From Ardenticatenales bacterium (GTDB lineage: Bacteria; Chloroflexota; Anaerolineae; Epilineales; Epilineaceae): a DNA stretch of 64,000 nucleotides. Made by a program: the position numbers and the translations under genes. The notes beneath the pieces were generated by a model, which made no database searches, was not told the DNA's origin, and was given only the letters and a program-made list of their open reading frames with translations. This document shows, in pieces, positions 1 through 64,000 of this stretch. Position 1 is the first letter of the stretch. The number at the start of each line of letters is the position of its first letter. Location: the NCBI GenBank assembly GCA_020853525.1, contig JADYYS010000055.1, positions 1-64,000 of the forward strand, written 5' to 3'.

Positions 1-271
1 GAGTCCGGGCGGTGGGGAGCCGGGCCGGGGCGCACATGCGCCCTGACCCGGTTCGCCATCGTCCGGAAACCGTTCTCCCTCCAACCTTACGTCACCTTCC
101 GGTTACACAACTTTCCGGACGCCCTCGCCCCATCGACCGTCCGTGTCCCGTCAGCATCCCGTCAGTCACTTCGGTCGTACCGGGCGCGTCTTGCTCTACT
201 GCCGGCCCGGCGCCGGAGACTGCCCGTCCGATCGACGGGCTCCCCCAACTCCCCCCCCAAGGAGACCGCAG

Positions 272-793
272 ATGACCTCCCCCCTCCGCTCCGTTCGCAC
301 CCTTGTCGCCGCCCTGACCCTTGCGATCGCCGCCACCATCCTGGCCGCGCCCCACGCCGCCTTCGCCGCGGCCCCCGCCGGCGCCGCCCAGCCCACCACC
401 CTCGCCGACCACGCCGTGCTCGCCAATATGAACGGCGGCTCGCACGCGTCGTACACGCCCGTCCTTCAGGCGTGCAAGACATACACCGTGCGGCTGAACT
501 ACGACATGCGCCCCTACGGCATGCCTGTCGAGGAGGCGATCGGCTTCCAGGTCTGGAACAACAACGGCGACGCGCTGTTGACCGACAGCCCGTACGGCGA
601 GCGGCTCTGGGAAGGCGGCTCGCAGCACTACTACCTCCAGAGTGTCCGCCGGGTCGACAACGCCTGGATCGAAGAGGTGACGTTCCACGTCCCGTGCGGC
701 GAGACGAACCCGAACTATTCCATCCAGGTGTTCAACTATGCCCCGGAGAGCACGCTCCACTTCACGCTGAGCCTGCCGACCGACATGCAGTAG
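272..793 (+). CDS. secreted hypothetical protein
   Basis: A 173-residue protein of unknown function. The ATG at 272 is preceded by AAGGAG (259-264). A Sec-type signal peptide is clear: basic start, a hydrophobic stretch near residues 10-25 and an AxA cleavage site near residue 31. The mature part has two cysteines (in QACKTY and HVPCGE) that could form a disulfide, and many aromatic and polar residues in alternating patterns, suggesting a small beta-rich extracellular domain. It stands alone, and the next gene is convergent. I see no recognisable family or catalytic motif. Longer in-frame extensions upstream are not supported because the signal peptide would become internal. Confidence 0.75.
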   Translation: MTSPLRSVRTLVAALTLAIAATILAAPHAAFAAAPAGAAQPTTLADHAVLANMNGGSHASYTPVLQACKTYTVRLNYDMRPYGMPVEEAIGFQVWNNNGDALLTDSPYGERLWEGGSQHYYLQSVRRVDNAWIEEVTFHVPCGETNPNYSIQVFNYAPESTLHFTLSLPTDMQ

Positions 794-883
794 CCTCCGC
801 CCGGTTCGACACGATCACGGCGATCCCCACGCCGGCCGGCGGACGCGTCGGCCGGCGTGGGGTCATCGGAGCGGCGCCGCGGG

Positions 884-1444
884 TCATGCGAGCAGCGCGA
901 CCACCTCGTCGTGCCCCCCCGCCTCCGCCACTTCGCGCGCCGTTTTGCCCTGGTAGTCCTGCCACGTCAGGTCCGGCGTGTCGTTGGCCATCAGGTAGCG
1001 GACGATCGGCGCGTTCCCGCCCCGTGCCGCGTTGTGCAGCGCGAACGAGACGCCCAGCCGCGCGCCGCGGCCGTGGAGCAGCGTGACGACGTCGACGTCG
1101 CCCGACAAGGCCGCGTGGGCAAGGAGCGGGATGCCGTGCGCGCCGAGCTCCTCGATGCGCGCTGCATCCTCGGCGAGCAGGCGATCGATGTCGGCCGTGC
1201 GGCCGAGCATCGCCGCAGTGCATATAGACAGCGGCGCGCCCGCGTCGAGCAGGAACTCGGCGATCGGTGTGTTGCCGACGTGGGCGGCGGCCATGACGGC
1301 CGTCTCGACGTCGCCCGGCCGCCACTCGTGGCCCATGTCGAGCAGGGCGGGGTGCTCGACGAGCATGGAACGGACCGCGTTCAGATCGCTGTGGCCGGCG
1401 ATGACGAACGCACGAACGAGATCGGGCGACAGGGGTTCGGGCAT
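884..1444 (-). CDS. ankyrin-repeat protein
   Basis: A 186-residue protein with degenerate ankyrin repeats: segments such as ETAVMAAAHVGNTPIAEFLL, LLAHAALSGDVDVVTLL and FALHNAARGGNAPIVRYL have the helix-turn-helix signature (A-A..G....v..LL), and a last unit ends in GKTAREVAEAGG. There is no signal peptide or membrane segment, so a cytoplasmic protein-binding role is likely. The ATG at 1444 is chosen over an upstream in-frame start because GAGGAG lies just before it. It is divergent from the methyltransferase at 1538, so the 93-bp gap probably holds promoters for both. Confidence 0.8.
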   Translation of the reverse strand: MPEPLSPDLVRAFVIAGHSDLNAVRSMLVEHPALLDMGHEWRPGDVETAVMAAAHVGNTPIAEFLLDAGAPLSICTAAMLGRTADIDRLLAEDAARIEELGAHGIPLLAHAALSGDVDVVTLLHGRGARLGVSFALHNAARGGNAPIVRYLMANDTPDLTWQDYQGKTAREVAEAGGHDEVVALLA

Positions 1445-1537
1445 CGAAACGCTCCTCGGCGGCGCGGCGGGCGTGTCGGATCGACTTCGACGATACTCTA
1501 CGTCGATGGATCGAAGATCGCCCAACGGAGTCAGCCG

Positions 1538-2365
1538 ATGTCCGGTTCACTCGACCGCAGCCGAATGGCCGGCACGCGCTGGGATCCGACGCAGTACATG
1601 CGCTTCGGCGACGAGCGGACGCGCCCGGCGGTCGAGCTGCTGGCGCGCATCCCCCACCCGAACCCCCGCGTCGTCGTCGACCTCGGCTGCGGCACGGGCA
1701 GCATCACGCGGCTGCTCGCCGAGCGCTGGCCGGCGGCCGAGGTCGTGGGCATCGATCACTCCCGAGAGATGTTGGCGGCAGCCGCGGCCGAGCCCTCCCC
1801 CATCCGGTGGGTCGAGGCGGATGCGTACGACTGGCGGCCGGAAGCGCCGGTCGATGTGCTCTTCAGCAATGCCACGCTGCAGTGGCTGACGGGTCACGAC
1901 GTCCTCGTGCCGCGGCTGATGGGCTTCGTGGCGCCGGGCGGCTGGCTGGCGCTCCAGATGCCGCTGAACTGGGCCGCGCCGTCGCACCGGCTCATGCGCG
2001 AGACGCTGGCCGACGGAGGGCCGGACGGCGGTCCGCTCGGCACGACCGCGTTACTGGCCGCGCTCGACGTACCGTGGGTGGCGGAGCCGGAGCGGTACTA
2101 TGACATCCTGGCCGACATCTGCCTCGCCACCGCCATCGACATCTGGGAGACGACGTACCTGCACGTGCTGGACGGCGACGACCCGGTCGTCGAGTGGGTG
2201 AAGGGCACGGGGCTCAGACCAGTCCTCAGCGGGCTGGACGACGGCGAGAGAGCGACGTTCTTGCGGGCGTACGCGCGGCGGCTGCGCGCGGCGTACCCTC
2301 GGCGGGGGGATGGGCGGACGGTGTTTCCGTTTCGGCGGGTGTTTGTGGTGGCGCGGAGGGCGTGA
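1538..2365 (+). CDS. tam: trans-aconitate 2-methyltransferase-like SAM methyltransferase
   Basis: 275 residues, class I SAM-dependent methyltransferase. Motif I is VVDLGCGTGSITRLL near residues 45-60; the acidic ribose-binding residue is in VVGIDHSREML; post-motif I is VEADAYDWRP; and NATLQWL follows. From the N-terminal WDPTQYMRFGDERTRPA to the C-terminal FPFRRVFVVARRA it runs parallel to E. coli Tam (252 aa), which methylates trans-aconitate and so removes an aconitase inhibitor. The family assignment is strong and the substrate is inferred. The ATG at 1538 follows AACGGAG; the much longer open frame upstream is antisense to the ankyrin gene. Confidence 0.85.
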   Translation: MSGSLDRSRMAGTRWDPTQYMRFGDERTRPAVELLARIPHPNPRVVVDLGCGTGSITRLLAERWPAAEVVGIDHSREMLAAAAAEPSPIRWVEADAYDWRPEAPVDVLFSNATLQWLTGHDVLVPRLMGFVAPGGWLALQMPLNWAAPSHRLMRETLADGGPDGGPLGTTALLAALDVPWVAEPERYYDILADICLATAIDIWETTYLHVLDGDDPVVEWVKGTGLRPVLSGLDDGERATFLRAYARRLRAAYPRRGDGRTVFPFRRVFVVARRA

Positions 2366-2420
2366 GGCGTGTACGCGACGCAACACCCGATTCCCATCCC
2401 CCATCGCCCTTCGCAACCCG

Positions 2421-2581
2421 ATGCCCGGTAGGGGCAGGTCCCCGTGCCTGCCCCGTAGGCCGTCCCATCACGCGCCCCAACCGACCCAAACAAGGGAATC
2501 ACAGGGCGTGGTGTGGGCCGTGGGGACGCGTGGAGCGTGGGGCCTACGGGGCAGGCACGGGGACCTGCCCCTACCGGGCAT
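2421..2581. repeat. fold-back element with perfect 41-bp inverted arms
   Basis: Positions 2421-2461 and 2541-2581 are exact reverse complements, separated by 79 bp. Each arm is itself nearly palindromic (TAGGGGCAGG ... CCTGCCCCGTAG). The element lies between the convergent tam and TorD-like genes, so it may act as a bidirectional terminator. It belongs to the GTAGGGGC family seen again near 19972, 20457, 24687, 33493, 55116 and 61448. No coding frame in it is convincing. Confidence 0.85.
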
Positions 2582-2608
2582 CGCCATCGGACCGTGGGCA
2601 TGGGTCGT

Positions 2609-3661
2609 TTACGATGCGCCTACATCTTGGCGCCACGCCGCGACCGCCGTCCGCGTCGCTGCCAACCGCTGCCCCCACGCTGCGGCGTAGATCGCCCACG
2701 CCGGGTGCGCCGCCGCCCAGACGGCGTGCCTGCTCTGCGCCGCCGCCCAGCGCGCGTCGAGGGCGTCGAGCAGCGCGGCGACGGCGTCGTGACGGCCGGC
2801 GGCTTCGAACACGCCGCGCAGCATCATCCGGCGGTCGCCCATGCCGATCGGCAGGCCAAGGGCGGTGGCAGACGCGGCGATTTCGGTGCGGGTGAGGTAG
2901 AGGCCGGCATCCCGCGGGATGAGGAGCGCGTCGAGGATGTCGCGCAGTCGGACGCCGGCCGCCGGATCGGGGCCTCCGTCGGACGCGCGGCCGGCGCCAT
3001 CCGTCGCGTCCTCGTCGCCCGTTTCGACGTCGAAGCCTGCGGCGATGCCGAGGCCGCTGTCGTTCCCGCGGAAGATCTGCCGCGGCGGTAGGATTGGCAG
3101 GACAGCGGCGGTCGAGGGCGGCAAGGTCGAGAGAGGCAGATCGTCGGCGAGGGAGAGCACGGTGTCGAGCGTTTGACGTGCGGCGGCGGCGTAGAGCGGG
3201 TGGATGTCGGCATGGGCGAGCGCGTCGGCGAAGATCGGGAGCCAGACGACGAGATGGTCGGTCAGGACGGCGGTCGCTCCGCCGCCGAGGTCGGCCAGCG
3301 CGAGCAGTTGAACGCCGAGGTGGTCCGGGGCCGGCACCCGCAAGCCCGGCGGCGGGGACCAGCCGCAGCGGGCGAGCGTCGCTCGGAAGCGTGCCGTCGA
3401 CGGCGCGTCGAGCATCGCCGTCGGGTCGACGAAGACGCTCTCGTGCGGCGGCACGTGGCGGCTGACGAGGTCGAGCCACGCGACGGCGAGGTCGTGGCGC
3501 ACGCCGTCTCCTCCACCGTCGCCACTGTCGCCGCCGCCCGACGGGACGTGCTCGGCCAAGCCCGGCGTTCGGCGCAGGGCGGCGATGAGATCGGCGTCAG
3601 GCTCGGCGAGCCAGAGGCGGGCAAGGAGGTGGGGGTGCGTTTCGGACAGGCGCGTGCTCAA
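2609..3661 (-). CDS. TorD/DmsD-family redox-enzyme maturation chaperone
   Basis: 350 residues. The N-terminal two thirds carry the hallmarks of TorD-like chaperones: a helical start, HESVFVDPTAML (family: YESVY), PDHLGVQLLALADL (family: PDHL..EL..M..L) and HLVVWLPIFADAL followed by a PLYAAAARQTLDTV helix. Such proteins guard insertion of molybdopterin into DMSO-reductase-family enzymes. The gene is the third of a run with the cytochrome and the molybdoenzyme, its probable client. A C-terminal extension of about 150 residues is not typical of the family. The start is uncertain: the best full-length start is a TTG at 3661, 55 bp downstream of the cytochrome stop, and no good ribosome binding site is visible. 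Confidence 0.75.
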   Translation of the reverse strand: MSTRLSETHPHLLARLWLAEPDADLIAALRRTPGLAEHVPSGGGDSGDGGGDGVRHDLAVAWLDLVSRHVPPHESVFVDPTAMLDAPSTARFRATLARCGWSPPPGLRVPAPDHLGVQLLALADLGGGATAVLTDHLVVWLPIFADALAHADIHPLYAAAARQTLDTVLSLADDLPLSTLPPSTAAVLPILPPRQIFRGNDSGLGIAAGFDVETGDEDATDGAGRASDGGPDPAAGVRLRDILDALLIPRDAGLYLTRTEIAASATALGLPIGMGDRRMMLRGVFEAAGRHDAVAALLDALDARWAAAQSRHAVWAAAHPAWAIYAAAWGQRLAATRTAVAAWRQDVGAS

Positions 3662-3715
3662 CGGCGGGGCTGCATGCGCATGAGCGGTACGACCGTGCTC
3701 TCCGGAGCCGGCACC

Positions 3716-4681
3716 TCAATCCTCGTCCGGCGTCGGCAATCCGGCGATGTATGCCTGGATCGCTTCGAGCTCGTCGTCGCTCAGCGCGGCCGAGTAGTCC
3801 TCCCACGGCATCTCGTCGGGGTCGAGTTCGTTGTCGGTCGGGTCGACGCCGGTGCGGATCGTGTCGCGCCACTCCTCGGCCGTCCACTCCTCCGCGTAGA
3901 CCGTCAGATCGGGACCGCTCGGGCCGTTGCCGCCGTCCTTGCCTTGCAGGTCCTCGCCGTGGCACTCGGCACAGGCCATGATCGTCGTCAGGTACTTGCC
4001 CCACTTCTTCGGCGAGTCCGTGTCCGGCGGGTCGATCTCCTCTTCGATCGGATCCTGGACCGCCAGCGGGAACATCCCGGCGCCGATGAACAGGGTAGCC
4101 ATCGGCCCGATCACGCGCTCGGGTACCTCGTCGTCGATCTCGGGCTGGGTACGGAGATAGGCGATGATCGCCGCGACGTCTTCATCGCTCATGCTGTGGA
4201 AGAAGGCCGACGGCATGATGATCAGCGGCCGGCCGTCGAAGCCGACGCCCTCGCGGATCGCGCGCGCGATCCGGCCGTCCGAGCGGTCGGCGAGCGAACC
4301 GCCGGGCGTGAGGTTCGGCGGGTAGAGGTCGCCCAGGTCCTCCAAGAAGTCGTCCTCGCCCCCGTCCAGCGGGGGATCCCCAGTGCTGGAATGGCAGCCC
4401 GCGCATGCCTCCGCCAGGTGCGCGCCGCGGTCGATCGCCGAGGCCGAGGCCTCGACCTCGATGTCGGAGATCGGATGGTCATCCCGGCTGCGCAGCCGAT
4501 AGAGCCCGATCACCAGGACGACCGCCGCCAACGCCGCAGCGACGGCCACGACCCCCCCGACGATCGCGCCGATCCACCGCCCCCACGGCTGGGCGACCCG
4601 CCACGCCCGCCGCATCGCCCAAGCCGCGACGCCGGCCAGTGCCGCCGCGGCCACCACCAGCCACACCACGCTCATGTTCAT
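3716..4681 (-). CDS. membrane-anchored diheme cytochrome c
   Basis: 321 residues. Two N-terminal membrane segments (about residues 4-20 and 36-60) precede two class I cytochrome c domains with heme motifs CAGCH and CAECH and later methionines as candidate axial ligands. The heme domains would lie outside the membrane and pass electrons to or from the molybdoenzyme. The ATG at 4681 overlaps the molybdoenzyme stop (ATGA), with a purine-rich site just upstream, so the two are translationally coupled. The upstream in-frame extension to 5230 is antisense-like low-complexity sequence inside the molybdoenzyme gene and is rejected. Confidence 0.9.
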   Translation of the reverse strand: MNMSVVWLVVAAAALAGVAAWAMRRAWRVAQPWGRWIGAIVGGVVAVAAALAAVVLVIGLYRLRSRDDHPISDIEVEASASAIDRGAHLAEACAGCHSSTGDPPLDGGEDDFLEDLGDLYPPNLTPGGSLADRSDGRIARAIREGVGFDGRPLIIMPSAFFHSMSDEDVAAIIAYLRTQPEIDDEVPERVIGPMATLFIGAGMFPLAVQDPIEEEIDPPDTDSPKKWGKYLTTIMACAECHGEDLQGKDGGNGPSGPDLTVYAEEWTAEEWRDTIRTGVDPTDNELDPDEMPWEDYSAALSDDELEAIQAYIAGLPTPDED

Positions 4682-7600
4682 CCTGCCCCTGCTCCTCGTG
4701 CCTTGTTCGGATCCTGTCGCTTCGGCAACTCCGGCAATCGGTAGGCGTCGCGCTGCGGTCGATACGCCCTGAGCAACCAGTACGGCCGCCGCGTGCCGTC
4801 GGGTGAGACGTCGTCGGCGCCGCGGGCCATGGCCAGCCACTCGCGGTACACCGCCATCGACCGCGCCGTGTCCACATGGACGTCGCCGAGGCGGTCGTCG
4901 GGCCGGGCCGGCTGGATCGTCACCTTCTGATGCCAGCAGTGCATGCCCGTCACCGGGTCCGGATGGACCGGGAACGTCAGGTTCTGGTGGACGCCGACGT
5001 CCTTCCACCACACGCGCGACGAGTCCGGATCGGCGCTCTCGAACGGTCCGGCGCCCCGGATACGGCGCATCGACCACGCCTGCCCATCGCCCTCGCCCGA
5101 TGACGTCGCCGCCGACGCCGACGGGCCGTCGACGACCGGCACGCCCCCGCGCGTCAGATCGACGAGCGCCGTGCTGAAGTGCCCGCCGCCGTCCTCCGTC
5201 AGCCGCCATCGCCCGAGGTGGTGCGAGCACGCTGCGACGCCGGGGCGGATGCCCTCGGTCACCCAGAGGCGGTCGATGAAGTGGCCGATTTCGGTCGTGA
5301 TCCGCACGAGGTCGCCGGTCTGCAGGCCGAGGCGCGCGGCATCGCTCGGATGGAGCCAGAGCGGGTTGTTGTGGCTGATCTCATAGAGCCACTTGCTGTT
5401 GCCGGTGCGGGTATGGATGAGCGTCGGCAGGCGGAACGTGCTGATGAGGACGACCTCGCCCTTCGCGCGGTCGACACGGCTGGGATGGACGTGGCTGGGC
5501 GTGTAGCCCGGTAGCGCCCACTCCGGCCAGCCCCACTCGGCCAGGGTGGGCGAGAAGAACTCCAGACGGCGGGAGGGGGTGTCGAAGCCGCGGCGAACGG
5601 CGGCGGTCGTGAGGTCGCGGGGGGTCGACGGCGTAAGGGTTGTATGGGTCGTATGGGTCTCATCGGACCTATTGGACCCATGGGACCCATGGGACCCTTG
5701 GGACCCATCCGACGCATCCACGACCCGCCCCACGACGCGCATCCCGTCCGCGCCCGCCGGAAACGCCGGATGCGGTGTGATGTTGGCGCCGTGCGCCGCC
5801 GGTGCCGGCGACCAGACGACGCCGTCCGCGTCCACGCGGGCGCCGGCGAGGAGGTCGGCGGCCACGGGCTGGTCGTACGGGGCGCCGGGGCCGCGGCGGA
5901 GCTCGAAGGCGCCGTACTTGCGCATGTAGGCCAGCGGGGTGAGGCCCTCGGCGGCGGCCTTCTCGGGCAGGCCGGGGACGTTGTGGTCGAAAAGCCAGCC
6001 GTAATAGTCGTCGACGGTCATCCGCTCGCCCGGCCGGTGCGGTGACTCGAAGTGCTTGCGGATGCCGAGCGAGCCGTCGGGATCGATCTGCCACGACAGG
6101 GCGATGAAGAACTCCGTCTCCTCCCAGACCTCGCCCGGGTTCGCCTGCCACGTGAACTCGACCGGCCGGCCCATCTTCTCGAGCGCGACGCGCCGCACGG
6201 GCTGGCGGAACGCGATCCAGCAGCCGGCATGCGTCTCCTGGCTCATGACGTCGTGGCGCTCGCTGGAATGGCCCATCGGCAGGACGTAGTCCGCGAAGTG
6301 GGCGGTCTCGCTCCACGTCGGGGTCAGGCAGACGTGGAGGCCGACCTTGTCCTCGTCCGTCAGCGCCTCGATCCACGTCGCACCGTCCGGGTTCGTCCAG
6401 ACCGGGTTGTAGACGCGGGTGAAGTACGTGTCGAGCTTGGCCCGCCCCTCCTTGAGGAAATGGGGCAAGAGAAAAGACAGCTCGAAGAACGTCAGCGGGT
6501 ACTCGCGCGGCCACGACAGCTCGTTCCAGCGCGGCGGGTTCGGCGCCAGCTGCGGCGGCCGCGGCACCCACTTGTCCCACGCGTTCATCGACGTCCCGCC
6601 CGACGTGCCGACGGAGCCCGTCAGGACGTTCAGCAGGAACAGGCAGCGCGCCACCTGCCAGCCGCCGAGGTTGCCCGCCGTCGCGCTCCGCCACGTGTGC
6701 GCGGCCAACCGCGAGCCAGCATCGGCGACGATATCGGCGACCTGCGCGATGACCGCCGCATCGACGCCGCTCTCCGCGGCCGCGAACTCGAATGTGTACG
6801 GCGCGTACAGCTCCAGGAACCGGCGCTCGAACTGCTCGAACGTGCGCTCGTCCCCCGGATGATCGTGCGCCAGCCAGGCCTCCCAGTTCACCCACCTCTG
6901 CACGAAGTCGCGGTCGTGCTTGCCCACGGCGACGATGTGGCGGGCGATGGCGAGCAGGATCGCGGCCTCGCTGCCCGGCCACGGCGAGAGCCAGTGGTCG
7001 GCGCGGCTGGCGGTGTTCGACAGCCGCGTGTCCATGACGATCAGCTTGGCGCCGCGGAGCTTGCCTTCGATGATCCGCTGGGCGTGCGGGTTGAAGTAGT
7101 GGCCGGTCTCGAGGTGGGCGCTGATCAGCAGGATGACGCGCGCGTTCGCGTGGTCCGGCGACGGCCGATCGAGCCCCGTCCAGTACGCGTACCCGGCGCG
7201 CGCGCTGGCGGAGCAGACGTTCGTGTGGCTGTTGTGCCCGTCGATCCCCCAGCCCCAGAGCACGTACTCCATCAGCCCGTCGTGCCCCGGCCGCCCGACG
7301 TGGTACATCACCTCGTCGTGCCGCTCCTCCGCGAACGCCGTGCGGATCCGCCCGCCGATGTCAGCGAGCGCCTCGTCCCACGTCGTCCGCACCCACTTCC
7401 CCTCGCCGCGCCTGCCGGCGCGCTTCAGTGGGTACAGGATCCGCTCGGGGTCGTGCACCTGGTTGTGCGTCGCCGGCCCCTTGGCGCAGTTCCGGCCGCG
7501 GCTGCCGGGGTGCTCGGGGTTGCCCTCGAACTTCTGGACGTCGAGTGTCTCCCGGTCGACGTAGGCGAGGAGCCCGCAGGCGCTCTCGCAGTTGAAGCAG

Positions 7601-7740
7601 ACCGTCGGGATGAGCATGTAGTTGCGCGCCACGCGGCGCGGCCAGGCGCGGGGGTCGTGCTCGGTCCAGTCGTCCCAGCGGTCGGTGGGGGGGTAGGGGC
7701 GGAGGGGCGGGGTTGGCGGAGCAGGCGGGGACATCGTCAT
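4678..7740 (-). CDS. molybdopterin oxidoreductase, catalytic subunit (DMSO reductase family)
   Basis: 1020 residues. A 4Fe-4S site is formed by C48-x2-C51-x3-C55-x29-C85 (GRNCAKG). Typical molybdo-bis-MGD segments follow, including NVCSASARAGYAYWTG, whose Cys is the likely Mo ligand, VIDTRLSNTA-like VMDTRLSNTASRADHWL, and a C-terminal molydopterin-binding domain (LISTFRLPT...LYEISHNNPLWLHPSDAARLG is the relevant region). There is no true Tat signal: WPRRVARNY has two arginines but no hydrophobic stretch after it, so a cytoplasm-facing enzyme, or export with a partner, is possible. An in-frame 9-bp tandem repeat inserts a Gly-Ser-His rich tract near residue 680. The substrate cannot be named; polysulfide, thiosulfate or another oxyanion are all open. 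First gene of an operon with the cytochrome and chaperone. Confidence 0.88.
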   Translation of the reverse strand: MTMSPPAPPTPPLRPYPPTDRWDDWTEHDPRAWPRRVARNYMLIPTVCFNCESACGLLAYVDRETLDVQKFEGNPEHPGSRGRNCAKGPATHNQVHDPERILYPLKRAGRRGEGKWVRTTWDEALADIGGRIRTAFAEERHDEVMYHVGRPGHDGLMEYVLWGWGIDGHNSHTNVCSASARAGYAYWTGLDRPSPDHANARVILLISAHLETGHYFNPHAQRIIEGKLRGAKLIVMDTRLSNTASRADHWLSPWPGSEAAILLAIARHIVAVGKHDRDFVQRWVNWEAWLAHDHPGDERTFEQFERRFLELYAPYTFEFAAAESGVDAAVIAQVADIVADAGSRLAAHTWRSATAGNLGGWQVARCLFLLNVLTGSVGTSGGTSMNAWDKWVPRPPQLAPNPPRWNELSWPREYPLTFFELSFLLPHFLKEGRAKLDTYFTRVYNPVWTNPDGATWIEALTDEDKVGLHVCLTPTWSETAHFADYVLPMGHSSERHDVMSQETHAGCWIAFRQPVRRVALEKMGRPVEFTWQANPGEVWEETEFFIALSWQIDPDGSLGIRKHFESPHRPGERMTVDDYYGWLFDHNVPGLPEKAAAEGLTPLAYMRKYGAFELRRGPGAPYDQPVAADLLAGARVDADGVVWSPAPAAHGANITPHPAFPAGADGMRVVGRVVDASDGSQGSHGSHGSNRSDETHTTHTTLTPSTPRDLTTAAVRRGFDTPSRRLEFFSPTLAEWGWPEWALPGYTPSHVHPSRVDRAKGEVVLISTFRLPTLIHTRTGNSKWLYEISHNNPLWLHPSDAARLGLQTGDLVRITTEIGHFIDRLWVTEGIRPGVAACSHHLGRWRLTEDGGGHFSTALVDLTRGGVPVVDGPSASAATSSGEGDGQAWSMRRIRGAGPFESADPDSSRVWWKDVGVHQNLTFPVHPDPVTGMHCWHQKVTIQPARPDDRLGDVHVDTARSMAVYREWLAMARGADDVSPDGTRRPYWLLRAYRPQRDAYRLPELPKRQDPNKARGAGAG
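5641..5719. repeat. in-frame 9-bp tandem repeats inside the molybdoenzyme gene
   Basis: Degenerate copies of a nonamer close to GGACCCATG run head to tail here. Read on the minus strand they encode a Gly-Ser-His/Thr-His tract, a low-complexity loop in an otherwise well conserved enzyme. Related nonamer tracts occur at 10844, 15028 and 57352. Confidence 0.75.
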
Positions 7741-7812
7741 CGTGCGGCCTTGGGGCGAGCGGGTCGCGCGGCGCGCGTCGGCGCGGATGATGCGTCGGTT
7801 TGGACGGATGGG

Positions 7813-8190
7813 CTACTCCCTCATCATCAACTCGGTGAGAACGTAGTACACGCCCAGGCCAACAGCGAACAGCAGCGCCTGCAGCGCGCCGGCGCCGATG
7901 CGTCCCTGCCGAGTCGTAGCGCTGGCAATGAAATACACGGGGAGCAGCGTGAGGGGTATGACGGCGAGACCCCAGGTCGACAGGCTCGCTCCGAACGAGT
8001 TGTAGTGCGGATCCACGATGAGCGTGAAGAGGACGGCAGGTCCGCCCAGCACGTACCACATCACCACGTACAGGTCGACCATCCAGCCGGATCCAAGAGC
8101 GCTCAGTGCTCCCAAGATCGCGTACGCGCAGATCACGGCGATGGCGTAGATCGCGAGCGAGCGGCGGGGAGGCGGAGAGTCGACGATCAT
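7813..8190 (-). CDS. four-helix integral membrane protein, unknown
   Basis: 125 residues with four hydrophobic segments (about residues 12-34, 40-60, 72-92 and 99-120), joined by short loops. No family recognised. Same strand as the molybdoenzyme gene and about 70 bp upstream of it, so co-transcription is possible, but nothing else links them. The start ATG at 8190 is the only reasonable one. Confidence 0.65.
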   Translation of the reverse strand: MIVDSPPPRRSLAIYAIAVICAYAILGALSALGSGWMVDLYVVMWYVLGGPAVLFTLIVDPHYNSFGASLSTWGLAVIPLTLLPVYFIASATTRQGRIGAGALQALLFAVGLGVYYVLTELMMRE

Positions 8191-8245
8191 CGCGCCAGTC
8201 TATGCCGGCGACGCGTAGCGTGCCAGCTGGCTGTCATCCGCGGGT

Positions 8246-8419
8246 ATGGACTTCCAGATCGTCGGCGACATCGTGGGCGTGGAAGTCATCGCGGGGTGCA
8301 GGACTCCCGGCGATCGCCCGGCCGTTCACGGCCGGGTGTTCATCGGGAGCCCGGAGCCCTGCACCGCACCGCACCGCAATGACGAAGCACCCGGCTTGAT
8401 GAAGCCGAAGGCTACCTGA
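8246..8419 (+). CDS. small ORF, possible gene remnant
   Basis: A 57-codon ORF in an otherwise empty 250-bp gap. It starts MDFQIVGDIVGVEVIA, which reads like a real protein start, but the rest is rich in Pro, Arg and His and lacks a clear fold, so it may be a truncated remnant of a small gene. No good ribosome binding site. Listed only because the region has no other gene. Confidence 0.25.
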   Translation: MDFQIVGDIVGVEVIAGCRTPGDRPAVHGRVFIGSPEPCTAPHRNDEAPGLMKPKAT

Positions 8420-8440
8420 TCCGTCGCTTCGATCCCCGGC

Positions 8441-8938
8441 TCACGACGCGATCGAAACAAGCGCACCCCTCGCCACTCCGTGGCTCCAGCCGTCCACGTC
8501 CGGTGGCGTCACCCCCAGCGCGGTGAGCATGCTCTTGATCTGCTCGCGGTGCTCCGTCGCGTGGTTGATGACCTGCACCATGACGACCCATGGCTCCACG
8601 AGGTGGCCGTCTCGCGTCCGGATGCGCTCGCTCCAGTGCGCAGTCGGCTCGTCGCGCGCGAGGGCCAGGAGGCCACCGCCGGAGTGCTCCAGCGACGCCG
8701 ACAGCGCGTCGAACGGAAGCGGGTCGACGGGTCGCGCCTCGAGGGGAAGGGTCAACAACGCATGGTAGCCCCGCTGGGCCGCCACGAGGTGCGTCAACGT
8801 CTCGCGGATGCTCCCCTTCGTGGCGGTCTGCGGCTCGGCGTCGAGCTGCGCGTCCGTCAGTGCGGCGCACGCCTCGACGATCCGGCGGTTGGCCCAGTTG
8901 TTGTGCTCGAACAGCTGTACGAGAACGCGCTCGCCCAT
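8441..8938 (-). CDS. DinB-family protein
   Basis: 165 residues with the DinB/YfiT four-helix layout: N-terminal FEHNNWANRRI, H50 in LTHLVAAQRGY, and INHATEHREQI near the C-terminal third. The three histidines are the expected divalent-metal ligands. Members are metal-dependent thiol transferases or hydrolases of varied use; the substrate here is unknown. The ATG at 8938 has AGGAG upstream. It follows the ABM-like gene (8977-9261) on the same strand with 38 bp between them. Confidence 0.85.
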   Translation of the reverse strand: MGERVLVQLFEHNNWANRRIVEACAALTDAQLDAEPQTATKGSIRETLTHLVAAQRGYHALLTLPLEARPVDPLPFDALSASLEHSGGGLLALARDEPTAHWSERIRTRDGHLVEPWVVMVQVINHATEHREQIKSMLTALGVTPPDVDGWSHGVARGALVSIAS

Positions 8939-8976
8939 CGTGGCGCTCCTGGTTGCGACTCGGTTTCGTCAGCGGC

Positions 8977-9261
8977 TCAGTAGCCGCGCTCCTCCACGCA
9001 CTCCACGATCCGCACCCGCGGCCCCGTCATCACCGTCCCCTCGACCTGCTGCCAGATGCCGCGCATCTTGGCGACGAACGCTTCGGCCATCGGCTGTGTG
9101 TCGAAGTCGAGCTCGATGATCACGTAGCGCACGTCATCGACGGGACGATAGACCCGGTAGCGGCGCACGCCCGACACCTCGCGGCCGGCGGGGTCGCGAT
9201 CGAAGGCGGCTTTCCAGCCGTCGTAGTCGGGGACGGGGTGTTCGATCTGGACGGTGAGCAT
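8977..9261 (-). CDS. small dimeric alpha/beta-barrel (ABM-like) protein
   Basis: 94 residues with the pattern of ferredoxin-like ABM or cyclase-type domains: an N-terminal beta strand (LTVQIEHPV), DYDGWKAAFDRD, a central RVYRPVDDVRYVIIELDFD strand pair, then MAEAFVAKMRGIW and a final VRIVECVEERGY strand. Such proteins act as small monooxygenases, dehydratases or binding proteins. A strong AGGAGG lies before the ATG at 9261. Likely operon with the DinB gene. Confidence 0.7.
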   Translation of the reverse strand: MLTVQIEHPVPDYDGWKAAFDRDPAGREVSGVRRYRVYRPVDDVRYVIIELDFDTQPMAEAFVAKMRGIWQQVEGTVMTGPRVRIVECVEERGY

Positions 9262-9396
9262 CGGACGCCTCCTGAGCGTTGGCCGTCGAAGGGGACGAAC
9301 ACGTGCCCATCGACCTCATCGCGACGCGACCGCGCTCATAATAGACCGGCTTGCCTGACCGTCCACCACATCAGGCAGGGGTACGATTCCAGTACC

Positions 9397-9499
9397 CATG
9401 TGTACTTGCTCAAGTACACATGCCGACGCACCCCGAATCCACATGCCGATTCCACTCAAGTACACATGCCGACATCGCGTGACTTCCACATGCCGATTC
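9397..9499. repeat. palindrome plus 46-bp direct repeats carrying CACATGCCGA
   Basis: A 12-bp inverted repeat CATGTGTACTTG / CAAGTACACATG with a 2-nt spacer occupies 9397-9422. From 9409 a unit of about 46 bp is repeated twice, so that CACATGCCGA occurs at 9417, 9440, 9463 and 9487, spaced 23-24 bp. The last copy contains the ATG of the thpR gene. The helical spacing suggests a protein-binding array or attenuation region. A fifth CACATGCCGA is at 10884. Confidence 0.75.
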
Positions 9500-10089
9500 C
9501 CCCCGCCACCCGCGCCGTGACCGAGCCCCCCCGCCGCCTCTTCGTCGCCGTGCCGCTGGGCGCCACGACGCGCCAGGCGATCGAACGCCACCTCGCCCGC
9601 CTCGGCCCGCTGCCCGGCCGCCTCGTGCCGTCCGCCAACTGGCACGTGACGCTGCGGTTCCTCGGCGATGTGGACGCGCGCGGCGAAGCGGCGCTCGGGC
9701 GCGCCTTGGACGACGCGGCGTGGCCGGCCGCGTTCGGGATGACGTTCGGCCGCCTCGGCGCGTTTCCGACGGCGGCGCGAGCGCGCGTCCTGTGGCTCGG
9801 CGTCGACGAAGGCACCGCGGCGCTCTGCCGACTGGCGGCGCTCGCCGATGGGGCGGCCGAGTCGGCGGGCCTCGGATCGGACGGCCGCTTCGCGGCTCAT
9901 CTCACGCTCTCGCGCGTGCGTCCGGGCACGCCGGGCGACGTGCGGCGGCTCGTCGATGCGGCGCCGGGGGCGAGGATTGCGACGACGGTGAGCGAGGTCG
10001 TGCTCTACGAGAGCGAGCTCGGCGGCGGGCCGGCGCGCTATGCCATCCGGCATCGGGTGGTCTTGGCGACGGCCGAACGTCCGGGCTAG
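9490..10089 (+). CDS. thpR: RNA 2',3'-cyclic phosphodiesterase (2'-5' RNA ligase family)
   Basis: 199 residues. The two catalytic H-x-T-L motifs of the 2H phosphoesterase superfamily are present: HVTLRFLGD near residue 50 and HLTLSRVRPG near residue 135. The N terminus RRLFVAVPLG and total length match ThpR, which opens 2',3'-cyclic phosphates on RNA. The ATG at 9490 is chosen because the family start lies just before RRLFVAVPLG; it lies inside a CACATGCCGA repeat and has no obvious Shine-Dalgarno site. Confidence 0.87.
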   Translation: MPIPPATRAVTEPPRRLFVAVPLGATTRQAIERHLARLGPLPGRLVPSANWHVTLRFLGDVDARGEAALGRALDDAAWPAAFGMTFGRLGAFPTAARARVLWLGVDEGTAALCRLAALADGAAESAGLGSDGRFAAHLTLSRVRPGTPGDVRRLVDAAPGARIATTVSEVVLYESELGGGPARYAIRHRVVLATAERPG

Positions 10090-10243
10090 GATCGCGGACC
10101 GATCACGGCTGCCGGGATGGCCCGGTTCCACCGTCCGTGGCTATACTCCCGCGCGCACCGCCAGCGACGTCACCGCTGTGCCAATCGCCACACCGGCCGG
10201 CCGACAATCGGCGCATCCGGCGAACCACCGAGGGGAAGCATCC

Positions 10244-10753
10244 ATGAACTGGCTGATCATCGTCCTGCGCCTGATCCACATCCTGTTCGGCATCTTCTGG
10301 GCCGGCGCCATCTTCTTCATCGTCAGCTTCCTTCTCCCGACGGCCCGCGCCGCCGGGCCGGGCAGCGCCCCGTTCATGCAGCGCTTCGCGCGCTCGGGGT
10401 TCCTGCAGGCGGCGCTCGGCTCGGGATCGCTTACCGTGCTCTCGGGCGTGTGGCTGATGTGGCTCGTCGCCGGCGGCAACAGCGAGTGGTTCGGCAGCCC
10501 GACGGGCATCACGCTGTCCATCGGCGGGCTCGCCGCGATCGTGGCGCTCTCAATGGGATTCTTCTTCCAGCGTCCGACGATGAAGCGCCTCGCCGCGATC
10601 GCGCAGGCCATCGAGGCCGCCGGCGGGACGGCGACGGCCGAACAGCAGGCGGAGCTGCCCGCGCTCCAGGCCCGGATGGGCAAGATCGCGCGGGCCGCGG
10701 CATGGTTGCTGGCGGTGGCGGTGGTGTGCATGGCGGTCGCGCGATACCTCTAG
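10244..10753 (+). CDS. four-helix membrane protein (DUF2269/CopD-like)
   Basis: 169 residues with four membrane segments (about residues 3-28, 50-72, 86-106 and 147-167) and the N-terminal LRLIHILFGIFWAGAIFF, which resembles the His-containing first helix of CopD/DUF2269-type proteins. A short cytosolic helix-rich loop precedes the last helix. A good GAGGGGAAG site precedes the ATG at 10244. A TATACT at 10142-10147 may be its -10 box, although no convincing -35 is seen. Function unknown. Confidence 0.75.
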   Translation: MNWLIIVLRLIHILFGIFWAGAIFFIVSFLLPTARAAGPGSAPFMQRFARSGFLQAALGSGSLTVLSGVWLMWLVAGGNSEWFGSPTGITLSIGGLAAIVALSMGFFFQRPTMKRLAAIAQAIEAAGGTATAEQQAELPALQARMGKIARAAAWLLAVAVVCMAVARYL

Positions 10754-10843
10754 CGCGCTGACATCGCCCGCCCCGCACGATCGGTCCCCGTGACGGGCGA
10801 TGTCGCGACGGCAGTGCGCATTCCCGCGTATACAGCGCGTCCG

Positions 10844-10879
10844 CCGATCCGACCGATCCGACCGATCCGACCGATCCGA
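10844..10879. repeat. four exact copies of the 9-mer CCGATCCGA
   Basis: CCGATCCGA is repeated head to tail at 10844, 10853, 10862 and 10871 in the leader of the membrane protein gene at 10917, just before a CACATGCCGA copy at 10884-10893. It lies between genes, unlike most other nonamer tracts in the window. Confidence 0.9.
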
Positions 10880-10916
10880 CCTTCACATGCCGATCCGCAC
10901 TTGGAGACGCCCCGCC

Positions 10917-11897
10917 ATGCCATACGTCGAGATCCTCAAGCGCGCTTGGACCCTCACCTGGCGGTACAAGATCCTGTGGCTGTTCGGCCTGCTGGCCGGC
11001 ACGGGCGGCGGGATCAAGTTCGGCGACATCGGCAACGGAATCAGCCGCCGTGCCGGGTCGCCGGGCGGCCGTGGCCGGATTCCGGGAATGCCCGAAGGGA
11101 TGGGCGACAGGATGCCCTGGCGGGACGGCGGCTTCGGCCCGCTGGCGATGCAGTGGCTGCAGGACAACGCCGGCATGATCGCCCTCGCCGTGGGTATCGC
11201 CCTCATCCTCGGGCTCGTCCTGCTCGTCATCGGCATCGCCGCCAAGGGCGGGCTCGTGCACCTGTCTGCGCGCGCCGACAGCGGCGAGGCGGTGGCCGCC
11301 GGCAACGGCTGGCGGGTCGGCTTCCGGTATTGGTGGCGGACGTTCGGCACACACCTGGCCATCTTCCTGCCGATTCTCGCGATCATCATCGCCGGGGCGA
11401 TGGTCCTCGGGGCGGTGGGGATCGGTTCGATGGCGGCGTGGAACGCGGAACGCCAGGGGATTGCCGGCACCGGGGCCGTGGCTTTCATCGGGCTGATGGT
11501 GCTGTTCTCTCCCTTCCTGTTCATCGCCATCTTCACGGCGAATCTCCTCCTCGAGCTCGCGCTGCGTCACGCGATCCTGGCCGACCAACCCGTGCTCGAC
11601 GCCGTCGGCACGGCGTGGCGCAACCTGCGGGACCGCTTCCTCGACGTCTTCCTGATGTGGCTCGTCCAGTTGTTGTGCACCCTCTTGTTCGGCTTCGTGA
11701 TCGCCGTCATCGCCGGCATTGTGCTGGTCCCGGCGGTGATCGCGGGGATCGCCGCCGAGAGCGTCGGCCTCGGCATCGCCTTCGCGCTTCCCGGGCTGGT
11801 CTTGCTGCTCATCCCGGTCGCCATCTACGCCGCCTGGCGATCGACGGCCTGGACGGTGTTCTGGCGCCAGCTGGTCGTTCCATCGACCGCCCCATAG
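10917..11897 (+). CDS. multi-spanning membrane protein (DUF4013-like)
   Basis: 326 residues. It starts with an amphipathic segment (ILKRAWTLTWRYKILWLFGLL) and has five or six further hydrophobic stretches, with a Gly/Arg/Met-rich hydrophilic loop at residues 32-72. The pattern ELALRHAILADQPVLDAVGTAW followed by a RDRFLDVF turn resembles DUF4013/DUF7544-type membrane proteins of unknown role. The ATG at 10917 has GGAG 10 nt upstream; another in-frame ATG at 10887 lies in the CACATGCCGA repeat. Its 3' end overlaps the next gene. Confidence 0.7.
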   Translation: MPYVEILKRAWTLTWRYKILWLFGLLAGTGGGIKFGDIGNGISRRAGSPGGRGRIPGMPEGMGDRMPWRDGGFGPLAMQWLQDNAGMIALAVGIALILGLVLLVIGIAAKGGLVHLSARADSGEAVAAGNGWRVGFRYWWRTFGTHLAIFLPILAIIIAGAMVLGAVGIGSMAAWNAERQGIAGTGAVAFIGLMVLFSPFLFIAIFTANLLLELALRHAILADQPVLDAVGTAWRNLRDRFLDVFLMWLVQLLCTLLFGFVIAVIAGIVLVPAVIAGIAAESVGLGIAFALPGLVLLLIPVAIYAAWRSTAWTVFWRQLVVPSTAP

Positions 11898-12451
11898 TCG
11901 CCTTCGCCCACGCCGACGCCTGGGCGGAGTGGCTGGCCGAGCACCACGCCTCGTCGCCCGGCGTCTGGCTGCGCCTCGCGAAGGCCGCGTCCGGCATCCC
12001 GTCGCCGACGTATGCCGAGGCGCTCGACGCGGCGCTGTGCTATGGCTGGATCGACAGCCAGAAGAAATCGTTCGACGCCGACACGTGGCTGCAGCGGTTC
12101 ACGCCGCGCGGGCCGAAGAGCGTCTGGTCGAAGATCAACCGCGAAAAGGTCGCCGCGCTCGTCGACGCCGGCCGGATGCGGTCGGCCGGGCTCGCTGCCG
12201 TCGAGGCGGCCAAGGCGGACGGGCGCTGGGACGCGGCGTACGACTCGCAGCGGACGGCCTCGGTGCCGGAGGACTTCCAGGCGGCCCTCAACGCGAGCCC
12301 CGCGGCCCACGCGTGCTTCGGCATGTTGAACAGCGCGAATCGCTACGCGATCCTGTGGCGCATCCAGACGGCCAGGAAGGCCGAGACGCGGGCACGGCGG
12401 ATCGAGCAGCTCGTGGCGATGCTGGCACGGGGCGAGAAGCTGCACCCGTAG
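11861..12451 (+). CDS. YdeI/OmpD-associated family protein
   Basis: About 190 residues matching the YdeI (bacteriocin-protection, OmpD-associated) family throughout: VAFAHADAWAEWLAEHHAS, SYAEALD-like TYAEALDAALCYGWIDSQKK, RFTPRGPKSVWSKINREKV, then the C-terminal DUF1905-like helical part with NSANRYAILWRIQTARKAET. The start is a puzzle: no ATG, GTG or TTG lies in frame near the family start. A CTG at 11861, ATC at 11882 or ATA at 11894 are the only options, all overlapping or abutting the upstream gene stop, so reinitiation by coupling or a sequence error must be assumed. The CTG is used here as a placeholder. Confidence 0.75.
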   Translation: MAPAGRSIDRPIVAFAHADAWAEWLAEHHASSPGVWLRLAKAASGIPSPTYAEALDAALCYGWIDSQKKSFDADTWLQRFTPRGPKSVWSKINREKVAALVDAGRMRSAGLAAVEAAKADGRWDAAYDSQRTASVPEDFQAALNASPAAHACFGMLNSANRYAILWRIQTARKAETRARRIEQLVAMLARGEKLHP

Positions 12452-12498
12452 CGATCCGGCCGGGAGAAGCGTGATGCACGGCCATCCTCGTCGTTGGC

Positions 12499-12550
12499 TT
12501 GCGCCTTCATATTCGATAGATATAGAATCAGATTTGATCGATTCGATTCT
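12499..12550 (+). promoter_or_regulatory. AT-rich promoter with overlapping inverted repeat
   Basis: A TTGCGC (12499-12504) and TATAGA (12521-12526) pair with 16 bp spacing is followed by an inverted repeat AGAATC ... GATTCT (12524-12550). The stretch is far richer in A+T than its surroundings. It precedes the small gene and ArsR gene, so autoregulation by that repressor is a reasonable inference. Confidence 0.45.
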
Positions 12551-12574
12551 GCGAACCGAAGAAAGACGAGCCCG

Positions 12575-12811
12575 ATGATGGACAACACAGAGACGGAGGC
12601 GCTCAAGCACCTCGCCGCGCGTTTCGACGAGCTGAGCGCGGGCTTCACCCGCGAGGCCGAGCACAAGCTGACCCTGGCCCGCTCCATGCACGACGAACAG
12701 GCGGCCATCCGCGAGCACATCAAGATCGAGGTGATGCGGGCCGCGCGGAAGATGTTCGCCGGCAGCTACCGCGAGGCGACCGGCCGGCGCGGTTTGGTGG
12801 TGGACGTATGA
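12575..12811 (+). CDS. small hypothetical protein in operon with ArsR regulator
   Basis: 78 residues, mainly amphipathic helix (EALKHLAARFDELSAGF then HDEQAAIREHIKIEVMRAAR), cytoplasmic, unknown. The start is ATG 12575 or the adjacent ATG 12578. Its stop overlaps the regulator start in an ATGA, so the two are co-translated; it may be a partner or co-regulator of the ArsR protein. Confidence 0.7.
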   Translation: MMDNTETEALKHLAARFDELSAGFTREAEHKLTLARSMHDEQAAIREHIKIEVMRAARKMFAGSYREATGRRGLVVDV

Positions 12812-13405
12812 GCGCAACCGGGACGGCCGAACGGGAACTCGAGGCACGCGCCGAGCTGTTCAAGGCGCTGGGACACCCGACGCGGCTGCTGCTCGTCAAC
12901 CTCATCGCCTCGGCGCCGCGGCACACCGAGGAGCTGGCCGACATCGTCGCCCTGAGTCCAGGGACGGTGTCCCACCACATCAGCCTGCTGATGAAGGCCG
13001 GGCTGCTCAGGTCGCGGCGCGAGCAGTACTACCAAATGTACAGCCTCGTCGGCGAGGCGATGGATCGGCGGCTCGGCGATCTCGTTCGACTGTCGCAGCC
13101 CGGACTCGGCGCTGGCGCCACGCAGGACGCGTGGCGCCAGCGCGTACTGGACACGTTCTTCGTCCGCGGCCGGCTGTCGCGCATCCCTGCCCAGCGGAAG
13201 AAGCGCCGCGTTGTGCTCGATCGCCTGGTCGAGGACTTCGAGCCCGGTCGCGACTACCCCGAGTCCGACGTGAACCGGATCCTCGTCGACGCGCACGACG
13301 ACGTGGCGACGCTGCGGCGCGAGCTCGTGGCGGAGCGGCTGCTCGTTCGCAGCGGCGGCGTATACCGTCGGAACACGTCCGATTCGCTCGTCGACGCGCC
13401 GCCCG

Positions 13406-14998
<1,593 letters not shown>

Positions 14999-15011
14999 GG
15001 CGCGGTTCCGC

Positions 15012-16862
15012 TCATCGCGATGGCGGCGACGTATGCGACGTATGCGACGTATGCGATGGCGGCAACGGTGACCCCATGGACATCGCCGGCCAAAACGTCC
15101 CGCCCCCGCACGGCGGCGGGAGGAACGACAGCTCGCGGAAGATCCGGGCGATGTCCTCCGCGTCAGGCGCCACGTGGTAGTGGCCGCTGTCGCCCGCGAC
15201 GGCGATCATCATCGTGTTCAGCGGATCGGCGCCGATGCCGACGACGTGGAGCGCGATGCCGTTCGCCCGCGCCTCGTCGCCCGCCATGACCGTGACGCTC
15301 CGCCGCGCCTCGTCGATCTCGCCGTCCGTCACGGCGGCCATCAGGCGGATCGTGTCCGGCGGCGTGGCTGCGAGCAGCGCCGTGGCGGCGCGGATGCCCG
15401 TGTCGAGGCGCGAGCCTTGGGCTGTCGTCAGGCCATCCAGCGCCCGGCCGAGGACGCCGCGATCCGAGGTCAACGGCGAGAGCACCGCCGCGTCGGCGTT
15501 GAAGCGGACGATCGCGATGCCGTCCCCGGCGACACCGCGCCCGAGGAGGGCGACGACCTGTCGAGCGGCATCGACCGCCGCGTCCCGCTTCGGCCGGCCG
15601 TCGCGCGTGAGCGCATCCATACTCGACGAAGCGTCGATAACGAGCGCCAGCGCCACCGGGCGCAGGTCGACGACCGGGCAGCGCTCGCGCAGGGCGAGGG
15701 GCAAGTAGAGCGGGCGCGGCGTCGGCGTGGCCGTCGGCGTCGCGGTCGCGGTCGGCGTCGGCGTCATCGACGGCGTCTCGGTCGGAACTGCCGTGTCCGT
15801 GGCGGTCGGCGTCGCCGTCTCCGGCTCCGGTGTGCTCGTCGGGCTGGCGACCGGCGTGATCGACGGCCGGACCGTCGGCGTCGGCGTCGGAACGCTGATG
15901 CAGATCGATCCCCGCCCGCCGTTGTTGTTCCGCCCGTTGCCGTCTCCCCTGCCGCCGTCGACGCTCAATGCCGACGCGCTGTGACTGCCGACGATGTAGC
16001 CCATCTTGATCCGTCCGCCGCTGCCCCCGCCGCCGCCGTCGTCGGAGTCCGCGCCGATCCCGCCGTTCGCGTCGATCCGGCCGCTGTGCTGCAGCCGCCG
16101 GGCGCGGATCAGGATGCCCCCGCCCGCGCCGCCGCCGCCGGAATCGTTGGCCGAGACGAGCCCGTCCTCGCCGTTCATCGTGATGGTTCCGCTGATGAGC
16201 ACGGTGTCCGCGATGAGCGCGACGGCCGCACCGCCGTTGCCGCCCCTGGCCGTGTCGCCGCCCGAGTCCGCCACGCCCGGCGCGCCGCCGGCCGAGCCCG
16301 GCTCGATGTCGTCGCCGCACGCCGTGCCGTACGCCCGGCCGCCGGTGGCGCCGCTCGTCGGCACGCCGTCCAGCACGCCGTCGCCGCCGCGCCCGCCGTA
16401 GCCGCCGCCCGCGCCGCCGTCGAACGTCTGCCGTCCGCCCTCGCCGCCGCCCGGCCCTTCACCGGCGTTCCGCACGACGCCGCGGTAGCCGGCCTCGTCG
16501 CCGAAGATCCGCGAGGTCCGGTCGATCTCGATCCATTGCGCGTGGATCTCGAGACGGCCGGAATCGCCGGTGCCCGAGTAGCGCTGCACCTCGATGACGG
16601 CGCGGTTCTTCAGGACGACGCGGCCGAACGTGTGGACGCCGGCCAGCTGGGCGCGGCCGCCGTCGAGGATGAGGTCAGGGGGCGGCGTGGGCGAGGCGTC
16701 GGGGGTGGGAGAGGCATCGAATGTCGCCACGGGCGTCGACGTCGGCGACTGGGCGCCGACGTGTGATGTCGGCCTCGCGGTGAGCGCGCCCGTGCCGATG
16801 CTCGTGGCGACAATCGCCCCCACGGCGATCGCGACGTTCGACGTTCGCCTTCGGCCGGTCAT
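15012..16862 (-). CDS. secreted glycine-rich protein with C-terminal vWA domain
   Basis: 616 residues. A signal peptide or anchor (VAIAVGAIVATSIGTGALT) is followed by a Gly-rich beta-helix-like region (residues 60-320, many GGxGG turns), a long Thr-Pro-Ala linker (330-385), the motif RPLYLPLALRE, and a von Willebrand A domain with MIDAS DASSSMD. The perfect GGAGGTGACCC before ATG 16862 sets the start, which overlaps the SDR stop (ATGA). The last residues carry a Ser-His-Thr repeat from a 9-bp tandem repeat. Likely a cell-surface adhesin or metal-dependent binding protein. Its operon position upstream of the Fe-S/NrfD gene is unexplained. Confidence 0.8.
   Translation of the reverse strand: MTGRRRTSNVAIAVGAIVATSIGTGALTARPTSHVGAQSPTSTPVATFDASPTPDASPTPPPDLILDGGRAQLAGVHTFGRVVLKNRAVIEVQRYSGTGDSGRLEIHAQWIEIDRTSRIFGDEAGYRGVVRNAGEGPGGGEGGRQTFDGGAGGGYGGRGGDGVLDGVPTSGATGGRAYGTACGDDIEPGSAGGAPGVADSGGDTARGGNGGAAVALIADTVLISGTITMNGEDGLVSANDSGGGGAGGGILIRARRLQHSGRIDANGGIGADSDDGGGGGSGGRIKMGYIVGSHSASALSVDGGRGDGNGRNNNGGRGSICISVPTPTPTVRPSITPVASPTSTPEPETATPTATDTAVPTETPSMTPTPTATATPTATPTPRPLYLPLALRERCPVVDLRPVALALVIDASSSMDALTRDGRPKRDAAVDAARQVVALLGRGVAGDGIAIVRFNADAAVLSPLTSDRGVLGRALDGLTTAQGSRLDTGIRAATALLAATPPDTIRLMAAVTDGEIDEARRSVTVMAGDEARANGIALHVVGIGADPLNTMMIAVAGDSGHYHVAPDAEDIARIFRELSFLPPPCGGGTFWPAMSMGSPLPPSHTSHTSHTSPPSR
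15028..15054. repeat. three exact copies of the 9-mer GACGTATGC
   Basis: Tandem nonamers at 15028, 15037 and 15046 encode the His-Thr-Ser repeats at the C terminus of the vWA protein on the minus strand. Same class as the tracts at 5641 and 57352. Confidence 0.9.
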
Positions 16863-17593
16863 TGGGTCACCTCCCGCCACGGATTTCGCATTGTCTGCAT
16901 GAGCACCGGCGTGCCGATCTTGATGTTCTCCCGCCGCGTCACGAGCCAGAGCACGAGCTCGGCGATGTCCTCCGGCAGGAGGCAGTTTGCCGGCTCGACG
17001 CGGCTCACATCACCCGTCATGTCGGTCAGCACGACGCCCGGGCAGACGGTGTTCACGCGGATCCCGAGGTCCTGGTTCTCGCGCTGGATGTATTCGCCGA
17101 GCGCGTTCAGCGCGTGCTTGCTCACGCCGTACGCTCCGTTCGTCGGGTAGTGCTCGAGGCCGGACTCCGAGCTGATGTTCACGATGTGCCCTCGTGCCTG
17201 TGCCCGCATGATCGGCAGCACGGCGCGGCTCATCAGGAACGGCCCGCGCAGGTTGGCGGCCATCACGCGGTCCCAGGCGTCGACGTCGTGCGCGTGGATC
17301 GCCCCGCCCTCGAACACGCCCGCGTTGTTCACCAGGATGTCGACCGCCCCGTAGTTGTCGTACGCCTCCGCGACGACACGCGCCACGTCGGCCTCGACTG
17401 CGACGTCGGCCGCGACGGCGCGCATCGTCATGCCCGCACTCGTGGCCTCGCGCGCCAGCTCGGTCACGACGTCGGCGCGGCGGCCGCAGATCACGACATG
17501 CGCACCGAGCGCCGCCATCGTCGATGCGACGGCGCGGCCGATGCCGCTGCCACCGCCGGTGATGATGGCCACCCGCTCCGCCAGAACGCTCAT
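16859..17593 (-). CDS. short-chain dehydrogenase/reductase
   Basis: 244 residues, classical SDR. Cofactor motif TGGGSGIGR near residue 15; NNAG at about residue 90; catalytic Ser in NISSESG and the Tyr-Lys pair in YGVSK. The Arg after the Gly motif region (CGRRAD) suggests NADP(H) preference. Substrate not predictable. The start at 17593 (MSVLAERV) fits the family; an upstream in-frame start would add a Cys/Arg-rich tail. First gene of a three-gene run (SDR, vWA protein, Fe-S/NrfD). Confidence 0.87.
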   Translation of the reverse strand: MSVLAERVAIITGGGSGIGRAVASTMAALGAHVVICGRRADVVTELAREATSAGMTMRAVAADVAVEADVARVVAEAYDNYGAVDILVNNAGVFEGGAIHAHDVDAWDRVMAANLRGPFLMSRAVLPIMRAQARGHIVNISSESGLEHYPTNGAYGVSKHALNALGEYIQRENQDLGIRVNTVCPGVVLTDMTGDVSRVEPANCLLPEDIAELVLWLVTRRENIKIGTPVLMQTMRNPWREVTQ

Positions 17594-17719
17594 CCGCCCC
17601 GTCCGTTCATCGCCCGCGGCACGTTGCCCGCGGTACATTGCCCAGGGATCGTCGCATCGGTCGCATCGGATCACGGCGGATCATATGGGAGGTCCGATCA
17701 AAGGGCGAACGCACAGGCA

Positions 17720-17738
17720 ATTGCGAATCGATCTCAAT
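17720..17738 (+). promoter_or_regulatory. candidate Fur/Zur operator
   Basis: A 19-bp imperfect palindrome whose centre reads TTGCGAATCGATCTCAA (17721-17737). Symmetric positions are ATTGnGA ... TCnCAAT. It ends 6 bp before the ATG of the Fur-family gene and lies between that gene and the divergent SDR, as expected for an autoregulated metalloregulator. Predicted by position and symmetry only. Confidence 0.5.
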
Positions 17739-17744
17739 AAGACG

Positions 17745-18185
17745 ATGATTGCCTCCGTGAACCACCCACCTCTTGCCACCCCGCTCGCCGACCGCCTCAC
17801 CGCCGCTGGCCTGCGCTTGACCGCGCCGCGCCGCGCTGTCGCCACCGTCCTCGAAACCAGCGAGACCCACCTCGCACCGGCGGAGGTGCTTGAGCGCGCC
17901 AGGGCGATCTGCCCCGACCTCGGGCGCGCGACGGTCTACCGGACGATCGACGCGCTCGTGCGGATCGGCGCCCTCCGCCCGCTCTACCTCGGCGACGGCC
18001 CCGAGCAGCGCTTCGCCCTGGCGGAAGGCGGCCACCATCACCTCGTCTGCGCCGCTTGCGGCACCGTCGTCGAGTTCGACGACTGCCCGCTCGGCGACCT
18101 CGAGACGACGCTGGCCGCGCGAACCGGCTTCCGGATCCACGGCCACCTGCTCGAGCTGTTCGGCCGCTGCCCGGCCTGCGCATGA
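17745..18185 (+). CDS. Fur-family metalloregulator, probably Zur-like
   Basis: 146 residues. Winged helix with GLRLTAPRRAVATVL and the recognition helix around GRATVYRTIDALVRIGAL; metal-sensing GGHHHLVC; and two structural-zinc pairs, CAACG and CPACA, at the C terminus. It is followed with ATGA overlap by a metal-type ABC ATPase and then a permease, which points to zinc or manganese rather than iron. The ATG at 17745 sits just after the candidate operator. Confidence 0.85.
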   Translation: MIASVNHPPLATPLADRLTAAGLRLTAPRRAVATVLETSETHLAPAEVLERARAICPDLGRATVYRTIDALVRIGALRPLYLGDGPEQRFALAEGGHHHLVCAACGTVVEFDDCPLGDLETTLAARTGFRIHGHLLELFGRCPACA

Positions 18186-19090
18186 GCACGCCGATCCTCA
18201 CCGTCGAGGACCTCACCGTCCGCTACGGCACCCGCGTCGCGCTCAGCGGCGTCACGCTGACCGTCGATCCGGGCCGGCGCGTGGCGGTCGTCGGCCCGAA
18301 CGGCAGCGGCAAGAGCACGTTCCTCAAGGCCATCGTCGGCCTCGTCGAGATCAACGGTGGCCGGATCACGGTGCACGATCATGCGCCGGGACAGGACCGC
18401 TGCGTAGCGTACGTGCCACAGCGCGCCGGCCTCGACTGGCGCTTTCCGGTCACCGTCGAAGACGTCGTCCTCATGGCACGCGCACACCGCGTCGGCTGGT
18501 TGCGGCGGCCGGGGACGGCGGACCACGCGGCGGTGGACGCGGCGCTGTCCGCGGTCGGCATCACCGACCTCGCGCACCGGCGGATTCGCGACCTATCCGG
18601 CGGCCAGCAGCAGCGGATGCTCATCGCCCGCGCGTTGGCCCAGGAAGCGCGCCTCGTGTTGATGGACGAGCCGCTGAACAACCTCGACCAAGGTTCCGCC
18701 GAGACGATCGTCGACGTGATGGACAATCTGGCCGCGAACGGCGTCGCGGTCCTCGTCGCGCTGCACGACCTGGCGCTGGCGGAGGCTCGCTTCGACACCG
18801 TGCTGCTCGTGTCGGGACGGATGATCGCGTACGGCCCCCCGTCCGAGGCGCTGTCCGAACGGAACCTGATCACCGCGTACGGGGCCGGGCTGCAGGTCGT
18901 CGACGGCACCGACGGCCGCCGCGTCGTTTCCGATCCCGGCTGCTGCGACGACGGCCATGCCGCGCACCTGCCGCCGGTCGTCGTTCACGGTGGGGCGGCC
19001 GGCCTGCCTTCCGTGGGCTGGACGGCCGGCGACGCTGCGGGTCTGTCGGGCGAGTCGGTCACGCGGGGGCACGGTGGCCGCCGTGCCTGA
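18182..19090 (+). CDS. metal ABC transporter ATP-binding protein (ZnuC/MntB type)
   Basis: 302 residues. Walker A GPNGSGKST, Q-loop YVPQRAG (family: Y.PQ), signature LSGGQQQRMLIARAL, Walker B LVLMDEP and the switch His in ALHDLALA. It belongs to the cluster 9 zinc/manganese/iron(II) importers. A C-terminal tail after residue 245 contains CCDDGHAAHLPPVVVHGG, rich in Cys and His, which could bind metal. ATG overlaps the regulator stop. Confidence 0.88.
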   Translation: MSTPILTVEDLTVRYGTRVALSGVTLTVDPGRRVAVVGPNGSGKSTFLKAIVGLVEINGGRITVHDHAPGQDRCVAYVPQRAGLDWRFPVTVEDVVLMARAHRVGWLRRPGTADHAAVDAALSAVGITDLAHRRIRDLSGGQQQRMLIARALAQEARLVLMDEPLNNLDQGSAETIVDVMDNLAANGVAVLVALHDLALAEARFDTVLLVSGRMIAYGPPSEALSERNLITAYGAGLQVVDGTDGRRVVSDPGCCDDGHAAHLPPVVVHGGAAGLPSVGWTAGDAAGLSGESVTRGHGGRRA

Positions 19091-19955
19091 GTGGGCCGGC
19101 GCACTCGGCGATTGGCTCGCGGGGCCGTGGCAGGCGGCGTTCATGCTGCCGAAGTTCGCGGCGGTCGCAATCCTCGCTGCGGTGTGCGGCGTCGTCGGCC
19201 CGTTCCTCATGCTTCGGCGGATGGCGTTCTTCGGCGACGCGCTGGCGCACGCCATCCTGCCGGGCGTTGCGATCGGCTACTACGCCGGCGGTCCGAGCGC
19301 CGGGGCGATGTTCGGCGGGGCGCTCGGCGCCGCGCTCGTGGCCGCGCTGGGCATCAGCGCGATCCGTCGCCGCGCCGACGTCGGCGAGGACAGCGCGATC
19401 GGTATCGTGTTCGCGGCGATGTTCGCGCTCGGGATCGCCCTGATCTCCCGCCGCGGCGTGCGGATCGACCTCTCGCACATTCTCATCGGCCAGCTGCTGG
19501 CCGTCGGCTGGGCCGACGTCCTGCGGATGGCCGTGGTGGGCGGCGGCGTGCTGGCGGTCATGGCGCTGCTCTACAAAGAGCTCGTCATCGCCAGCTTCGA
19601 CAGCGTACTGGCCACGACGCTTCGCCTGCCGACGGCCAAGCTAGACGCGCTGCTGCTCGTGCTCCTGGCGCTGACGATCGTCGTCGGCCTGCAGGCCGTC
19701 GGGGTGGTGCTGATGGTGGCGTTCCTCATCACGCCCGCGGCGACGGCCTACCTCGTCACCGACCGCTTGCCGTCGATGATCCTCGTCAGCGTCGGCGTCG
19801 CCGCGCTGTCCGGACTCATCGGCCTCTACCTGACGTACTACGCCTCGATCGCCGCCAGCGCGGCGATCGTCCTGCCGTGCACGTTGTGCTTCGGGGCGGC
19901 GTTCGTTTGGACGGGGGTGACGAGGCGGGGGCGGGGCGATTCGGGGGTGATGTGA
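19074..19955 (+). CDS. metal ABC transporter permease (ZnuB/MntC type)
   Basis: About 293 residues with eight or nine membrane helices and the family signature RRMAFFGDALAHAILPGVAIG near residue 45, as well as LLYKELVIASFD and the late GVVLMVAFLITPAATAYL. It completes the importer with the preceding ATPase. The start is GTG 19074 or GTG 19083, both inside the ATPase 3' end. No periplasmic binding protein gene follows; the next gene is the convergent atpC. Confidence 0.87.
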   Translation: MAAVPEWAGALGDWLAGPWQAAFMLPKFAAVAILAAVCGVVGPFLMLRRMAFFGDALAHAILPGVAIGYYAGGPSAGAMFGGALGAALVAALGISAIRRRADVGEDSAIGIVFAAMFALGIALISRRGVRIDLSHILIGQLLAVGWADVLRMAVVGGGVLAVMALLYKELVIASFDSVLATTLRLPTAKLDALLLVLLALTIVVGLQAVGVVLMVAFLITPAATAYLVTDRLPSMILVSVGVAALSGLIGLYLTYYASIAASAAIVLPCTLCFGAAFVWTGVTRRGRGDSGVM

Positions 19956-19971
19956 GGGGTGGGCGGCCTGC

Positions 19972-19996
19972 GGGCGACGCGTTCGCGTCGCCCCTA
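19972..19996. repeat. GTAGGGGC-family hairpin supplying the atpC stop codon
   Basis: A 10-bp stem GGGCGACGCG / CGCGTCGCCC with a 2-nt loop at 19972-19993, directly followed by CTA (19994-19996), the complement of the atpC TAG. It lies between the convergent permease and atpC genes and could terminate both. Same family as 24687 and 61448. Confidence 0.8.
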
Positions 19997-20416
19997 CAAG
20001 AGGGCGCTGTCGCCTCGGCGGCGGCGGGCGACCTTGATCCGGGCCTCGGCGCGACGGAGGGCGTGGATCATGTCCAGGCGCTCGGCCTGCGCCGGCGCTT
20101 TGGCGATCGCATCGAGCGCCTCGGCCCGCGCCCGCTCGGCGCGCGCCAGGTCGATCTCGTCGGACTGCTCGGCCACATCGGCCATGATGAGGACCTGTGG
20201 GCCGCGAACCTCGACGAAGCCGCCGCCGATCGCCAGGATGTCGCGGCGGCCGGGGCGGACGATCTCGATCTCGCCCTCTTTCAGGGCGGAGAGGATCGGC
20301 TCGTGGCGCGGCAGGATGCCCATCACGCCCTCGCTGCCCGGCACGACGACGATCTCGACATCATCGGCGTTGTAGACCTCGCGCTCCATCGTCACGATGT
20401 TGAGCGTCAGCGGCAT
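19994..20416 (-). CDS. atpC: ATP synthase F1 epsilon subunit
   Basis: 140 residues, normal for epsilon. The N-terminal beta-sandwich includes LNIVTMEREVYNADDVEIV, the family signature PGSEGVMGILPRHEPILSAL and GGGFVEVRGPQVLIMAD. The C-terminal helix hairpin (residues 85-135) is present and lacks a strongly conserved ATP site that I could confirm. AAGGAG precedes the ATG. Last gene of the atp operon, but separated from atpD by nearly 200 bp containing a fold-back element. Its stop codon is the edge of a dispersed hairpin repeat. Confidence 0.95.
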   Translation of the reverse strand: MPLTLNIVTMEREVYNADDVEIVVVPGSEGVMGILPRHEPILSALKEGEIEIVRPGRRDILAIGGGFVEVRGPQVLIMADVAEQSDEIDLARAERARAEALDAIAKAPAQAERLDMIHALRRAEARIKVARRRRGDSALL

Positions 20417-20456
20417 GGTTGGCTCCTTGAAGCGTCGTGGTTGGGGCGACGTGCCC

Positions 20457-20596
20457 GGGCAGCCAAAGCTGGCCCGCTAGGGGCGCCCCTTGCGGGGCGC
20501 CATTGCGCCCACCTTCGCGGGCGCCAACAATCCGGATGCGCCCGCGAAGGCGGGCGCAATGGCCGAAGGCCACCAGCGGGCCAGCTTCAGCTGCCC
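20457..20596. repeat. 140-bp imperfect fold-back element inside the atp operon
   Basis: Outer arms GGGCAGC and AGCTGGCCCGCT at the left are matched by AGCGGGCCAGCT and GCTGCCC at the right. Inside, TTGCGCCCACCTTCGCGGGC (left) pairs with GCCCGCGAAGGCGGGCGCAA (right) apart from small gaps, and a TAGGGGCGCCCC hairpin lies near the left end. The whole 140 bp can fold into one long stem. It sits between atpD and atpC on the transcribed strand, so it must be part of the mRNA unless it terminates it. Confidence 0.8.
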
Positions 20597-20613
20597 GTTC
20601 GCTCCATGCACCA

Positions 20614-22074
<1,461 letters not shown>

Positions 22075-22145
22075 TCAATGGTCCGAATCGAGGGGGCGGC
22101 GTCGGTGCGCAAGGCCGCCGACGTCGTCACTCCTGGGCGATGGGT

Positions 22146-23027
22146 CTATGCCTTCTTCATCGACTGCCGGAGCGCCTCGGCTCCGCCCGCGATGTCGAGG
22201 ATCTCGTTCGTGATGCCCGACTGGCGAGCCTTGTTGTAGACGAGCGTGAGCGAGCTCACAAGCTCCTTGGCGGCGTCCGTCGCGTTGCGCATCGCAACCA
22301 TGCGGGCCGAGTGCTCGCTGGCCTGCGCCTCGAGCAGCGCTTGGTAGATCCGCAGCTCGACGAGCCGCGGCAGGAGCTCATCGAGCACGGCCTCCGGGCT
22401 GGGCTCGATCTCGAACTCGGAGGGCATCGGCTCGACGTCCGATGGCAACTCGACCGGGAGAAGCTGTACGAACGTCGGCTTTTGCCTGGACGCGCTCACG
22501 TAGTCCGCGAACACGAGATGCACCGAGCTGAGCTCTTCACCGAGGAAGCCGTCGATCGCCAGCCTGGCGGCGCCGGTGATGTCGATCGGTCGCGGGTTGT
22601 CCGGCAACGGGGCGAAGCCGGCGATGAGGTCACGGCGGGCGCGGGCCAGAAAGTCGCGCCCCTTTCGGCCGAGGGCGATCCACTTCAGGTCCTTGCCGAG
22701 TTCCGCCTCCGCCGACCGGATCGCGAACCGGATCAGCGTCACGACGAGGCCGCCCGTCAACCCGCGATCGGGCGTGATGAGCACGATGCCGGGCTTGCCC
22801 GTGACATCCGTCCGCAGGAGCGGGTGCCGCACGCCGACGCCACCCGGCTGTGCCTGCAGGTGCGCCATCACCTCCGCCGCCCGGTGCGCGTACGCCCGGC
22901 TGCGGAGCGTGGCATCCTGCGCCCGGCGCATCTTGGAGGCGCTGACGGCCTCCATCGCCCGGGTCACCTTGCCGATGTTCGACACCGAGCGGATGCGGCG
23001 CTTGATCTCACGGGCACCACCGGCCAC
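22146..23027 (-). CDS. atpG: ATP synthase F1 gamma subunit
   Basis: 293 residues, the rotor shaft. N-terminal helix REIKRRIRSVSNIGKVTRAM, the TPDRGLTGGL segment (family: T.DrGLcGg) and the C-terminal helix with MRNATDAAKELVSSLTLVYNKARQSGITNEI match the family. GTG start at 23027 with GGAG upstream, 4 bp after the atpA stop. A 128-bp spacer separates it from atpD. Confidence 0.96.
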   Translation of the reverse strand: MAGGAREIKRRIRSVSNIGKVTRAMEAVSASKMRRAQDATLRSRAYAHRAAEVMAHLQAQPGGVGVRHPLLRTDVTGKPGIVLITPDRGLTGGLVVTLIRFAIRSAEAELGKDLKWIALGRKGRDFLARARRDLIAGFAPLPDNPRPIDITGAARLAIDGFLGEELSSVHLVFADYVSASRQKPTFVQLLPVELPSDVEPMPSEFEIEPSPEAVLDELLPRLVELRIYQALLEAQASEHSARMVAMRNATDAAKELVSSLTLVYNKARQSGITNEILDIAGGAEALRQSMKKA

Positions 23028-23031
23028 GGGA

Positions 23032-24570
<1,539 letters not shown>

Positions 24571-24686
24571 GATCCTCACCCTTTCCACACGGTCCACACG
24601 AGGCGTGCTCGCACGTTCAGGTCACGTCGGCACCGGTCGGACGACGAACGGCACCGGTCGGCGGGCGTCACGGGCGACGCATGCAC

Positions 24687-24709
24687 GGGCGACGCATGCG
24701 TCGCCCCTA
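24687..24709. repeat. GTAGGGGC-family hairpin supplying the atpH stop codon
   Basis: The 20-bp perfect palindrome GGGCGACGCATGCGTCGCCC (24687-24706) is followed by CTA (24707-24709), the complement of the atpH stop TAG. A partial second copy of the left arm lies at 24670-24685. It is in the transcribed spacer between atpH and atpA. Confidence 0.85.
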
Positions 24710-25063
24710 CGTTTGTGTTCCCGTCAACGATGCGCGCAGCTGGCCGAGCCGCGACGACACGCTGTCATCGATGTAGCGGTCGCCGACGCGCACGATCAGC
24801 CCACCGAGGATGGCGGCGTCCACGCGATAGTGAATCGCCAGGTCGTCCCCGTAGCGTGCCTTCAAGCGTTGGTCGATCGTCTCGCGCTCGCTGTCGAGCA
24901 GCGGCACGGCGCTCGTGACGTCGGCGTCGATCCGCCGGTCGCCCTCGTCGCCGCCCTCGAGCTTGCCGAGCATGCGCTTGAGGTCGTCGAGGTTCATCGA
25001 CTTGGCCGCCTCACCGATGAGGTCGCGGGCCTTGTCCTTCAGCCCCTCGAGCAGATCGCTCAT
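24707..25063 (-). CDS. atpH: ATP synthase delta subunit, short form
   Basis: 118 residues, whereas bacterial delta is usually about 175-180. Residues 45-115 match the C-terminal half of delta: VTSAVPLLDSERETIDQRL, then RVDAAILGGLIVRVGDRYID and SVSSRLGQLRASL. The N-terminal six-helix OSCP domain that caps the alpha subunits is missing, replaced by about 40 residues with a helical, Asp/Lys-rich sequence. No frameshift is visible upstream because the ATG overlaps the atpF stop (ATGA). The stop codon is formed by a dispersed hairpin repeat. Confidence 0.88.
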   Translation of the reverse strand: MSDLLEGLKDKARDLIGEAAKSMNLDDLKRMLGKLEGGDEGDRRIDADVTSAVPLLDSERETIDQRLKARYGDDLAIHYRVDAAILGGLIVRVGDRYIDDSVSSRLGQLRASLTGTQT

Positions 25064-25557
25064 GCCAGCTCGCCCAGCTTCTGGCTGAGGAAGCCGTCGA
25101 CGAGCTTGCGGTGCTTGCCCGCGTCGATCGCCTCGCCCAGCACCTTGCCGGCTGCCAGCAGCGCCAGCTCGGCGATGTCGTTCTGCATCCCGGCGAGCGC
25201 CTGGGCGCGGGTCTGTTCGGCTTCCGCCCTGGCGCGGGCGAGCAACTGCTCGGCCTCGGCCGTCGCCTCTGCCAGGCGACGATCCGCCGCCTCCTCGCCG
25301 CGCGCGACGGCCTGCCGCAGCCGATCCTGGCTCGTGCGGCGCTCCTCGGCGATCTGCGACTCGAGCGTCGCGCGCTCGGCGGCCGCCTGCTGCCGGACCT
25401 TGTCGGCCTCGGCCATGCTGCTTCGGATCTGCTCGGTGCGCTTCTGCATGAAGCCGAGGATCGGCTTGTAGAGCAGGGCCCTGAGCAGGACCAGCAGCAG
25501 CACGAAGTGCAGGATCTGCAGCCCCAGCAAATAGACGTTGATACCCAGTTTTTCCAC
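25060..25557 (-). CDS. atpF: ATP synthase Fo b subunit
   Basis: 165 residues. One N-terminal membrane helix (residues 5-25, YLLGLQILHFVLLLVLLRALL), the conserved LYKPILGFMQKRTEQI, then a long Ala/Glu/Arg coiled coil to about residue 140 and a C-terminal helix AIDAGKHRKLVDGFL that binds delta. GTG start at 25557 with AAGGAGCG upstream. The C-terminal helix seems to be standard even though the partner delta is short. Confidence 0.95.
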   Translation of the reverse strand: MEKLGINVYLLGLQILHFVLLLVLLRALLYKPILGFMQKRTEQIRSSMAEADKVRQQAAAERATLESQIAEERRTSQDRLRQAVARGEEAADRRLAEATAEAEQLLARARAEAEQTRAQALAGMQNDIAELALLAAGKVLGEAIDAGKHRKLVDGFLSQKLGELA

Positions 25558-25617
25558 AACGCGCTCCTTACGATCGGCGGCGGATGCCCCGGTCGCAGAC
25601 GGTCGAGACCACGAAAG

Positions 25618-25863
<246 letters not shown>

Positions 25864-25966
25864 TCAGTCTCCTCCTCATGGACAGGACGATTGCGTGTCG
25901 TTGCCGCGCAGGCCGCGGATCACGGGGTGAACCCGGCGCTGCACGTTGGCCGGCGACGCTCGGTGG

Positions 25967-27043
25967 CTAGTGATGCTCGGCCGCGTGGTCGCCGTGGTCG
26001 GGACCGTGGTGCGCCGTGATCGCTTGCTGCATGAACGCCAGGATCAGGATTGCGAAGACATAGCTCTGGATCAGGCCGACGAACAGCTCGAGGCCGTAGA
26101 TCGGCAGCACCATGAGCGCCGGGACCAGGAACGGAAAGACGAACAACAGCGTCTGTCCGGCGAACACGTTACCGAACAACCGGAAGCTGAACGTGATGAT
26201 GCGCATGATCTCGCTGACGAGCTCGAGCAGGCCGACGCCCATCATGATGCCGCCCTCTTTGAAGTTGAAGAACTTCCCGAGGTAGCCGAAGCCGAGGGCC
26301 TTGAAGCCGGCGAACTCGATGACGAGGAAGGCGATGAGGGCGAGCGCGAGCGGCATGTTCAGGTCGGAGGCGGCAACGCGGAGGAACGGGACGAGCACCC
26401 GACCCTCGGCGTGCTTCTCCTCTTCCGATGCGTCCTCCGGATAGCGCTCGGTGATGAGACCGATGCCGTTCCAGTCGGTGACCTTGAAGTAGGTATGCGC
26501 CGGGCCCTCGGGCGCGGCGTGCTCTTCGCCCTCGGCGGCCGCAACGCTTTCGGCGGCGGGTGCGCCTTCCTCGGCGTGGTCGTCCGCGGCCGCATGCGCC
26601 GCGCCGGGCTCGCCCGGGCACTCGCCCGCCTTGCATAGGATGCCGATCGTGTCGAACCCGGGCAGGAAGTGCGAGTAGTTCGAGAACCAGACCATGAAGA
26701 ACACGGTGAGGACGAGCGGCAGCCAGGCCCGCGTCATCTTCTCACCGATGTGGTTGAGCGACTGCGTCTGCCAGAAGTCGATGACGATCTCGAAGAAGTT
26801 CTGGAGGCCGCGCGGGACCATCTCCAGCTTCCGCGTGGCCAGGAAGGCCATGACGATGAGGACGACATCCGCCAGCAGGAGCGCCAGCATCGTGTTCGTG
26901 AACGGCACGGGGCCGACCATGAACAGCGTCTCCGGCGGCACTTGGATGTGGGGCAGCGGGACCTTGATGTAGAACGCGCTGGCGATCATGATCGCCAGCA
27001 CCACCAAGCTGATCCAGAACTTCTTGCTCTTCAACCAGCCCAC
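25967..27043 (-). CDS. atpB: ATP synthase Fo a subunit with long acidic loop insertion
   Basis: 358 residues, longer than the usual 220-280. Conserved elements: GLQNFFEIVIDFW, LTVFFMVWFSN, the helix with the essential Arg SFRLFGNVFAGQ, and the last helix GLELFVGLIQSYVFAIL. Between the second and third conserved helix blocks (about residues 135-215) lies an Ala/Glu/His-rich hydrophilic loop, predicted to be outside the membrane. The C terminus is His/Asp rich. GTG start at 27043 with GGAGGA; overlaps the atpZ stop by 13 bp. Confidence 0.95.
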   Translation of the reverse strand: MGWLKSKKFWISLVVLAIMIASAFYIKVPLPHIQVPPETLFMVGPVPFTNTMLALLLADVVLIVMAFLATRKLEMVPRGLQNFFEIVIDFWQTQSLNHIGEKMTRAWLPLVLTVFFMVWFSNYSHFLPGFDTIGILCKAGECPGEPGAAHAAADDHAEEGAPAAESVAAAEGEEHAAPEGPAHTYFKVTDWNGIGLITERYPEDASEEEKHAEGRVLVPFLRVAASDLNMPLALALIAFLVIEFAGFKALGFGYLGKFFNFKEGGIMMGVGLLELVSEIMRIITFSFRLFGNVFAGQTLLFVFPFLVPALMVLPIYGLELFVGLIQSYVFAILILAFMQQAITAHHGPDHGDHAAEHH

Positions 27044-27312
27044 TCGGAATCCTCCTCCGGACCCTTCTCGGCAACACCGTCGCCGTCCGGCCGCGTTTCA
27101 CGCGGCGCCAGGGCCTCGTAGTGTCTCAACACGCGCCGTGTGATGCCGATGGTCGCGAAAATGATCCCGGCAAGCGCACCTACCAGGATCGCCCACGGCG
27201 CGGTGCCGAATCGGCGATCGATCAAGACGCCGACACCGGCCGGAATCAACACCATGAACGCCAGCGTCCATGCCAACTGCGAAGCCAGCAGCGCGACCTG
27301 CCCGTTCGTCAT
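27031..27312 (-). CDS. AtpZ/AtpI-family ATP synthase accessory membrane protein
   Basis: 93 residues with two membrane helices (about residues 8-32 and 40-60) separated by the short loop LIDRRFGTAPW that is typical of AtpZ/AtpI-like proteins encoded at the head of atp operons. These aid c-ring assembly or ion supply. GGAGGTG precedes the ATG at 27312; first gene of the operon, 40 bp after the predicted promoter. Confidence 0.88.
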   Translation of the reverse strand: MTNGQVALLASQLAWTLAFMVLIPAGVGVLIDRRFGTAPWAILVGALAGIIFATIGITRRVLRHYEALAPRETRPDGDGVAEKGPEEDSEWAG

Positions 27313-27351
27313 CGGGCACCTCCGCGCGGACCCATTTCGTTCCGGCGCGGG

Positions 27352-27379
27352 AGTATATCATGCGCCGGCGGTCGGGCAA
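27352..27379 (-). promoter_or_regulatory. atp operon promoter
   Basis: On the minus strand TTGCCC (27379-27374) and TATACT (27357-27352) are separated by 16 bp, giving a good sigma-70-type match 40 bp before the atpZ ATG. It lies in the short gap after the HEAT-repeat gene. Confidence 0.65.
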
Positions 27380-27391
27380 GTTTGCGGTCGA

Positions 27392-28450
27392 TCAACCCGC
27401 CGGCTCGCACGGCAGCCACGCCCCCCACGCCGCGTAGCCAACCGACCGGACGGCGCCGCCGACGAGCGTCCGAGCCGTCGCCCGGCTCAGGACGGCCTCG
27501 GCCGCGCCGATCTCGACGTCGACGACGCCGAGCCCACCCGACGCCAGCTGCGCCAGAACGTACTCGACTCCCTCCGGGCCGACGCGCTCGGCCGCGGCGT
27601 AGCTCACGATCCCGTCCGGCGAAACGACCGCCGTGAAGATGTCGCTCGCCCCGTCGTCACCGGCGGCCGCGGCCAGGACCACGGCACGGCGTTCGCCGTC
27701 CGGTGACGACCAGGCACGCGGGCCGCCGCGTGTGCCGGCTGCGGGCGCCTCGCCGGCCGGTGTGATTCCCGGCAGCCGTGCGAGCGTCAACTCCGCCTGT
27801 CGCCGCACGTCCTCGTCCGCATGCGCGCGCGCCGCGACCGCGATCGACCGGCGCGCGAGACCTGCGGCCAGCCGTTCGACGGCCGCCAGCGCGGCGATGG
27901 CGACGTCCCGGTCGGGCGAGCAGACGAGCGGGCCGAGGATCCGGCCGGCGTCCGGTGCGCGCGTCGCGACCAAGTCGTGGCAGAGCTCGATGATCCGCCC
28001 ATCCTCCCAGTCGGCCAGCGCGTCGAGGAAATGCACGAGGGCCGCCGGCGACGCGCTGGCGGCGACGGCGTCGGCAAGCGACGCCACGGCCAGCGCACCG
28101 GGATCGTCCAGCGCCTGTGCCAGCTCGACATCGTCGACGGGCTCGCCGAGCAGCATGAGCAGGCCGGCGGCGGCGATCTTGTTCAGATCATTCACCCCCG
28201 CCTCGCCGATCAGCGCGTGGAGCGCCTTCGGCAGCGCCGCCGCCAGCGGCAGGGTGGACCAGCGGCGCAACACCTGCACGGCGGCGTTCAGCTCGGCGGC
28301 GTTCGGCGCGTCGTGGAGCGCACGGAACACGGCCGGCAGGGCCGCAACCTCGCGGCCGTCGAACGCGCCGATGAACGCCTCCGCCTCGGCGAGGCTGAGC
28401 CCCGGACGGGCAAGCACCTGGATCAGGCGGTCGATTTCGCGGTCGATCAT
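27392..28450 (-). CDS. HEAT-like repeat protein, unknown function
   Basis: 352 residues, soluble. Residues 1-235 are Ala/Leu-rich helical pairs reminiscent of HEAT/ARM repeats (for example RDVAIAALAAVERLAAGLARR then RSIAVAARAHADEDVRRQAELTLARL). The C-terminal 110 residues, after a short Pro/Gly linker, form a beta-rich domain (AWSSPDGERRAVVLAAAAGD, SPDGIVSYAAAERV). The ATG at 28450 lies 8 nt after a TATACT box (28464-28459), so a very short leader is likely. The longer in-frame ORF to 28546 is not supported. Confidence 0.65.
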   Translation of the reverse strand: MIDREIDRLIQVLARPGLSLAEAEAFIGAFDGREVAALPAVFRALHDAPNAAELNAAVQVLRRWSTLPLAAALPKALHALIGEAGVNDLNKIAAAGLLMLLGEPVDDVELAQALDDPGALAVASLADAVAASASPAALVHFLDALADWEDGRIIELCHDLVATRAPDAGRILGPLVCSPDRDVAIAALAAVERLAAGLARRSIAVAARAHADEDVRRQAELTLARLPGITPAGEAPAAGTRGGPRAWSSPDGERRAVVLAAAAGDDGASDIFTAVVSPDGIVSYAAAERVGPEGVEYVLAQLASGGLGVVDVEIGAAEAVLSRATARTLVGGAVRSVGYAAWGAWLPCEPAG

Positions 28451-28615
28451 GGAGGGGAAGTATAGGGCAGGCATGCGTCCGGCTGAGCGGTGGGTTGCGA
28501 ACATCGACGGTTTCCCGATCCTGCCGTCGGTCCTAGACAGTCCCATGTCCCCCCGCTAGAATCCCATGCGAACGCGTGTTCGCATCCCTTGTCGCCTCGC
28601 GAGGACCTTCGCCCG

Positions 28616-30550
28616 ATGTCCGATCCGCAACCGCGCGACGCCTCCGCCGTTTCGGCCGCCGTCCCCATCGCCGACGGTGCGGTCGGCTATGTCATCGGCG
28701 AAGTTCGGACGGACGCGTTCCAGTTCGTCACGACGACCGAACTGGCGCCGCCGCGTCTGGAGTACCTCGTTCTCCGCGACGTACCGGAGCGCGTCGATGA
28801 CGGGTTCCGCACCGTGGACGTTCTGGCGCAGGTGACCCGGATCTCCGTCCACAACCGCCTCCTGGCGTCCGGGATGAACTACAACGAGGTCGAGGCGATC
28901 CTCCGCCGGCTCGGCGCGGCGCCGCCCGTCATCGTCGGCGACGCCAAGGTCATCGGCTACTACGACGGGCGCGACGTCCGGGTGCCGCGTGGTGCCGCGA
29001 TGCCGGGGCACGTCGTCGAGCGGGCGCCGGATGACCTGCTCCGGCGCTTCTTCACCCGCAACGTGAAGAGCGGGATCTCGCTCGGCGCGCTGATCAACCG
29101 ACCGCACGTGCCGGTGCTGCTCGACCCCGACGGCCTGAACCGCCACCTCGCCGTCATCGCCCAGACCGGCGCCGGCAAGAGCTACACCGTCGGCGTCGTC
29201 CTCGAGCAGCTGCTCGAACTCGGCGGCACGGTCATGGTGTTCGACCCGAACAGCGATTACGTCCTCATGCGCCGCGACGCCCAGCGCCGGGCCACGCCGT
29301 TCGCGGAGCGCGTGGCCGTCTACCGCGTCCCGACGGACGGTGTCCACCGCCTGAGCGACGACGACATCGGCGGCGCCCGCCCGATCACCCTTCAGTTCTC
29401 GGCGCTCGACCCGGACGAGATCTGCGACATCGCCGGCATCGGCGAGAACTGGGCGAACCTACGCGACGCGGTCCGGACCGCCTGCAAGCACCTCACGGGC
29501 GATTACACGCCCCGCCAGCTCGTCGCCGAGCTTCGCCGCCTGGCCGCCGGCGCCGTCGAAGCCGACGTCGACGTCGGGCCGCTCGGTGGTTCGGCCGCCT
29601 CGGGCGGCGGGCTGGACGACTGGGGCTTCATCCCGTCTCTCGACGACCTCGACGTCGACGTCTCCCCCGACGCATCGGGCAGCGTCGCCGCCGATGCCTT
29701 CTTCGGCACGGACGAGACGAGACGCGACGCGGTGAGCACCGACGACCACGGGGGAAGCGATGCGCGCGGCGGCCGCGGGCGACGCGGCAAGCGCGCGCGG
29801 GACGATGGCGACGCGTTCGAGGGCGCGCCGACACCGAGCCTCATCGCCGGCGCCGAGAAGGCCGTGAAGTACATCAAGTACGTGGAATCGCTGCCCGTCT
29901 GGGGCTTCGAGAGCATCCCGATCGACGACCTCCTCGGCCCGATGCAGCTCTCGACGATCGATCTGGCCGGCGTCGATCGCCGCGTGGCCGACCTCATGGT
30001 CATGAAGACGCTGACCGAACTCTGGCGCCGGGCCACCCGACGCGGCCTCGTTCGGCCGGTGTTCGTCGTCCTCGAGGAGGCGCACAACATCGTGCCCGGC
30101 GGCAACAAGGAGGGCGGGCGGGCGGCGGGGCTCGTCAAGCGCATCGCCGCCGAAGGCCGGAAGTTCGGCGTCTTCCTCGTCCTCGTCACGCAGCGCCCCG
30201 GAAAGGTGCACGCGGACACGCTGTCCCAGTGCGGCAGCCAGATCATCATGCGCCTCACGAACCCGGACGATCAGAGCGCCGTCCGCCGCGCCTCGGAGAG
30301 CGTCTCGGAGGCGCTGCTGGCCGACCTCCCGGGCCTGAACGTCGGCGAGGCCGTCGTGCTCGGACCGCTCGTGCGCGTGCCGGTGATGGTCCGGGTGGCG
30401 GGCCGGCGCAGCGCCGAGGGGGGCGCGGACATCAAGGTCGCCGAAGCGCTGGAGGCCGCACGCGCCGCGGCGCTGACCGAGGGCGTGATCGCACGCCGCG
30501 CCGCCGAACGGGCCGACCGGCCGCGCGAGGCCTGGCGGGAGGAGATCTGA
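28616..30550 (+). CDS. herA: HerA-type FtsK/HerA hexameric DNA translocase
   Basis: 644 residues. An N-terminal HAS-barrel-like beta domain (residues 15-130), then a RecA-like core with Walker A AQTGAGKSYTVGVV near residue 180, Walker B VFVVLEEAHNIVPG near residue 480, and the HerA features RIAAEGRKFGVFLVLVTQRP (sensor-like) and a late arginine-finger region with LTNPDDQSAVR. A charged, disordered insertion (about residues 325-400, RGGRGRRGKRARDD) interrupts the core. HerA drives DNA in end resection, usually with Mre11, Rad50 and NurA. GAGGACC precedes ATG 28616. Next gene is 5 bp away. Confidence 0.88.
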   Translation: MSDPQPRDASAVSAAVPIADGAVGYVIGEVRTDAFQFVTTTELAPPRLEYLVLRDVPERVDDGFRTVDVLAQVTRISVHNRLLASGMNYNEVEAILRRLGAAPPVIVGDAKVIGYYDGRDVRVPRGAAMPGHVVERAPDDLLRRFFTRNVKSGISLGALINRPHVPVLLDPDGLNRHLAVIAQTGAGKSYTVGVVLEQLLELGGTVMVFDPNSDYVLMRRDAQRRATPFAERVAVYRVPTDGVHRLSDDDIGGARPITLQFSALDPDEICDIAGIGENWANLRDAVRTACKHLTGDYTPRQLVAELRRLAAGAVEADVDVGPLGGSAASGGGLDDWGFIPSLDDLDVDVSPDASGSVAADAFFGTDETRRDAVSTDDHGGSDARGGRGRRGKRARDDGDAFEGAPTPSLIAGAEKAVKYIKYVESLPVWGFESIPIDDLLGPMQLSTIDLAGVDRRVADLMVMKTLTELWRRATRRGLVRPVFVVLEEAHNIVPGGNKEGGRAAGLVKRIAAEGRKFGVFLVLVTQRPGKVHADTLSQCGSQIIMRLTNPDDQSAVRRASESVSEALLADLPGLNVGEAVVLGPLVRVPVMVRVAGRRSAEGGADIKVAEALEAARAAALTEGVIARRAAERADRPREAWREEI

Positions 30551-30555
30551 CACGC

Positions 30556-31922
<1,367 letters not shown>

Positions 31923-31935
<13 letters not shown>

Positions 31936-33128
31936 CCGTCAGCGAGCTCTGCCTGCGCGTGAAGTCCGTGCTCCGCGCCGAGCCGGGCCTGCAGGACATC
32001 TGGGTCGAGGGCGAGGTCTCGAACGCCCGGCCGGCAGCCAGCGGGCATTGGTATTGGACGATCAAGGACGCCGCCGGCAGCTTCAAGTGCGTCATGTGGA
32101 AGGCGGTCGCCCTGGGCCAGATGACGCTGCCGGCCGACGGAATGGCCTTTCGATTCCACGGCAAGGTGACGTTGTACGAGCGCGGCGGCGACATCCAGCT
32201 CGACGTCGACTTCGTCGAGCCCGCGGGCCAGGGCGACCTCTGGCAGGCCTTCGAGCGCCTCCGCCGCCAGCTCGAGGCCGAGGGCCTGTTCGACGAAGCA
32301 CGCAAGCGCCCCATCCCGCCCTATCCGATGCGGATCGGCGTCGTCACCAGCCCCCAAGCAGCCGCGCTGCGCGATGTAGCCCAGACGATCCAGCGCCGCT
32401 GGCCGTGCGCTACCGTCCTCGTCGCGCCGACGCGCGTGCAGGGCGCCGAGGCGCCGGCCGAGATCGTCGCCGCCCTGTCGGCGATCGCCCGGGCAGCGGT
32501 GGACGTCGTCCTCGTCGTGCGCGGCGGCGGCAGCATCGAGGACCTCTGGGCGTTCAACGACGAGGCCGTCGCCCGAGCGATCGCCGCCTGTCCGGTGCCG
32601 ACGGTGTCCGGCGTCGGCCACGAGACCGACTTCACGATCGCCGACTTCGTCGCCGACCTGCGCATGCCGACCCCGACCGCCGCCGCCGAGCGCGTCACGC
32701 CCGACGCGGCCGACCTCCGCCAGGCCGTCGACGATCTGACGGAGCGCCTCGCCCGCCAGCTGCGGTGGCGGCAGGACGCGGCCGGCAGCGGCCTGGCATC
32801 CCTGACCCACCGACTCGCGCTGGTCTCGCCCGCGCGCACCGTCGCCGATCGCCATGCCCGCGTCGACGCGAACCGCGCCCGCCTGAAGCGCGCCCTCGCC
32901 GGCCGCCTCACCGTTGCCAACGCCCACCTCGACGGCCACCGCCAGCGGCTCGAGGCGCTGAGCCCGACCGCCATCCTACGCCGCGGCTTCGCCCACGTCA
33001 CGCGCTTCTCGGACGGCCGAACCGTCCGGCGCCCGTCCGATGTCAAGGGCGGCGACGGTTTGCGAATCCGCCTCGCCGACGGCGACGTGCGCGCCGTCGT
33101 CCAGGGTCAGACCCGCCTGTTCGAGTAG
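31923..33128 (+). CDS. xseA: exodeoxyribonuclease VII large subunit
   Basis: 401 residues, slightly shorter than E. coli XseA (456). N-terminal OB fold: VSELCLRVKSVLRAEPGLQDIWVEGEVSN region with SGHWYWTIKDAAGSFKCVMW; catalytic core with RIGVVTSPQAAALRDV, VLVVRGGGSIEDLWAFNDE and the metal-site region GVGHETDFTIADFVADLRMPTPTAAAE. A coiled coil follows from residue 270, then the C-terminal beta strand. GTG 31923 has GGAGG upstream. Works with XseB to degrade single-stranded DNA. Confidence 0.95.
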
Positions 33129-33213
33129 TCGCTCAGCACTTCGATCCGCTCGTGCCGTCGGGTGCCCGCGCCGCAATCGTGTCCGCCCCAGATCCGCTCC
33201 AAGGAGACCGTCG

Positions 33214-33504
33214 ATGGACCGCCGATTCAACCCCACGCTCGTCGCCCGCCACCCCGACGCGGCGGCCGCCCTCGAATCGGCGACTGAAGACGTGGCCGTG
33301 CTCGGCTTCGAAGACGCGTTCGCCCGGCTCGAGACCACCGTCCAACAGCTCGAGAACGGCGATCTACCGCTCGAACAGGCCGTCGCCGCATACGAGCGCG
33401 GCTTGGCGCTCGCCCAGCGGTGCGCGTTGTTGCTCGAGCAGGTCGAGTTGAAGATCCGCCAGGTGGACGCCTCGGGGAACGATGTCGGGGCCGTGCCCCT
33501 GTAG
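33214..33504 (+). CDS. xseB: exodeoxyribonuclease VII small subunit
   Basis: 96 residues, normal size. Core FEDAFARLETTVQQLENGD, LPLEQAVAAYERGLALAQRC and LEQVELKIRQV match XseB. There is a 25-residue N-terminal extension. AAGGAG precedes ATG 33214. Its TAG stop lies in the loop of a dispersed palindrome (33493-33510). The last 141 bp are antisense to the 3' end of the FG-GAP gene. Confidence 0.92.
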   Translation: MDRRFNPTLVARHPDAAAALESATEDVAVLGFEDAFARLETTVQQLENGDLPLEQAVAAYERGLALAQRCALLLEQVELKIRQVDASGNDVGAVPL

Positions 33505-35958
33505 GGGCACCCCCGGCCCATACCGCCCCAGGAAGTGCACCCGCGCCGAATACGGCAGGTACGCGGGACGCAACGGACGCGGCGTGCGCGTCGGTGTCGA
33601 CGTCGGGCCGACGGGCGTCGCGGTTGCCGGCTCAGGTGTCGGCGTCGGGCCGGTGGGAGATGCGGTCGGCGTCGGGCCGGTGGGCGACGCCGTCGGCGTG
33701 GCGCTGGCACGCGGGGTCGGGCTGGCGGGGGGCACACCGGGCAGCGTTGCGCTCCAGCCCCAGGCCATGACGAGCGCGTTCGCAAACGGCACGCCGTCGA
33801 TCGTCTGGTTCGGGTTCGCGACGGCCAGATCCGCCACGCCATCGCCGTTGAAGTCGCCGGCCGCCACGGCGCTGCCGAAGCCCAGGCCGTTGGCCAAGGC
33901 GGCCCGCAGCGGCCAGGCGTCGGGCGCCACGCCGGCCGCGGCCCGCGGCTCGATGCCGTGCGCCGAGTTCCAGACGGTTGTGACGATTCCGACGCCCGGC
34001 AACCGCCGCCGTTCCTCACCGGGCGCGCCGACGATCAGATCGGGCAGCGCATCGCCGTCGATGTCGCCGAACGCCAGCGATGCGCCGAAGCGGTCGCGCG
34101 CCTGCGCCTCATCGGGCAGTAGTCCGCTGTCCTGGTTCACGGCAACCGTCCGCGCCGGGTCACGCCCCGCTGCGCCGCCGAAAAGGAGCGTCACGTCGCC
34201 CGCCTCACGTGCCTCGGCCACCGTGGCGTTCGGGTCGGGGACGATGAGATCGCCGAAGCCGTCGCGGTCGAGATCCGTTGCGTGGAGGCGCGCGCCCCAG
34301 TTGTCCGCCCGCAGCGCCTCGTCGGGGACATCCGCATCGCCGCGGTCGATCGTGGAGACGGCCATCTCGTCGAACGTCAGCGCCCCGGTCATGTCCTCGC
34401 CCATGCTCTTGAAGACGATCAGCTGGCCGGCGCCGCGCGCCCCGTCCACCTCGGCCTCCGGCACGCCGACGACGATGTCCGCCAAGCCGTCGCCATCGAG
34501 GTCCGACAGCGCGACCGAGGCGCCGAAGCCCTCGCGGGTCGTCGGGTCGCCCGGGACCTCGTCGAGTGAGCGGTCGAGCGTGAGCGCGCCGCCGATCGTC
34601 GGTCCGGCATCGAGGCGTCCGGCGAGGACGTACACCCGACCGGCGCCCGGCCGGCCGTTCACGTTGGCGCCCGGCGCGCCGGCGATGAGGTCGTCGATGC
34701 CGTCGCCGTTCACGTCGCCGACGGCGAGCACGGCGCCCAACTGCGCGCCGGCGCCAACCGCCGGGCCGAACGGCAGCGGCTGGCTGCGCATCCCGTTCAC
34801 CGAGCCGTCCCACAGCCAAAGGCCGCCGGCATCGTTGCCGAGCCGGTCGCTGCGCGGGTAGCCGATGACGAGGTCGTCGTTGTCATCGCCGTTGAAGTCC
34901 CCCACCGCAACCACCGCACCCCACTGGCCGTCCGGCTCGGACATCGTGGCCGTGGAGAGACGCCGCGGGAAGTCGCTGCCGCCGAGCGCCACGCCGAGCC
35001 AGCCGGCCGCCGCCGCCCGCTGGCTGTCCTGCGGCGCGCCGATGATGAGGTCCATGACGCCGTCGCCGTTCACATCGCCGCCGGCCAGCAGCTGGCCGAA
35101 GCCCGCCTGCGACGTGTTCGGTCGGCCGAAATCGCGGCCGTCGAGGGTTCGGAACGTCAGGCCGGCAGCCCAGACACTCGGCCCGACACGCGTCACCGCC
35201 ACGGCGTCGGCGCCGTACAACAGCGCGTCGACGAGCGCCACCTCGTCCGCCGGATCGTGCACCGCCACTTGCAGGCCGGCAGCCTTGGCGGCCACGATGT
35301 CGGCATTCGACACGAGGTCGCCCGGCATGGCCACCCCGTCCGCACCTACCGAGCGCGCCTGCGCCCAGTCGGCACCGCGATCGATGCGCAGCCAGCCGTG
35401 TGTGCCGGACCGCGCCGCCTTCACCGCCGCCAGCGAGGCCGAGCGATCGCTCACGACGGTCACGTCGATCGATGCCGCGCCCGCCAGCGCCGCGACCACC
35501 GCCGCATCGCCGTCGGCCCCGGCGTAGGCCAGATCCACGATCAGCCGGGCGCCGCCGAGGGCGCCGATGACCTCGGCGAGTCGCGGGACACGTTCTCCGC
35601 TGAATCGGGCATCGAACTTCGTGCCGGCGTCGCACGCCGTGACCAGCGCGGCGGTCTGCGCCGCGACCTCACCCTGGCAGCCCGTCGTGCGATCGAGCGT
35701 CGCATCGCGCAGCAGCACCGCCACGCCGTCGCTCGTCACCCGGGCATCGACCCACACCGCGCCGGCTCCCTCGGCCGCTGCCTGTCGAACGGCCGCCAGC
35801 GTGTTCTCGGGCGCCACGGCGCTCGCCCCCCGCAGCCCCGCGATCCGCGCCGCGACCGGCGGACGGGCGCGCTGGCCGGAAGCGATGTCGGCACGACGCA
35901 CGCGCGGCATCATCGCCAACGTCGCGATGACGATGATCGTGATCGCTCCGCCCCCCAT
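33364..35958 (-). CDS. surface protein: degenerate GDPD domain plus seven FG-GAP repeats
   Basis: 864 residues. A signal anchor (ITIIVIATLAMMP) is followed by a glycerophosphodiester phosphodiesterase-like TIM barrel (residues 35-265) with GLRGASAVAPENTLAAVRQA and RDATLDRTT, where the usual catalytic HRG and HD are LRG and RD. Residues 270-760 hold seven FG-GAP units (for example GDVNGDGVMDLIIG, GDFNGDDNDDLVIG, SDLDGDGLADIVVG), a calcium-loaded beta propeller. A Thr-Pro linker and the motif AYLPYSA follow. The ATG overlaps the pyrK stop (TAATG). The final 47 codons run antisense into xseB, so the true protein end may be functionally irrelevant beyond residue 816. Confidence 0.82.
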   Translation of the reverse strand: MGGGAITIIVIATLAMMPRVRRADIASGQRARPPVAARIAGLRGASAVAPENTLAAVRQAAAEGAGAVWVDARVTSDGVAVLLRDATLDRTTGCQGEVAAQTAALVTACDAGTKFDARFSGERVPRLAEVIGALGGARLIVDLAYAGADGDAAVVAALAGAASIDVTVVSDRSASLAAVKAARSGTHGWLRIDRGADWAQARSVGADGVAMPGDLVSNADIVAAKAAGLQVAVHDPADEVALVDALLYGADAVAVTRVGPSVWAAGLTFRTLDGRDFGRPNTSQAGFGQLLAGGDVNGDGVMDLIIGAPQDSQRAAAAGWLGVALGGSDFPRRLSTATMSEPDGQWGAVVAVGDFNGDDNDDLVIGYPRSDRLGNDAGGLWLWDGSVNGMRSQPLPFGPAVGAGAQLGAVLAVGDVNGDGIDDLIAGAPGANVNGRPGAGRVYVLAGRLDAGPTIGGALTLDRSLDEVPGDPTTREGFGASVALSDLDGDGLADIVVGVPEAEVDGARGAGQLIVFKSMGEDMTGALTFDEMAVSTIDRGDADVPDEALRADNWGARLHATDLDRDGFGDLIVPDPNATVAEAREAGDVTLLFGGAAGRDPARTVAVNQDSGLLPDEAQARDRFGASLAFGDIDGDALPDLIVGAPGEERRRLPGVGIVTTVWNSAHGIEPRAAAGVAPDAWPLRAALANGLGFGSAVAAGDFNGDGVADLAVANPNQTIDGVPFANALVMAWGWSATLPGVPPASPTPRASATPTASPTGPTPTASPTGPTPTPEPATATPVGPTSTPTRTPRPLRPAYLPYSARVHFLGRYGPGVPLQGHGPDIVPRGVHLADLQLDLLEQQRAPLGERQAALVCGDGLFER
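33493..33510. repeat. GTAGGGGC-family palindrome holding the xseB stop codon
   Basis: GTGCCCCTGTAGGGGCAC is an 8-bp stem with a GT loop; the xseB stop TAG is 33502-33504. It may act as a terminator for xseB and lies under the convergent FG-GAP gene, where it is read through in another frame. Confidence 0.8.
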
Positions 35959-36677
35959 TACCCGCCGCACAGCACCGGTCCATCCGCACACAGCAACATC
36001 CCATCGTGCTCGCAGCTGCCGCAGATCCCGATCCCGCAGCGCATGTAGGCCTCCCATGACAGCTCAAACGGCACGCCCGCGCGGCCGGCCTGGTCCCGCA
36101 GCGCGGCCAGCATGCCGTGCGGCCCGCACGCGTAGAGTGTGGCAGGCCGATCGTCCGCCAGCCAGCGGCCGACGACGTCCGTCACGCGCCCGCGCTCGCC
36201 CGCGCTGCCGTCCTCCGTCGTGACCGCGACCGTCGCCCCCGCGGCCCGCGTCGCGTCGACGAGCAACAGCTCGCCGGCCGTCCGCGCGCCGATGACGGTG
36301 CGCACGCGGTGGCCCATCGCCAGCCCTTGACGGGCGAGCAACAGGAGCGGCGCAACCCCGTAGCCGCCGCCGACGAGGAGGTGGTCATCGCCCCGCAACG
36401 CGAACGGCGTGCCGAACGGACCGCGCAGCCATACCGAATCGCCGACGGACAGCCGGTGCAACGCCCGCGTGAACGGGCCGACGGCGGCGATGGCGAACGA
36501 CACCGGGTCGGTGTCCAGCAGGCTGAACGGCTTTTCGTCCAGTCCGGGCAGCCAGAGCATCGCGAACTGGCCGGGCGCGGCGTCGATCGAGGCGTCGAAA
36601 ACGAACGTGCGCGTGCGGGCGTTCTCGTCGCGGACGGCGGCCAGGCGCAGCGGGCGGGGCAGCACGGCGTCGTTCAT
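35958..36677 (-). CDS. pyrK: dihydroorotate dehydrogenase B, electron-transfer subunit
   Basis: 239 residues. A FAD-binding beta barrel (MLWLPGLDEKPFSLLD), NAD-binding domain (LLVGGGYGVAPLLLLARQ, ACGPHGMLAAL) and a C-terminal 2Fe-2S cluster motif CGIGICGSC ... C typical of PyrK. It moves electrons from PyrD to NAD+. ATG 36677 overlaps the pyrD stop (ATGA). Confidence 0.94.
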   Translation of the reverse strand: MNDAVLPRPLRLAAVRDENARTRTFVFDASIDAAPGQFAMLWLPGLDEKPFSLLDTDPVSFAIAAVGPFTRALHRLSVGDSVWLRGPFGTPFALRGDDHLLVGGGYGVAPLLLLARQGLAMGHRVRTVIGARTAGELLLVDATRAAGATVAVTTEDGSAGERGRVTDVVGRWLADDRPATLYACGPHGMLAALRDQAGRAGVPFELSWEAYMRCGIGICGSCEHDGMLLCADGPVLCGG

Positions 36678-37723
36678 CGGAGGACCGGTTGCGGGTTCGC
36701 GACGAGCGCGTGGTCCGCTTGGGGCACCGGCGCCGGCGTCGCCGCCTCCGGCCACGACGGGGCGCGCTGCGTCCGGCCGCGGACGTCGGCGAGCGTCAGG
36801 TTGCGCTCGGCGAGCCAGCGGACCAGGTCGCGCGCGACAAGGCCGAACACGTCGGGCCCGGCGCCGTACACGGCCGAGCCGATGCCGACCGCGGCGGCTC
36901 CCGCCGAGAGCATCTCGACGACATCGACGGCCGAGCGGACGCCGCCGGTGCCGATGATCGGGACGCGGACGGCGCGGGCGATCAGATCGACGGCGTACAG
37001 CGCGACGGGCTTGAGGGCGGCACCAGAAATGCCGCCGGTCCGGTTCGCCAGGACCGGCCGGCCGCTCTCGGCATCGACGAGGAGCCCCGGCATCGTGTTG
37101 ATCGCACAGATCGCGTCCGCACCGGCGTCCACGACGGCTTGCGCGATGCGGGCGAGGTCGGCGACGTTCGGGGCGAGCTTGACGATGATCGGCATGTCGA
37201 CGGCGGCGCGAACCGCCGCCGTCACGGCTGATGCGGAGGCGCACGAAGCCGCAAACGGCTCGCCGAACTCGCTGGCGACGTTCGGGCAGCTGATGTTCAC
37301 CTCGAGGAGGTCGGGCTCGGCAGCGGCGATCGTCGCCGCCACGCGGGCGAAGCCGTCGACGTCGTCGGCGAAGATGCTGGCGATGAGCGGCACACCGAGC
37401 GGGGCGAGCAGCGCCTTCGTGGCGACAAGCAGCGCGACCTCGTCGACGGCGCCCGGGTTGGCGAGGCCGATCGCGTTGAGCAGGCCGTTGTCCCACGCGA
37501 CGCAGCTCGGGTTCACGTGCCCGCCGCGCGGCGCGGGGCCGCAGCTCTTGGCCGTGATCGCGCCCGCGCCGGCGATCGCGACGCGGTGCATGAGCGAGGC
37601 GTGGGTGCCGAGGATGCCGGAGGCCAGGACGAGCGGGTTGGGCAGACGGACGCCGCACAGGTCGACGGTCAGGTCGACGGTCAGGTCATCGTTTCGGTCG
37701 GCGTCCCGCGCTTCATGGGTCAT
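36674..37723 (-). CDS. pyrD: dihydroorotate dehydrogenase B, catalytic subunit (class 1B)
   Basis: About 349 residues. FMN-binding barrel with LVLASGILGTHASLM, catalytic Cys in VNISCPNV, KLAPNV, INTMPG and the phosphate-binding GTGGVRSAVDVVEML. The Cys base and the adjacent pyrK identify class 1B. The start is one of three close in-frame ATGs; the third (37723) lies 7 nt from a TACAAT -10 box (37736-37731), implying a leaderless mRNA. An 18-bp near-duplicate encodes LTVDLTVDL at the N terminus. The C terminus carries an extra 30 residues. Confidence 0.93.
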   Translation of the reverse strand: MTHEARDADRNDDLTVDLTVDLCGVRLPNPLVLASGILGTHASLMHRVAIAGAGAITAKSCGPAPRGGHVNPSCVAWDNGLLNAIGLANPGAVDEVALLVATKALLAPLGVPLIASIFADDVDGFARVAATIAAAEPDLLEVNISCPNVASEFGEPFAASCASASAVTAAVRAAVDMPIIVKLAPNVADLARIAQAVVDAGADAICAINTMPGLLVDAESGRPVLANRTGGISGAALKPVALYAVDLIARAVRVPIIGTGGVRSAVDVVEMLSAGAAAVGIGSAVYGAGPDVFGLVARDLVRWLAERNLTLADVRGRTQRAPSWPEAATPAPVPQADHALVANPQPVLR

Positions 37724-37822
37724 CTCCGCCATTGTACCGAAACGCATCGGGCCGCGGCGAGGTCCGTCACGCCCGCGGGTCGGATTCGTGGCGCTGCCGC
37801 GGTCGGACGGTCGACGGCACCC

Positions 37823-40800
37823 TTATTGGCGCCCATCGGCGGACGCGAGCCCGCGCAGGCGGCTGGTCTCGGCCATCACGTCCCACACGGCCAACATGGC
37901 CTCGGTCGACAGTCGATCGCCGTCGGGTGCGTTGGCCGCGTATTGGACGACGCCGCGCAGATTGTCGACGATCGCTTCGGCGGCAGCCGCGACGGCCGCG
38001 GGATCGACGTCCGACGCGGCCGTTTCCGACCTCGGGCCGGATATCAGCGCAGCCAGCCGCGCGTCCGCTGCGAGAAGGCGCGTGGCGGCCAGCGTCGCGG
38101 CGCCGGAGCGGCCGTTGTCGATCAGCACGGTGTCCAATGCCGCGCGCACCGCTGCCCGGACGGCCTCGAGGCGGGCCGTGACGACGACCGCTCTGTCCGA
38201 GGGTGCGTCGCTCGCCTGCCGAGGGGTCGGCTCCGCGCCGGCAGCAGCGGTGTGGGCGGTGGCCGTTTCGATGTCCACCGCAAGCGTATCCACCGCCGGC
38301 CTGCCGATGGGCGCCACCATGCCGGCCGCGATGTGCCCCTCCACATGACACGCCGCCTCGAGCGCGGGCGCGTCGATCGGGATCGTCGCCGTCCGACGGA
38401 CCTCGGCGCCCGGTGGCAGATCGACGGCCGCAACGTACAGCACGTCGTCAGGGTGATCAGTCGCGACCGAACCGTCCTCGCTCGTGTGCCCGTGCGGGCC
38501 GTCCGCCAGCAGGGCGGCCGATGCGCCGCCCGGGAGCAGGTGGAGATCGTGGGCGATGGCGCCCTCGTTGCGAATGACGAACCGGTAGCGACGGCCGGGC
38601 ACGAGCACGGGCGGGTCGAGGGTGATGCTGAACTCGCGCAGCGTGACCTGCACCGTGGACGTCGGCGGGGCGAGCGACACGTGGGCGGCGGCGAGCTCGG
38701 GCTCCGGTTGCGCCAGGGCGGGGCGATCCACCCCCGCGCCACTGTTGGCGAACGCCGACACGGCCAGCAGGCCGCCGATGACCACGGCGACCGCGCCGAT
38801 CAGCGCCGCCAGCGGCCAGCCGCCGGCACGCGCGGCCCACGAACGTTGCGGCGGTGAGCCCGTCGACTGCCGGTCGGTCGGGCGGCGAACCGCGCTGCCG
38901 TGCTGCGGATCGAAGCGCCGCAGCCGCAGCGCGTTCGAGACGACGGTGACGGAGCTGAGCGCCATCGCGGCGCCGGCCATCTTGGGGTCGAGCAGCAACT
39001 TCCAGAGCGGGTAGAGGATCCCCATCGCCACCGGGATGAGGGCGATGTTGTAGGCGAACGCCCAGAAGAGGTTCTGCTTGATGTTCCGCATCGTGGCGCG
39101 CGAGAGGCGCATCGCGGTGACGATCCCCTCGAGATCGCCGCGCATCAGCGTGATGTCGGCCGAGTCCATCGCCACGTCCGTGCCCGTCCCGATCGCAAGG
39201 CCGACATCGGCCTGCGCGAGCGCCGGGGCGTCGTTGATCCCGTCGCCCACCATGCCGACGCGCCGGCCGAGGGCCTGCAGCTCCTTCACCTTGGCCGACT
39301 TGCCCTCGGGCAGCACCTCGGCCAGGACGTGCTCGATGCCGACCTGGCGGGCGATCGCGTCCGCGGTCCGGCGGTTGTCGCCGGTGATCATCCAGACGTC
39401 GAGGCCGAGGCGGCGGAGGCCGGCCACCGCTTCGACCGCGCCCGGCTTGAGCGTGTCGGCGACGGCGACGAGGCCGATCGCGCGGCCGTCGGCGGCCACG
39501 AACATCGGCGTCTTGCCGTCGGTGGCCATGCGCTCGGCCGCCGCGTCCAGCGAACCGAGCGCGACGGCGCGGTCGGCCATGAGCTTCGCGTTGCCCAGCA
39601 GCACGCGCACGCCGTCGATCGTGGCCTCGATGCCGTGGCCCGGGATCGCCCCGAACGCCGTCGCCTCGCCGAGCGCCACGCCCTGTGCCTTGGCGTGCTC
39701 GACGATCGACTCGCCCAGCGGGTGCTCGCTGCCGCGCTCGGCGGACGCGGCCAGGCGCAGGACGCGGCCCGCGTCGCCGTCGAGCGCCACGACGTCCGTT
39801 ACGCGCGGCCGGCCGGCCGTCAGCGTCCCGGTCTTGTCCAGGATGATCGTGTCCAGCTTGTGCGCCGTCTCGAGCGCCTCGGCGGATCGGATCAGGATGC
39901 CGTTCTCGGCGCCCTTGCCCGTGCCGACCATGATCGCCGTCGGCGTGGCCAGGCCCATGGCGCACGGGCAGGCGATGATCAGGACGGTGACGAACGCCTT
40001 CAGCGCGTAGCTGAACGCCGGCGCGGGGCCGACGGCCAGCCAGACCGCGCCCGTGACGAGGGCGAGCACGATGACGGCCGGGACGAAGTAGGCGCTGACG
40101 ACATCGGCCAATCGCTGGATCGGCGCCCGCGAGCCTTGCGCCTCCTGGATCAGGCGGACGATCTGCGCCAGCGCCGTGTCGCTCCCGACGCGCGTCGCCT
40201 CGAACCGGAACGCGCCGGTCTTGTTCACGGTGGCGCCGATCACCTCGTCGCCCGCGCCCTTCTCGACCGGCATCGGCTCGCCGGTGAGCATCGACTCGTC
40301 GACCGCCGAGCGGCCGTCCAGCACCCGCCCGTCGACCGGGATCCGCTCGCCCGGCCGCACGAGCACGACGTCGCCGAGGCGCACGGCCGTGATCGGTACG
40401 TCGCGCTCGACGCCGCCTTCGACGATCCGCGCGGTCTTGGGCTGGAGGCCGATGAGCCGGCGGATCGCCTCGCTCGTCCGTCCCTTGGCCCGAGCCTCGA
40501 GGTACTTGCCGAGGAGGATCAGGCCGATGACCATCGTCGAGGTGTCGAAATAGAGTTCCGGCATGTCATGACCGGCCGCGGCGGGCAGGATGCCGGTGCC
40601 GAACGCGTGATCCAGGATGGCGGCCACGCTGTAGGCGTAGGCAGCCGTCGTCCCGAGCGCGACGAGCGTGTTCATGTTGGCGGTGCGGTTGCGCGCCGCG
40701 CCGAACGCGCTCTTGTAGAACCCCCAGCCGGCCCAGAACTGGATCGGCGTCGCCAGCGCCAGCTGCAGCCACGGGTCGGCCAGCCAGGCCGGCAGCCACG

Positions 40801-41335
40801 TGGCGCCGAGCATCTCGCGCGCCATGCCGAGCATGATCAACGCGCCGACACCCAGCGCGGCGGTCATCCGGCGCAGAACCTTCAGCCGCTCCCGCCGCTG
40901 CCGCGCTTCCTCGGGCGTGGCGGTGGACGCGACGTCGGCAGCGTCTGCGACGACGGCGGCGTGGACGACGGTGGCCGGGGCGGCGCGGTGGGCCGCAGCA
41001 TCGACGTCGCGGGGGCCACCGAGACCGCTCGCACCGGCCGCCGGCGACGCCGTCGTGCCCGACGGCGCGATGCCCTCCGGCAGGCGCGAGCCGTAGCCGA
41101 CGCGTTCGACGGCCTTCACGAGCGCGTCGGGCGTCACCTCCGCGGACGCGTAGGTCACGCGCGCCGTCTCGGTCGCCAGGTTGACCATCGCGCTGTTCAC
41201 GCCCGGCACGCGCGTCAGCGCCTTCTCGACGGTGCGCACGCACGAAGCGCACGTCATGCCCTCGATCGGCAGCGTGATGTCGCCGGTCGGTGCGCCGGAC
41301 TGTGGTTCATCGCCTGAGGCGGCCGGGACGGTCAT
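37823..41335 (-). CDS. copA: CopA-type Cu(I) P1B-ATPase fused to a C-terminal cupredoxin
   Basis: 1170 residues. HMA domain with GMTCASC (C29, C32); eight-helix P1B ATPase with the copper motif C456-P-C458, phosphorylation site DKTGTLT (D500), the EHPLG nucleotide-binding motif, TGDN and [10 protein letters not shown]. After the usual end near residue 815 there is an extra membrane helix (about 838-862, [20 protein letters not shown]) and a cupredoxin-like domain whose H929/H932, C996, H1001 and M1006 form a plausible type 1 copper site (CHVEGH then M). A helical 110-residue tail of unknown role ends the protein. Last gene of the five-gene operon. Confidence 0.93.
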
Positions 41336-41363
41336 CGGAACCTCGATCTGCGGCGACGGGGCG

Positions 41364-41648
41364 TCAGCCTCGCCGGCGCGGTGTGGCCTGGAAGACGTCG
41401 AGCACCTCGGACAGCACGCGCTCGCGGGCGTCCGGATCCTCGCCGCGGATGGCGGTCACCAGGCAGCTGTTGAGATGGTCCTCGAGGATGAGGTCGGTCA
41501 CGCGGTCGAGCGCGGCCTGCACCGCGCGCACCTGCTGGATGATGTCGATGCAGTACGCGCCCTCGTCGGCCATCCGCGTGATGCCGCGCACGTGGCCCTC
41601 GATGCTCTTGAGGCGGCGTTGGATGGATGCCTTGTTGGCCGGGTTCAT
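41364..41648 (-). CDS. csoR: CsoR copper-sensing repressor
   Basis: 94 residues, all-helical DUF156 fold. The Cu(I) ligands C33, H58 and C62 are present, and R-rich N-terminal helix plus [14 protein letters not shown] match CsoR rather than FrmR/RcnR. It represses copper genes until Cu(I) binding. It sits inside the operon it probably controls; candidate operators are at 44352, 44516 and 47895. Confidence 0.93.
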
Positions 41649-41669
41649 GCGATCAACCTCCTCGACCGC

Positions 41670-42626
41670 TCAGGGAGTCGACGACGTGGGCGTGGCCGGG
41701 TCGATCGGCATGTGGCGGTGATCGCCGGCATTCGAGCCGGGCGTCATCGGCATCGTGCCGCCCATGGGCATCGTGCCCGTCATCGGCATCGCGCCGCCCA
41801 TGGGCATTGTTCCCGACATCGGCATCGTGCCGCTCATGGGCATTGTCCCCGACATCGGCATCGACGATCCCATCATCCGGTCCATCATCCCGCCCATCAT
41901 GCTGCCCTCCCCGTGCATTTGCTCATGCATCTGCAGCATCCCGTTCGCGCGCATCTCGGCCATCAGGCGCTCGATGTCCGGGCCCGTGCAGCGGCCCATG
42001 ATCGTGTTGCCCATGCGGTGGCACGGCATGTCGGCCATCTGGGAAGTATCGACGACGACCTGTCCGTCGGCGTGCGCGCCCGCTGCCGGCGCGCCGGCGA
42101 ACGTCTCGCCTTCGATCGTGATCGGGATGACCATGCCGGCCTCGGCGTGGCCGGAGATGTGGCAGCTCATCTCGAAGTCGCCCGGGGTAAGGAACACGGC
42201 GTTCTGGTCGACCGTCGCGCCCACGGTCAGCCGGTCCTCGAGCACCGACACGAGCTCGCCGGGGTGCTGGTGCGAGCCCGTCATCATCTGGCCGGCGCCG
42301 ATCTGGGCGATCATCGCGGCGGTGTCGCCGCGCGGCATGATCCGGAACTGGTGCGCCAGCAGCCCCTTGTTCGTCACGACGAAGCGGTACGGCACGCCGG
42401 TCTGGAACGTCGTGAGCGTGGAGGTGATGGCGTACTCGCCGACGGTGACCTCGACGTCAACCGGCTGCACGGCGGCAGAGACGGCCGGGACGCTGCCGGC
42501 GGCGGGCGCGTCGGCGTCCGAGGCGGCGGGCGTGGCGTTGTCGCCGGTGCCACAGGCGATGAGTCCGGCGGCCATGAACAGGGCGCCGAGGAGGACGGTC
42601 ATGCGGCGGATGGCGGAATGTGACAT
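41670..42626 (-). CDS. cupredoxin lipoprotein with CHM module and Met-rich tail
   Basis: 318 residues. A lipoprotein signal ends LIAC (Cys25). Residues 55-175 form a cupredoxin with H92, C155, H160 and M165 as probable type 1 ligands (FEMSCHISGHAEAGM). Residues 197-221 hold a copy of the C-H-x-M-x4-M-G-x-C module (C202, H203, M205, M210, C213). The C-terminal third is extremely Met rich: a helix with MHEQMHGEGSMMGGMMDRMM and about six MPMSGT-like repeats. Likely an outer-surface Cu(I)/Cu(II) store or relay. Good SD (AAGGAG) before ATG 42626. Confidence 0.88.
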   Translation of the reverse strand: MSHSAIRRMTVLLGALFMAAGLIACGTGDNATPAASDADAPAAGSVPAVSAAVQPVDVEVTVGEYAITSTLTTFQTGVPYRFVVTNKGLLAHQFRIMPRGDTAAMIAQIGAGQMMTGSHQHPGELVSVLEDRLTVGATVDQNAVFLTPGDFEMSCHISGHAEAGMVIPITIEGETFAGAPAAGAHADGQVVVDTSQMADMPCHRMGNTIMGRCTGPDIERLMAEMRANGMLQMHEQMHGEGSMMGGMMDRMMGSSMPMSGTMPMSGTMPMSGTMPMGGAMPMTGTMPMGGTMPMTPGSNAGDHRHMPIDPATPTSSTP

Positions 42627-42638
42627 GGTGGAAGCTCC

Positions 42639-43166
42639 TTACTGCTGGTTCGGCGGGTAATCCCACTCGACCATCGCCGCGACGATCTGCTCGACCGTGG
42701 CCGGCGGATCGAACGCGATCGTGACGCGCTTGGCCGCCGGGTCGCCGGTGACGTCGGTGACGCCCGGCACGTCGGCGGTGACGACGCGCTTGATCGTGGC
42801 GACGCAGTGGTCGCAGCTGATGGCGGGGACTTCGAAGGTCACGCTTTCCATCGGGACTTCACTCCTGTGTGGGGCTCGGGTCGCCTGTGCGGGGCTTGTG
42901 TCGGCTGGGAGAATCGGGTCGGCACGGTAGCCGGCTCCGGCGATCGCCGCGGCGATCGCGTCGAGGGTCAGCCGGGTCGGATCGTAGAGGACGGTCGTCG
43001 TGGCGTTGGGGTACGAGGTCGTCGACTCGGCGACGCCGTCGAGCGCCTCGACGGCCCAGTCGACGGACATCGCACAGTTGCCGCAGTGCATGTCGTGGAC
43101 GGTGAAGGCTTGCATGACGTAGCCCGGCGGCGGCTCGGCCGAGCGCTGCTTGAACGAGATCTTCAT
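42639..43166 (-). CDS. two-domain HMA copper chaperone with probable internal start
   Basis: 175 residues with two heavy-metal-associated ferredoxin-like domains: MHCGNC (near residue 28) and ISCDHC (near residue 117). ATG 43166 overlaps the upstream TauE/SafE stop. An internal in-frame ATG at 42851 has AGGAGTGAAGTCCCG before it, so a second product of 70 residues, a CopZ-like single-domain chaperone, may be made as well. It would hand Cu(I) to the ATPases or the permease. Confidence 0.85.
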   Translation of the reverse strand: MKISFKQRSAEPPPGYVMQAFTVHDMHCGNCAMSVDWAVEALDGVAESTTSYPNATTTVLYDPTRLTLDAIAAAIAGAGYRADPILPADTSPAQATRAPHRSEVPMESVTFEVPAISCDHCVATIKRVVTADVPGVTDVTGDPAAKRVTIAFDPPATVEQIVAAMVEWDYPPNQQ

Positions 43167-44317
43167 GGCATCACCTCGATCGAGCCGTAGTACATCCCCA
43201 TGCTGCAGCTGAACGCGATCTCGCCCGGCTCGGCCGCCGGCAGCTCGACGACGGTCTCGCCTGTCTCCGGCAGCATCGCCAGGATGTTGTAGGCCGGGAC
43301 CGTGAAGGCGCGGATGCACCCCTTGGCCCCGTTGGACACGAGCTTGAGCGATGTCGGAATGCCGGCGCGGACCTGCAGCCGCTGCGGCTGGTACGTCGTC
43401 GTGACGTCGATGCGCGCCTCTTGGTGCGCTGCGCTCGGCGCGGACGCCGCGGCGGCCGTGTCTACAGCCGGCGATTCGCCGGCGGGTGCGTCCACAACGG
43501 TGGAGCCGACGGCGGCCGTGTCGCCTGCGGTCACAGGCGCCGCGAGCGGCGCACCCGTGCCTGCGACATCGATGCTCGATCCGCCCGAGCCGGCGAAGGT
43601 GCCGCGCCAACCGAGCAGCCGCAGCCCGGACTGCGCGGACAGGAAGGCGATCGCCAGGACGACGGCGGCCGCCAAAGGCTTGAACACGCGGTGGCTCGCC
43701 CGGCCCAGCCACGCGCCGCCAAGGGCCAGCGCCAGGAACAGCGGCGCCGTGCCGAGGGTGAACGCGCCGAGGACGAGCGCGCCGCGAACGGGCGACTGCG
43801 TTCGCGCAGCCAGGAGTTCGACCGCGAGCGTGACGCTGCACGGGATCAGGACCGTCAGCCCGCCCAGCACCGCCGGCGACCATGCGCCGCCCGCGCGGGC
43901 GCGCTGGCCGATGAACCGCTGGACGGCCTTCGGCGGCCGAGGCGCAAGGCGGCGCAGCGCGGGGTGGACATCGAACATCTGCAGGACGAGCAGCGCCATG
44001 AGCACGCCGACGGCCACAAGGACAAAGCCCTGGAAGCGCGGGCTGAACACCTGGCCGACCCAGCCGAGGACGGCGCCGAGGGCAACGTAGGCGACGGTCT
44101 TCGCCGTCAGGAACTGCACGGCCGGCAGCGCCAGCACCAGCGCCGGCGGGCGATCCTCTTGTCGATCCCCTTGCCGATCCCCCTGCCGCCCCACCGCCTG
44201 CTGCGCGACGGCCGCGACGAGCAGGCCGCCTTGGACGGCAATGCAACTCAAGCCGCCGACCGAGAGGCCGGCCAGAAAGAACAACCAGAGGCTCGAGGAC
44301 CCGTCGAGATCGGGCAT
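43163..44317 (-). CDS. TauE/SafE-family membrane protein with C-terminal cupredoxin-like domain
   Basis: 384 residues. Six membrane helices of the SafE/UreH-type (CcdA-like) family, including GLSVGGLSCIAVQGGLL and LTVLIPCSVTLAVELLA, each with a cysteine that could carry copper. After a Ser/Ala-rich linker, residues 290-384 form a cupredoxin_1-like domain ending FSCSMGMYYGSIEV, with Cys and Met ligands. The combination with HMA and cupredoxin proteins suggests copper transfer across the membrane. First gene of the operon, behind a strong promoter and CsoR-like operator. Confidence 0.87.
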   Translation of the reverse strand: MPDLDGSSSLWLFFLAGLSVGGLSCIAVQGGLLVAAVAQQAVGRQGDRQGDRQEDRPPALVLALPAVQFLTAKTVAYVALGAVLGWVGQVFSPRFQGFVLVAVGVLMALLVLQMFDVHPALRRLAPRPPKAVQRFIGQRARAGGAWSPAVLGGLTVLIPCSVTLAVELLAARTQSPVRGALVLGAFTLGTAPLFLALALGGAWLGRASHRVFKPLAAAVVLAIAFLSAQSGLRLLGWRGTFAGSGGSSIDVAGTGAPLAAPVTAGDTAAVGSTVVDAPAGESPAVDTAAAASAPSAAHQEARIDVTTTYQPQRLQVRAGIPTSLKLVSNGAKGCIRAFTVPAYNILAMLPETGETVVELPAAEPGEIAFSCSMGMYYGSIEVMP

Positions 44318-44351
44318 CGTGCGCCGCTCCGATTCCGCGTGGGGGCGGTGG

Positions 44352-44408
44352 GATCCCCCCTGGGGGGGGTCAGCCCGAAGTATACGGGTCCGATCGAGGC
44401 ATGGTCAA
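44352..44408 (-). promoter_or_regulatory. promoter and CsoR-like operator of the five-gene copper operon
   Basis: On the minus strand TTGACC (44408-44403) and TATACT (44384-44379) lie 18 bp apart. Eight bases downstream starts a GC palindrome, CCCCCC-T-GGGGGG (44355-44367 on the plus strand) within a 20-bp near-symmetric site, so a bound repressor would cover the transcription start. C/G-tract palindromes are typical of CsoR operators. Confidence 0.7.
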
Positions 44409-44479
44409 CCCGCGACATGGTGCGTGCTGGCTCTCGCGATCGACAGTGTGGGGGTGGGCTGTTGCGTCACGTCTCGCGG

Positions 44480-44536
44480 TTGACGCGCTCCACCGGGCCT
44501 GGCTATACTCGCCCGCACCCCCGGGGGAGGGGGTAC
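44480..44536 (+). promoter_or_regulatory. promoter and CsoR-like operator of the divergent lipoprotein gene
   Basis: TTGACG (44480-44485) and TATACT (44504-44509) are 18 bp apart. The GC site ACCCCCGGGGGAGGGGG begins 8 nt after the -10 box (44517-44533). The spacing is the same as on the other side of the intergenic region. The remaining leader to ATG 44648 holds three 16-bp repeats. Confidence 0.7.
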
Positions 44537-44577
44537 GGCATCGATGCGCGATGCGCACGCGACGCACTGCCCGCCGC

Positions 44578-44625
44578 GACCCCCTTCCGCCCCGACCCCC
44601 TTCCGCCCCGACCCTCTTCCGCCCC
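44578..44625. repeat. three 16-bp tandem repeats in the 5' leader
   Basis: GACCCCCTTCCGCCCC occurs at 44578 and 44594, with a one-base variant at 44610. They end just before the AAGGAG of the gene at 44648. The repeats may come from slippage. Confidence 0.9.
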
Positions 44626-44647
44626 GACCAAGGAGATCCCACCACCG

Positions 44648-45139
44648 ATGACCACCCCGATCGTTTCCCGAAACCGTGTTCGCACGTTCGCCGCCGCCCT
44701 GTCACTGGCCGCCGTGCTCAGCGCCTGCGGCGGCGCCGTGCCCGCCGATGCACCGGCCGACGCGCCACCTGCGCCGACGACGGTCGCGGCGCCCGACGCC
44801 GCCGCCGTGCCCGCTGCGGTCGCGACCCAGCCCGCGAACGCCGCCGCAGCGCCCGATCCGCTCGGCGCGGCCGGAGACGACATCTACGTCGTCGACCACG
44901 TCGCGATGGCCGACCGGCCGTGCCACGTGATGGACCACGTGATCATGGGACAGTGCACCGACGCGGACATCGAACGGCTGCGGGTCGAGAACGCCATCGT
45001 CGTGAACACCGCCCAGATGGCGGACTCCCCGTGCCACACGATGGAGGAAACGATCATGGGACAGTGCACCGAGGACGACGTCCAGCGCTTGGCCGGCGAG
45101 ATCCGCACGGCACGGTCCGCGGCGCCGACGCAGCCCTGA
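44648..45139 (+). CDS. lipoprotein with two CHM modules
   Basis: 163 residues. Lipoprotein signal ending LSAC (Cys27), an Ala/Pro-rich flexible linker to about residue 75, then two tandem copies of the module with core C-H-x-M-x4-M-G-x-C: C92-H93-M95-M100-C103 and C129-H130-M132-M137-C140. Each module is about 35 residues and ends in an acidic helix (DADIERL, EDDVQRL). No other domain is present, so the module itself must be the active part; Cys, His and Met point to Cu(I). ATG 44648 with AAGGAG upstream; CsoR-like operator at its promoter. Confidence 0.85.
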   Translation: MTTPIVSRNRVRTFAAALSLAAVLSACGGAVPADAPADAPPAPTTVAAPDAAAVPAAVATQPANAAAAPDPLGAAGDDIYVVDHVAMADRPCHVMDHVIMGQCTDADIERLRVENAIVVNTAQMADSPCHTMEETIMGQCTEDDVQRLAGEIRTARSAAPTQP

Positions 45140-45497
45140 TCGATCGGCACGTCGCACGAAGCGGCGGGCGGGCGGACAAGCGAGCCGATCACGCGATCGC
45201 CGAGGCTCCTGCGCCGCCGCGAAACCCCTCCCGGCGCGCGGCAAGCGCGCCTGTCCTCCCCAGCTGACGCTGGAGAGGACGTACGGATTGTGCCCGGGGA
45301 CATCGCTGCCGGTTAGCGGCATTCATGACGCCACAACTGGCGCGCCCAGGCGCGCCGCTTGAACAGCGATACGCTTTCACCCTATCCCATTCAACAAAGT
45401 CGCATCCTTTCTCCAGCGACAGCTGGGGAAAGGTGGCAGCGCTGAAGGCGCTGACGGATAGGGGTTGATTTCCGCCGACGACGACTTGACCGGCTCT
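45140..45497. repeat. intergenic region with inverted-repeat hairpins
   Basis: 358 bp without a convincing gene between convergent genes. TCCCCAGCTGACGCTGGAGA (45257-45276) and TCTCCAGCGACAGCTGGGGA (45410-45429) are inverted copies with one mismatch. GCGCGCC-AGGCGCGCC at 45331-45350 can form a further hairpin, and AACCCCT (45222-) is mirrored by AGGGGTT (45461-). This looks like a non-autonomous inverted-repeat element of roughly 240 bp. It may also terminate both genes. Confidence 0.6.
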
Positions 45498-47816
45498 CTA
45501 CCAGCCGCCTTCCGCCCCGTGCGACATGCGGTCGCCGTACACCTCCGGCATCGTCCCGTCCGCCGCCGTCACGTTGAACTGGAACATCATCCCGGTCTCG
45601 AGGTGCTCGGCGATGTGGCAGTGGACCATCCAGGCGCCGGGGTTCGTCACGTCCATCACGAGGTCGACGGTCTCGCCGATCGGCACGAGGACGGTGTCCT
45701 TCCAGACGAGGTCGCGGTTCGGCTGCCCGTTGCGGGCGACGACGACGAAGCGCTGGCCGTGGATGTGGATCGGGTGCTGCATCGGGTGGACGCTGTCGGG
45801 CAGGTTCCGGATCCGGATCTTGACGACGTCGCCGACGGTGAAGCTGTAGACCAGCGCCTCGTTCTCCGCGCCGCTGGCGGCATCGCGCAGCACCCAGCGC
45901 GTTTCGGCCGCCGTCGACTGGCGGTTGGCCGCCAGCATGTCGTCCTCCCACTCCACGCTGTGTCCCGCGTCGCCGTGCCCGTCGTCCGCGACGCCGTGGC
46001 CGTCGTCGACATCCCCGTGGCCATCGTCGACGTCTCTGTGTTCGCCCGCGTCCGACTCGGCGTCCACCATCGTGTCCACCTCGCTGTCGTCGGCAGCGTC
46101 GCCGGCGTCCGATCCCGCGTCTGATCCCGCGTCTGCCGCCGTGAGCAAGCTCGGCATGTCGATGTCGAGTTCGAGCTCGACGTCCGGTGCGGCGAACGCG
46201 AACCCGAGGAATTCACGCATGTCGGTCACGATGTCGGTGTTCACGCGCTCGGCATCGAACGCGCGGCGCGCCGCGGTGTCGAGCGCCGCCTTCGCCGGCG
46301 CCACCGCGACCGTTCCGAGCGCAACCGTGCGATCCGGCGTCTCGTGCACGAGCGTCGCCGTGCCCGCCCGATCGAACAGGACCTCGACGATCGCCCGCTC
46401 GGCCGGGGCGATCAGGACGCGGTCGAGGTAGACCTCCGCGGTGAACTTCCCGAGGTCGCCGCCGACGCGCTTCATCCGTGCGCCGTCGAAGCCGAAGCTG
46501 AACGGCCGGACGTTGGCTGTGTTCACGACGAAGAAGCGCACGACCTCGCCCTGCCGGACGTCGAGCCGGTAGTCGTCGCGGCCGTTGACGAGCATCGTGT
46601 TGCCGAAGCGGCCCATGACGGTGAAGCTGGCCTCGGGACCGCCGAACGGGACGAGCCGGCCGTCCTCGATCAGGAGGTCGTCGAGGACGACGACCTCCTC
46701 GCGGTCGACCGGGTTGAAGTAGTCCGGGTCGGTCGGCGTGACGACGAGGACGCCGTACATCCCGCCGTCCTGCTGGATGTCCTCGCGGACGTGCGGGTGG
46801 TACCAGTAGACGCCCGGATCCGGGAAGGCGAGGGTGTAGGTGTACGAGCCGCCCGGCCGCACGGCCGGCTGCGTCACGCCCGGCACGCCGTCGTCCTTGT
46901 TCGCGTGGCGCAGGCCGTGCCAGTGGACGGTCGTCGGCATGTCGATACGGTTCGTGAAGTCCACCGTCACGCGGCTGCCCTGCGCCACCCGCAGGATCGG
47001 CCCGCCGACCTCGCCGTTGTAGCCGTAGCCCGGGTACGGGCGGCCGCCGATCGTGCGCGTGATGACCGTGGCGGCCATCGCCAGTCGGGCGCCGTCGGTC
47101 AGATCGAGCGTCGTCACCGGCTGCTGCGCCTCGCGGGCGATGCCGGGCACCTGGCTGCCGGGCAGGATCGTCGGCCGGTCGGCCGTCCGCATCGCCGCGT
47201 CGCCGGCCGCCCCGCCGAGTGCACGGATCTCGCCTGCCAGCCGCTGGATGTCCGCCTCGCTGCAGCGGCCCATGATGATCCCGAACATCGCGTGGCACGC
47301 GGCGTCCTTCATCGCGTTCGGGTCGAACGTGATGCCGTCGCCCAGGTCGCGGACACCGCTCGACGACGTCGCACCCGCGCTCGTCGCCGCTGCACCGCCT
47401 GTCGACGCCGCGCCGGCAGCGCCGTCGCCCGCCTTCGGCAGCTCGACGATCCCCTTGCCGCCTTTGGCGCGCACGATGTCCGCCAGGATCGCCAGATCCT
47501 CGTCCGAGCACGTGCCCATGAGCGTCGTGCCCATGCCGTGGCACGGGAAGTCGGCCATCTGGTTCGGGTCGAAGACGATCGGGCCGAGGGCGCCGGCGGC
47601 GGGGGCCACGACGCGGGTGGGGGCGGGGCCGACGGACGCAGCGGGGGTTGCGGGGGTGGCGGAAGCTGCGGGGGCGGCGGTCGGCCGCGACGTGCAGCCA
47701 GCGAGCGCGAGTGTCGCGCACGTCGCCGCCAGCGCACTGGCGGCACGCCAAGTGCGGCGCGGGCGAGTTTCGGGATGCGGGCGATGATCGTCCGGTGCGG
47801 CGGGAAGCAAGGACAT
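45498..47816 (-). CDS. multicopper oxidase with two N-terminal CHM modules
   Basis: 772 residues. Lipoprotein-like signal (ALAGC, Cys41). Two copies of the C-H-x-M-x4-M-G-x-C module (C92-H93-M95-M100-C103 and C174-H175-M177-M182-C185), then a three-domain laccase-type oxidase with all four copper-binding motifs: HWHG, WYHPHV, HPIHIHG and HCHIAEHLETGM. Between domains 2 and 3 is an Asp/His/Gly-rich insertion (DDGHGD repeats) like the metal-rich loops of CueO. Likely a periplasmic or surface Cu(I) oxidase. The start (MSLLPAAPDD) keeps the signal peptide at the N terminus; the ORF extends further upstream. Confidence 0.9.
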   Translation of the reverse strand: MSLLPAAPDDHRPHPETRPRRTWRAASALAATCATLALAGCTSRPTAAPAASATPATPAASVGPAPTRVVAPAAGALGPIVFDPNQMADFPCHGMGTTLMGTCSDEDLAILADIVRAKGGKGIVELPKAGDGAAGAASTGGAAATSAGATSSSGVRDLGDGITFDPNAMKDAACHAMFGIIMGRCSEADIQRLAGEIRALGGAAGDAAMRTADRPTILPGSQVPGIAREAQQPVTTLDLTDGARLAMAATVITRTIGGRPYPGYGYNGEVGGPILRVAQGSRVTVDFTNRIDMPTTVHWHGLRHANKDDGVPGVTQPAVRPGGSYTYTLAFPDPGVYWYHPHVREDIQQDGGMYGVLVVTPTDPDYFNPVDREEVVVLDDLLIEDGRLVPFGGPEASFTVMGRFGNTMLVNGRDDYRLDVRQGEVVRFFVVNTANVRPFSFGFDGARMKRVGGDLGKFTAEVYLDRVLIAPAERAIVEVLFDRAGTATLVHETPDRTVALGTVAVAPAKAALDTAARRAFDAERVNTDIVTDMREFLGFAFAAPDVELELDIDMPSLLTAADAGSDAGSDAGDAADDSEVDTMVDAESDAGEHRDVDDGHGDVDDGHGVADDGHGDAGHSVEWEDDMLAANRQSTAAETRWVLRDAASGAENEALVYSFTVGDVVKIRIRNLPDSVHPMQHPIHIHGQRFVVVARNGQPNRDLVWKDTVLVPIGETVDLVMDVTNPGAWMVHCHIAEHLETGMMFQFNVTAADGTMPEVYGDRMSHGAEGGW

Positions 47817-47891
47817 GAGGGTGTTGGCCTCGCGGCAGTCGTTCCGTCGTTCCGTCCACCGCGATGCGGCGCGGAGCGGCTGGTAGTCGGT

Positions 47892-47921
47892 TTGACCCCT
47901 CCCCCCAGGGGGGGCTATTAA
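47892..47921 (+). promoter_or_regulatory. promoter with CsoR-like operator in the spacer
   Basis: TTGACC (47892-47897) and TATTAA (47916-47921) are 18 bp apart. The spacer holds the GC palindrome CCCCCC-A-GGGGGG (47901-47913) in a longer CCCCTCCCCCCAGGGGGGG site. Repressor binding here would block the promoter of the ATPase at 47993 and might also affect the divergent oxidase gene, for which I see no clear -10/-35. Confidence 0.65.
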
Positions 47922-47992
47922 CACGGCCGAACTCTAGCCAATCGCGGCCGCGACTGTCAACCACACGGCTGCATCCGACGGTGGAGACGACG

Positions 47993-50026
47993 ATGAACGC
48001 TGGGCACGACCCACACGCAGCGCACGCCCATCACGACATGTCCGATCCCCGCTTGGCGGCGACGATGGAAGCCGACATGCGCCGCCGCTTCTGGATCGCC
48101 CTCGCGCTCGGCATCCCGGCCGTGCTCTACACGCCGATGGCCGGCCACATGCTTGGCGTGCGTCTGCCGACGCCCTTTGGAGTGCGCAGCGATTGGATCA
48201 CGCTCCTGTTCGCAACCCCGGTTGCACTCTGGTGCAGCTCGGTGTTCCACATCGGCGCGTGGCGCTCCATCCGCTCGGGCGTCCTGAACATGAGCGTCCT
48301 CGTATCGCTCGGCATCCTCGTCAGCTACGTCTTCAGCCTGGGCCTGACGTTCTTCGCACCCGGGCAGGAGACGTTCTACGAAGCCGCGGTCATGCTGGCC
48401 GTGTTCCTCCTGTTCGGCCACTGGATGGAGATGCGCGCCCGCCGCGGCAGCTCGGACGCCGTGCGCGCGCTCCTCGACCTCGCGCCACAGCAGGCGGTCG
48501 TCGAGCGCGGCGGCCAGCTCGTGACCGTGGCGGTCGACGACGTGGTGGTCGGCGACGTCCTGGTCCTGCGGCCGGGCGACAAGGTGGCCGTCGACGGGGT
48601 CGTCCTCGACGGCGCGACGGCGATCGACGAGTCGATGATCACGGGCGAGTCCCTGCCCGTCGCCAAAGCCACGGGCGACGCGGTGATCGCGGGCACGATC
48701 GGCCAGTCGGGCTCGTTGCGCTACCGCGCGACGAAGGTCGGCGGCGAGACCGCACTGGCACAGATCGTGGCGATGGTCGAGCGCGCGCAGAGTTCGAAGG
48801 CGCCGGCCCAGCGGCTGGCGGATCGGGCGGCACATTACCTCGTGCTGCTGGCCGTCGGCTCGGGCGTGGCCACGTTCGCGGTCTGGTACTTCGTCGCCCG
48901 TGAGCCGCTGCTGCTCGCCCTGACGTTCGCCGTCTCGGCCATCGTCATCGCCTGCCCCGACGCGCTCGGGTTGGCGACGCCGACGGCCGTGATGGTGGCC
49001 ACCGACATGGGCGCCAAGCGCGGTGTCCTGTTCAAGGAGGCGGTGTCGCTCGAGCTGGCGGCCCGTATCCAGGCCGTCATCATCGACAAGACGGGTACGC
49101 TGACCGAGGGCCGGCCGCGGGTGACGGACGTCGTAGCGCTGGATGGAACCTCCGAGGATGAGCTGTTGCGGCTGGAAGCGGCCGCCGAGGTGCGAAGCGG
49201 CCACCCGTTGGCCAAGGCGATCCTCGACGAGGCGGAGCGCCGCGGACTCGCCGTGCCGACCGATGTCGAGGCGTTCGCGTCCATCGCGGGTCTTGGCGTG
49301 CGGGCGATGGTGGGCGGTCGCGACGTTCTGGTGGGCACGCAGCGGCTCCTGGAACAGAACGGTGTTCCCCTGGCTGGCCTGCGCGAAGCGGCGGACCGGC
49401 TCTTGGCGGAGGGCAAGACGCTCATGCTCGTCGCCGTCGATGGGCAGCCCGCCGGCGTCGTCGCTGCCGCCGATCCGATCCGTCCAACGGCGCAGGCTGC
49501 CGTGCATGGCCTGCAGGCCCTCGGCATCGACGTCGTCATGATGACCGGCGACAACCGGCACACGGCCGAGGCGGTCGCCCGCCACGTCGGCATCACGCGC
49601 GTCCTGGCCGAGGTGCTCCCGGCGGACAAGGCCGGCGAGGTCGAGCGACTGCAGGCCGAGGGCACGTTCGTGGCGATGGTCGGCGACGGCGTGAACGACG
49701 CGCCGGCGCTGGCGCAGGCCGACCTCGGCATCGCGATCGGCGCCGGGACGGACGTGGCGGTCGAGGCCGGCGACATCGTCCTGATGCACTCCGACCCGGC
49801 GGACATCCTGATGGCGATTCGACTTTCGAAAGCCACGGTGCGCAAGATGCGCCAGAACCTGTTCTGGGCCGCGATCTACAACGTCGTTGCCATCCCGATC
49901 GCCGCCGGGCTCCTCTACCGCCCGCTCGGGATCCTCCTGCGACCCGAGTTCGGGGCGCTGGCGATGTCGGCGAGCTCGATTACCGTCGTGAGCAATGCGT
50001 TGTTGTTGCGGCGGGCGCGGCTATAG
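47993..50026 (+). CDS. P1B-type ATPase with His-rich N terminus and CPD motif
   Basis: 677 residues. His-rich N terminus (HDPHAAHAHHD) instead of an HMA domain, then an eight-helix core: MITGESLPV, phosphorylation DKTGTLTEG (D365), the SGHPLAKA motif, TGDNRHTAEA and [12 protein letters not shown]. The metal motif in helix 6 is C321-P-D323 (CPDALGLATPT); copper exporters normally have CPC and CopB types CPH. Layout otherwise matches CopB. A GTGGAG precedes ATG 47993. Confidence 0.9.
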   Translation: MNAGHDPHAAHAHHDMSDPRLAATMEADMRRRFWIALALGIPAVLYTPMAGHMLGVRLPTPFGVRSDWITLLFATPVALWCSSVFHIGAWRSIRSGVLNMSVLVSLGILVSYVFSLGLTFFAPGQETFYEAAVMLAVFLLFGHWMEMRARRGSSDAVRALLDLAPQQAVVERGGQLVTVAVDDVVVGDVLVLRPGDKVAVDGVVLDGATAIDESMITGESLPVAKATGDAVIAGTIGQSGSLRYRATKVGGETALAQIVAMVERAQSSKAPAQRLADRAAHYLVLLAVGSGVATFAVWYFVAREPLLLALTFAVSAIVIACPDALGLATPTAVMVATDMGAKRGVLFKEAVSLELAARIQAVIIDKTGTLTEGRPRVTDVVALDGTSEDELLRLEAAAEVRSGHPLAKAILDEAERRGLAVPTDVEAFASIAGLGVRAMVGGRDVLVGTQRLLEQNGVPLAGLREAADRLLAEGKTLMLVAVDGQPAGVVAAADPIRPTAQAAVHGLQALGIDVVMMTGDNRHTAEAVARHVGITRVLAEVLPADKAGEVERLQAEGTFVAMVGDGVNDAPALAQADLGIAIGAGTDVAVEAGDIVLMHSDPADILMAIRLSKATVRKMRQNLFWAAIYNVVAIPIAAGLLYRPLGILLRPEFGALAMSASSITVVSNALLLRRARL

Positions 50027-50061
50027 GCTGGAGCGCCGTCCCAACGATCCCTTGCCCTCCC

Positions 50062-50643
50062 TCACTCGACAACCACCTGATCGAACGCCTCCACGAACTC
50101 GGCCTCGTCGGTCCGCCCGCGCCAGGACTGCACGGTGTTGCCGGCCGCGTCCACGAGGAAGAACTGCGGCTGCCCCCTGAATCCGAGCTGCTCCTTCAGC
50201 GGCGCCGTCGCGTCGTCGTCGATGTCCAGGTAGACGAAGTCGATCCGGCCCTCGTACCGATCCTCGAGCCCGTGCACGACGGGCTTCATGGCTTGGCACG
50301 ACACTCACCAGTGGGCGAAGAACTCGACGAGCTGCGGTCGGCCGGCGGCCAGGGTGACCGCGGCGGGGTCGCTCGGCGTGAAGTCGCGGTTGGGGTCGCG
50401 GGCCGGCTGCGCCTGCTGCTCGGCCGTCGCGGGCTCGGCGGGCGCCGCGATGTCGCCGGCCGTGGGCAGTGCGCTCACGGCGGCGTCGACGGGCGAATCG
50501 GTCGATACCGGAGCCTGCGCGCCGGTGGCCGGTTCATCGGTCGTCGGCGCCGCGGCGGGTGCGCTGCAGCCGACGGCCACGGCCATCGCCAGTACCAGCA
50601 ACCACGGGTGGGGTCGTTGCACGGCAGAACCTCTCTTGTTCAT
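50062..50643 (-). CDS. thioredoxin-like lipoprotein, probable selenoprotein (Sec113)
   Basis: 193 codons read with TGA as selenocysteine. A lipoprotein signal ends AVGC (from MNKRGSAVQ). After a Pro/Ala-rich linker the thioredoxin fold reads QLVEFFAHW, then TGA (50307-50305), then VSCQAMKPVVHGLEDRY; family members have W-C-x-x-C here, so the TGA stands exactly at the first Cys. The downstream half, including VYLDIDDDATAPLKEQLGFRG and PQFFLVDAAGN, is fully conserved, with no other stop or frameshift. A candidate SECIS hairpin follows. Otherwise it would be two broken ORFs, 50305-50643 and 50062-50304. Probably a reductase or chaperone for the copper proteins. Confidence 0.75.
50267..50285 (-). 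promoter_or_regulatory. candidate bacterial SECIS hairpin
   Basis: On the minus strand AGCCCGT and ACGGGCT pair as a 7-bp stem with loop CGTGC. The stem starts 20 nt after the in-frame TGA and the loop is at +27 to +31. Bacterial SECIS elements usually have a small apical loop with a G in the first two positions, about 16-37 nt after the UGA. The hairpin is inside the coding sequence, as expected. Confidence 0.6.
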
Positions 50644-50850
50644 GGCCGCCCGGCAGACGTGCGCGGGCGCGCGCCGAAATCGTACCGACGTACGATGAGC
50701 ACCCCGTGAGCGTCCGACATGCAGGATCGACGGCTGCCGGTGACGCCGTGTGCTCCACACCCGTCGTTGGTCGCCCGCGCACCCCGCCACTGCAGAATCT
50801 CCGGGTTCCGTACTCTGGTGGCCACTCCGAGCATGTCCGGTGGTGGTGTA

Positions 50851-52923
50851 CTAGCCGAACCCGCGATCCCGCTTCCCCATCACCGCCCCGTCGGACACCA
50901 ACAGGCGCGAGAGCCGCCGCTTGATCGCCGTCAGCTGATACACACGCTGGTCGAGTTCACGGACACGGACGCTCGTCGGCGCGACTTCGGGTCCATCCGC
51001 GTCGGCTTCGAGCCGCGCTTCGGTCTGCTCGAAGCGCAATGCCTCCAGCTCCTGAACGATGGCCCCTTCGCGCAGTCGGAGGACGAGCCGCCACAGACTC
51101 TGCACGACCGTTGGCTCAGCGGCGGAGGGGCCACTCACCGCGCGCCGCCGCAGCGTGTCGGCCAACCGGGCGTGGGCCTCGGGCAGCGCGTCGAGGCGCT
51201 GCTCGGCCGGGGCATCGGGCGGCGGCGTGCCGTGCGCGGCATAGCGGACGGCTTCGAAGAGGTCGCCCTGCAGCGGATCGAGGAAGTCCTCGCTGCCGAG
51301 TACCGCCTCGTCGACCGCGCGCAGCGCTTCGTTCAGCGCGGCCAGGCGGCTCGGCGCGGCAAGGAGGAAGCCGAGGATGCGGGTGGCGTGGTTGTCGGGC
51401 GGGGCGGCGGGTGGCGGAACGGTGGCGGTCGCCTGCCCGGGGTCCGTCTGGTCGTGCGGCGCATGCCGGCCCTGCGCATCGATGCCGCCGCTGTCGGCGA
51501 CCACAGGAATCGCCGGCGCGGCGCCATCCCCCGTGGCCGCCGGCCCGTCGAACCGGCGCGGCGCGGGCCGGGTGGTCCGCGCGCGGGCCACCTGGCCCAT
51601 CCGCGCCGCCAGCGCCCGCTCGTCCACGCGCAGCTTGTCGGCCAGGCGGGCCATCCAGGCGCTGCGGACGATCGGGTCCGGGATGTCGGCGATGACCGGG
51701 ATGAGGCGCTCGGCGGCGGTCTGCTTGGCGCTCGGGTCGTTCAGGTCCAGGTCGGCGGTCAGCGCATCCAGCAGGTAGCCCAGGACAGGCGCGGCGCCGG
51801 CGATCAGGCTGCGCCAGCCTTCGGGGTCGTCCCGGATCACGTCGTCCGGGTCTTTGCCCGCCGGCAGCACGGCGACGCGCAGGTCGACCTCCAGCGTGCT
51901 GGCGAAGCGGACCGCGCCGCGCGCCGTCGGCACCGGCACGACGTCGCCGGCGGCGGCCTCGCGGATCACGTCGAGGCCGCGCACGGTGGCGGCCTGGCCG
52001 GCGGCGTCGGCGTCCAGCGCCAGGACGATCCGCTTGGCGAAGCGCTTCAGGAGCGCCACGTGGTGCTCCGTCAGTGCGGTGCCGAGGCTGGCGACGACGT
52101 TCGTGAAGCCGGCGGCATGGGCGCGGATCACGTCCGTGTAGCCCTCGACGACGACGGCCTCCTCGGAGTCGCGGATGGTCTGGCGGGCACGGTCGAGGGC
52201 GAAGAGCGTGCGGCCCTTGTCGAAGATCGGCGTCTGCGGGCTGTTCAGGTACTTCGGCTGACTGTCCGCATCCAGCGCCCGCGCGCCGAAGCCCACGGGC
52301 TCGCCGCGGACGTTGTGAATCGGGATGACGACGCGGTTGCGGAAGTAGTCGTAGTGCCCGCCGCCGTCGCGCTCGCGCAGCAGGCCGGCGGCGAGCAGAT
52401 CGTCGTCATGGAATCCCATCGCCCGGAGGTGGTTGCCGGTGGCATCCCAGCTGTCGGGCGCGAAGCCCAGTCGGAAGGACTTGGCGATATCCGTGCCGAA
52501 GCCGCGACCGCTCAGGTAGACGCGGGCCGCCTCGGCCTCGGGCGCGCGCAGGAGGAGGCCGTGCCAGTGCTCGGCCGCCGCCAGGACGGCATCGCGCAGC
52601 CGTTTCGATCGCTCCACCTGGGCCTTGGCTTCCGGCGTCGCCGGCGAGAGGTCGACGCCGACGCGGCGGGCGAGGAACTCGAGCGCGTCGCGAAACGGCA
52701 GGTTCTCGGTGCGCATGATGAAGTCGAACGCATCGCCGCCCGTGCCGCAGGCGCCGAAACAGCGCCACGAGCCGCTCTCCGGGAACACGACGAAGCTGGG
52801 CGTCCGCTCCTGGTGGAACGGGCAGCATGCCTTGAACGTCCGCCCCGCCTTCTTGAGCGGCACGCGCTCGCCGATGAGCTCGACGATGTCGATGCGGGCG
52901 CGGACTTCGTCGACGGGGTTCAT
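50851..52923 (-). CDS. dnaG: DNA primase
   Basis: 690 residues. N-terminal CHC2 zinc finger CPFHQERTPSF ... CFGAC, primase core with FRNRVVIPIHN, TOPRIM motifs VVEGYTDVI and LALDADAAG, and KDPDD. The C-terminal region after about residue 430 is Pro/Ala-rich and then helical, presumably the DnaB-binding part. ATG 52923 lies 6 nt after a TATACT box (52935-52930), so the mRNA is probably leaderless. Divergent from the gene at 53007. Confidence 0.95.
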   Translation of the reverse strand: MNPVDEVRARIDIVELIGERVPLKKAGRTFKACCPFHQERTPSFVVFPESGSWRCFGACGTGGDAFDFIMRTENLPFRDALEFLARRVGVDLSPATPEAKAQVERSKRLRDAVLAAAEHWHGLLLRAPEAEAARVYLSGRGFGTDIAKSFRLGFAPDSWDATGNHLRAMGFHDDDLLAAGLLRERDGGGHYDYFRNRVVIPIHNVRGEPVGFGARALDADSQPKYLNSPQTPIFDKGRTLFALDRARQTIRDSEEAVVVEGYTDVIRAHAAGFTNVVASLGTALTEHHVALLKRFAKRIVLALDADAAGQAATVRGLDVIREAAAGDVVPVPTARGAVRFASTLEVDLRVAVLPAGKDPDDVIRDDPEGWRSLIAGAAPVLGYLLDALTADLDLNDPSAKQTAAERLIPVIADIPDPIVRSAWMARLADKLRVDERALAARMGQVARARTTRPAPRRFDGPAATGDGAAPAIPVVADSGGIDAQGRHAPHDQTDPGQATATVPPPAAPPDNHATRILGFLLAAPSRLAALNEALRAVDEAVLGSEDFLDPLQGDLFEAVRYAAHGTPPPDAPAEQRLDALPEAHARLADTLRRRAVSGPSAAEPTVVQSLWRLVLRLREGAIVQELEALRFEQTEARLEADADGPEVAPTSVRVRELDQRVYQLTAIKRRLSRLLVSDGAVMGKRDRGFG

Positions 52924-52929
52924 GGGGGG

Positions 52930-52935
52930 AGTATA
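52930..52935 (-). promoter_or_regulatory. -10 box of dnaG, leaderless
   Basis: TATACT on the minus strand, followed by six C and then the ATG. With a start point about 7 nt after the -10 box, transcription would begin at or next to the A of the ATG. The -35 is weak. Confidence 0.5.
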
Positions 52936-52993
52936 GCGGGGGGGAGTCAGCAGCCGATGGCCTAAGGCGGATCGCCAACCGCTCCGCTTCCGT

Positions 52994-52999
52994 TATACT
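52994..52999 (+). promoter_or_regulatory. -10 box of the HugZ-like gene, leaderless
   Basis: TATACT is 7 nt from the ATG at 53007 and there is no room for a ribosome binding site. Mirrors the divergent dnaG arrangement. Confidence 0.5.
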
Positions 53000-53006
53000 C
53001 CGCCTC

Positions 53007-53525
53007 ATGCCCACCCCACCCAACGACCCCCTCCGCCCCTTCGACGACGCCGCCGCCCTCACCCTCGGCCGCCTCATCCGCGACCACCGCCAAGCCGCCC
53101 TCGCCACCCTCAGCGACGGCCGCCCGAGCGTGTCGATGGTCGCGTGCGTGCCGGAGAGCGGCTTCGACGGCTTCCTGCTCCACCTGTCCGACCTCGCCGC
53201 CCACAAGCGCCACCTGCGCGCCGACCCGCGCTGCAGCCTGCTCGTATTCGAGCCGGACGACCCTCGGGTCGAGGTCCTCATGCGCAAGCGCGTCGCGCTC
53301 GACTGCACGGCGACGGTGATCGACAAGGCGTCGCCGGCGTATGAGGCGGCCAAGGCGACGTATCTCGCCGCCCTGCCCAAGCACCAGATGATGTTCCAGC
53401 TGGGCGACTTCGATCTCGTCCGGCTCGCCCCGACGGGTGGCCTCTTGAACGCCGGTTTCGGTCAGGCGTACTGCTTGACGCCGGACGAGCTGGCGGCAGC
53501 CGCATCGGCCGCGGCGGCGATGTGA
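53007..53525 (+). CDS. HugZ-like pyridoxamine-phosphate-oxidase-fold protein
   Basis: 172 residues. Split-barrel flavin/heme-binding fold: LIRDHRQAALATLSDGRPSVSMVA at the start, FLLHLSDLAAHKRHLRADPRCSLLV in the middle, and GGLLNAGFGQAYCLTPDEL at the end, the last strongly recalling HugZ heme-degrading proteins. Whether it binds flavin or heme is not certain. The 3' end overlaps the next gene (stop TGA shares bases with GTG). Confidence 0.8.
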   Translation: MPTPPNDPLRPFDDAAALTLGRLIRDHRQAALATLSDGRPSVSMVACVPESGFDGFLLHLSDLAAHKRHLRADPRCSLLVFEPDDPRVEVLMRKRVALDCTATVIDKASPAYEAAKATYLAALPKHQMMFQLGDFDLVRLAPTGGLLNAGFGQAYCLTPDELAAAASAAAAM

Positions 53526-55069
53526 TCGCGCGGCCGCGGGTCGTCGGCGCGGTGGCGGTTGTGGCCGCACTCACGCTCGCTCGTCCCTCGGCCGGCACCG
53601 GACCCCGCGCTCGCACCTTCGACACTCCGCCGCCCGCGCTGCCGCCGCTCCACCTGCCGATCGCCCTCGATGGCCCGCTGCCGCGCATCTCGGTGCCGAC
53701 CGGGCAGCGGGCGACGTCGACCGCGACGCCGATGCTGATCGTCGAGCCGTCCCTTACCCCGACGGCGACGGCGATCGCGCCACCGACGACGGCGCCGACC
53801 GCCCCCACGCCACCCGCGTCCGCCGCCCGCCCGTGGCCCGACACGGCCGACGGCATCCACGTCTTCAACGACCAGCTCGTCGGCCTCGGCAACCTGAGCG
53901 ACGCGCAGATCCGCTTCGCGGCATCGCACTACGTCGGCACGCAGAAGATGACGCGACCGGATGCGGACCGGCTGCGGACGATCGCCCCGAACATCCTCAT
54001 CCTCCACTATCGACTCGGGATCGGCCTCGGCTACCGCGTCATCGAGGGACGGGAATGCGCGCCGACGGGCGGCCTCATCCAGATCGTCGACGGCGACGCC
54101 TGGGTCCATGAGTGGCCGGGGGACACTGCGGTCCGTGCGCCGTGGTTCTTCCGGTGGGCCAATCAAGATCGCGTCCTCAATTGCGATTTCGGTTGGTACC
54201 TGACGGATGTCGCGAACAACGACTACCGCGCATGGTGGACGGGCGAGGTGCTGCGCCAGTTGGAGGCGAACGACGACGATGCGCTGTTCGCCGACTCGGT
54301 CTCGGTCCCGAACTACTTCGGCGGCGACCACTGGCGCCCCAGCCTGCCCGCCATCGACGCGGCGTTCGAGACCGAGTGGTCGACGCGGATCGACGACTGG
54401 CTGGCCTACGTCAAGGGCCGCTTCGGCGACCGTTACCTTGTCCTACCCAACGCCGGCAACTGGGTGACGACGCGTGACCGGACGACGTACAGCGCTGCGG
54501 ACGGCGTGATGATCGAGGGCTTCGCGATGTGGGCGCCCGATCGGCGCTACGCAGAAGGGGACTGGCGGCTGCAGATGGACCGCGTGCTCGGGCTGGCGTC
54601 GCGCGGCAAGGTGATCATCGCCCAGGCCTATCCGACGGGCGACGGAAGCCCCCGCGACGTCGACGACCGGATGTTCACGCTGGCAACGTACCTGTTGGTC
54701 AAGGGCCGTCGGAGCTACCTCAACCTCGAGACGAGCAGCAACGTGGACTGGTGGCCGGAGTACGAGATCGACCTCGGAGCGTACGTCGACGAGCCGCCGC
54801 CATCCGTGGGCGCGCTGGCCGAGCGGCCGGACCCGCTGGCGCCGCCGGTGTACGTCCGCCGCTACACCCACGGCATGGTCATCGTGAACCCGAGCGACCA
54901 GCCGGTGCCGTACGACCTCGGGCGAACGATGTGGGCGGCGACGCCGATCGGCGGCGGCGCGGTGCCGGCGGATGGGCGGACGGACGGCTGGCGGATCGTG
55001 TATTCGCCGATCCGGCGGATCGATTTCAGGCCGGGCGGGGCGGAGGTGTTGTTGTACGAGGAGCCGTAA
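53522..55069 (+). CDS. secreted putative glycoside hydrolase (GHL15-like)
   Basis: 515 residues. Signal-like N terminus (VVGAVAVVAALTLA), then PPLHLPIALDG, a Thr/Pro linker to about residue 105, then a TIM-barrel-like domain: ILILHYRLGIGLGY, WYLTDVANNDYRAWW, DALFADSVSVPNYFGGD, RYLVLPNAGNWV, GVMIEGFAMW and VIIAQAYPTGD. Acidic residues at strand ends (Asp in ALFADS, Glu in MIEGF) are candidate catalytic residues. It resembles the hypothetical glycosyl hydrolase GHL15 family, but this is tentative. GTG start overlaps the HugZ-like stop. Confidence 0.65.
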   Translation: MIARPRVVGAVAVVAALTLARPSAGTGPRARTFDTPPPALPPLHLPIALDGPLPRISVPTGQRATSTATPMLIVEPSLTPTATAIAPPTTAPTAPTPPASAARPWPDTADGIHVFNDQLVGLGNLSDAQIRFAASHYVGTQKMTRPDADRLRTIAPNILILHYRLGIGLGYRVIEGRECAPTGGLIQIVDGDAWVHEWPGDTAVRAPWFFRWANQDRVLNCDFGWYLTDVANNDYRAWWTGEVLRQLEANDDDALFADSVSVPNYFGGDHWRPSLPAIDAAFETEWSTRIDDWLAYVKGRFGDRYLVLPNAGNWVTTRDRTTYSAADGVMIEGFAMWAPDRRYAEGDWRLQMDRVLGLASRGKVIIAQAYPTGDGSPRDVDDRMFTLATYLLVKGRRSYLNLETSSNVDWWPEYEIDLGAYVDEPPPSVGALAERPDPLAPPVYVRRYTHGMVIVNPSDQPVPYDLGRTMWAATPIGGGAVPADGRTDGWRIVYSPIRRIDFRPGGAEVLLYEEP

Positions 55070-55115
55070 AGGCCCCGTCGTAATCCATATCACCCCCAAT
55101 CAGCACAATCCCGTT

Positions 55116-55261
55116 GTGTAGGGGCACGGCATGCCGTGCCCATCCGTTGGCTGAACGACGATCGTCGATTCAGGCGTTTCCCATGGCATGCCGTGTCGAT
55201 GCGATGGACGGACGCTAACCGCGAGGTCGGGCGATGGGCACGGCATGCCGTGCCCCTACAC
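55116..55261. repeat. 146-bp MITE-like element with 29-bp perfect inverted ends
   Basis: The ends 55116-55144 and 55233-55261 are exact reverse complements. Each contains the 20-bp palindrome GGGCACGGCATGCCGTGCCC, next to GTGTAG or its complement. The internal 88 bp contain a third, imperfect copy (CATGGCATGCCGTGTCGATG). No transposase. Same size class and edge motif as the elements at 2421 and 20457. Confidence 0.88.
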
Positions 55262-55290
55262 GAACCGTGGATCGCGATGCCCATGCCTGG

Positions 55291-56742
55291 TCAGGAACGA
55301 CGTCCTCCGACAATCCCCCGCACCCCCCACCACCCCGCCACCAAGATCAACCCGATCGGCAACCCGACGACGATGAGCCAGATCGCCACCGCCGCCAGCC
55401 CCTTCATCAGTCCGCCGAGCGTCGCGAACGCGTCCTTCGCGATCGGCGCCGGGCTCCACGCCGTGCCGGGCGTCGGCGTCGCCGTCGGCGCGGGCGTCGG
55501 GGTGATCGTCGGCGTGCGGGTCGGGGGGACGGGGCCCATGAGGGTGACGGTGATGGTGGAGTAGGCGGCGCGGCCCGCGAGGTGGGTGACGCGGCCCTTC
55601 AGCTCGGCCAGCTGGCCTTCGATCTCCGTCAGCCGCGCGTTCACGGTCAGCGCCTCCTCGACGGTCTTCGCCTGGGCCAGGAACTCCCGCACCCGGGCCT
55701 GCGTGGCCTCCAGGTTGGCGACCCGGCTCTGGATGTCCGTGAACTCCGTCGTCACGTCGACGCCGCTCGACTGCTCGTGCACCACCGTCCCGATCGCGCG
55801 AAGCCGTCCGAGCGCCGCCTCGAAACTGTCGACGTTCACGGCGAACTTCACGGTGGCGCCGGGTCGCCCACTGTCGACGCCCTGGTCGGACAGCGTCTCG
55901 AGGATGTAGCCGCCGGACTGGACGGCGATCGTGTCGATGCGACTGAGCGCGGCGATCGTGTCGCCGACCTCGATGGCGAGGACGGCGTCCTTGATGATCT
56001 TGCGGTTGGGGTCGGAAACGGGGGCGACGAGCGGAGCATCGGCGGCCGGATCTTCTCCCCCGCCCGTGCGCGGAAGCGGTGGTGCCGGGGTGTTCTGGAC
56101 GTTCAGGGCCTGAGCCGGCGAGTTGGTGCTCAGGGAGTCAGGCCGGTCTGCCATCGCAGCCGGCTGGACGGGTGCCGATCCAACCGAGGCGGGGTAGGAC
56201 GGCGCCGGCGCACCATCGCTCGAGCCACGGCCGGTCATCATCTTCCACAGCGTGGGCGACTCGCCGTAGCGCGACTCGTCGGCGATGGTACGGCTCGTCA
56301 GGGTGGAGATGTTGCCCCCGTCCCGAACCTTTGCGAACCACCCCTGGGTCGCCACAGCCGCGCTGCCGACACTCTGGCTGAAGAGGAAGAACAGCGTGAT
56401 CGCGGCCGCCAACAACGCGAGCGCGGGCCAGCTTCGGGCGTGTTCAACGAGTGCGTTCCATCGCCGGCCGTTGTTGCGCCGGGCGGCGTTCCGGACCATG
56501 AAGCGCTGCCGCTCCGTCAAGCCGTCGACCGGCGCGGCCGCCTCGTGGAAGAACGCGACCGCCAGGTTGTCGGCGATCGCCCGAACGGCGTCCACCTCGG
56601 CGGTCAGGGCCGCGTCGCGCGCCAGGTCGGCGGCGAGGGCGGCGCGGTCGGCTTCGGGCAGCTCGCCCAGCGCGAAGGCGGTGATCCGGGGGTCGTCGAA
56701 CGGTGACGCGGGCGGGGGGCCGGGCGTTCGTCGGGTCGTCAT
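55291..56742 (-). CDS. membrane protein with anti-sigma-like N terminus and DUF4349 domain
   Basis: 483 residues. Residues 15-75 (ITAFALGELPEADRAALAAD) resemble the cytosolic region of anti-sigma proteins and are similar to the N terminus of the vWA protein at 57452. A membrane helix lies near residue 107-125. The outside portion has DUF4349: KIIKDAVLAIEVGDTIAALS, a coiled coil (VANLEATQARVREFLAQAKTVEEALTV region) and SRAAYSTITVTLMG. A Thr-Pro linker and one last membrane helix pair follow. GGAGGTTGACG precedes ATG 56742, 2 bp after the sigma gene stop. Confidence 0.82.
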   Translation of the reverse strand: MTTRRTPGPPPASPFDDPRITAFALGELPEADRAALAADLARDAALTAEVDAVRAIADNLAVAFFHEAAAPVDGLTERQRFMVRNAARRNNGRRWNALVEHARSWPALALLAAAITLFFLFSQSVGSAAVATQGWFAKVRDGGNISTLTSRTIADESRYGESPTLWKMMTGRGSSDGAPAPSYPASVGSAPVQPAAMADRPDSLSTNSPAQALNVQNTPAPPLPRTGGGEDPAADAPLVAPVSDPNRKIIKDAVLAIEVGDTIAALSRIDTIAVQSGGYILETLSDQGVDSGRPGATVKFAVNVDSFEAALGRLRAIGTVVHEQSSGVDVTTEFTDIQSRVANLEATQARVREFLAQAKTVEEALTVNARLTEIEGQLAELKGRVTHLAGRAAYSTITVTLMGPVPPTRTPTITPTPAPTATPTPGTAWSPAPIAKDAFATLGGLMKGLAAVAIWLIVVGLPIGLILVAGWWGVRGIVGGRRS

Positions 56743-56744
56743 CG

Positions 56745-57455
56745 TCAACCTCCGTTCGCCGCGCCGGCCGCCGTCGCAGGCCGGCCGGTCGATGACGCCG
56801 CCGCGCCGCCGTCCTCGCCCTCGCCGGCCGCGACCTCCCGCAGGCGCTTGAGGGCCATGTGCAGCAGGTAGCCGACGTTGGCCACCGACAACCCGGTGAC
56901 CTGGGCGATCTCGGCGTAGCTCAGCTCGTGCTGGAACTTCAGGCGGACGACCTCCTGCTGGCGGTCGGAGAGCGTCGCGAGCAGCGCCAACAGGCGGCCC
57001 CGGGCGTCGAGGTTCAGCGCGGCGGCCTCGGGGCCGGGGTCGGCGCTGGGACGGGTGCGTGTGGCGGCATCGGTGAGGGGTGTCATGCGGCGGTCCTTTC
57101 GGTAGAGGTCGAACGCCCGGTTGCGGCAGACGGTGAAGAGCCAGAGGTCCACGCGTTCGCCGACGGCTTCGCGGTCGGCCTTGCACAGGCGGAGGAAGGC
57201 GTCCTGGACGACGTCGCGCGCCGTGTCGAGGTCGGGCGTGAGGCGGGCGGTGTAGCGGATGAGGGCGTCGGCGTGTTCGTCCATGACGGCCGTGATCCAC
57301 TCGGCGTCGGTGGTGGCGGCAGATGAGGGGCTCGCGTCGGGCGTAAGGGACGCATGGGTCGCATAGGTCCCATGGGTCGCATGGGTCCCATGTGCTCCGG
57401 ATGTCGTCGCGGCTGCGCCCGCGTCTTCGGAGGCCGGCTTGGCGTCGGTGGTCAT
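56745..57455 (-). CDS. ECF sigma factor
   Basis: 236 residues. Sigma-70 region 2 (ALIRYTARLTPDLDTARDVVQDAFLRL and VDLWLFTVCRNRAFDLYRKD) and region 4 (LLATLSDRQQEVVRLKF, LSYAEIAQVTGLSVANVGYLLHMALKRLR). A 45-residue N-terminal extension has Gly-Thr-His repeats from 9-bp repeats, and the C terminus is Gly/Ala rich. The ATG overlaps the vWA stop (ATGA). It directs transcription of unknown targets and is presumably held by one or both neighbours. Confidence 0.92.
   Translation of the reverse strand: MTTDAKPASEDAGAAATTSGAHGTHATHGTYATHASLTPDASPSSAATTDAEWITAVMDEHADALIRYTARLTPDLDTARDVVQDAFLRLCKADREAVGERVDLWLFTVCRNRAFDLYRKDRRMTPLTDAATRTRPSADPGPEAAALNLDARGRLLALLATLSDRQQEVVRLKFQHELSYAEIAQVTGLSVANVGYLLHMALKRLREVAAGEGEDGGAAASSTGRPATAAGAANGG
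57352..57395. repeat. 9-bp tandem repeats in the sigma-factor gene
   Basis: Nonamers GCATGGGTC, GCATAGGTC, CCATGGGTC and GCATGGGTC run head to tail. Read on the minus strand they give the Gly-Ala-His-Gly-Thr-His tract before the sigma domain. Same class as 5641 and 15028. Confidence 0.9.
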
Positions 57456-59767
57456 CGGTCGCCTCCTGAAAGCGTCTGCGCGTGTCGAACAAGGTCGATG
57501 AACTCACGCCGCCACCCGCCCTCGTCGCGGCCGAGGCCGCCCTCCGCAAGGTCGAGGACCATCCGCCAATCCGCGTCGCCGCTGTAGGGCGACCGGCGCA
57601 ACAGCATACCGAAGGCCGCGACGGATGCGGCGAACCGCCAGTCCTGATCCGCACCGCGCGCGCCCTCGCCCCGATCGACGAACGGGACGTCGCGCTCCGT
57701 GCTCACGGCCCCATCCGGCGCCTTCCAGCGGAGCTTCACCACTAGCAGCTCGCCGGACACGCCCCGAGCGGGCGGCGCACCACGCGCCGTGTCGTCGTCC
57801 GAACGACCCTGGTAGCGCAGCGGCACACCGTCGGCGCCGGGCAGCTCCTGATCGACCGGCACCACTTCGTACAGCGCCGTCACCGTGTGCCCCGCGCCGA
57901 TCTCGCCGCCGTCCTTCGTATCGTCCGCGAAGTCCTCGGCCGCCATCGCCCGGTTCTCGTAGCCGATCAGGCGGTAACCGGCCACCTGCGCCGGGTTGAA
58001 CTCGACCTGGACCTTCACGTCCTTTGCGATCGTGACGAGTGTCGCGTCCAACTCGTCGACGAGGGCTTTGTGGGCCTCGCGCTCGCCGTCGATGTAGGCG
58101 TAGTGACCGTTGCCCTTGTCGGCCAGCTGCTCGAGCTTGCCGTCCTGGAGGTTGCCCATCCCGAAGCCGAGGACGGTCAGAAACACGCCGGTCTGCGCCT
58201 CGGCGGTGATCACCTGCACCAGCTGATCGTCGCTCGTCACCCCGACGTTGAAGTCGCCGTCCGTGGCCAGGATCACGCGGTTCACGCCGCCGTCGATGAA
58301 GTTGCGCCGCGCGATCTCGTACGCCGTCAGGATCCCGGCCGCGCCGTTCGTCGAACCGCCGGCGTTCAGCCGCCGGATCCCGTCGATGATCGCGCCGCGC
58401 TCCGACCCCGGCGTCGATTCGAGCGCGATCCCGGCCTCGCCGGCGTACGTCACGATCGCGACCCGGTCGTCCCGCCGGAGCTGCTCGACCATGTCGGTCA
58501 TCGACCGCTGTACCAGCGGCAGCTTGTTGGGATCGCTCATCGACCCGCTGACGTCGATCAGGAACACCAGGTTCGCCGTCGGCCGCCGATCCGACTCGAC
58601 CTCGCGCCCCTTCAACGCCACCCGCACCAGCCGGTGCTCCGGCGCCCACGGCGCGGGGTGCGCGGCCACATCGACGGCGAACGGCATTTCGTCCCGCGTG
58701 CGGGGCGGCTCGTAGTCGTACGGGAAGTAGTTGATCAGCTCCTCGATCCGCACCGCCTCGGCCGGCGGCAGCTGGCCGCCGGTCAGGAAGCGCCGCGCGT
58801 TCGCGTAGCTGGCGGTGTCGACGTCGATGCCGAACGTCGAGAGCGGGGCGTCGGTGACACGCTGGAACGGGTTGTCGACGACGTTGTTGTAGCCTTCGCC
58901 GTTCGGTGGGTAGGGCGGGTAGGGCTCGGGGGTGGGGTAGCGCATGGGGGCGACGGCGGTGGCGTGGAGGTCGGGGGGGAGGTTGGGAATGGGCTGCGAG
59001 CTCCGGTCCTCGGGGGCCGCAGCCATGTCGTAGAGCCCATCGGACTCGGGCGCGATCTCCATCGCGCCGTGTGCGGCGGTAGGGGCAGCCGACTGTCGCA
59101 CGCTGGATCGCCCGTTCGGAGCGGCCGCGATGGCGGGAGCCTCAGCCAAGGGAGCCGCCGCGTCCGCCGAGAAGCTGGCGCCCGGAACCACTGCCGCCGC
59201 ACCCGCACTGTTCGACGCGTCGCCGGTCATCGCACGCAAGCTGTCGATCGCCCCAGAAGACATCCGTGCTTTGCGGTCGACGTTCTGCGACAGCGCACCA
59301 ATCCCCCGAGGCGACGTCAACAGCATCCCGGCGACGTAGCCCAACGGCAGCACGACCACCAGCAGCATCGCGACCGCGGCGAGCGATGAGCGAAGAAGAT
59401 AGGCCGTGCGACTCGGCCCGACGGGCCACCAGCGGGGAAGCTTGATCTCGAGCGTTCGATTGCGGCGCTCGGCAGCGCGCCGCACATCGGCCTGCTGCAC
59501 GTCGGTCAGTCCGGCGACGGTCGTCGCTTCCGCCTCCGCCGCCAGCGCCGCCGTGAGACCGACGGCCATCGCGCGGATCGCGTCGACTTCCCCAGCCAGC
59601 GCCGTGTCCCCCGCCAACGCCGCCTCCACCGCCGCTCGCCCGTCCGCGAGGTCATCGCCGTCGAGCTGGCCGAGGGCGTAGGCGGTGAGGCGGGCGTCGT
59701 CGGGGGCAAGGTGGGCGGGGCTGTTGAGGTCCAGGTTCTTCGGAAAGGTCGTCGGGATGTCGTCCAT
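57452..59767 (-). CDS. YfbK-like vWA membrane protein with anti-sigma-like N terminus
   Basis: 771 residues. Residues 25-75 (LTAYALGQLDGDDLADGRAA) look like an anti-sigma cytosolic region. A membrane helix at about 125-148. Beyond a disordered linker come a vWF_A-like N-terminal part (NPFQRVTDAPLSTFGIDVDTASYANARRFL), a vWA domain with MIDAS DVSGSMSDPNKL and the DUF3520 C-terminal domain (KDVKVQVEFNPAQVAGYRLI). E. coli YfbK shares this build. Starts at ATG 59767 with GAAGGAAG; first gene of the sigma cluster. Confidence 0.88.
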   Translation of the reverse strand: MDDIPTTFPKNLDLNSPAHLAPDDARLTAYALGQLDGDDLADGRAAVEAALAGDTALAGEVDAIRAMAVGLTAALAAEAEATTVAGLTDVQQADVRRAAERRNRTLEIKLPRWWPVGPSRTAYLLRSSLAAVAMLLVVVLPLGYVAGMLLTSPRGIGALSQNVDRKARMSSGAIDSLRAMTGDASNSAGAAAVVPGASFSADAAAPLAEAPAIAAAPNGRSSVRQSAAPTAAHGAMEIAPESDGLYDMAAAPEDRSSQPIPNLPPDLHATAVAPMRYPTPEPYPPYPPNGEGYNNVVDNPFQRVTDAPLSTFGIDVDTASYANARRFLTGGQLPPAEAVRIEELINYFPYDYEPPRTRDEMPFAVDVAAHPAPWAPEHRLVRVALKGREVESDRRPTANLVFLIDVSGSMSDPNKLPLVQRSMTDMVEQLRRDDRVAIVTYAGEAGIALESTPGSERGAIIDGIRRLNAGGSTNGAAGILTAYEIARRNFIDGGVNRVILATDGDFNVGVTSDDQLVQVITAEAQTGVFLTVLGFGMGNLQDGKLEQLADKGNGHYAYIDGEREAHKALVDELDATLVTIAKDVKVQVEFNPAQVAGYRLIGYENRAMAAEDFADDTKDGGEIGAGHTVTALYEVVPVDQELPGADGVPLRYQGRSDDDTARGAPPARGVSGELLVVKLRWKAPDGAVSTERDVPFVDRGEGARGADQDWRFAASVAAFGMLLRRSPYSGDADWRMVLDLAEGGLGRDEGGWRREFIDLVRHAQTLSGGDR

Positions 59768-59997
59768 GGAGGGCTTCCTTCTGCCGCGCAAGGCTGCGGG
59801 GCGATGTTGGGTGACCACTGAACGCACAACGCGGCGAGTTTCTTAGAAGCCGTTGCTATCATCGGGCCGTTGTCCGGTCGCCATCCCGGCGATGTCCCCT
59901 CGACAACATCGTCGACATCCGACGACATCCGACGACAACTGCCCGACTGTATCCGCACGACGGGCGTGCTCGCCCGCGCGAAAGGAAACCGCACCCA

Positions 59998-61440
59998 ATG
60001 ACCGCACCGACCCTCGTCGACGACTACAAGGTCCGCGACATCGCCCTCGCCGACTTCGGCCGCAAGGAGCTCGACATCGCCCAGCACGAGATGCCGGGGC
60101 TGATGGAGTGCCGCAAGCGCTACGGGCCGAGCAAGCCGCTGGCCGGCGCGCGGATCACGGGCTCGCTGCACATGACGATCCAGACGGCCGTACTCATCGA
60201 GACGCTCGTCGAGCTCGGCGCGGACGTCCGGTGGTCCAGTTGCAACATCTACAGCACGCAGGATCACGCGGCAGCCGCCATCGCCGCGGCGGGCGTTCCG
60301 GTGTTCGCGTGGAAGGGCGAGACGCTCGACGAGTACTGGTGGTGCCTCGAGCAGTCCCTGAAGTTCCCGAACCCGGCCGGCGGCGAGCCCCTCGGCCCGA
60401 CGCTGATCGTCGACGACGGCGGCGACGCGACGCTGTTCGCGCACCTGGGGTATCGCGCCGAGAAGGATCCCGGCAGCCTCGACAAGCCGGTGGGCTCGAA
60501 CGACGAAGAGGCGCTGATGAAGGCCCTCAAGCGCCTGCGCGCCGAGCTGCCGGGCTGGTGGGGGCGTGTGATCCCCGAGATCGTCGGCGTCAGCGAGGAG
60601 ACGACGACGGGCGTCCACCGGCTGCACCAGATGCTCGAGCGCGGCGAACTCCTCTTCCCGGCGATCAACGTCAACGACTCCGTCACGAAGAGCAAGTTCG
60701 ACAACCTGTACGGCTGCCGCGAGTCCCTCGTCGACGGGATCAAGCGGGCGACCGACGTGATGATCGCCGGCAAGACGGCCGTCGTCTGCGGCTTCGGCGA
60801 CGTCGGTAAGGGTTGCGCCGAGAGCCTGCGCAGCCTGGGGGCCAAGATCATCGTCACCGAGATCGACCCGATCTGCGCCCTGCAGGCCAAGATGGCCGGC
60901 TACGACGTCCTGACGGTCGAGGACACGCTCGGCACGGCCGATATCTACGTGACGGCCACCGGCTGCAAGGACGTGATCACCGTCGACCAGCTCTCGCGGA
61001 TGAAGGACCAGGCCATCGTCTGCAACATCGGCCACTTCGACAACGAGATCCAGGTCGAGGCGCTGGACGACTTCCCGGGCGTGACGACGACGATGATCAA
61101 GCCCGAGGAGGTCGGCGCCGTCGACAAGTACACCTTCCCGGACGGCCGGAGCATTTACATCCTGGCCAAGGGGCGCCTCGTCAACCTCGGCTGCGCCACC
61201 GGCCACCCGAGCTTCGTCATGTCCAACAGCTTCACGAACCAGGTCCTGGCCCAGCTCGACCTCTGGCAGAACCGCCGCCCGATCAGCCTCACCGTCCTGC
61301 CCAAGCACCTCGACGAGATGGTCGCCCGGATGCACCTTGGCAAGCTCGGCGTGAAGCTGACGACGCTCACGGGGGATCAGGCGTCGTACATGGGTGTGGA
61401 TGCGCAGGGGCCGTTCAAGGCGGAGGGGTATCGGTATTAG
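59998..61440 (+). CDS. ahcY: adenosylhomocysteinase
   Basis: 480 residues. Splits S-adenosylhomocysteine into adenosine and homocysteine. Substrate domain with [33 protein letters not shown], then NAD-binding [18 protein letters not shown] and C-terminal [19 protein letters not shown] and the KAEGYRY end. The catalytic Asp/Lys/Asn residues all appear present. 5' leader of about 140 bp has no clear SAH riboswitch. GAAAGGAAACC precedes ATG 59998. Ends in a hairpin repeat shared with the convergent protease gene. Confidence 0.96.
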
Positions 61441-61447
61441 GGGGCGC

Positions 61448-61479
61448 AGTAGGGGCGAAGCAATTGCTTCGCCCCTACT
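61448..61479. terminator. perfect 32-bp palindrome, GTAGGGGC family
   Basis: A 16-bp arm AGTAGGGGCGAAGCAA is followed immediately by its exact complement (61464-61479). It lies 8 bp after the ahcY stop and 18 bp before the protease stop, so a hairpin could end both transcripts. There is no U tract, so classical intrinsic termination is doubtful. Confidence 0.6.
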
Positions 61480-61497
61480 CGGCGAACGGACGGGACG

Positions 61498-64000
61498 CTA
61501 TCGGCGATCCAGCCACACCGTCGGCATCGTCGCATCCCCGCCGAGCATCCCGTGCAGCGAGAGCGGCAGGTAGATCGTCGGCGGCTTCGGCGGCGCGGTG
61601 ACGGTCACCGTGCCGCCGACGTGGATCGGTGCCGCATCGGCGGACGGGTGGAGGACGATCGACACGTCGTAGTCGCCTTCCTTGGCGTATGCGTGGGCGA
61701 ACGTCGCCGTGGACGCCGACTGCGGCGACGAGAACGCCAACGTCTCGACGGCCTGCCCGTCACCCCAGTCGATCTCGGCACGGTCGACCATCGGCGGCTT
61801 GGCGAACGCCGGGAACGTGAGGCCCATCTCGAAGTCGGCGGCGTCGGACGTGGTGACGTCGATCTCGATCCCGGCCAGGTTCCGCGCCAGGAAGTTGAAC
61901 GTGTCCCCCAGCAGCCGCTCCCGCGTCACCGTCCGCTCGTCGTCCCCCTTTCCGACGCCCTCCAATCCGAAGCCCCAGAACATCGCGTTCCACGTAACGC
62001 CCGTGCCCGGGTGCTGCTGGCCCGCCACGTACGTGCCGACGACCTTCGTCTGCTCGGTCATCGACAGCGGGTTCACGCGGTCGACGGCCATCATGCCGGT
62101 GTACTGCCAGAGCGGGCGGGCGAGCGGGACGAGGTCGTCGATCGTCAGCTCCGCGTCCGGGATGTCGCCAAGGCCGGTGGTGCGTGAGCTGCTCGTGGTC
62201 GGGCGGTTGCCGTCCACGAGCCTGCCGGAGGCGAACGCGTACTGATTGCCGGCTGCCCCCTCGGGCGCCCGATCACCGGTGGACAGGTCGATCGGATAGC
62301 CGAACGGCGACCCGGCTTCGGCGCCGGCATTCGGCTCGAGGACGACGCTCACCGCGCTTTGGGCGGGTCGCTGCGGGTACGGGACGAGCAATCTGCCGGC
62401 GAGCGTTGCCGTGATCTCGGGCGTGAACCCGGTGAAGTACCGCATGATGCACAGTTCGCAGCCGACGTTCTGACTGTCGCCACCCGCCCACGTGAACGGG
62501 AATGTGTCCGGATAGTTGCGGCGGTTCGTGGCGTTGTCCGTCAGCCGGCTCGAGGTGTTGAGGAAGCGCCAGAAGTTCAGCGCGACGCCCTGGCCGCTGA
62601 TCAGCAAGTTACCGCCCCGCAGCATGTGGTTCAGGTACTGGTACATGCCCGGCAGGCTGACCTGATGGAACGACATCCGGCTCTCGTTCGTGTTCAGGAT
62701 CACGAGGTCGTGGCGCGACATCTCCGACAGCGGCGGATGGCTCGTTCGGATCGGCAACGAGCGGGTGCTCACCCGCCGCGACGGGTTGTCCAGCACCCAG
62801 ATGTCATACGTCAGGCCGGCGGCCTCGAGCGACTCGGTATAGATACGCGTGTGGTCCACCTTGCTGCCGTAGGCCCAGTCGACGATCAAGACGTTCCTGC
62901 GGTCCGCCGCGCGATCGACGAAGGCGTAGTACGGCACGCGGAGGCGATGCGTCTTGCCGCCGGCGTCGGTCTCGAGGACGATGTCGCCCCAGTGTTCGGT
63001 GGCGGCCACGCCGGCCGAAACGCTCAGCGCAGCGTCGAACGTCGCCGACGCACCCGGCTCGAGCGTCACCTCGCCCGGCGCGACGGTGACCGTGACCCCG
63101 GCGGTGCTCGCCGGGGCGACACGGACGTTCCAGGTGGCGGCGATCGTCAGGTCGCTCTCGACGGTGATGCTGATCGTCTTCGAGGCACCCTCGGTCACCT
63201 TCCCGTAGCTCAGCTTGGACGGCCACAGGAAGGCGCCGGGGTCGAGCGCGCCGGCGACGTCGAGACGGCCCGGGCCGCCCTCGCCGGGGATCGCCGGTCG
63301 CGGATCGAGCTCGTTGGCCCGCAGCGTCGGGCTCGACGTGTTGACGATCGCGCTGATGACCTGATCGACGGTCCAGTCCGGATGCACCGCCCGCAGCACG
63401 CCCACCGCGCCAGCGACGTGCGGCGTGGACATGCTCGTACCGGAGAGAGAGCTGACCGGGTAGAGGCGCTTGCGCGCCACCGCGTCCACGAAGATCCGGC
63501 TGGAAAGGATGTTCTCGCCGGGCGCCGCGACATCGGGCTTGATCTCCCAGTCCAGCCCAGGCCCCTGGCTGGCCGAAGCGGCGATGAAGTCCACCGGCTC
63601 GGCGCGCCCGCGGCCGATCGACCCGGCGATCGTCGCCGTGCCGTTCCCACCGCCGGCAAGCCACGCCACGAGCGAACGCCCGCCCGCCGCGCCGATCGCC
63701 GCCGCCGGGAGCGCCAGTTGGGACGGGTACTGGACGAGGCTGCCGCTGTCGGAGTACCCCGCGAATTGGGCGGATCGGCGATAGTACACGATCGCCTTGG
63801 CGCCGCTCTTCTGCATGTTGTCGGCGCGCACCGTTGCGCTGCAGTTGCCGGCGCCCTCCTGGTCGACGACGACGATCTTGCCGGACGCGCCGGTGTCCTG
63901 GCTGCATCCGCCGCCCGGCGCCAGGAAGAGCGGTCCGGAGAGGTCCTTCTGGATCGGCTCCCCACCCCGCGGCGCAGCGACGATCTGCGCCGCATCGGCC
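61498..64000 (-). CDS. secreted subtilisin-family protease, C-terminal part
   Basis: The 5' end lies outside the window; 834 codons are visible. Starting from a protease-associated (PA) domain (GKIVVVDQEGAGNC, ADNMQKSGAKAIVYYR), then the catalytic Ser in SSLSGTSMSTPHVAGA. The catalytic Asp and His must be further upstream. Beyond residue 200 there are beta-sandwich domains (Fn3/FIXG-like: TISITVESDL, LEPGASATFDAAL), a DUF-like region and a PKD-type domain (EIDWGDGQAVETLAF), ending in PPTIYLPLSLHG, a motif shared with other surface proteins here. Confidence 0.9.
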   Translation of the reverse strand, partial: ADAAQIVAAPRGGEPIQKDLSGPLFLAPGGGCSQDTGASGKIVVVDQEGAGNCSATVRADNMQKSGAKAIVYYRRSAQFAGYSDSGSLVQYPSQLALPAAAIGAAGGRSLVAWLAGGGNGTATIAGSIGRGRAEPVDFIAASASQGPGLDWEIKPDVAAPGENILSSRIFVDAVARKRLYPVSSLSGTSMSTPHVAGAVGVLRAVHPDWTVDQVISAIVNTSSPTLRANELDPRPAIPGEGGPGRLDVAGALDPGAFLWPSKLSYGKVTEGASKTISITVESDLTIAATWNVRVAPASTAGVTVTVAPGEVTLEPGASATFDAALSVSAGVAATEHWGDIVLETDAGGKTHRLRVPYYAFVDRAADRRNVLIVDWAYGSKVDHTRIYTESLEAAGLTYDIWVLDNPSRRVSTRSLPIRTSHPPLSEMSRHDLVILNTNESRMSFHQVSLPGMYQYLNHMLRGGNLLISGQGVALNFWRFLNTSSRLTDNATNRRNYPDTFPFTWAGGDSQNVGCELCIMRYFTGFTPEITATLAGRLLVPYPQRPAQSAVSVVLEPNAGAEAGSPFGYPIDLSTGDRAPEGAAGNQYAFASGRLVDGNRPTTSSSRTTGLGDIPDAELTIDDLVPLARPLWQYTGMMAVDRVNPLSMTEQTKVVGTYVAGQQHPGTGVTWNAMFWGFGLEGVGKGDDERTVTRERLLGDTFNFLARNLAGIEIDVTTSDAADFEMGLTFPAFAKPPMVDRAEIDWGDGQAVETLAFSSPQSASTATFAHAYAKEGDYDVSIVLHPSADAAPIHVGGTVTVTAPPKPPTIYLPLSLHGMLGGDATMPTVWLDRR

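Follow-up and report, generated by a model that had tools for sequence, protein, structure and literature searches.

The window, i.e., the whole 64,000-nucleotide stretch of Ardenticatenales bacterium contig JADYYS010000055.1 that was analyzed, contains an array of repeated sites (positions 9390 to 9499) terminating at or within the start of thpR, a gene annotated as encoding an RNA 2',3'-cyclic phosphodiesterase of the LigT family (9490 to 10089, plus strand; TIGR02258, E = 3.6e-30; LigT_PEase, E = 2e-18). Candidate starts of thpR are ATG 9466, ATG 9490, and GTG 9517, the last just beyond the end of the array, and the TIGR02258 match starts at residue 16 of the ATG-9490 reading. A small divergent open reading frame (ORF) of 94 amino acids (8977 to 9261, minus strand) starts 128 bp from the array. 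This ORF had no match in NCBIfam and none in Pfam, although the 5' end of the Pfam query was shifted out of register by one codon.

The better repeat unit in the array is a partly palindromic site of 18 bp, with starts at 9390, 9412, 9435, 9458, and 9482. The five units, all included in the left-out test described below, are CAGTACCCATGTGTACTT (unit 1, 9390 to 9407), which is nearly palindromic; AAGTACACATGCCGACGC (unit 2, 9412 to 9429), with a strong left half and a weak right half; GAATCCACATGCCGATTC (unit 3, 9435 to 9452); AAGTACACATGCCGACAT (unit 4, 9458 to 9475); and ACTTCCACATGCCGATTC (unit 5, 9482 to 9499). A possible extra unit at 9368 to 9385, suggested by its pitch (22 bp before unit 1) and its right half (GGGGTAC), is weak and doubtful; it was included in search model R2 and left out of the tests of left-out scores and half pairing.

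A sequence-only reading of the locus had proposed a 26-bp inverted repeat with 12-bp arms, followed by 46-bp direct repeats placing CACATGCCGA every 23 to 24 bp. The repeats are real, but their unit and scope had been misread. The 12-bp arms are perfect (9397 to 9408 and 9411 to 9422) and the 46-bp direct repeat is present, but the 26-bp palindrome (9397 to 9422) spans the boundary between sites 1 and 2, joining the right part of unit 1, a 4-bp gap, and the left part of unit 2, rather than being a unit of its own. The copies of CACATGCCGA in the array are exact (9417, 9440, 9463, and 9487; spacings of 23, 23, and 24 bp). The window has two more exact copies, one at 10884 and one on the opposite strand at 41705, and 16 matches with up to one mismatch were found in the window (shuffle mean, 6.40; maximum, 12; 100 shuffles). 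Genome-wide, exact CACATGCCGA matches were at chance level (15, against 15 for the reversed control), so only the clustering of CACATGCCGA is remarkable. It was ruled out as the true motif, and its spacing is a shadow of the 18-bp site. The copy at 10884, noted in the original reading as lying in the leader of the next membrane gene, does exist, but it is a chance copy with no array around it (best three-unit chain there, -4.0). Similarly, the last copy in the array does cover the thpR ATG; however, ATG recurs through the array because the center of the site is usually CATG, and the overlap is therefore not meaningful by itself.

Other repeats were observed in the window. About five tandem copies of TCCGACCGA (10840 to 10881) lie directly before the membrane-protein gene at 10917, with the lone CACATGCCGA at 10884 following them. 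A perfect, loopless 32-bp palindrome, AGTAGGGGCGAAGCAATTGCTTCGCCCCTACT, is found at 61448 to 61479; two identical copies of a perfect 20-bp palindrome, GGGCACGGCATGCCGTGCCC, lie 114 bp apart (55122 to 55141 and 55236 to 55255); and a 36-bp tandem repeat is present in 3.3 copies at 91% (41745 to 41863).

The array at thpR is one member of a dispersed family. A search of its own genome with positions 9330 to 9520 matched a locus on contig C58 (88% over 33 bp; E = 1.1e-4) with the same pattern between different flanks, where CAGTACCCTTGTGTACTT is followed by AAGTACAC and successive steps measure 22, 23, and 23 bp. Another locus, the third, on C6 (E = 0.022), has the same pitch with different letters. 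On the reading of these two loci, the motif was re-cut to partly palindromic 18-bp units with a pitch of 22 to 24 bp and linkers of 4 to 6 bp, which differ between units. Once the motif was re-cut, the check for further arrays that had been suggested with the original reading was positive. A model of two-unit pieces from four arrays, built from sequence only, added loci on C34 (E = 6.8e-4), C56 (E = 0.11), and C39 (C39b; E = 1.45), which on reading had three to six units at 22 to 23 bp. A three-unit model gave no eighth array in this genome among the candidates scored; its weak matches clustered in G002, a genome of another genus in the same family, where five pitched arrays were recognized on reading. 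A third model, run under strict filters on 150 genomes of the class, had matches in six: those in the window genome and G002 were arrays and added C360 and C142 of G002, while single matches in the four others were not accepted as arrays. Among the candidates scored, the 148 other genomes, including G001, yielded no accepted array. A final run covering three genomes brought in C470, C265, and C166 of G002 and none new in the window genome or in G001, a genome that is 84% complete.

Each array is a row of 3 to 6 sites. In total, at least 7 arrays were found in the window genome (C55, the window array; C58; C6; C39a; C39b; C56; and C34), at least 10 in G002 (C58, C59, C97, C142, C166, C235, C265, C320, C360, and C470), and none was recognized in G001; since at most 150 candidates per genome were scored (at most 35 under the stricter filters of the class scan), these counts are lower bounds and absence elsewhere carries little weight. 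Models R1 to R3 were trained on arrays already found, and the G002 arrays first appeared at E values of 0.011 to 1.14 (seven arrays) and 0.11 to 0.38 (the last three). The identification of the G002 arrays rests on their pitch, the left-out test, and a leader block that was absent from all models. G002 is isolate UCB3; UCB3 appears as the name of an order within Anaerolineae (passages of PMC11748557) and is used at the order level within Chloroflexi (a passage of PMC9942424). No such array was named in the literature searched, and judged by that search alone, the arrays seem to be undescribed.

Several candidates were rejected. These included model matches L151, L152, L156, L158, L161, L164, and L166 (best chain, 8.9); L182, L183, and L185 (best chain, 12.5); and G002:C304 with two places in G001 (best chain, 8.2). 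L184 of genome G105, with a chain of 23.6, came near the weakest accepted array (27.1 when left out) and lies inside a 475-residue frame resembling a membrane protein. The 20-bp junction GTGTACTTNNNNAAGTACAC, with up to one mismatch, was present in 8 of 396 class genomes, including the window genome, and chains at the seven other loci were at most 17.0. In viral contigs, a version with 4- to 5-bp spacing yielded 17 stretches; the best chain (26.5) was in a stretch of 37% G+C, and because the matrices presume a G+C-rich background, these were not taken as arrays.

Under left-out matrices, all 17 arrays outscored every background position in the DNA fetched from their own genomes. Three-unit chains scored 37.6 to 60.8 bits for the 7 arrays of the window genome, versus at most 13.4 at 162,125 other positions (nine stretches), and 27.1 to 42.0 bits for the 10 arrays of G002, versus at most 10.6 at 86,281 positions (ten stretches); in an earlier test with seven G002 arrays, all seven scored 33.0 to 43.6. 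Units averaged 6.9 or 7.5 bits under the matrix of the other genome, and random 18-mers of the window genome averaged -15.1 under its own matrix. Over 45 steps (seven arrays from each genome), the pitch was 23 bp in 32, 22 bp in 12, and 24 bp in 1, an average of approximately 22.7 bp, which is not exactly two helical turns. In both genomes, the mean left-out score was highest at 23 bp, flanked by shoulders at 22 and 24 bp, and peaked again at 45 to 46 bp, a result that is partly by construction since the unit registers were set by eye at 22 to 24 bp.

The positions of the arrays relative to genes were examined with starts from a simple codon-usage gene caller. Six of the seven arrays in the window genome are located shortly before a gene start, either called or likely, at a distance of 28 to 128 bp. 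Besides the window array, 128 bp from the divergent ORF and overlying the thpR start, these were found 123 bp from a solute-binding protein gene (C58), 125 bp from arfB and 279 bp from a GyrI-like gene (C6), 28 bp from a start (C39a), 78 bp from the lipoyl synthase gene and 66 bp from a gene without a Pfam match (C39b), and 109 bp from an ORF at 1514 that resembles an antitoxin and is followed by a ParE toxin ORF (C56). The C34 array is 21 bp past a stop codon. Half of the G002 arrays (C97, C235, C142, C265, and C166) were upstream of a confidently called start, by 80 to 235 bp; those on C58 and C470, and probably C59, lie between converging genes, that on C320 is 11 bp after a stop codon, and the placement of that on C360 is ambiguous. 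Among the neighbors scanned, the adjoining genes had no evident function or pathway in common, and no candidate for a cognate DNA-binding protein was common to the arrays.

Some neighbors were recorded individually. The ORFs near C56 (L147 1514-2036) comprise the antitoxin-like ORF (DUF6290, with NCBIfam RelB models below cutoff) and the ParE toxin, and those near C235 of G002 (L177 5257-5878) comprise a toxin-antitoxin pair (RHH and PIN). A PIN toxin named by eye beside C360 of G002 was dropped, as it had no Pfam match. A tRNA gene on the minus strand is located approximately 85 bp from the G002 C235 array (L177 6247-6317; L157 1621-1691). Beside the C58 array of the window genome (L039 5322-5758), an apparently broken ORF resembles, by eye, an endonuclease/exonuclease/phosphatase; its 5282-5755 reading had no Pfam match.

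The position of the window array, ending at or inside the thpR start, had led to the suggestion of a thpR-specific regulator that also covers translation initiation. This suggestion was unsupported: the 7 arrays of the window genome, six of them additional to the window array, and the 10 of G002 adjoin unrelated genes, and of 29 thpR loci fetched from relatives, none was accepted as carrying an array. The highest-scoring chains at those loci (19.3 and 18.1) came from one locus of 53% G+C, at least 1 kb from the match to the gene, and chains at thpR of the same-family genomes G002 and G001 were at most 9.2, versus 27 to 61 for arrays. An operator dedicated to thpR is thus scarcely credible and already largely refuted.

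Symmetric half-sites recur across arrays, as seen in both the half-site tables and the left-out scores. With both strands pooled, the half-site consensus was NAGTMCNCA in the window genome (62 halves) and NAGWYCNCA in G002 (56 halves). The two halves of a site vary nearly independently. In G002, 112 columns were complementary within units, versus 114.9 after shuffling; in the window genome, with six seed sites of palindromic pattern removed, the count was 116 versus 106.1 (reached by 6.3% of shuffles). With the seeds kept, pairing was somewhat higher, both for the 32 units of the window genome (156 versus 140.6; reached by 110 of 5,000 shuffles, 2.2%) and for all 52 units (238 versus 215.6; reached by 61 of 5,000). 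Pairing between neighboring units showed no clear excess (window genome, 118 versus 112.3; G002, 91 versus 88.2).

These counts bear on whether the arrays could instead specify structured RNAs of one family, or form hairpins as single strands, as their partly palindromic units might suggest. Five of the 7 arrays of the window genome and 3 of the 10 of G002 were folded as RNA; folding was more stable than that of shuffled sequences for the window array (z = -3.11), C58 (z = -2.30), and C6 (z = -2.04), but less distinct for C39a (z = -0.62), C39b (z = -0.98), and the three G002 arrays (z = 0.49, -1.13, and -0.72). In RNAalifold, 7 of 19 predicted pairs included a sequence with both sides changed and the pair kept, whereas the covariation term for seven G002 arrays was unfavorable (+0.25). 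A search of 14 array loci against Rfam, up to an E value of 1, returned nothing but the neighboring tRNA. With the halves nearly independent and no Rfam match, a hairpin RNA is very unlikely. Symmetric, nearly independent halves are consistent with recognition by a protein dimer; a hairpin would need pairing between them.

The fixed pitch and, in the window array, the direct repeat of 46 bp could also have come from slippage of one 22- to 23-bp unit, producing a neutral minisatellite. Units of the window genome were slightly more alike within than between arrays (10.4 versus 9.8 of 18 positions), but those of G002 were not (9.0 versus 9.5), conservation is concentrated in the 18-bp sites, and the spacing varies from 22 to 24 bp, all of which make slippage highly improbable.

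In all 10 G002 arrays, an 18-bp leader block starts 24 bp before unit 1, with ACCG and GGAC invariant, a T before ACCG in 9 of 10, and a G after GGAC in 9 of 10; the leaders of C265 and C166 are only partial. A search of genome contigs with the leader pattern returned 20 stretches, of which two, on QEVT01000359.1 and QEVT01000090.1 (both of isolate UCB3), run on into an array; the best chain among the other 18 was 24.0, in a stretch of 42% G+C. No leader stood out beside the arrays of the window genome (best total, 77; G002, 91; six random controls, 78 to 81). Counted from the leader, G002 units of the same index were more alike than units of different index (9.37 versus 8.22 of 18 positions). 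This likeness was significant among seven arrays (permutation test, P = 0.0005; P = 0.013 without C360) and among all ten (P = 0.002; P = 0.031 without C360 and C470), and C142, C360, and C470 align through their linkers. By this same-index likeness, the G002 arrays look like diverged copies of one ancestral array.

Such copying would also fit a noncoding mobile repeat, in which a transposase or recombinase acting in trans would recognize the row of sites and would have scattered the copies. The common first site at a fixed distance, the same-index likeness, the placement of G002 arrays independently of gene orientation, and the toxin-antitoxin genes adjoining 2 of the 17 arrays (G002 C235 and C56) are in keeping with this explanation. 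However, no terminal inverted repeats or common far end were noticed in the array alignments, few copies were found (at least 7 and at least 10), and no match was obtained in phage records with the window array or in plasmid records with the G002 C142 array. The copies are also old, with units approximately half identical, yet pitch and half-sites have been kept, both of which neutral relics should lose. A mobile repeat is therefore fairly unlikely, although it is the main rival to binding by a protein, and both may hold simultaneously, since the spread of the arrays and their function are separate matters.

We lean, modestly, toward reading the arrays as clustered sites for a candidate homodimeric DNA-binding protein, forming a patch that would tune genes or organize DNA. 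For the window array, tandem protein-binding sites about two helical turns apart, as originally proposed, are still the best reading of the sequence. Each site would most likely bind one dimer of the same putative protein, and neighboring dimers, a little over two turns apart, would lie side by side, presumably cooperatively, in a nucleoprotein patch of approximately 60 to 130 bp. At promoters, as at six of the seven arrays in the window genome, the patch could repress or otherwise tune the flanking genes, which at the window array would be thpR and the divergent ORF; between converging genes, as for some G002 copies, it could insulate or organize DNA. The arrays would have spread by copying. 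Against this reading, the neighbors scanned yielded no cognate protein and no evident common function, only 5 of 10 G002 arrays precede a confidently called start, the C34 array of the window genome lies past a stop codon, the pitch departs from exactly two turns, within-unit pairing slightly exceeds that of shuffles when the palindromic seeds are kept, no equivalent of the special first site of G002 was found in the window genome, and descent of the G002 copies from one ancestor is explained equally well by a mobile repeat.

A further proposal, possible but doubtful, is that the arrays represent a kind of DNA element not described before, seen to date in two genera of a single Chloroflexota family: about four symmetric sites, with a distinct 18-bp leader in one genus, scattered as copies and maintained by selection as the platform of a dedicated nucleoprotein complex acting on adjacent genes. 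What had appeared to be a local curiosity becomes a defined, searchable family of elements, whose pitch can be measured and whose half-sites form a code, joined in one genus by a leader, in an uncultured lineage that has little molecular biology. The arrays are ready-made bait for isolating the binding protein, which, if found, would reveal by what means a bacterium disseminates and retains multisite operators or chromosome-organizing sites.

Compared to known systems, the arrays share features with several. REP, BIME, and REPIN sequences are dispersed, intergenic, palindromic elements that form hairpins. The arrays are likewise dispersed, intergenic, and palindromic but are low in copy number, with 3 to 6 different units in fixed phase, and compensatory pairing of the REP/REPIN kind appeared only as a slight excess when palindromic seed sites were included. 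Ends of Tn7- and Mu-type transposons carry rows of approximately 22-bp transposase sites, resembling the row of sites at 22 to 23 bp and the special terminal site in G002; in contrast, the sites here are symmetric, and neither a second end nor an adjoining transposase was seen. The iterons of plasmid origins have a similar pitch of roughly 22 bp but repeat a single sequence in direct orientation at a single origin, whereas the arrays are symmetric, diverged, and present at many places. CRISPR arrays have near-identical repeats and long unique spacers, while the units here are about half identical with linkers of 4 to 6 bp. According to passages of PMC8222616, many regulators of the IclR family have predicted tandem palindromes with centers 18 to 22 nucleotides apart, mainly 19 to 21, and such palindromes at about two DNA turns are taken to reflect tetramer binding. 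The arrays share with these operators adjacent palindromic sites at about two turns, but their centers are 22 to 24 bp apart, mostly 23, outside the main spacing in those passages, and there are 3 to 6 sites. With a greater pitch, this count of sites, and no IclR gene linked to the arrays, membership is not claimed; in the literature considered, the predicted IclR tandem palindromes are the nearest printed parallel to the arrays.

Follow-up and report, generated by a model that had tools for sequence, protein, structure and literature searches.

Does an in-frame TGA mark a broken gene, a genuine stop, or a codon read as selenocysteine (Sec)? This question is raised by a short open frame in a 64,000-nucleotide stretch of contig JADYYS010000055.1 from an Ardenticatenales bacterium, referred to here as the window. 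An earlier note on this DNA had proposed a probable selenoprotein at this locus, and our analysis supports that interpretation: sel genes are present in the genome, relatives carry Sec or Cys at the codon concerned, and a covarying SECIS hairpin follows it. Judged from the sequence, the gene is almost certainly an intact selenoprotein gene in which TGA is read as Sec. Recoding rescues as a single gene what standard annotation splits, and it draws attention to a large, Sec/Cys-switching thioredoxin family in the Anaerolineae, bacteria known mainly from metagenomes.

Reading frame, start and fold of the gene

The gene for this predicted Sec-containing, thioredoxin-like lipoprotein occupies 50062..50643 on the minus strand; counted from the ATG at 50643 through the terminal TGA, it has 194 codons. 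Its frame is open from 50643 to 50062 apart from one in-frame TGA at 50305..50307 (minus strand), and translation with TGA as U yields MNKRGSAVQRPHPWLLVLAMAVAVGC...GRPQLVEFFAHW-U-VSCQAMKPVVHGLED...FDQVVVE, followed by the TGA stop. The coordinates, the codon number (113) and the context FFAHW-TGA-VSCQAMKP given previously are exact, with only the strand, minus, left unstated. By translation and homologue alignment, this predicted Sec codon stands where CxxC has its first Cys (U-V-S-C), and the resolving Cys of UxxC is the TGC at 50296..50298 (minus strand), invariant in alignments A1, A2 and A4. The proposal that TGA replaces the first Cys of a thioredoxin motif is accordingly upheld by the reading W-U-V-S-C, by the match to PF00085 and by Cys in relatives. 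As had also been anticipated, conventional calling (table 11) divides the gene into two ORFs, one of 161 aa ending at the TGA and one of 80 aa beginning with a GTG directly after it. Such a split, and the single base that separates TGA from TGC and from TGT, are what one would expect of a pseudogene, a Cys thioredoxin broken by point mutation or sequencing error; third-position GC speaks against this, as it is 0.93 after the TGA vs. 0.88 before it and the downstream part stays coding-like.

The true start is probably the GTG at 50622 rather than the ATG at 50643, because in our reading of the sequence AGAGAGG stands 7 nt ahead of the GTG, with AAGAGAGG immediately upstream, and no ribosome-binding site precedes the ATG. 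A start at GTG 50622 would make the TGA codon 106, not 113.

The product matches Pfam PF00085 over residues 101-186 (49.9 bits vs. a cut-off of 23.5, E = 3.4e-13), and AlphaFold2, with Cys modeled for Sec, predicts a thioredoxin fold with pLDDT of 95-98 over residues 91-190. In this model residue 113 sits just ahead of a helix (114-129), P159 holds the cis-Pro position and is invariant, and the Foldseek matches are thioredoxins, in keeping with a generic thioredoxin fold. The NCBIfam model for thioredoxin TrxA (TIGR01068) scores 45.5 bits, far under its cut-off of 96.8, and the protein is therefore described as thioredoxin-like rather than as TrxA; the TlpA model (NF047696) likewise scores only 30.2 bits against a cut-off of 230. 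There are nine thioredoxin-domain matches in the window's genome, and this gene's match is the only one that contains a TGA.

A Sec-containing bacterial thioredoxin (PF00085, UxxC) has been classed as experimentally verified (PMC13188914). The Sec-thioredoxin is hence already known, and the window gene adds a member. The two share the Pfam domain, Sec in the first position of CxxC and a bSECIS just downstream, but the window protein differs in its lipoprotein-like signal and long Pro/Ala linker. It also resembles the Trx-like 1-3 and GOS_C groups of an ocean metagenome survey (PMC2398784) in its thioredoxin fold, UxxC motif, Sec/Cys pairs and SECIS-like hairpin, and, as far as a comparison of descriptions alone can tell, may be one of them; Chloroflexota are unmentioned in that survey and in two reviews.

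The TGA codon, its hairpin and the Sec machinery

With alignment A2 as the query, 80 loci were recovered from 84,980 named species genomes, almost every one belonging to Anaerolineae or another lineage of Chloroflexota. The earlier note had suggested aligning homologues to see Cys at codon 113, and the outcome is clear: the aligned codon is TGA in 47 of the 80 loci and Cys in 32, and an unrelated residue appears in just one, where the motif is lost. In that single locus (L050, 5001-5264), WDGAS replaces the redox motif and both catalytic residues are gone, with the remaining domain conserved. The gene has a match in 33 of 100 related genomes, with a TGA in most of the best ones; in most of the loci retrieved from them the codon is either TGA, at the first CxxC position, or Cys. 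Alignments of the relatives show coding conservation on both sides of the TGA, as had been claimed. Searches of viral contigs found no relatives of the gene, and the best matches in plasmid records were ordinary annotated thioredoxins of about 33% identity. Since dozens of independent genomes carry TGA at the same codon, sequencing error is excluded as a general explanation, and the same recurrence with intact flanks counts against a pseudogene.

Just behind the TGA lies the hairpin reported previously (AGCCCGT/ACGGGCT, 5-nt loop, 20-38 nt after the TGA), whose position is exact. In the mRNA it has a 7-bp stem, AGCCCGU/ACGGGCU, and the loop CGUGC (50267..50285, minus strand; recognized by family covariation and folding), with G at loop position 2 and the first loop nucleotide 26 nt beyond the UGA. 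The bSECIS model describes a loop of 3-9 nt, a stem of 4-16 bp and a G in the first two loop positions, with the loop 16-37 nt after the UGA (PMC13188914), and the window hairpin agrees with it in loop, stem, G position and distance. Taken by itself the hairpin is marginal (z = -1.35 vs. dinucleotide shuffles; p ~0.06 vs. synonymous shuffles), and the argument therefore rests on the family. Here the signal is strong and very uniform: 64 of 65 distinct Sec genes have N-G-U at the loop start, 26-27 nt after the UGA, and their best bSECIS-like hairpins average -8.6 kcal/mol (mean z -2.5 against synonymous shuffles) vs. -1.7 kcal/mol (z -0.2) in 41 Cys genes, where the hairpin is mostly absent. 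In an alignment of 40 sequences, 97.5% of hairpin cells pair, four of the six pairs change on both sides, and 36 cells are doubly changed vs. 9.4 ± 2.2 in shuffles; none of 500 shuffles equaled this count and slid versions came nowhere near. Unaided, RNAalifold predicts exactly the same hairpin, which answers the folding check proposed earlier, and the identification as a bacterial SECIS is not only right but strengthened by this covariation. Synonymous choice tracks the hairpin as well, in that the Gly125 codon is almost always GGG and the Pro codon CCC or CCT in Sec genes, both being variable in Cys genes. Given the weak single-sequence tests, we had at first suspected that GC-rich coding sequence might by itself account for the hairpin, and dropped this after the family-level tests. 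One Cys form (L111, 5001-5225) still has a SECIS-like hairpin (GCCCGUCGUGCACGGGU) and looks like a recent Sec-to-Cys change. A family with so uniform a SECIS should help annotation, and offers a way to ask why Sec serves outside the cytoplasm.

The machinery for Sec insertion is encoded in the same genome (4.27 Mb, 76 contigs, 97% complete), where a search for selA, selB, selC and selD, the first check that had been advised, found all four: SelB, SelA (461.8 bits), SelD (361.9 bits) and tRNA-Sec (68.3 bits vs. a cut-off of 47; called SeC(tca) by ARAGORN). SelD (G000:C30:144400-145326; L010) itself has an in-frame TGA in the context CAG-U-ASK, matching the UxxK site known for Sec-containing SelD (PMC13188914), and the genome thus holds at least one further, textbook, selenoprotein gene. 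SelB and tRNA-Sec would decode the UGA at 50307-50305 as Sec, directed by the bSECIS hairpin with its GU-containing loop 26 nt downstream.

The association extends across the class. Matches to the thioredoxin gene occur in 147 of 396 genomes; among the matches listed, 105 genomes have a TGA inside the match, counted anywhere within it (the motif position being established for retrieved loci), and 17 have only TGA-free matches. Class-wide, 320 of the 396 genomes have SelA. Again among the matches listed, it occurs in 100 of these 105 TGA genomes vs. 7 of the 17 Cys-only genomes, a difference whose Fisher p of 3e-7 is only indicative because related species are not independent. Three of the five TGA-bearing genomes without a SelA match have tRNA-Sec, and the other two (G325 and G314) show neither. 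With a covarying hairpin tied to TGA genes and this association with SelA added to the evidence, a pseudogene is very improbable. That the TGA is instead a true stop, read through with insertion of Trp, Cys or Arg, or that UGA is reassigned in this organism, is more improbable still. That UGA can be read through is generally known and lends this reading some footing; the same gene, however, ends on TGA as its terminal stop, the genome has the full Sec system and the gene a bSECIS, and relatives have Cys at this codon.

Probable export, candidate redox partners and the copper question

Being most likely a lipid-anchored, extracytoplasmic UxxC thioredoxin, the selenoprotein would work outside the cytoplasm. 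Starting at GTG 50622, a probable lipoprotein signal peptide, (M)QRPHPWLLVLAMAVAVGC, covers 50565..50622 (minus strand) in our reading, in which AVAVGC was recognized by eye after a hydrophobic stretch and AVGC fits a lax lipobox; relatives, too, have a Cys after a hydrophobic stretch. The protein would be exported and then lipid-anchored on a Pro/Ala-rich linker. It would act there as a thiol:disulfide reductase, in which the Sec selenolate attacks a disulfide of the substrate and the U-V-S-C cysteine then resolves the intermediate, and the oxidized protein would probably be re-reduced by a membrane carrier of the CcdA/DsbD type. A candidate electron donor, we infer, is the nearby product (43163..44317, minus strand) in which a DsbD_2 (CcdA-like) membrane domain (PF13386) is fused to a cupredoxin domain (PF13473); a CcdA/DsbD-type protein with a thioredoxin domain is encoded elsewhere in the genome.

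Other neighbors bear on the possible substrate. A P-type (P1B-like) ATPase (47864..50026, plus strand; PF00122, PF00702) is convergent with the thioredoxin gene, their stop codons being 35 bp apart, and a multicopper oxidase (PF07731, PF07732, PF00394) lies at 45498..47924 on the minus strand. The upstream same-strand neighbor is DnaG primase (50851..52923, minus strand; identified by Pfam). The motif in the window ATPase is CPD (ACPDALG), vs. the CPC or CPH usual in copper ATPases. In the named loci, a P-type ATPase occurs near the gene in 17 (the single one put through a domain scan has two HMA domains), a TlpA/redoxin-like gene in 9, Lgt in 7 and a CsoR-type metal-sensing repressor (PF02583) in 5, all of them rough counts, as ORFs were picked mechanically. 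One further neighbor family (family 0) was discarded, as it proved to be the thioredoxin gene's own N-terminal half, cut at the TGA.

The neighbor genes suggest that the protein may keep extracytoplasmic copper-site cysteines reduced, a role to which we give about even odds and in which copper-site proteins would be the best guess for the substrate. We propose it by analogy, because TlpA, a membrane-anchored thioredoxin of Bradyrhizobium, reduces CoxB and the copper chaperone ScoI ahead of their metallation (PMC6696091). Both would be anchored extracytoplasmic proteins of thioredoxin fold with a copper-related substrate, the latter being only proposed here, but the window protein falls outside the TlpA family by NCBIfam and is predicted to use Sec. 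Evenly balanced, in our estimation, is the possibility of a selenoprotein devoted to general extracytoplasmic disulfide reduction or isomerization, or to oxidant defense, and having no link to copper, a reading that competes with the copper role only and leaves the selenoprotein claim untouched. The copper neighborhood is not universal, as copper genes are missing from the surroundings of many relatives, and the generic thioredoxin fold would suit such a function; the ATPase and CsoR-type genes of the named loci point the other way, as do the P-type ATPase, multicopper oxidase and cupredoxin fusion adjoining the window gene itself.

Relatives with two TGA codons

In 15 sequences of the family (L018/L179, L042, L163-L175) TGA stands at both redox-motif positions, as in WUSTU, NUAPU and WUPTU, and all 15 have a single hairpin, placed after both TGAs; the distance to its loop is ~26 nt from the first UGA and ~17 nt from the second. 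A tree built from 109 domains after masking of the motif, short and poorly resolved, gives 12 changes among UC, CC and UU vs. a shuffled mean of 39; by its starred branches the double-TGA sequences fall in at least two places, and L163 groups in a pair with L087, a UxxC gene, with 98% support. Sec and Cys have, by this sequence evidence, been swapped for each other several times in the family. It is likely, though well short of the confidence attached to the window gene, that some Anaerolineae thioredoxins are UxxU proteins in which two UGAs, separated by 9 nt, are both decoded by means of a single bSECIS to give a diselenide thioredoxin, with UxxU gained or lost independently at least twice on the tree. 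Two Sec per redox motif are also found in the UxxU Prx-like proteins (PF00578), a MerA-like metal-binding protein and FmdB, families other than that of the thioredoxin relatives (PMC13188914). The same source gives UxxU for other families and the PF00085 thioredoxin as UxxC only; the UxxU form is thus the more novel by-product of this analysis, its absence from PMC13188914 being no proof of novelty. In these relatives nature supplies a test of whether a single hairpin can recode two close UGA codons, and they also bear on what a diselenide does in thioredoxin.

Two minor observations concern individual family members. One UxxU gene (L174) belongs to G325, a one-contig genome, 95% complete, with no SelA or tRNA-Sec match. 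L176 and L177 carry the Sec thioredoxin domain at the end of an open frame that is far longer (552-560 aa) and whose sequence is otherwise unrelated.
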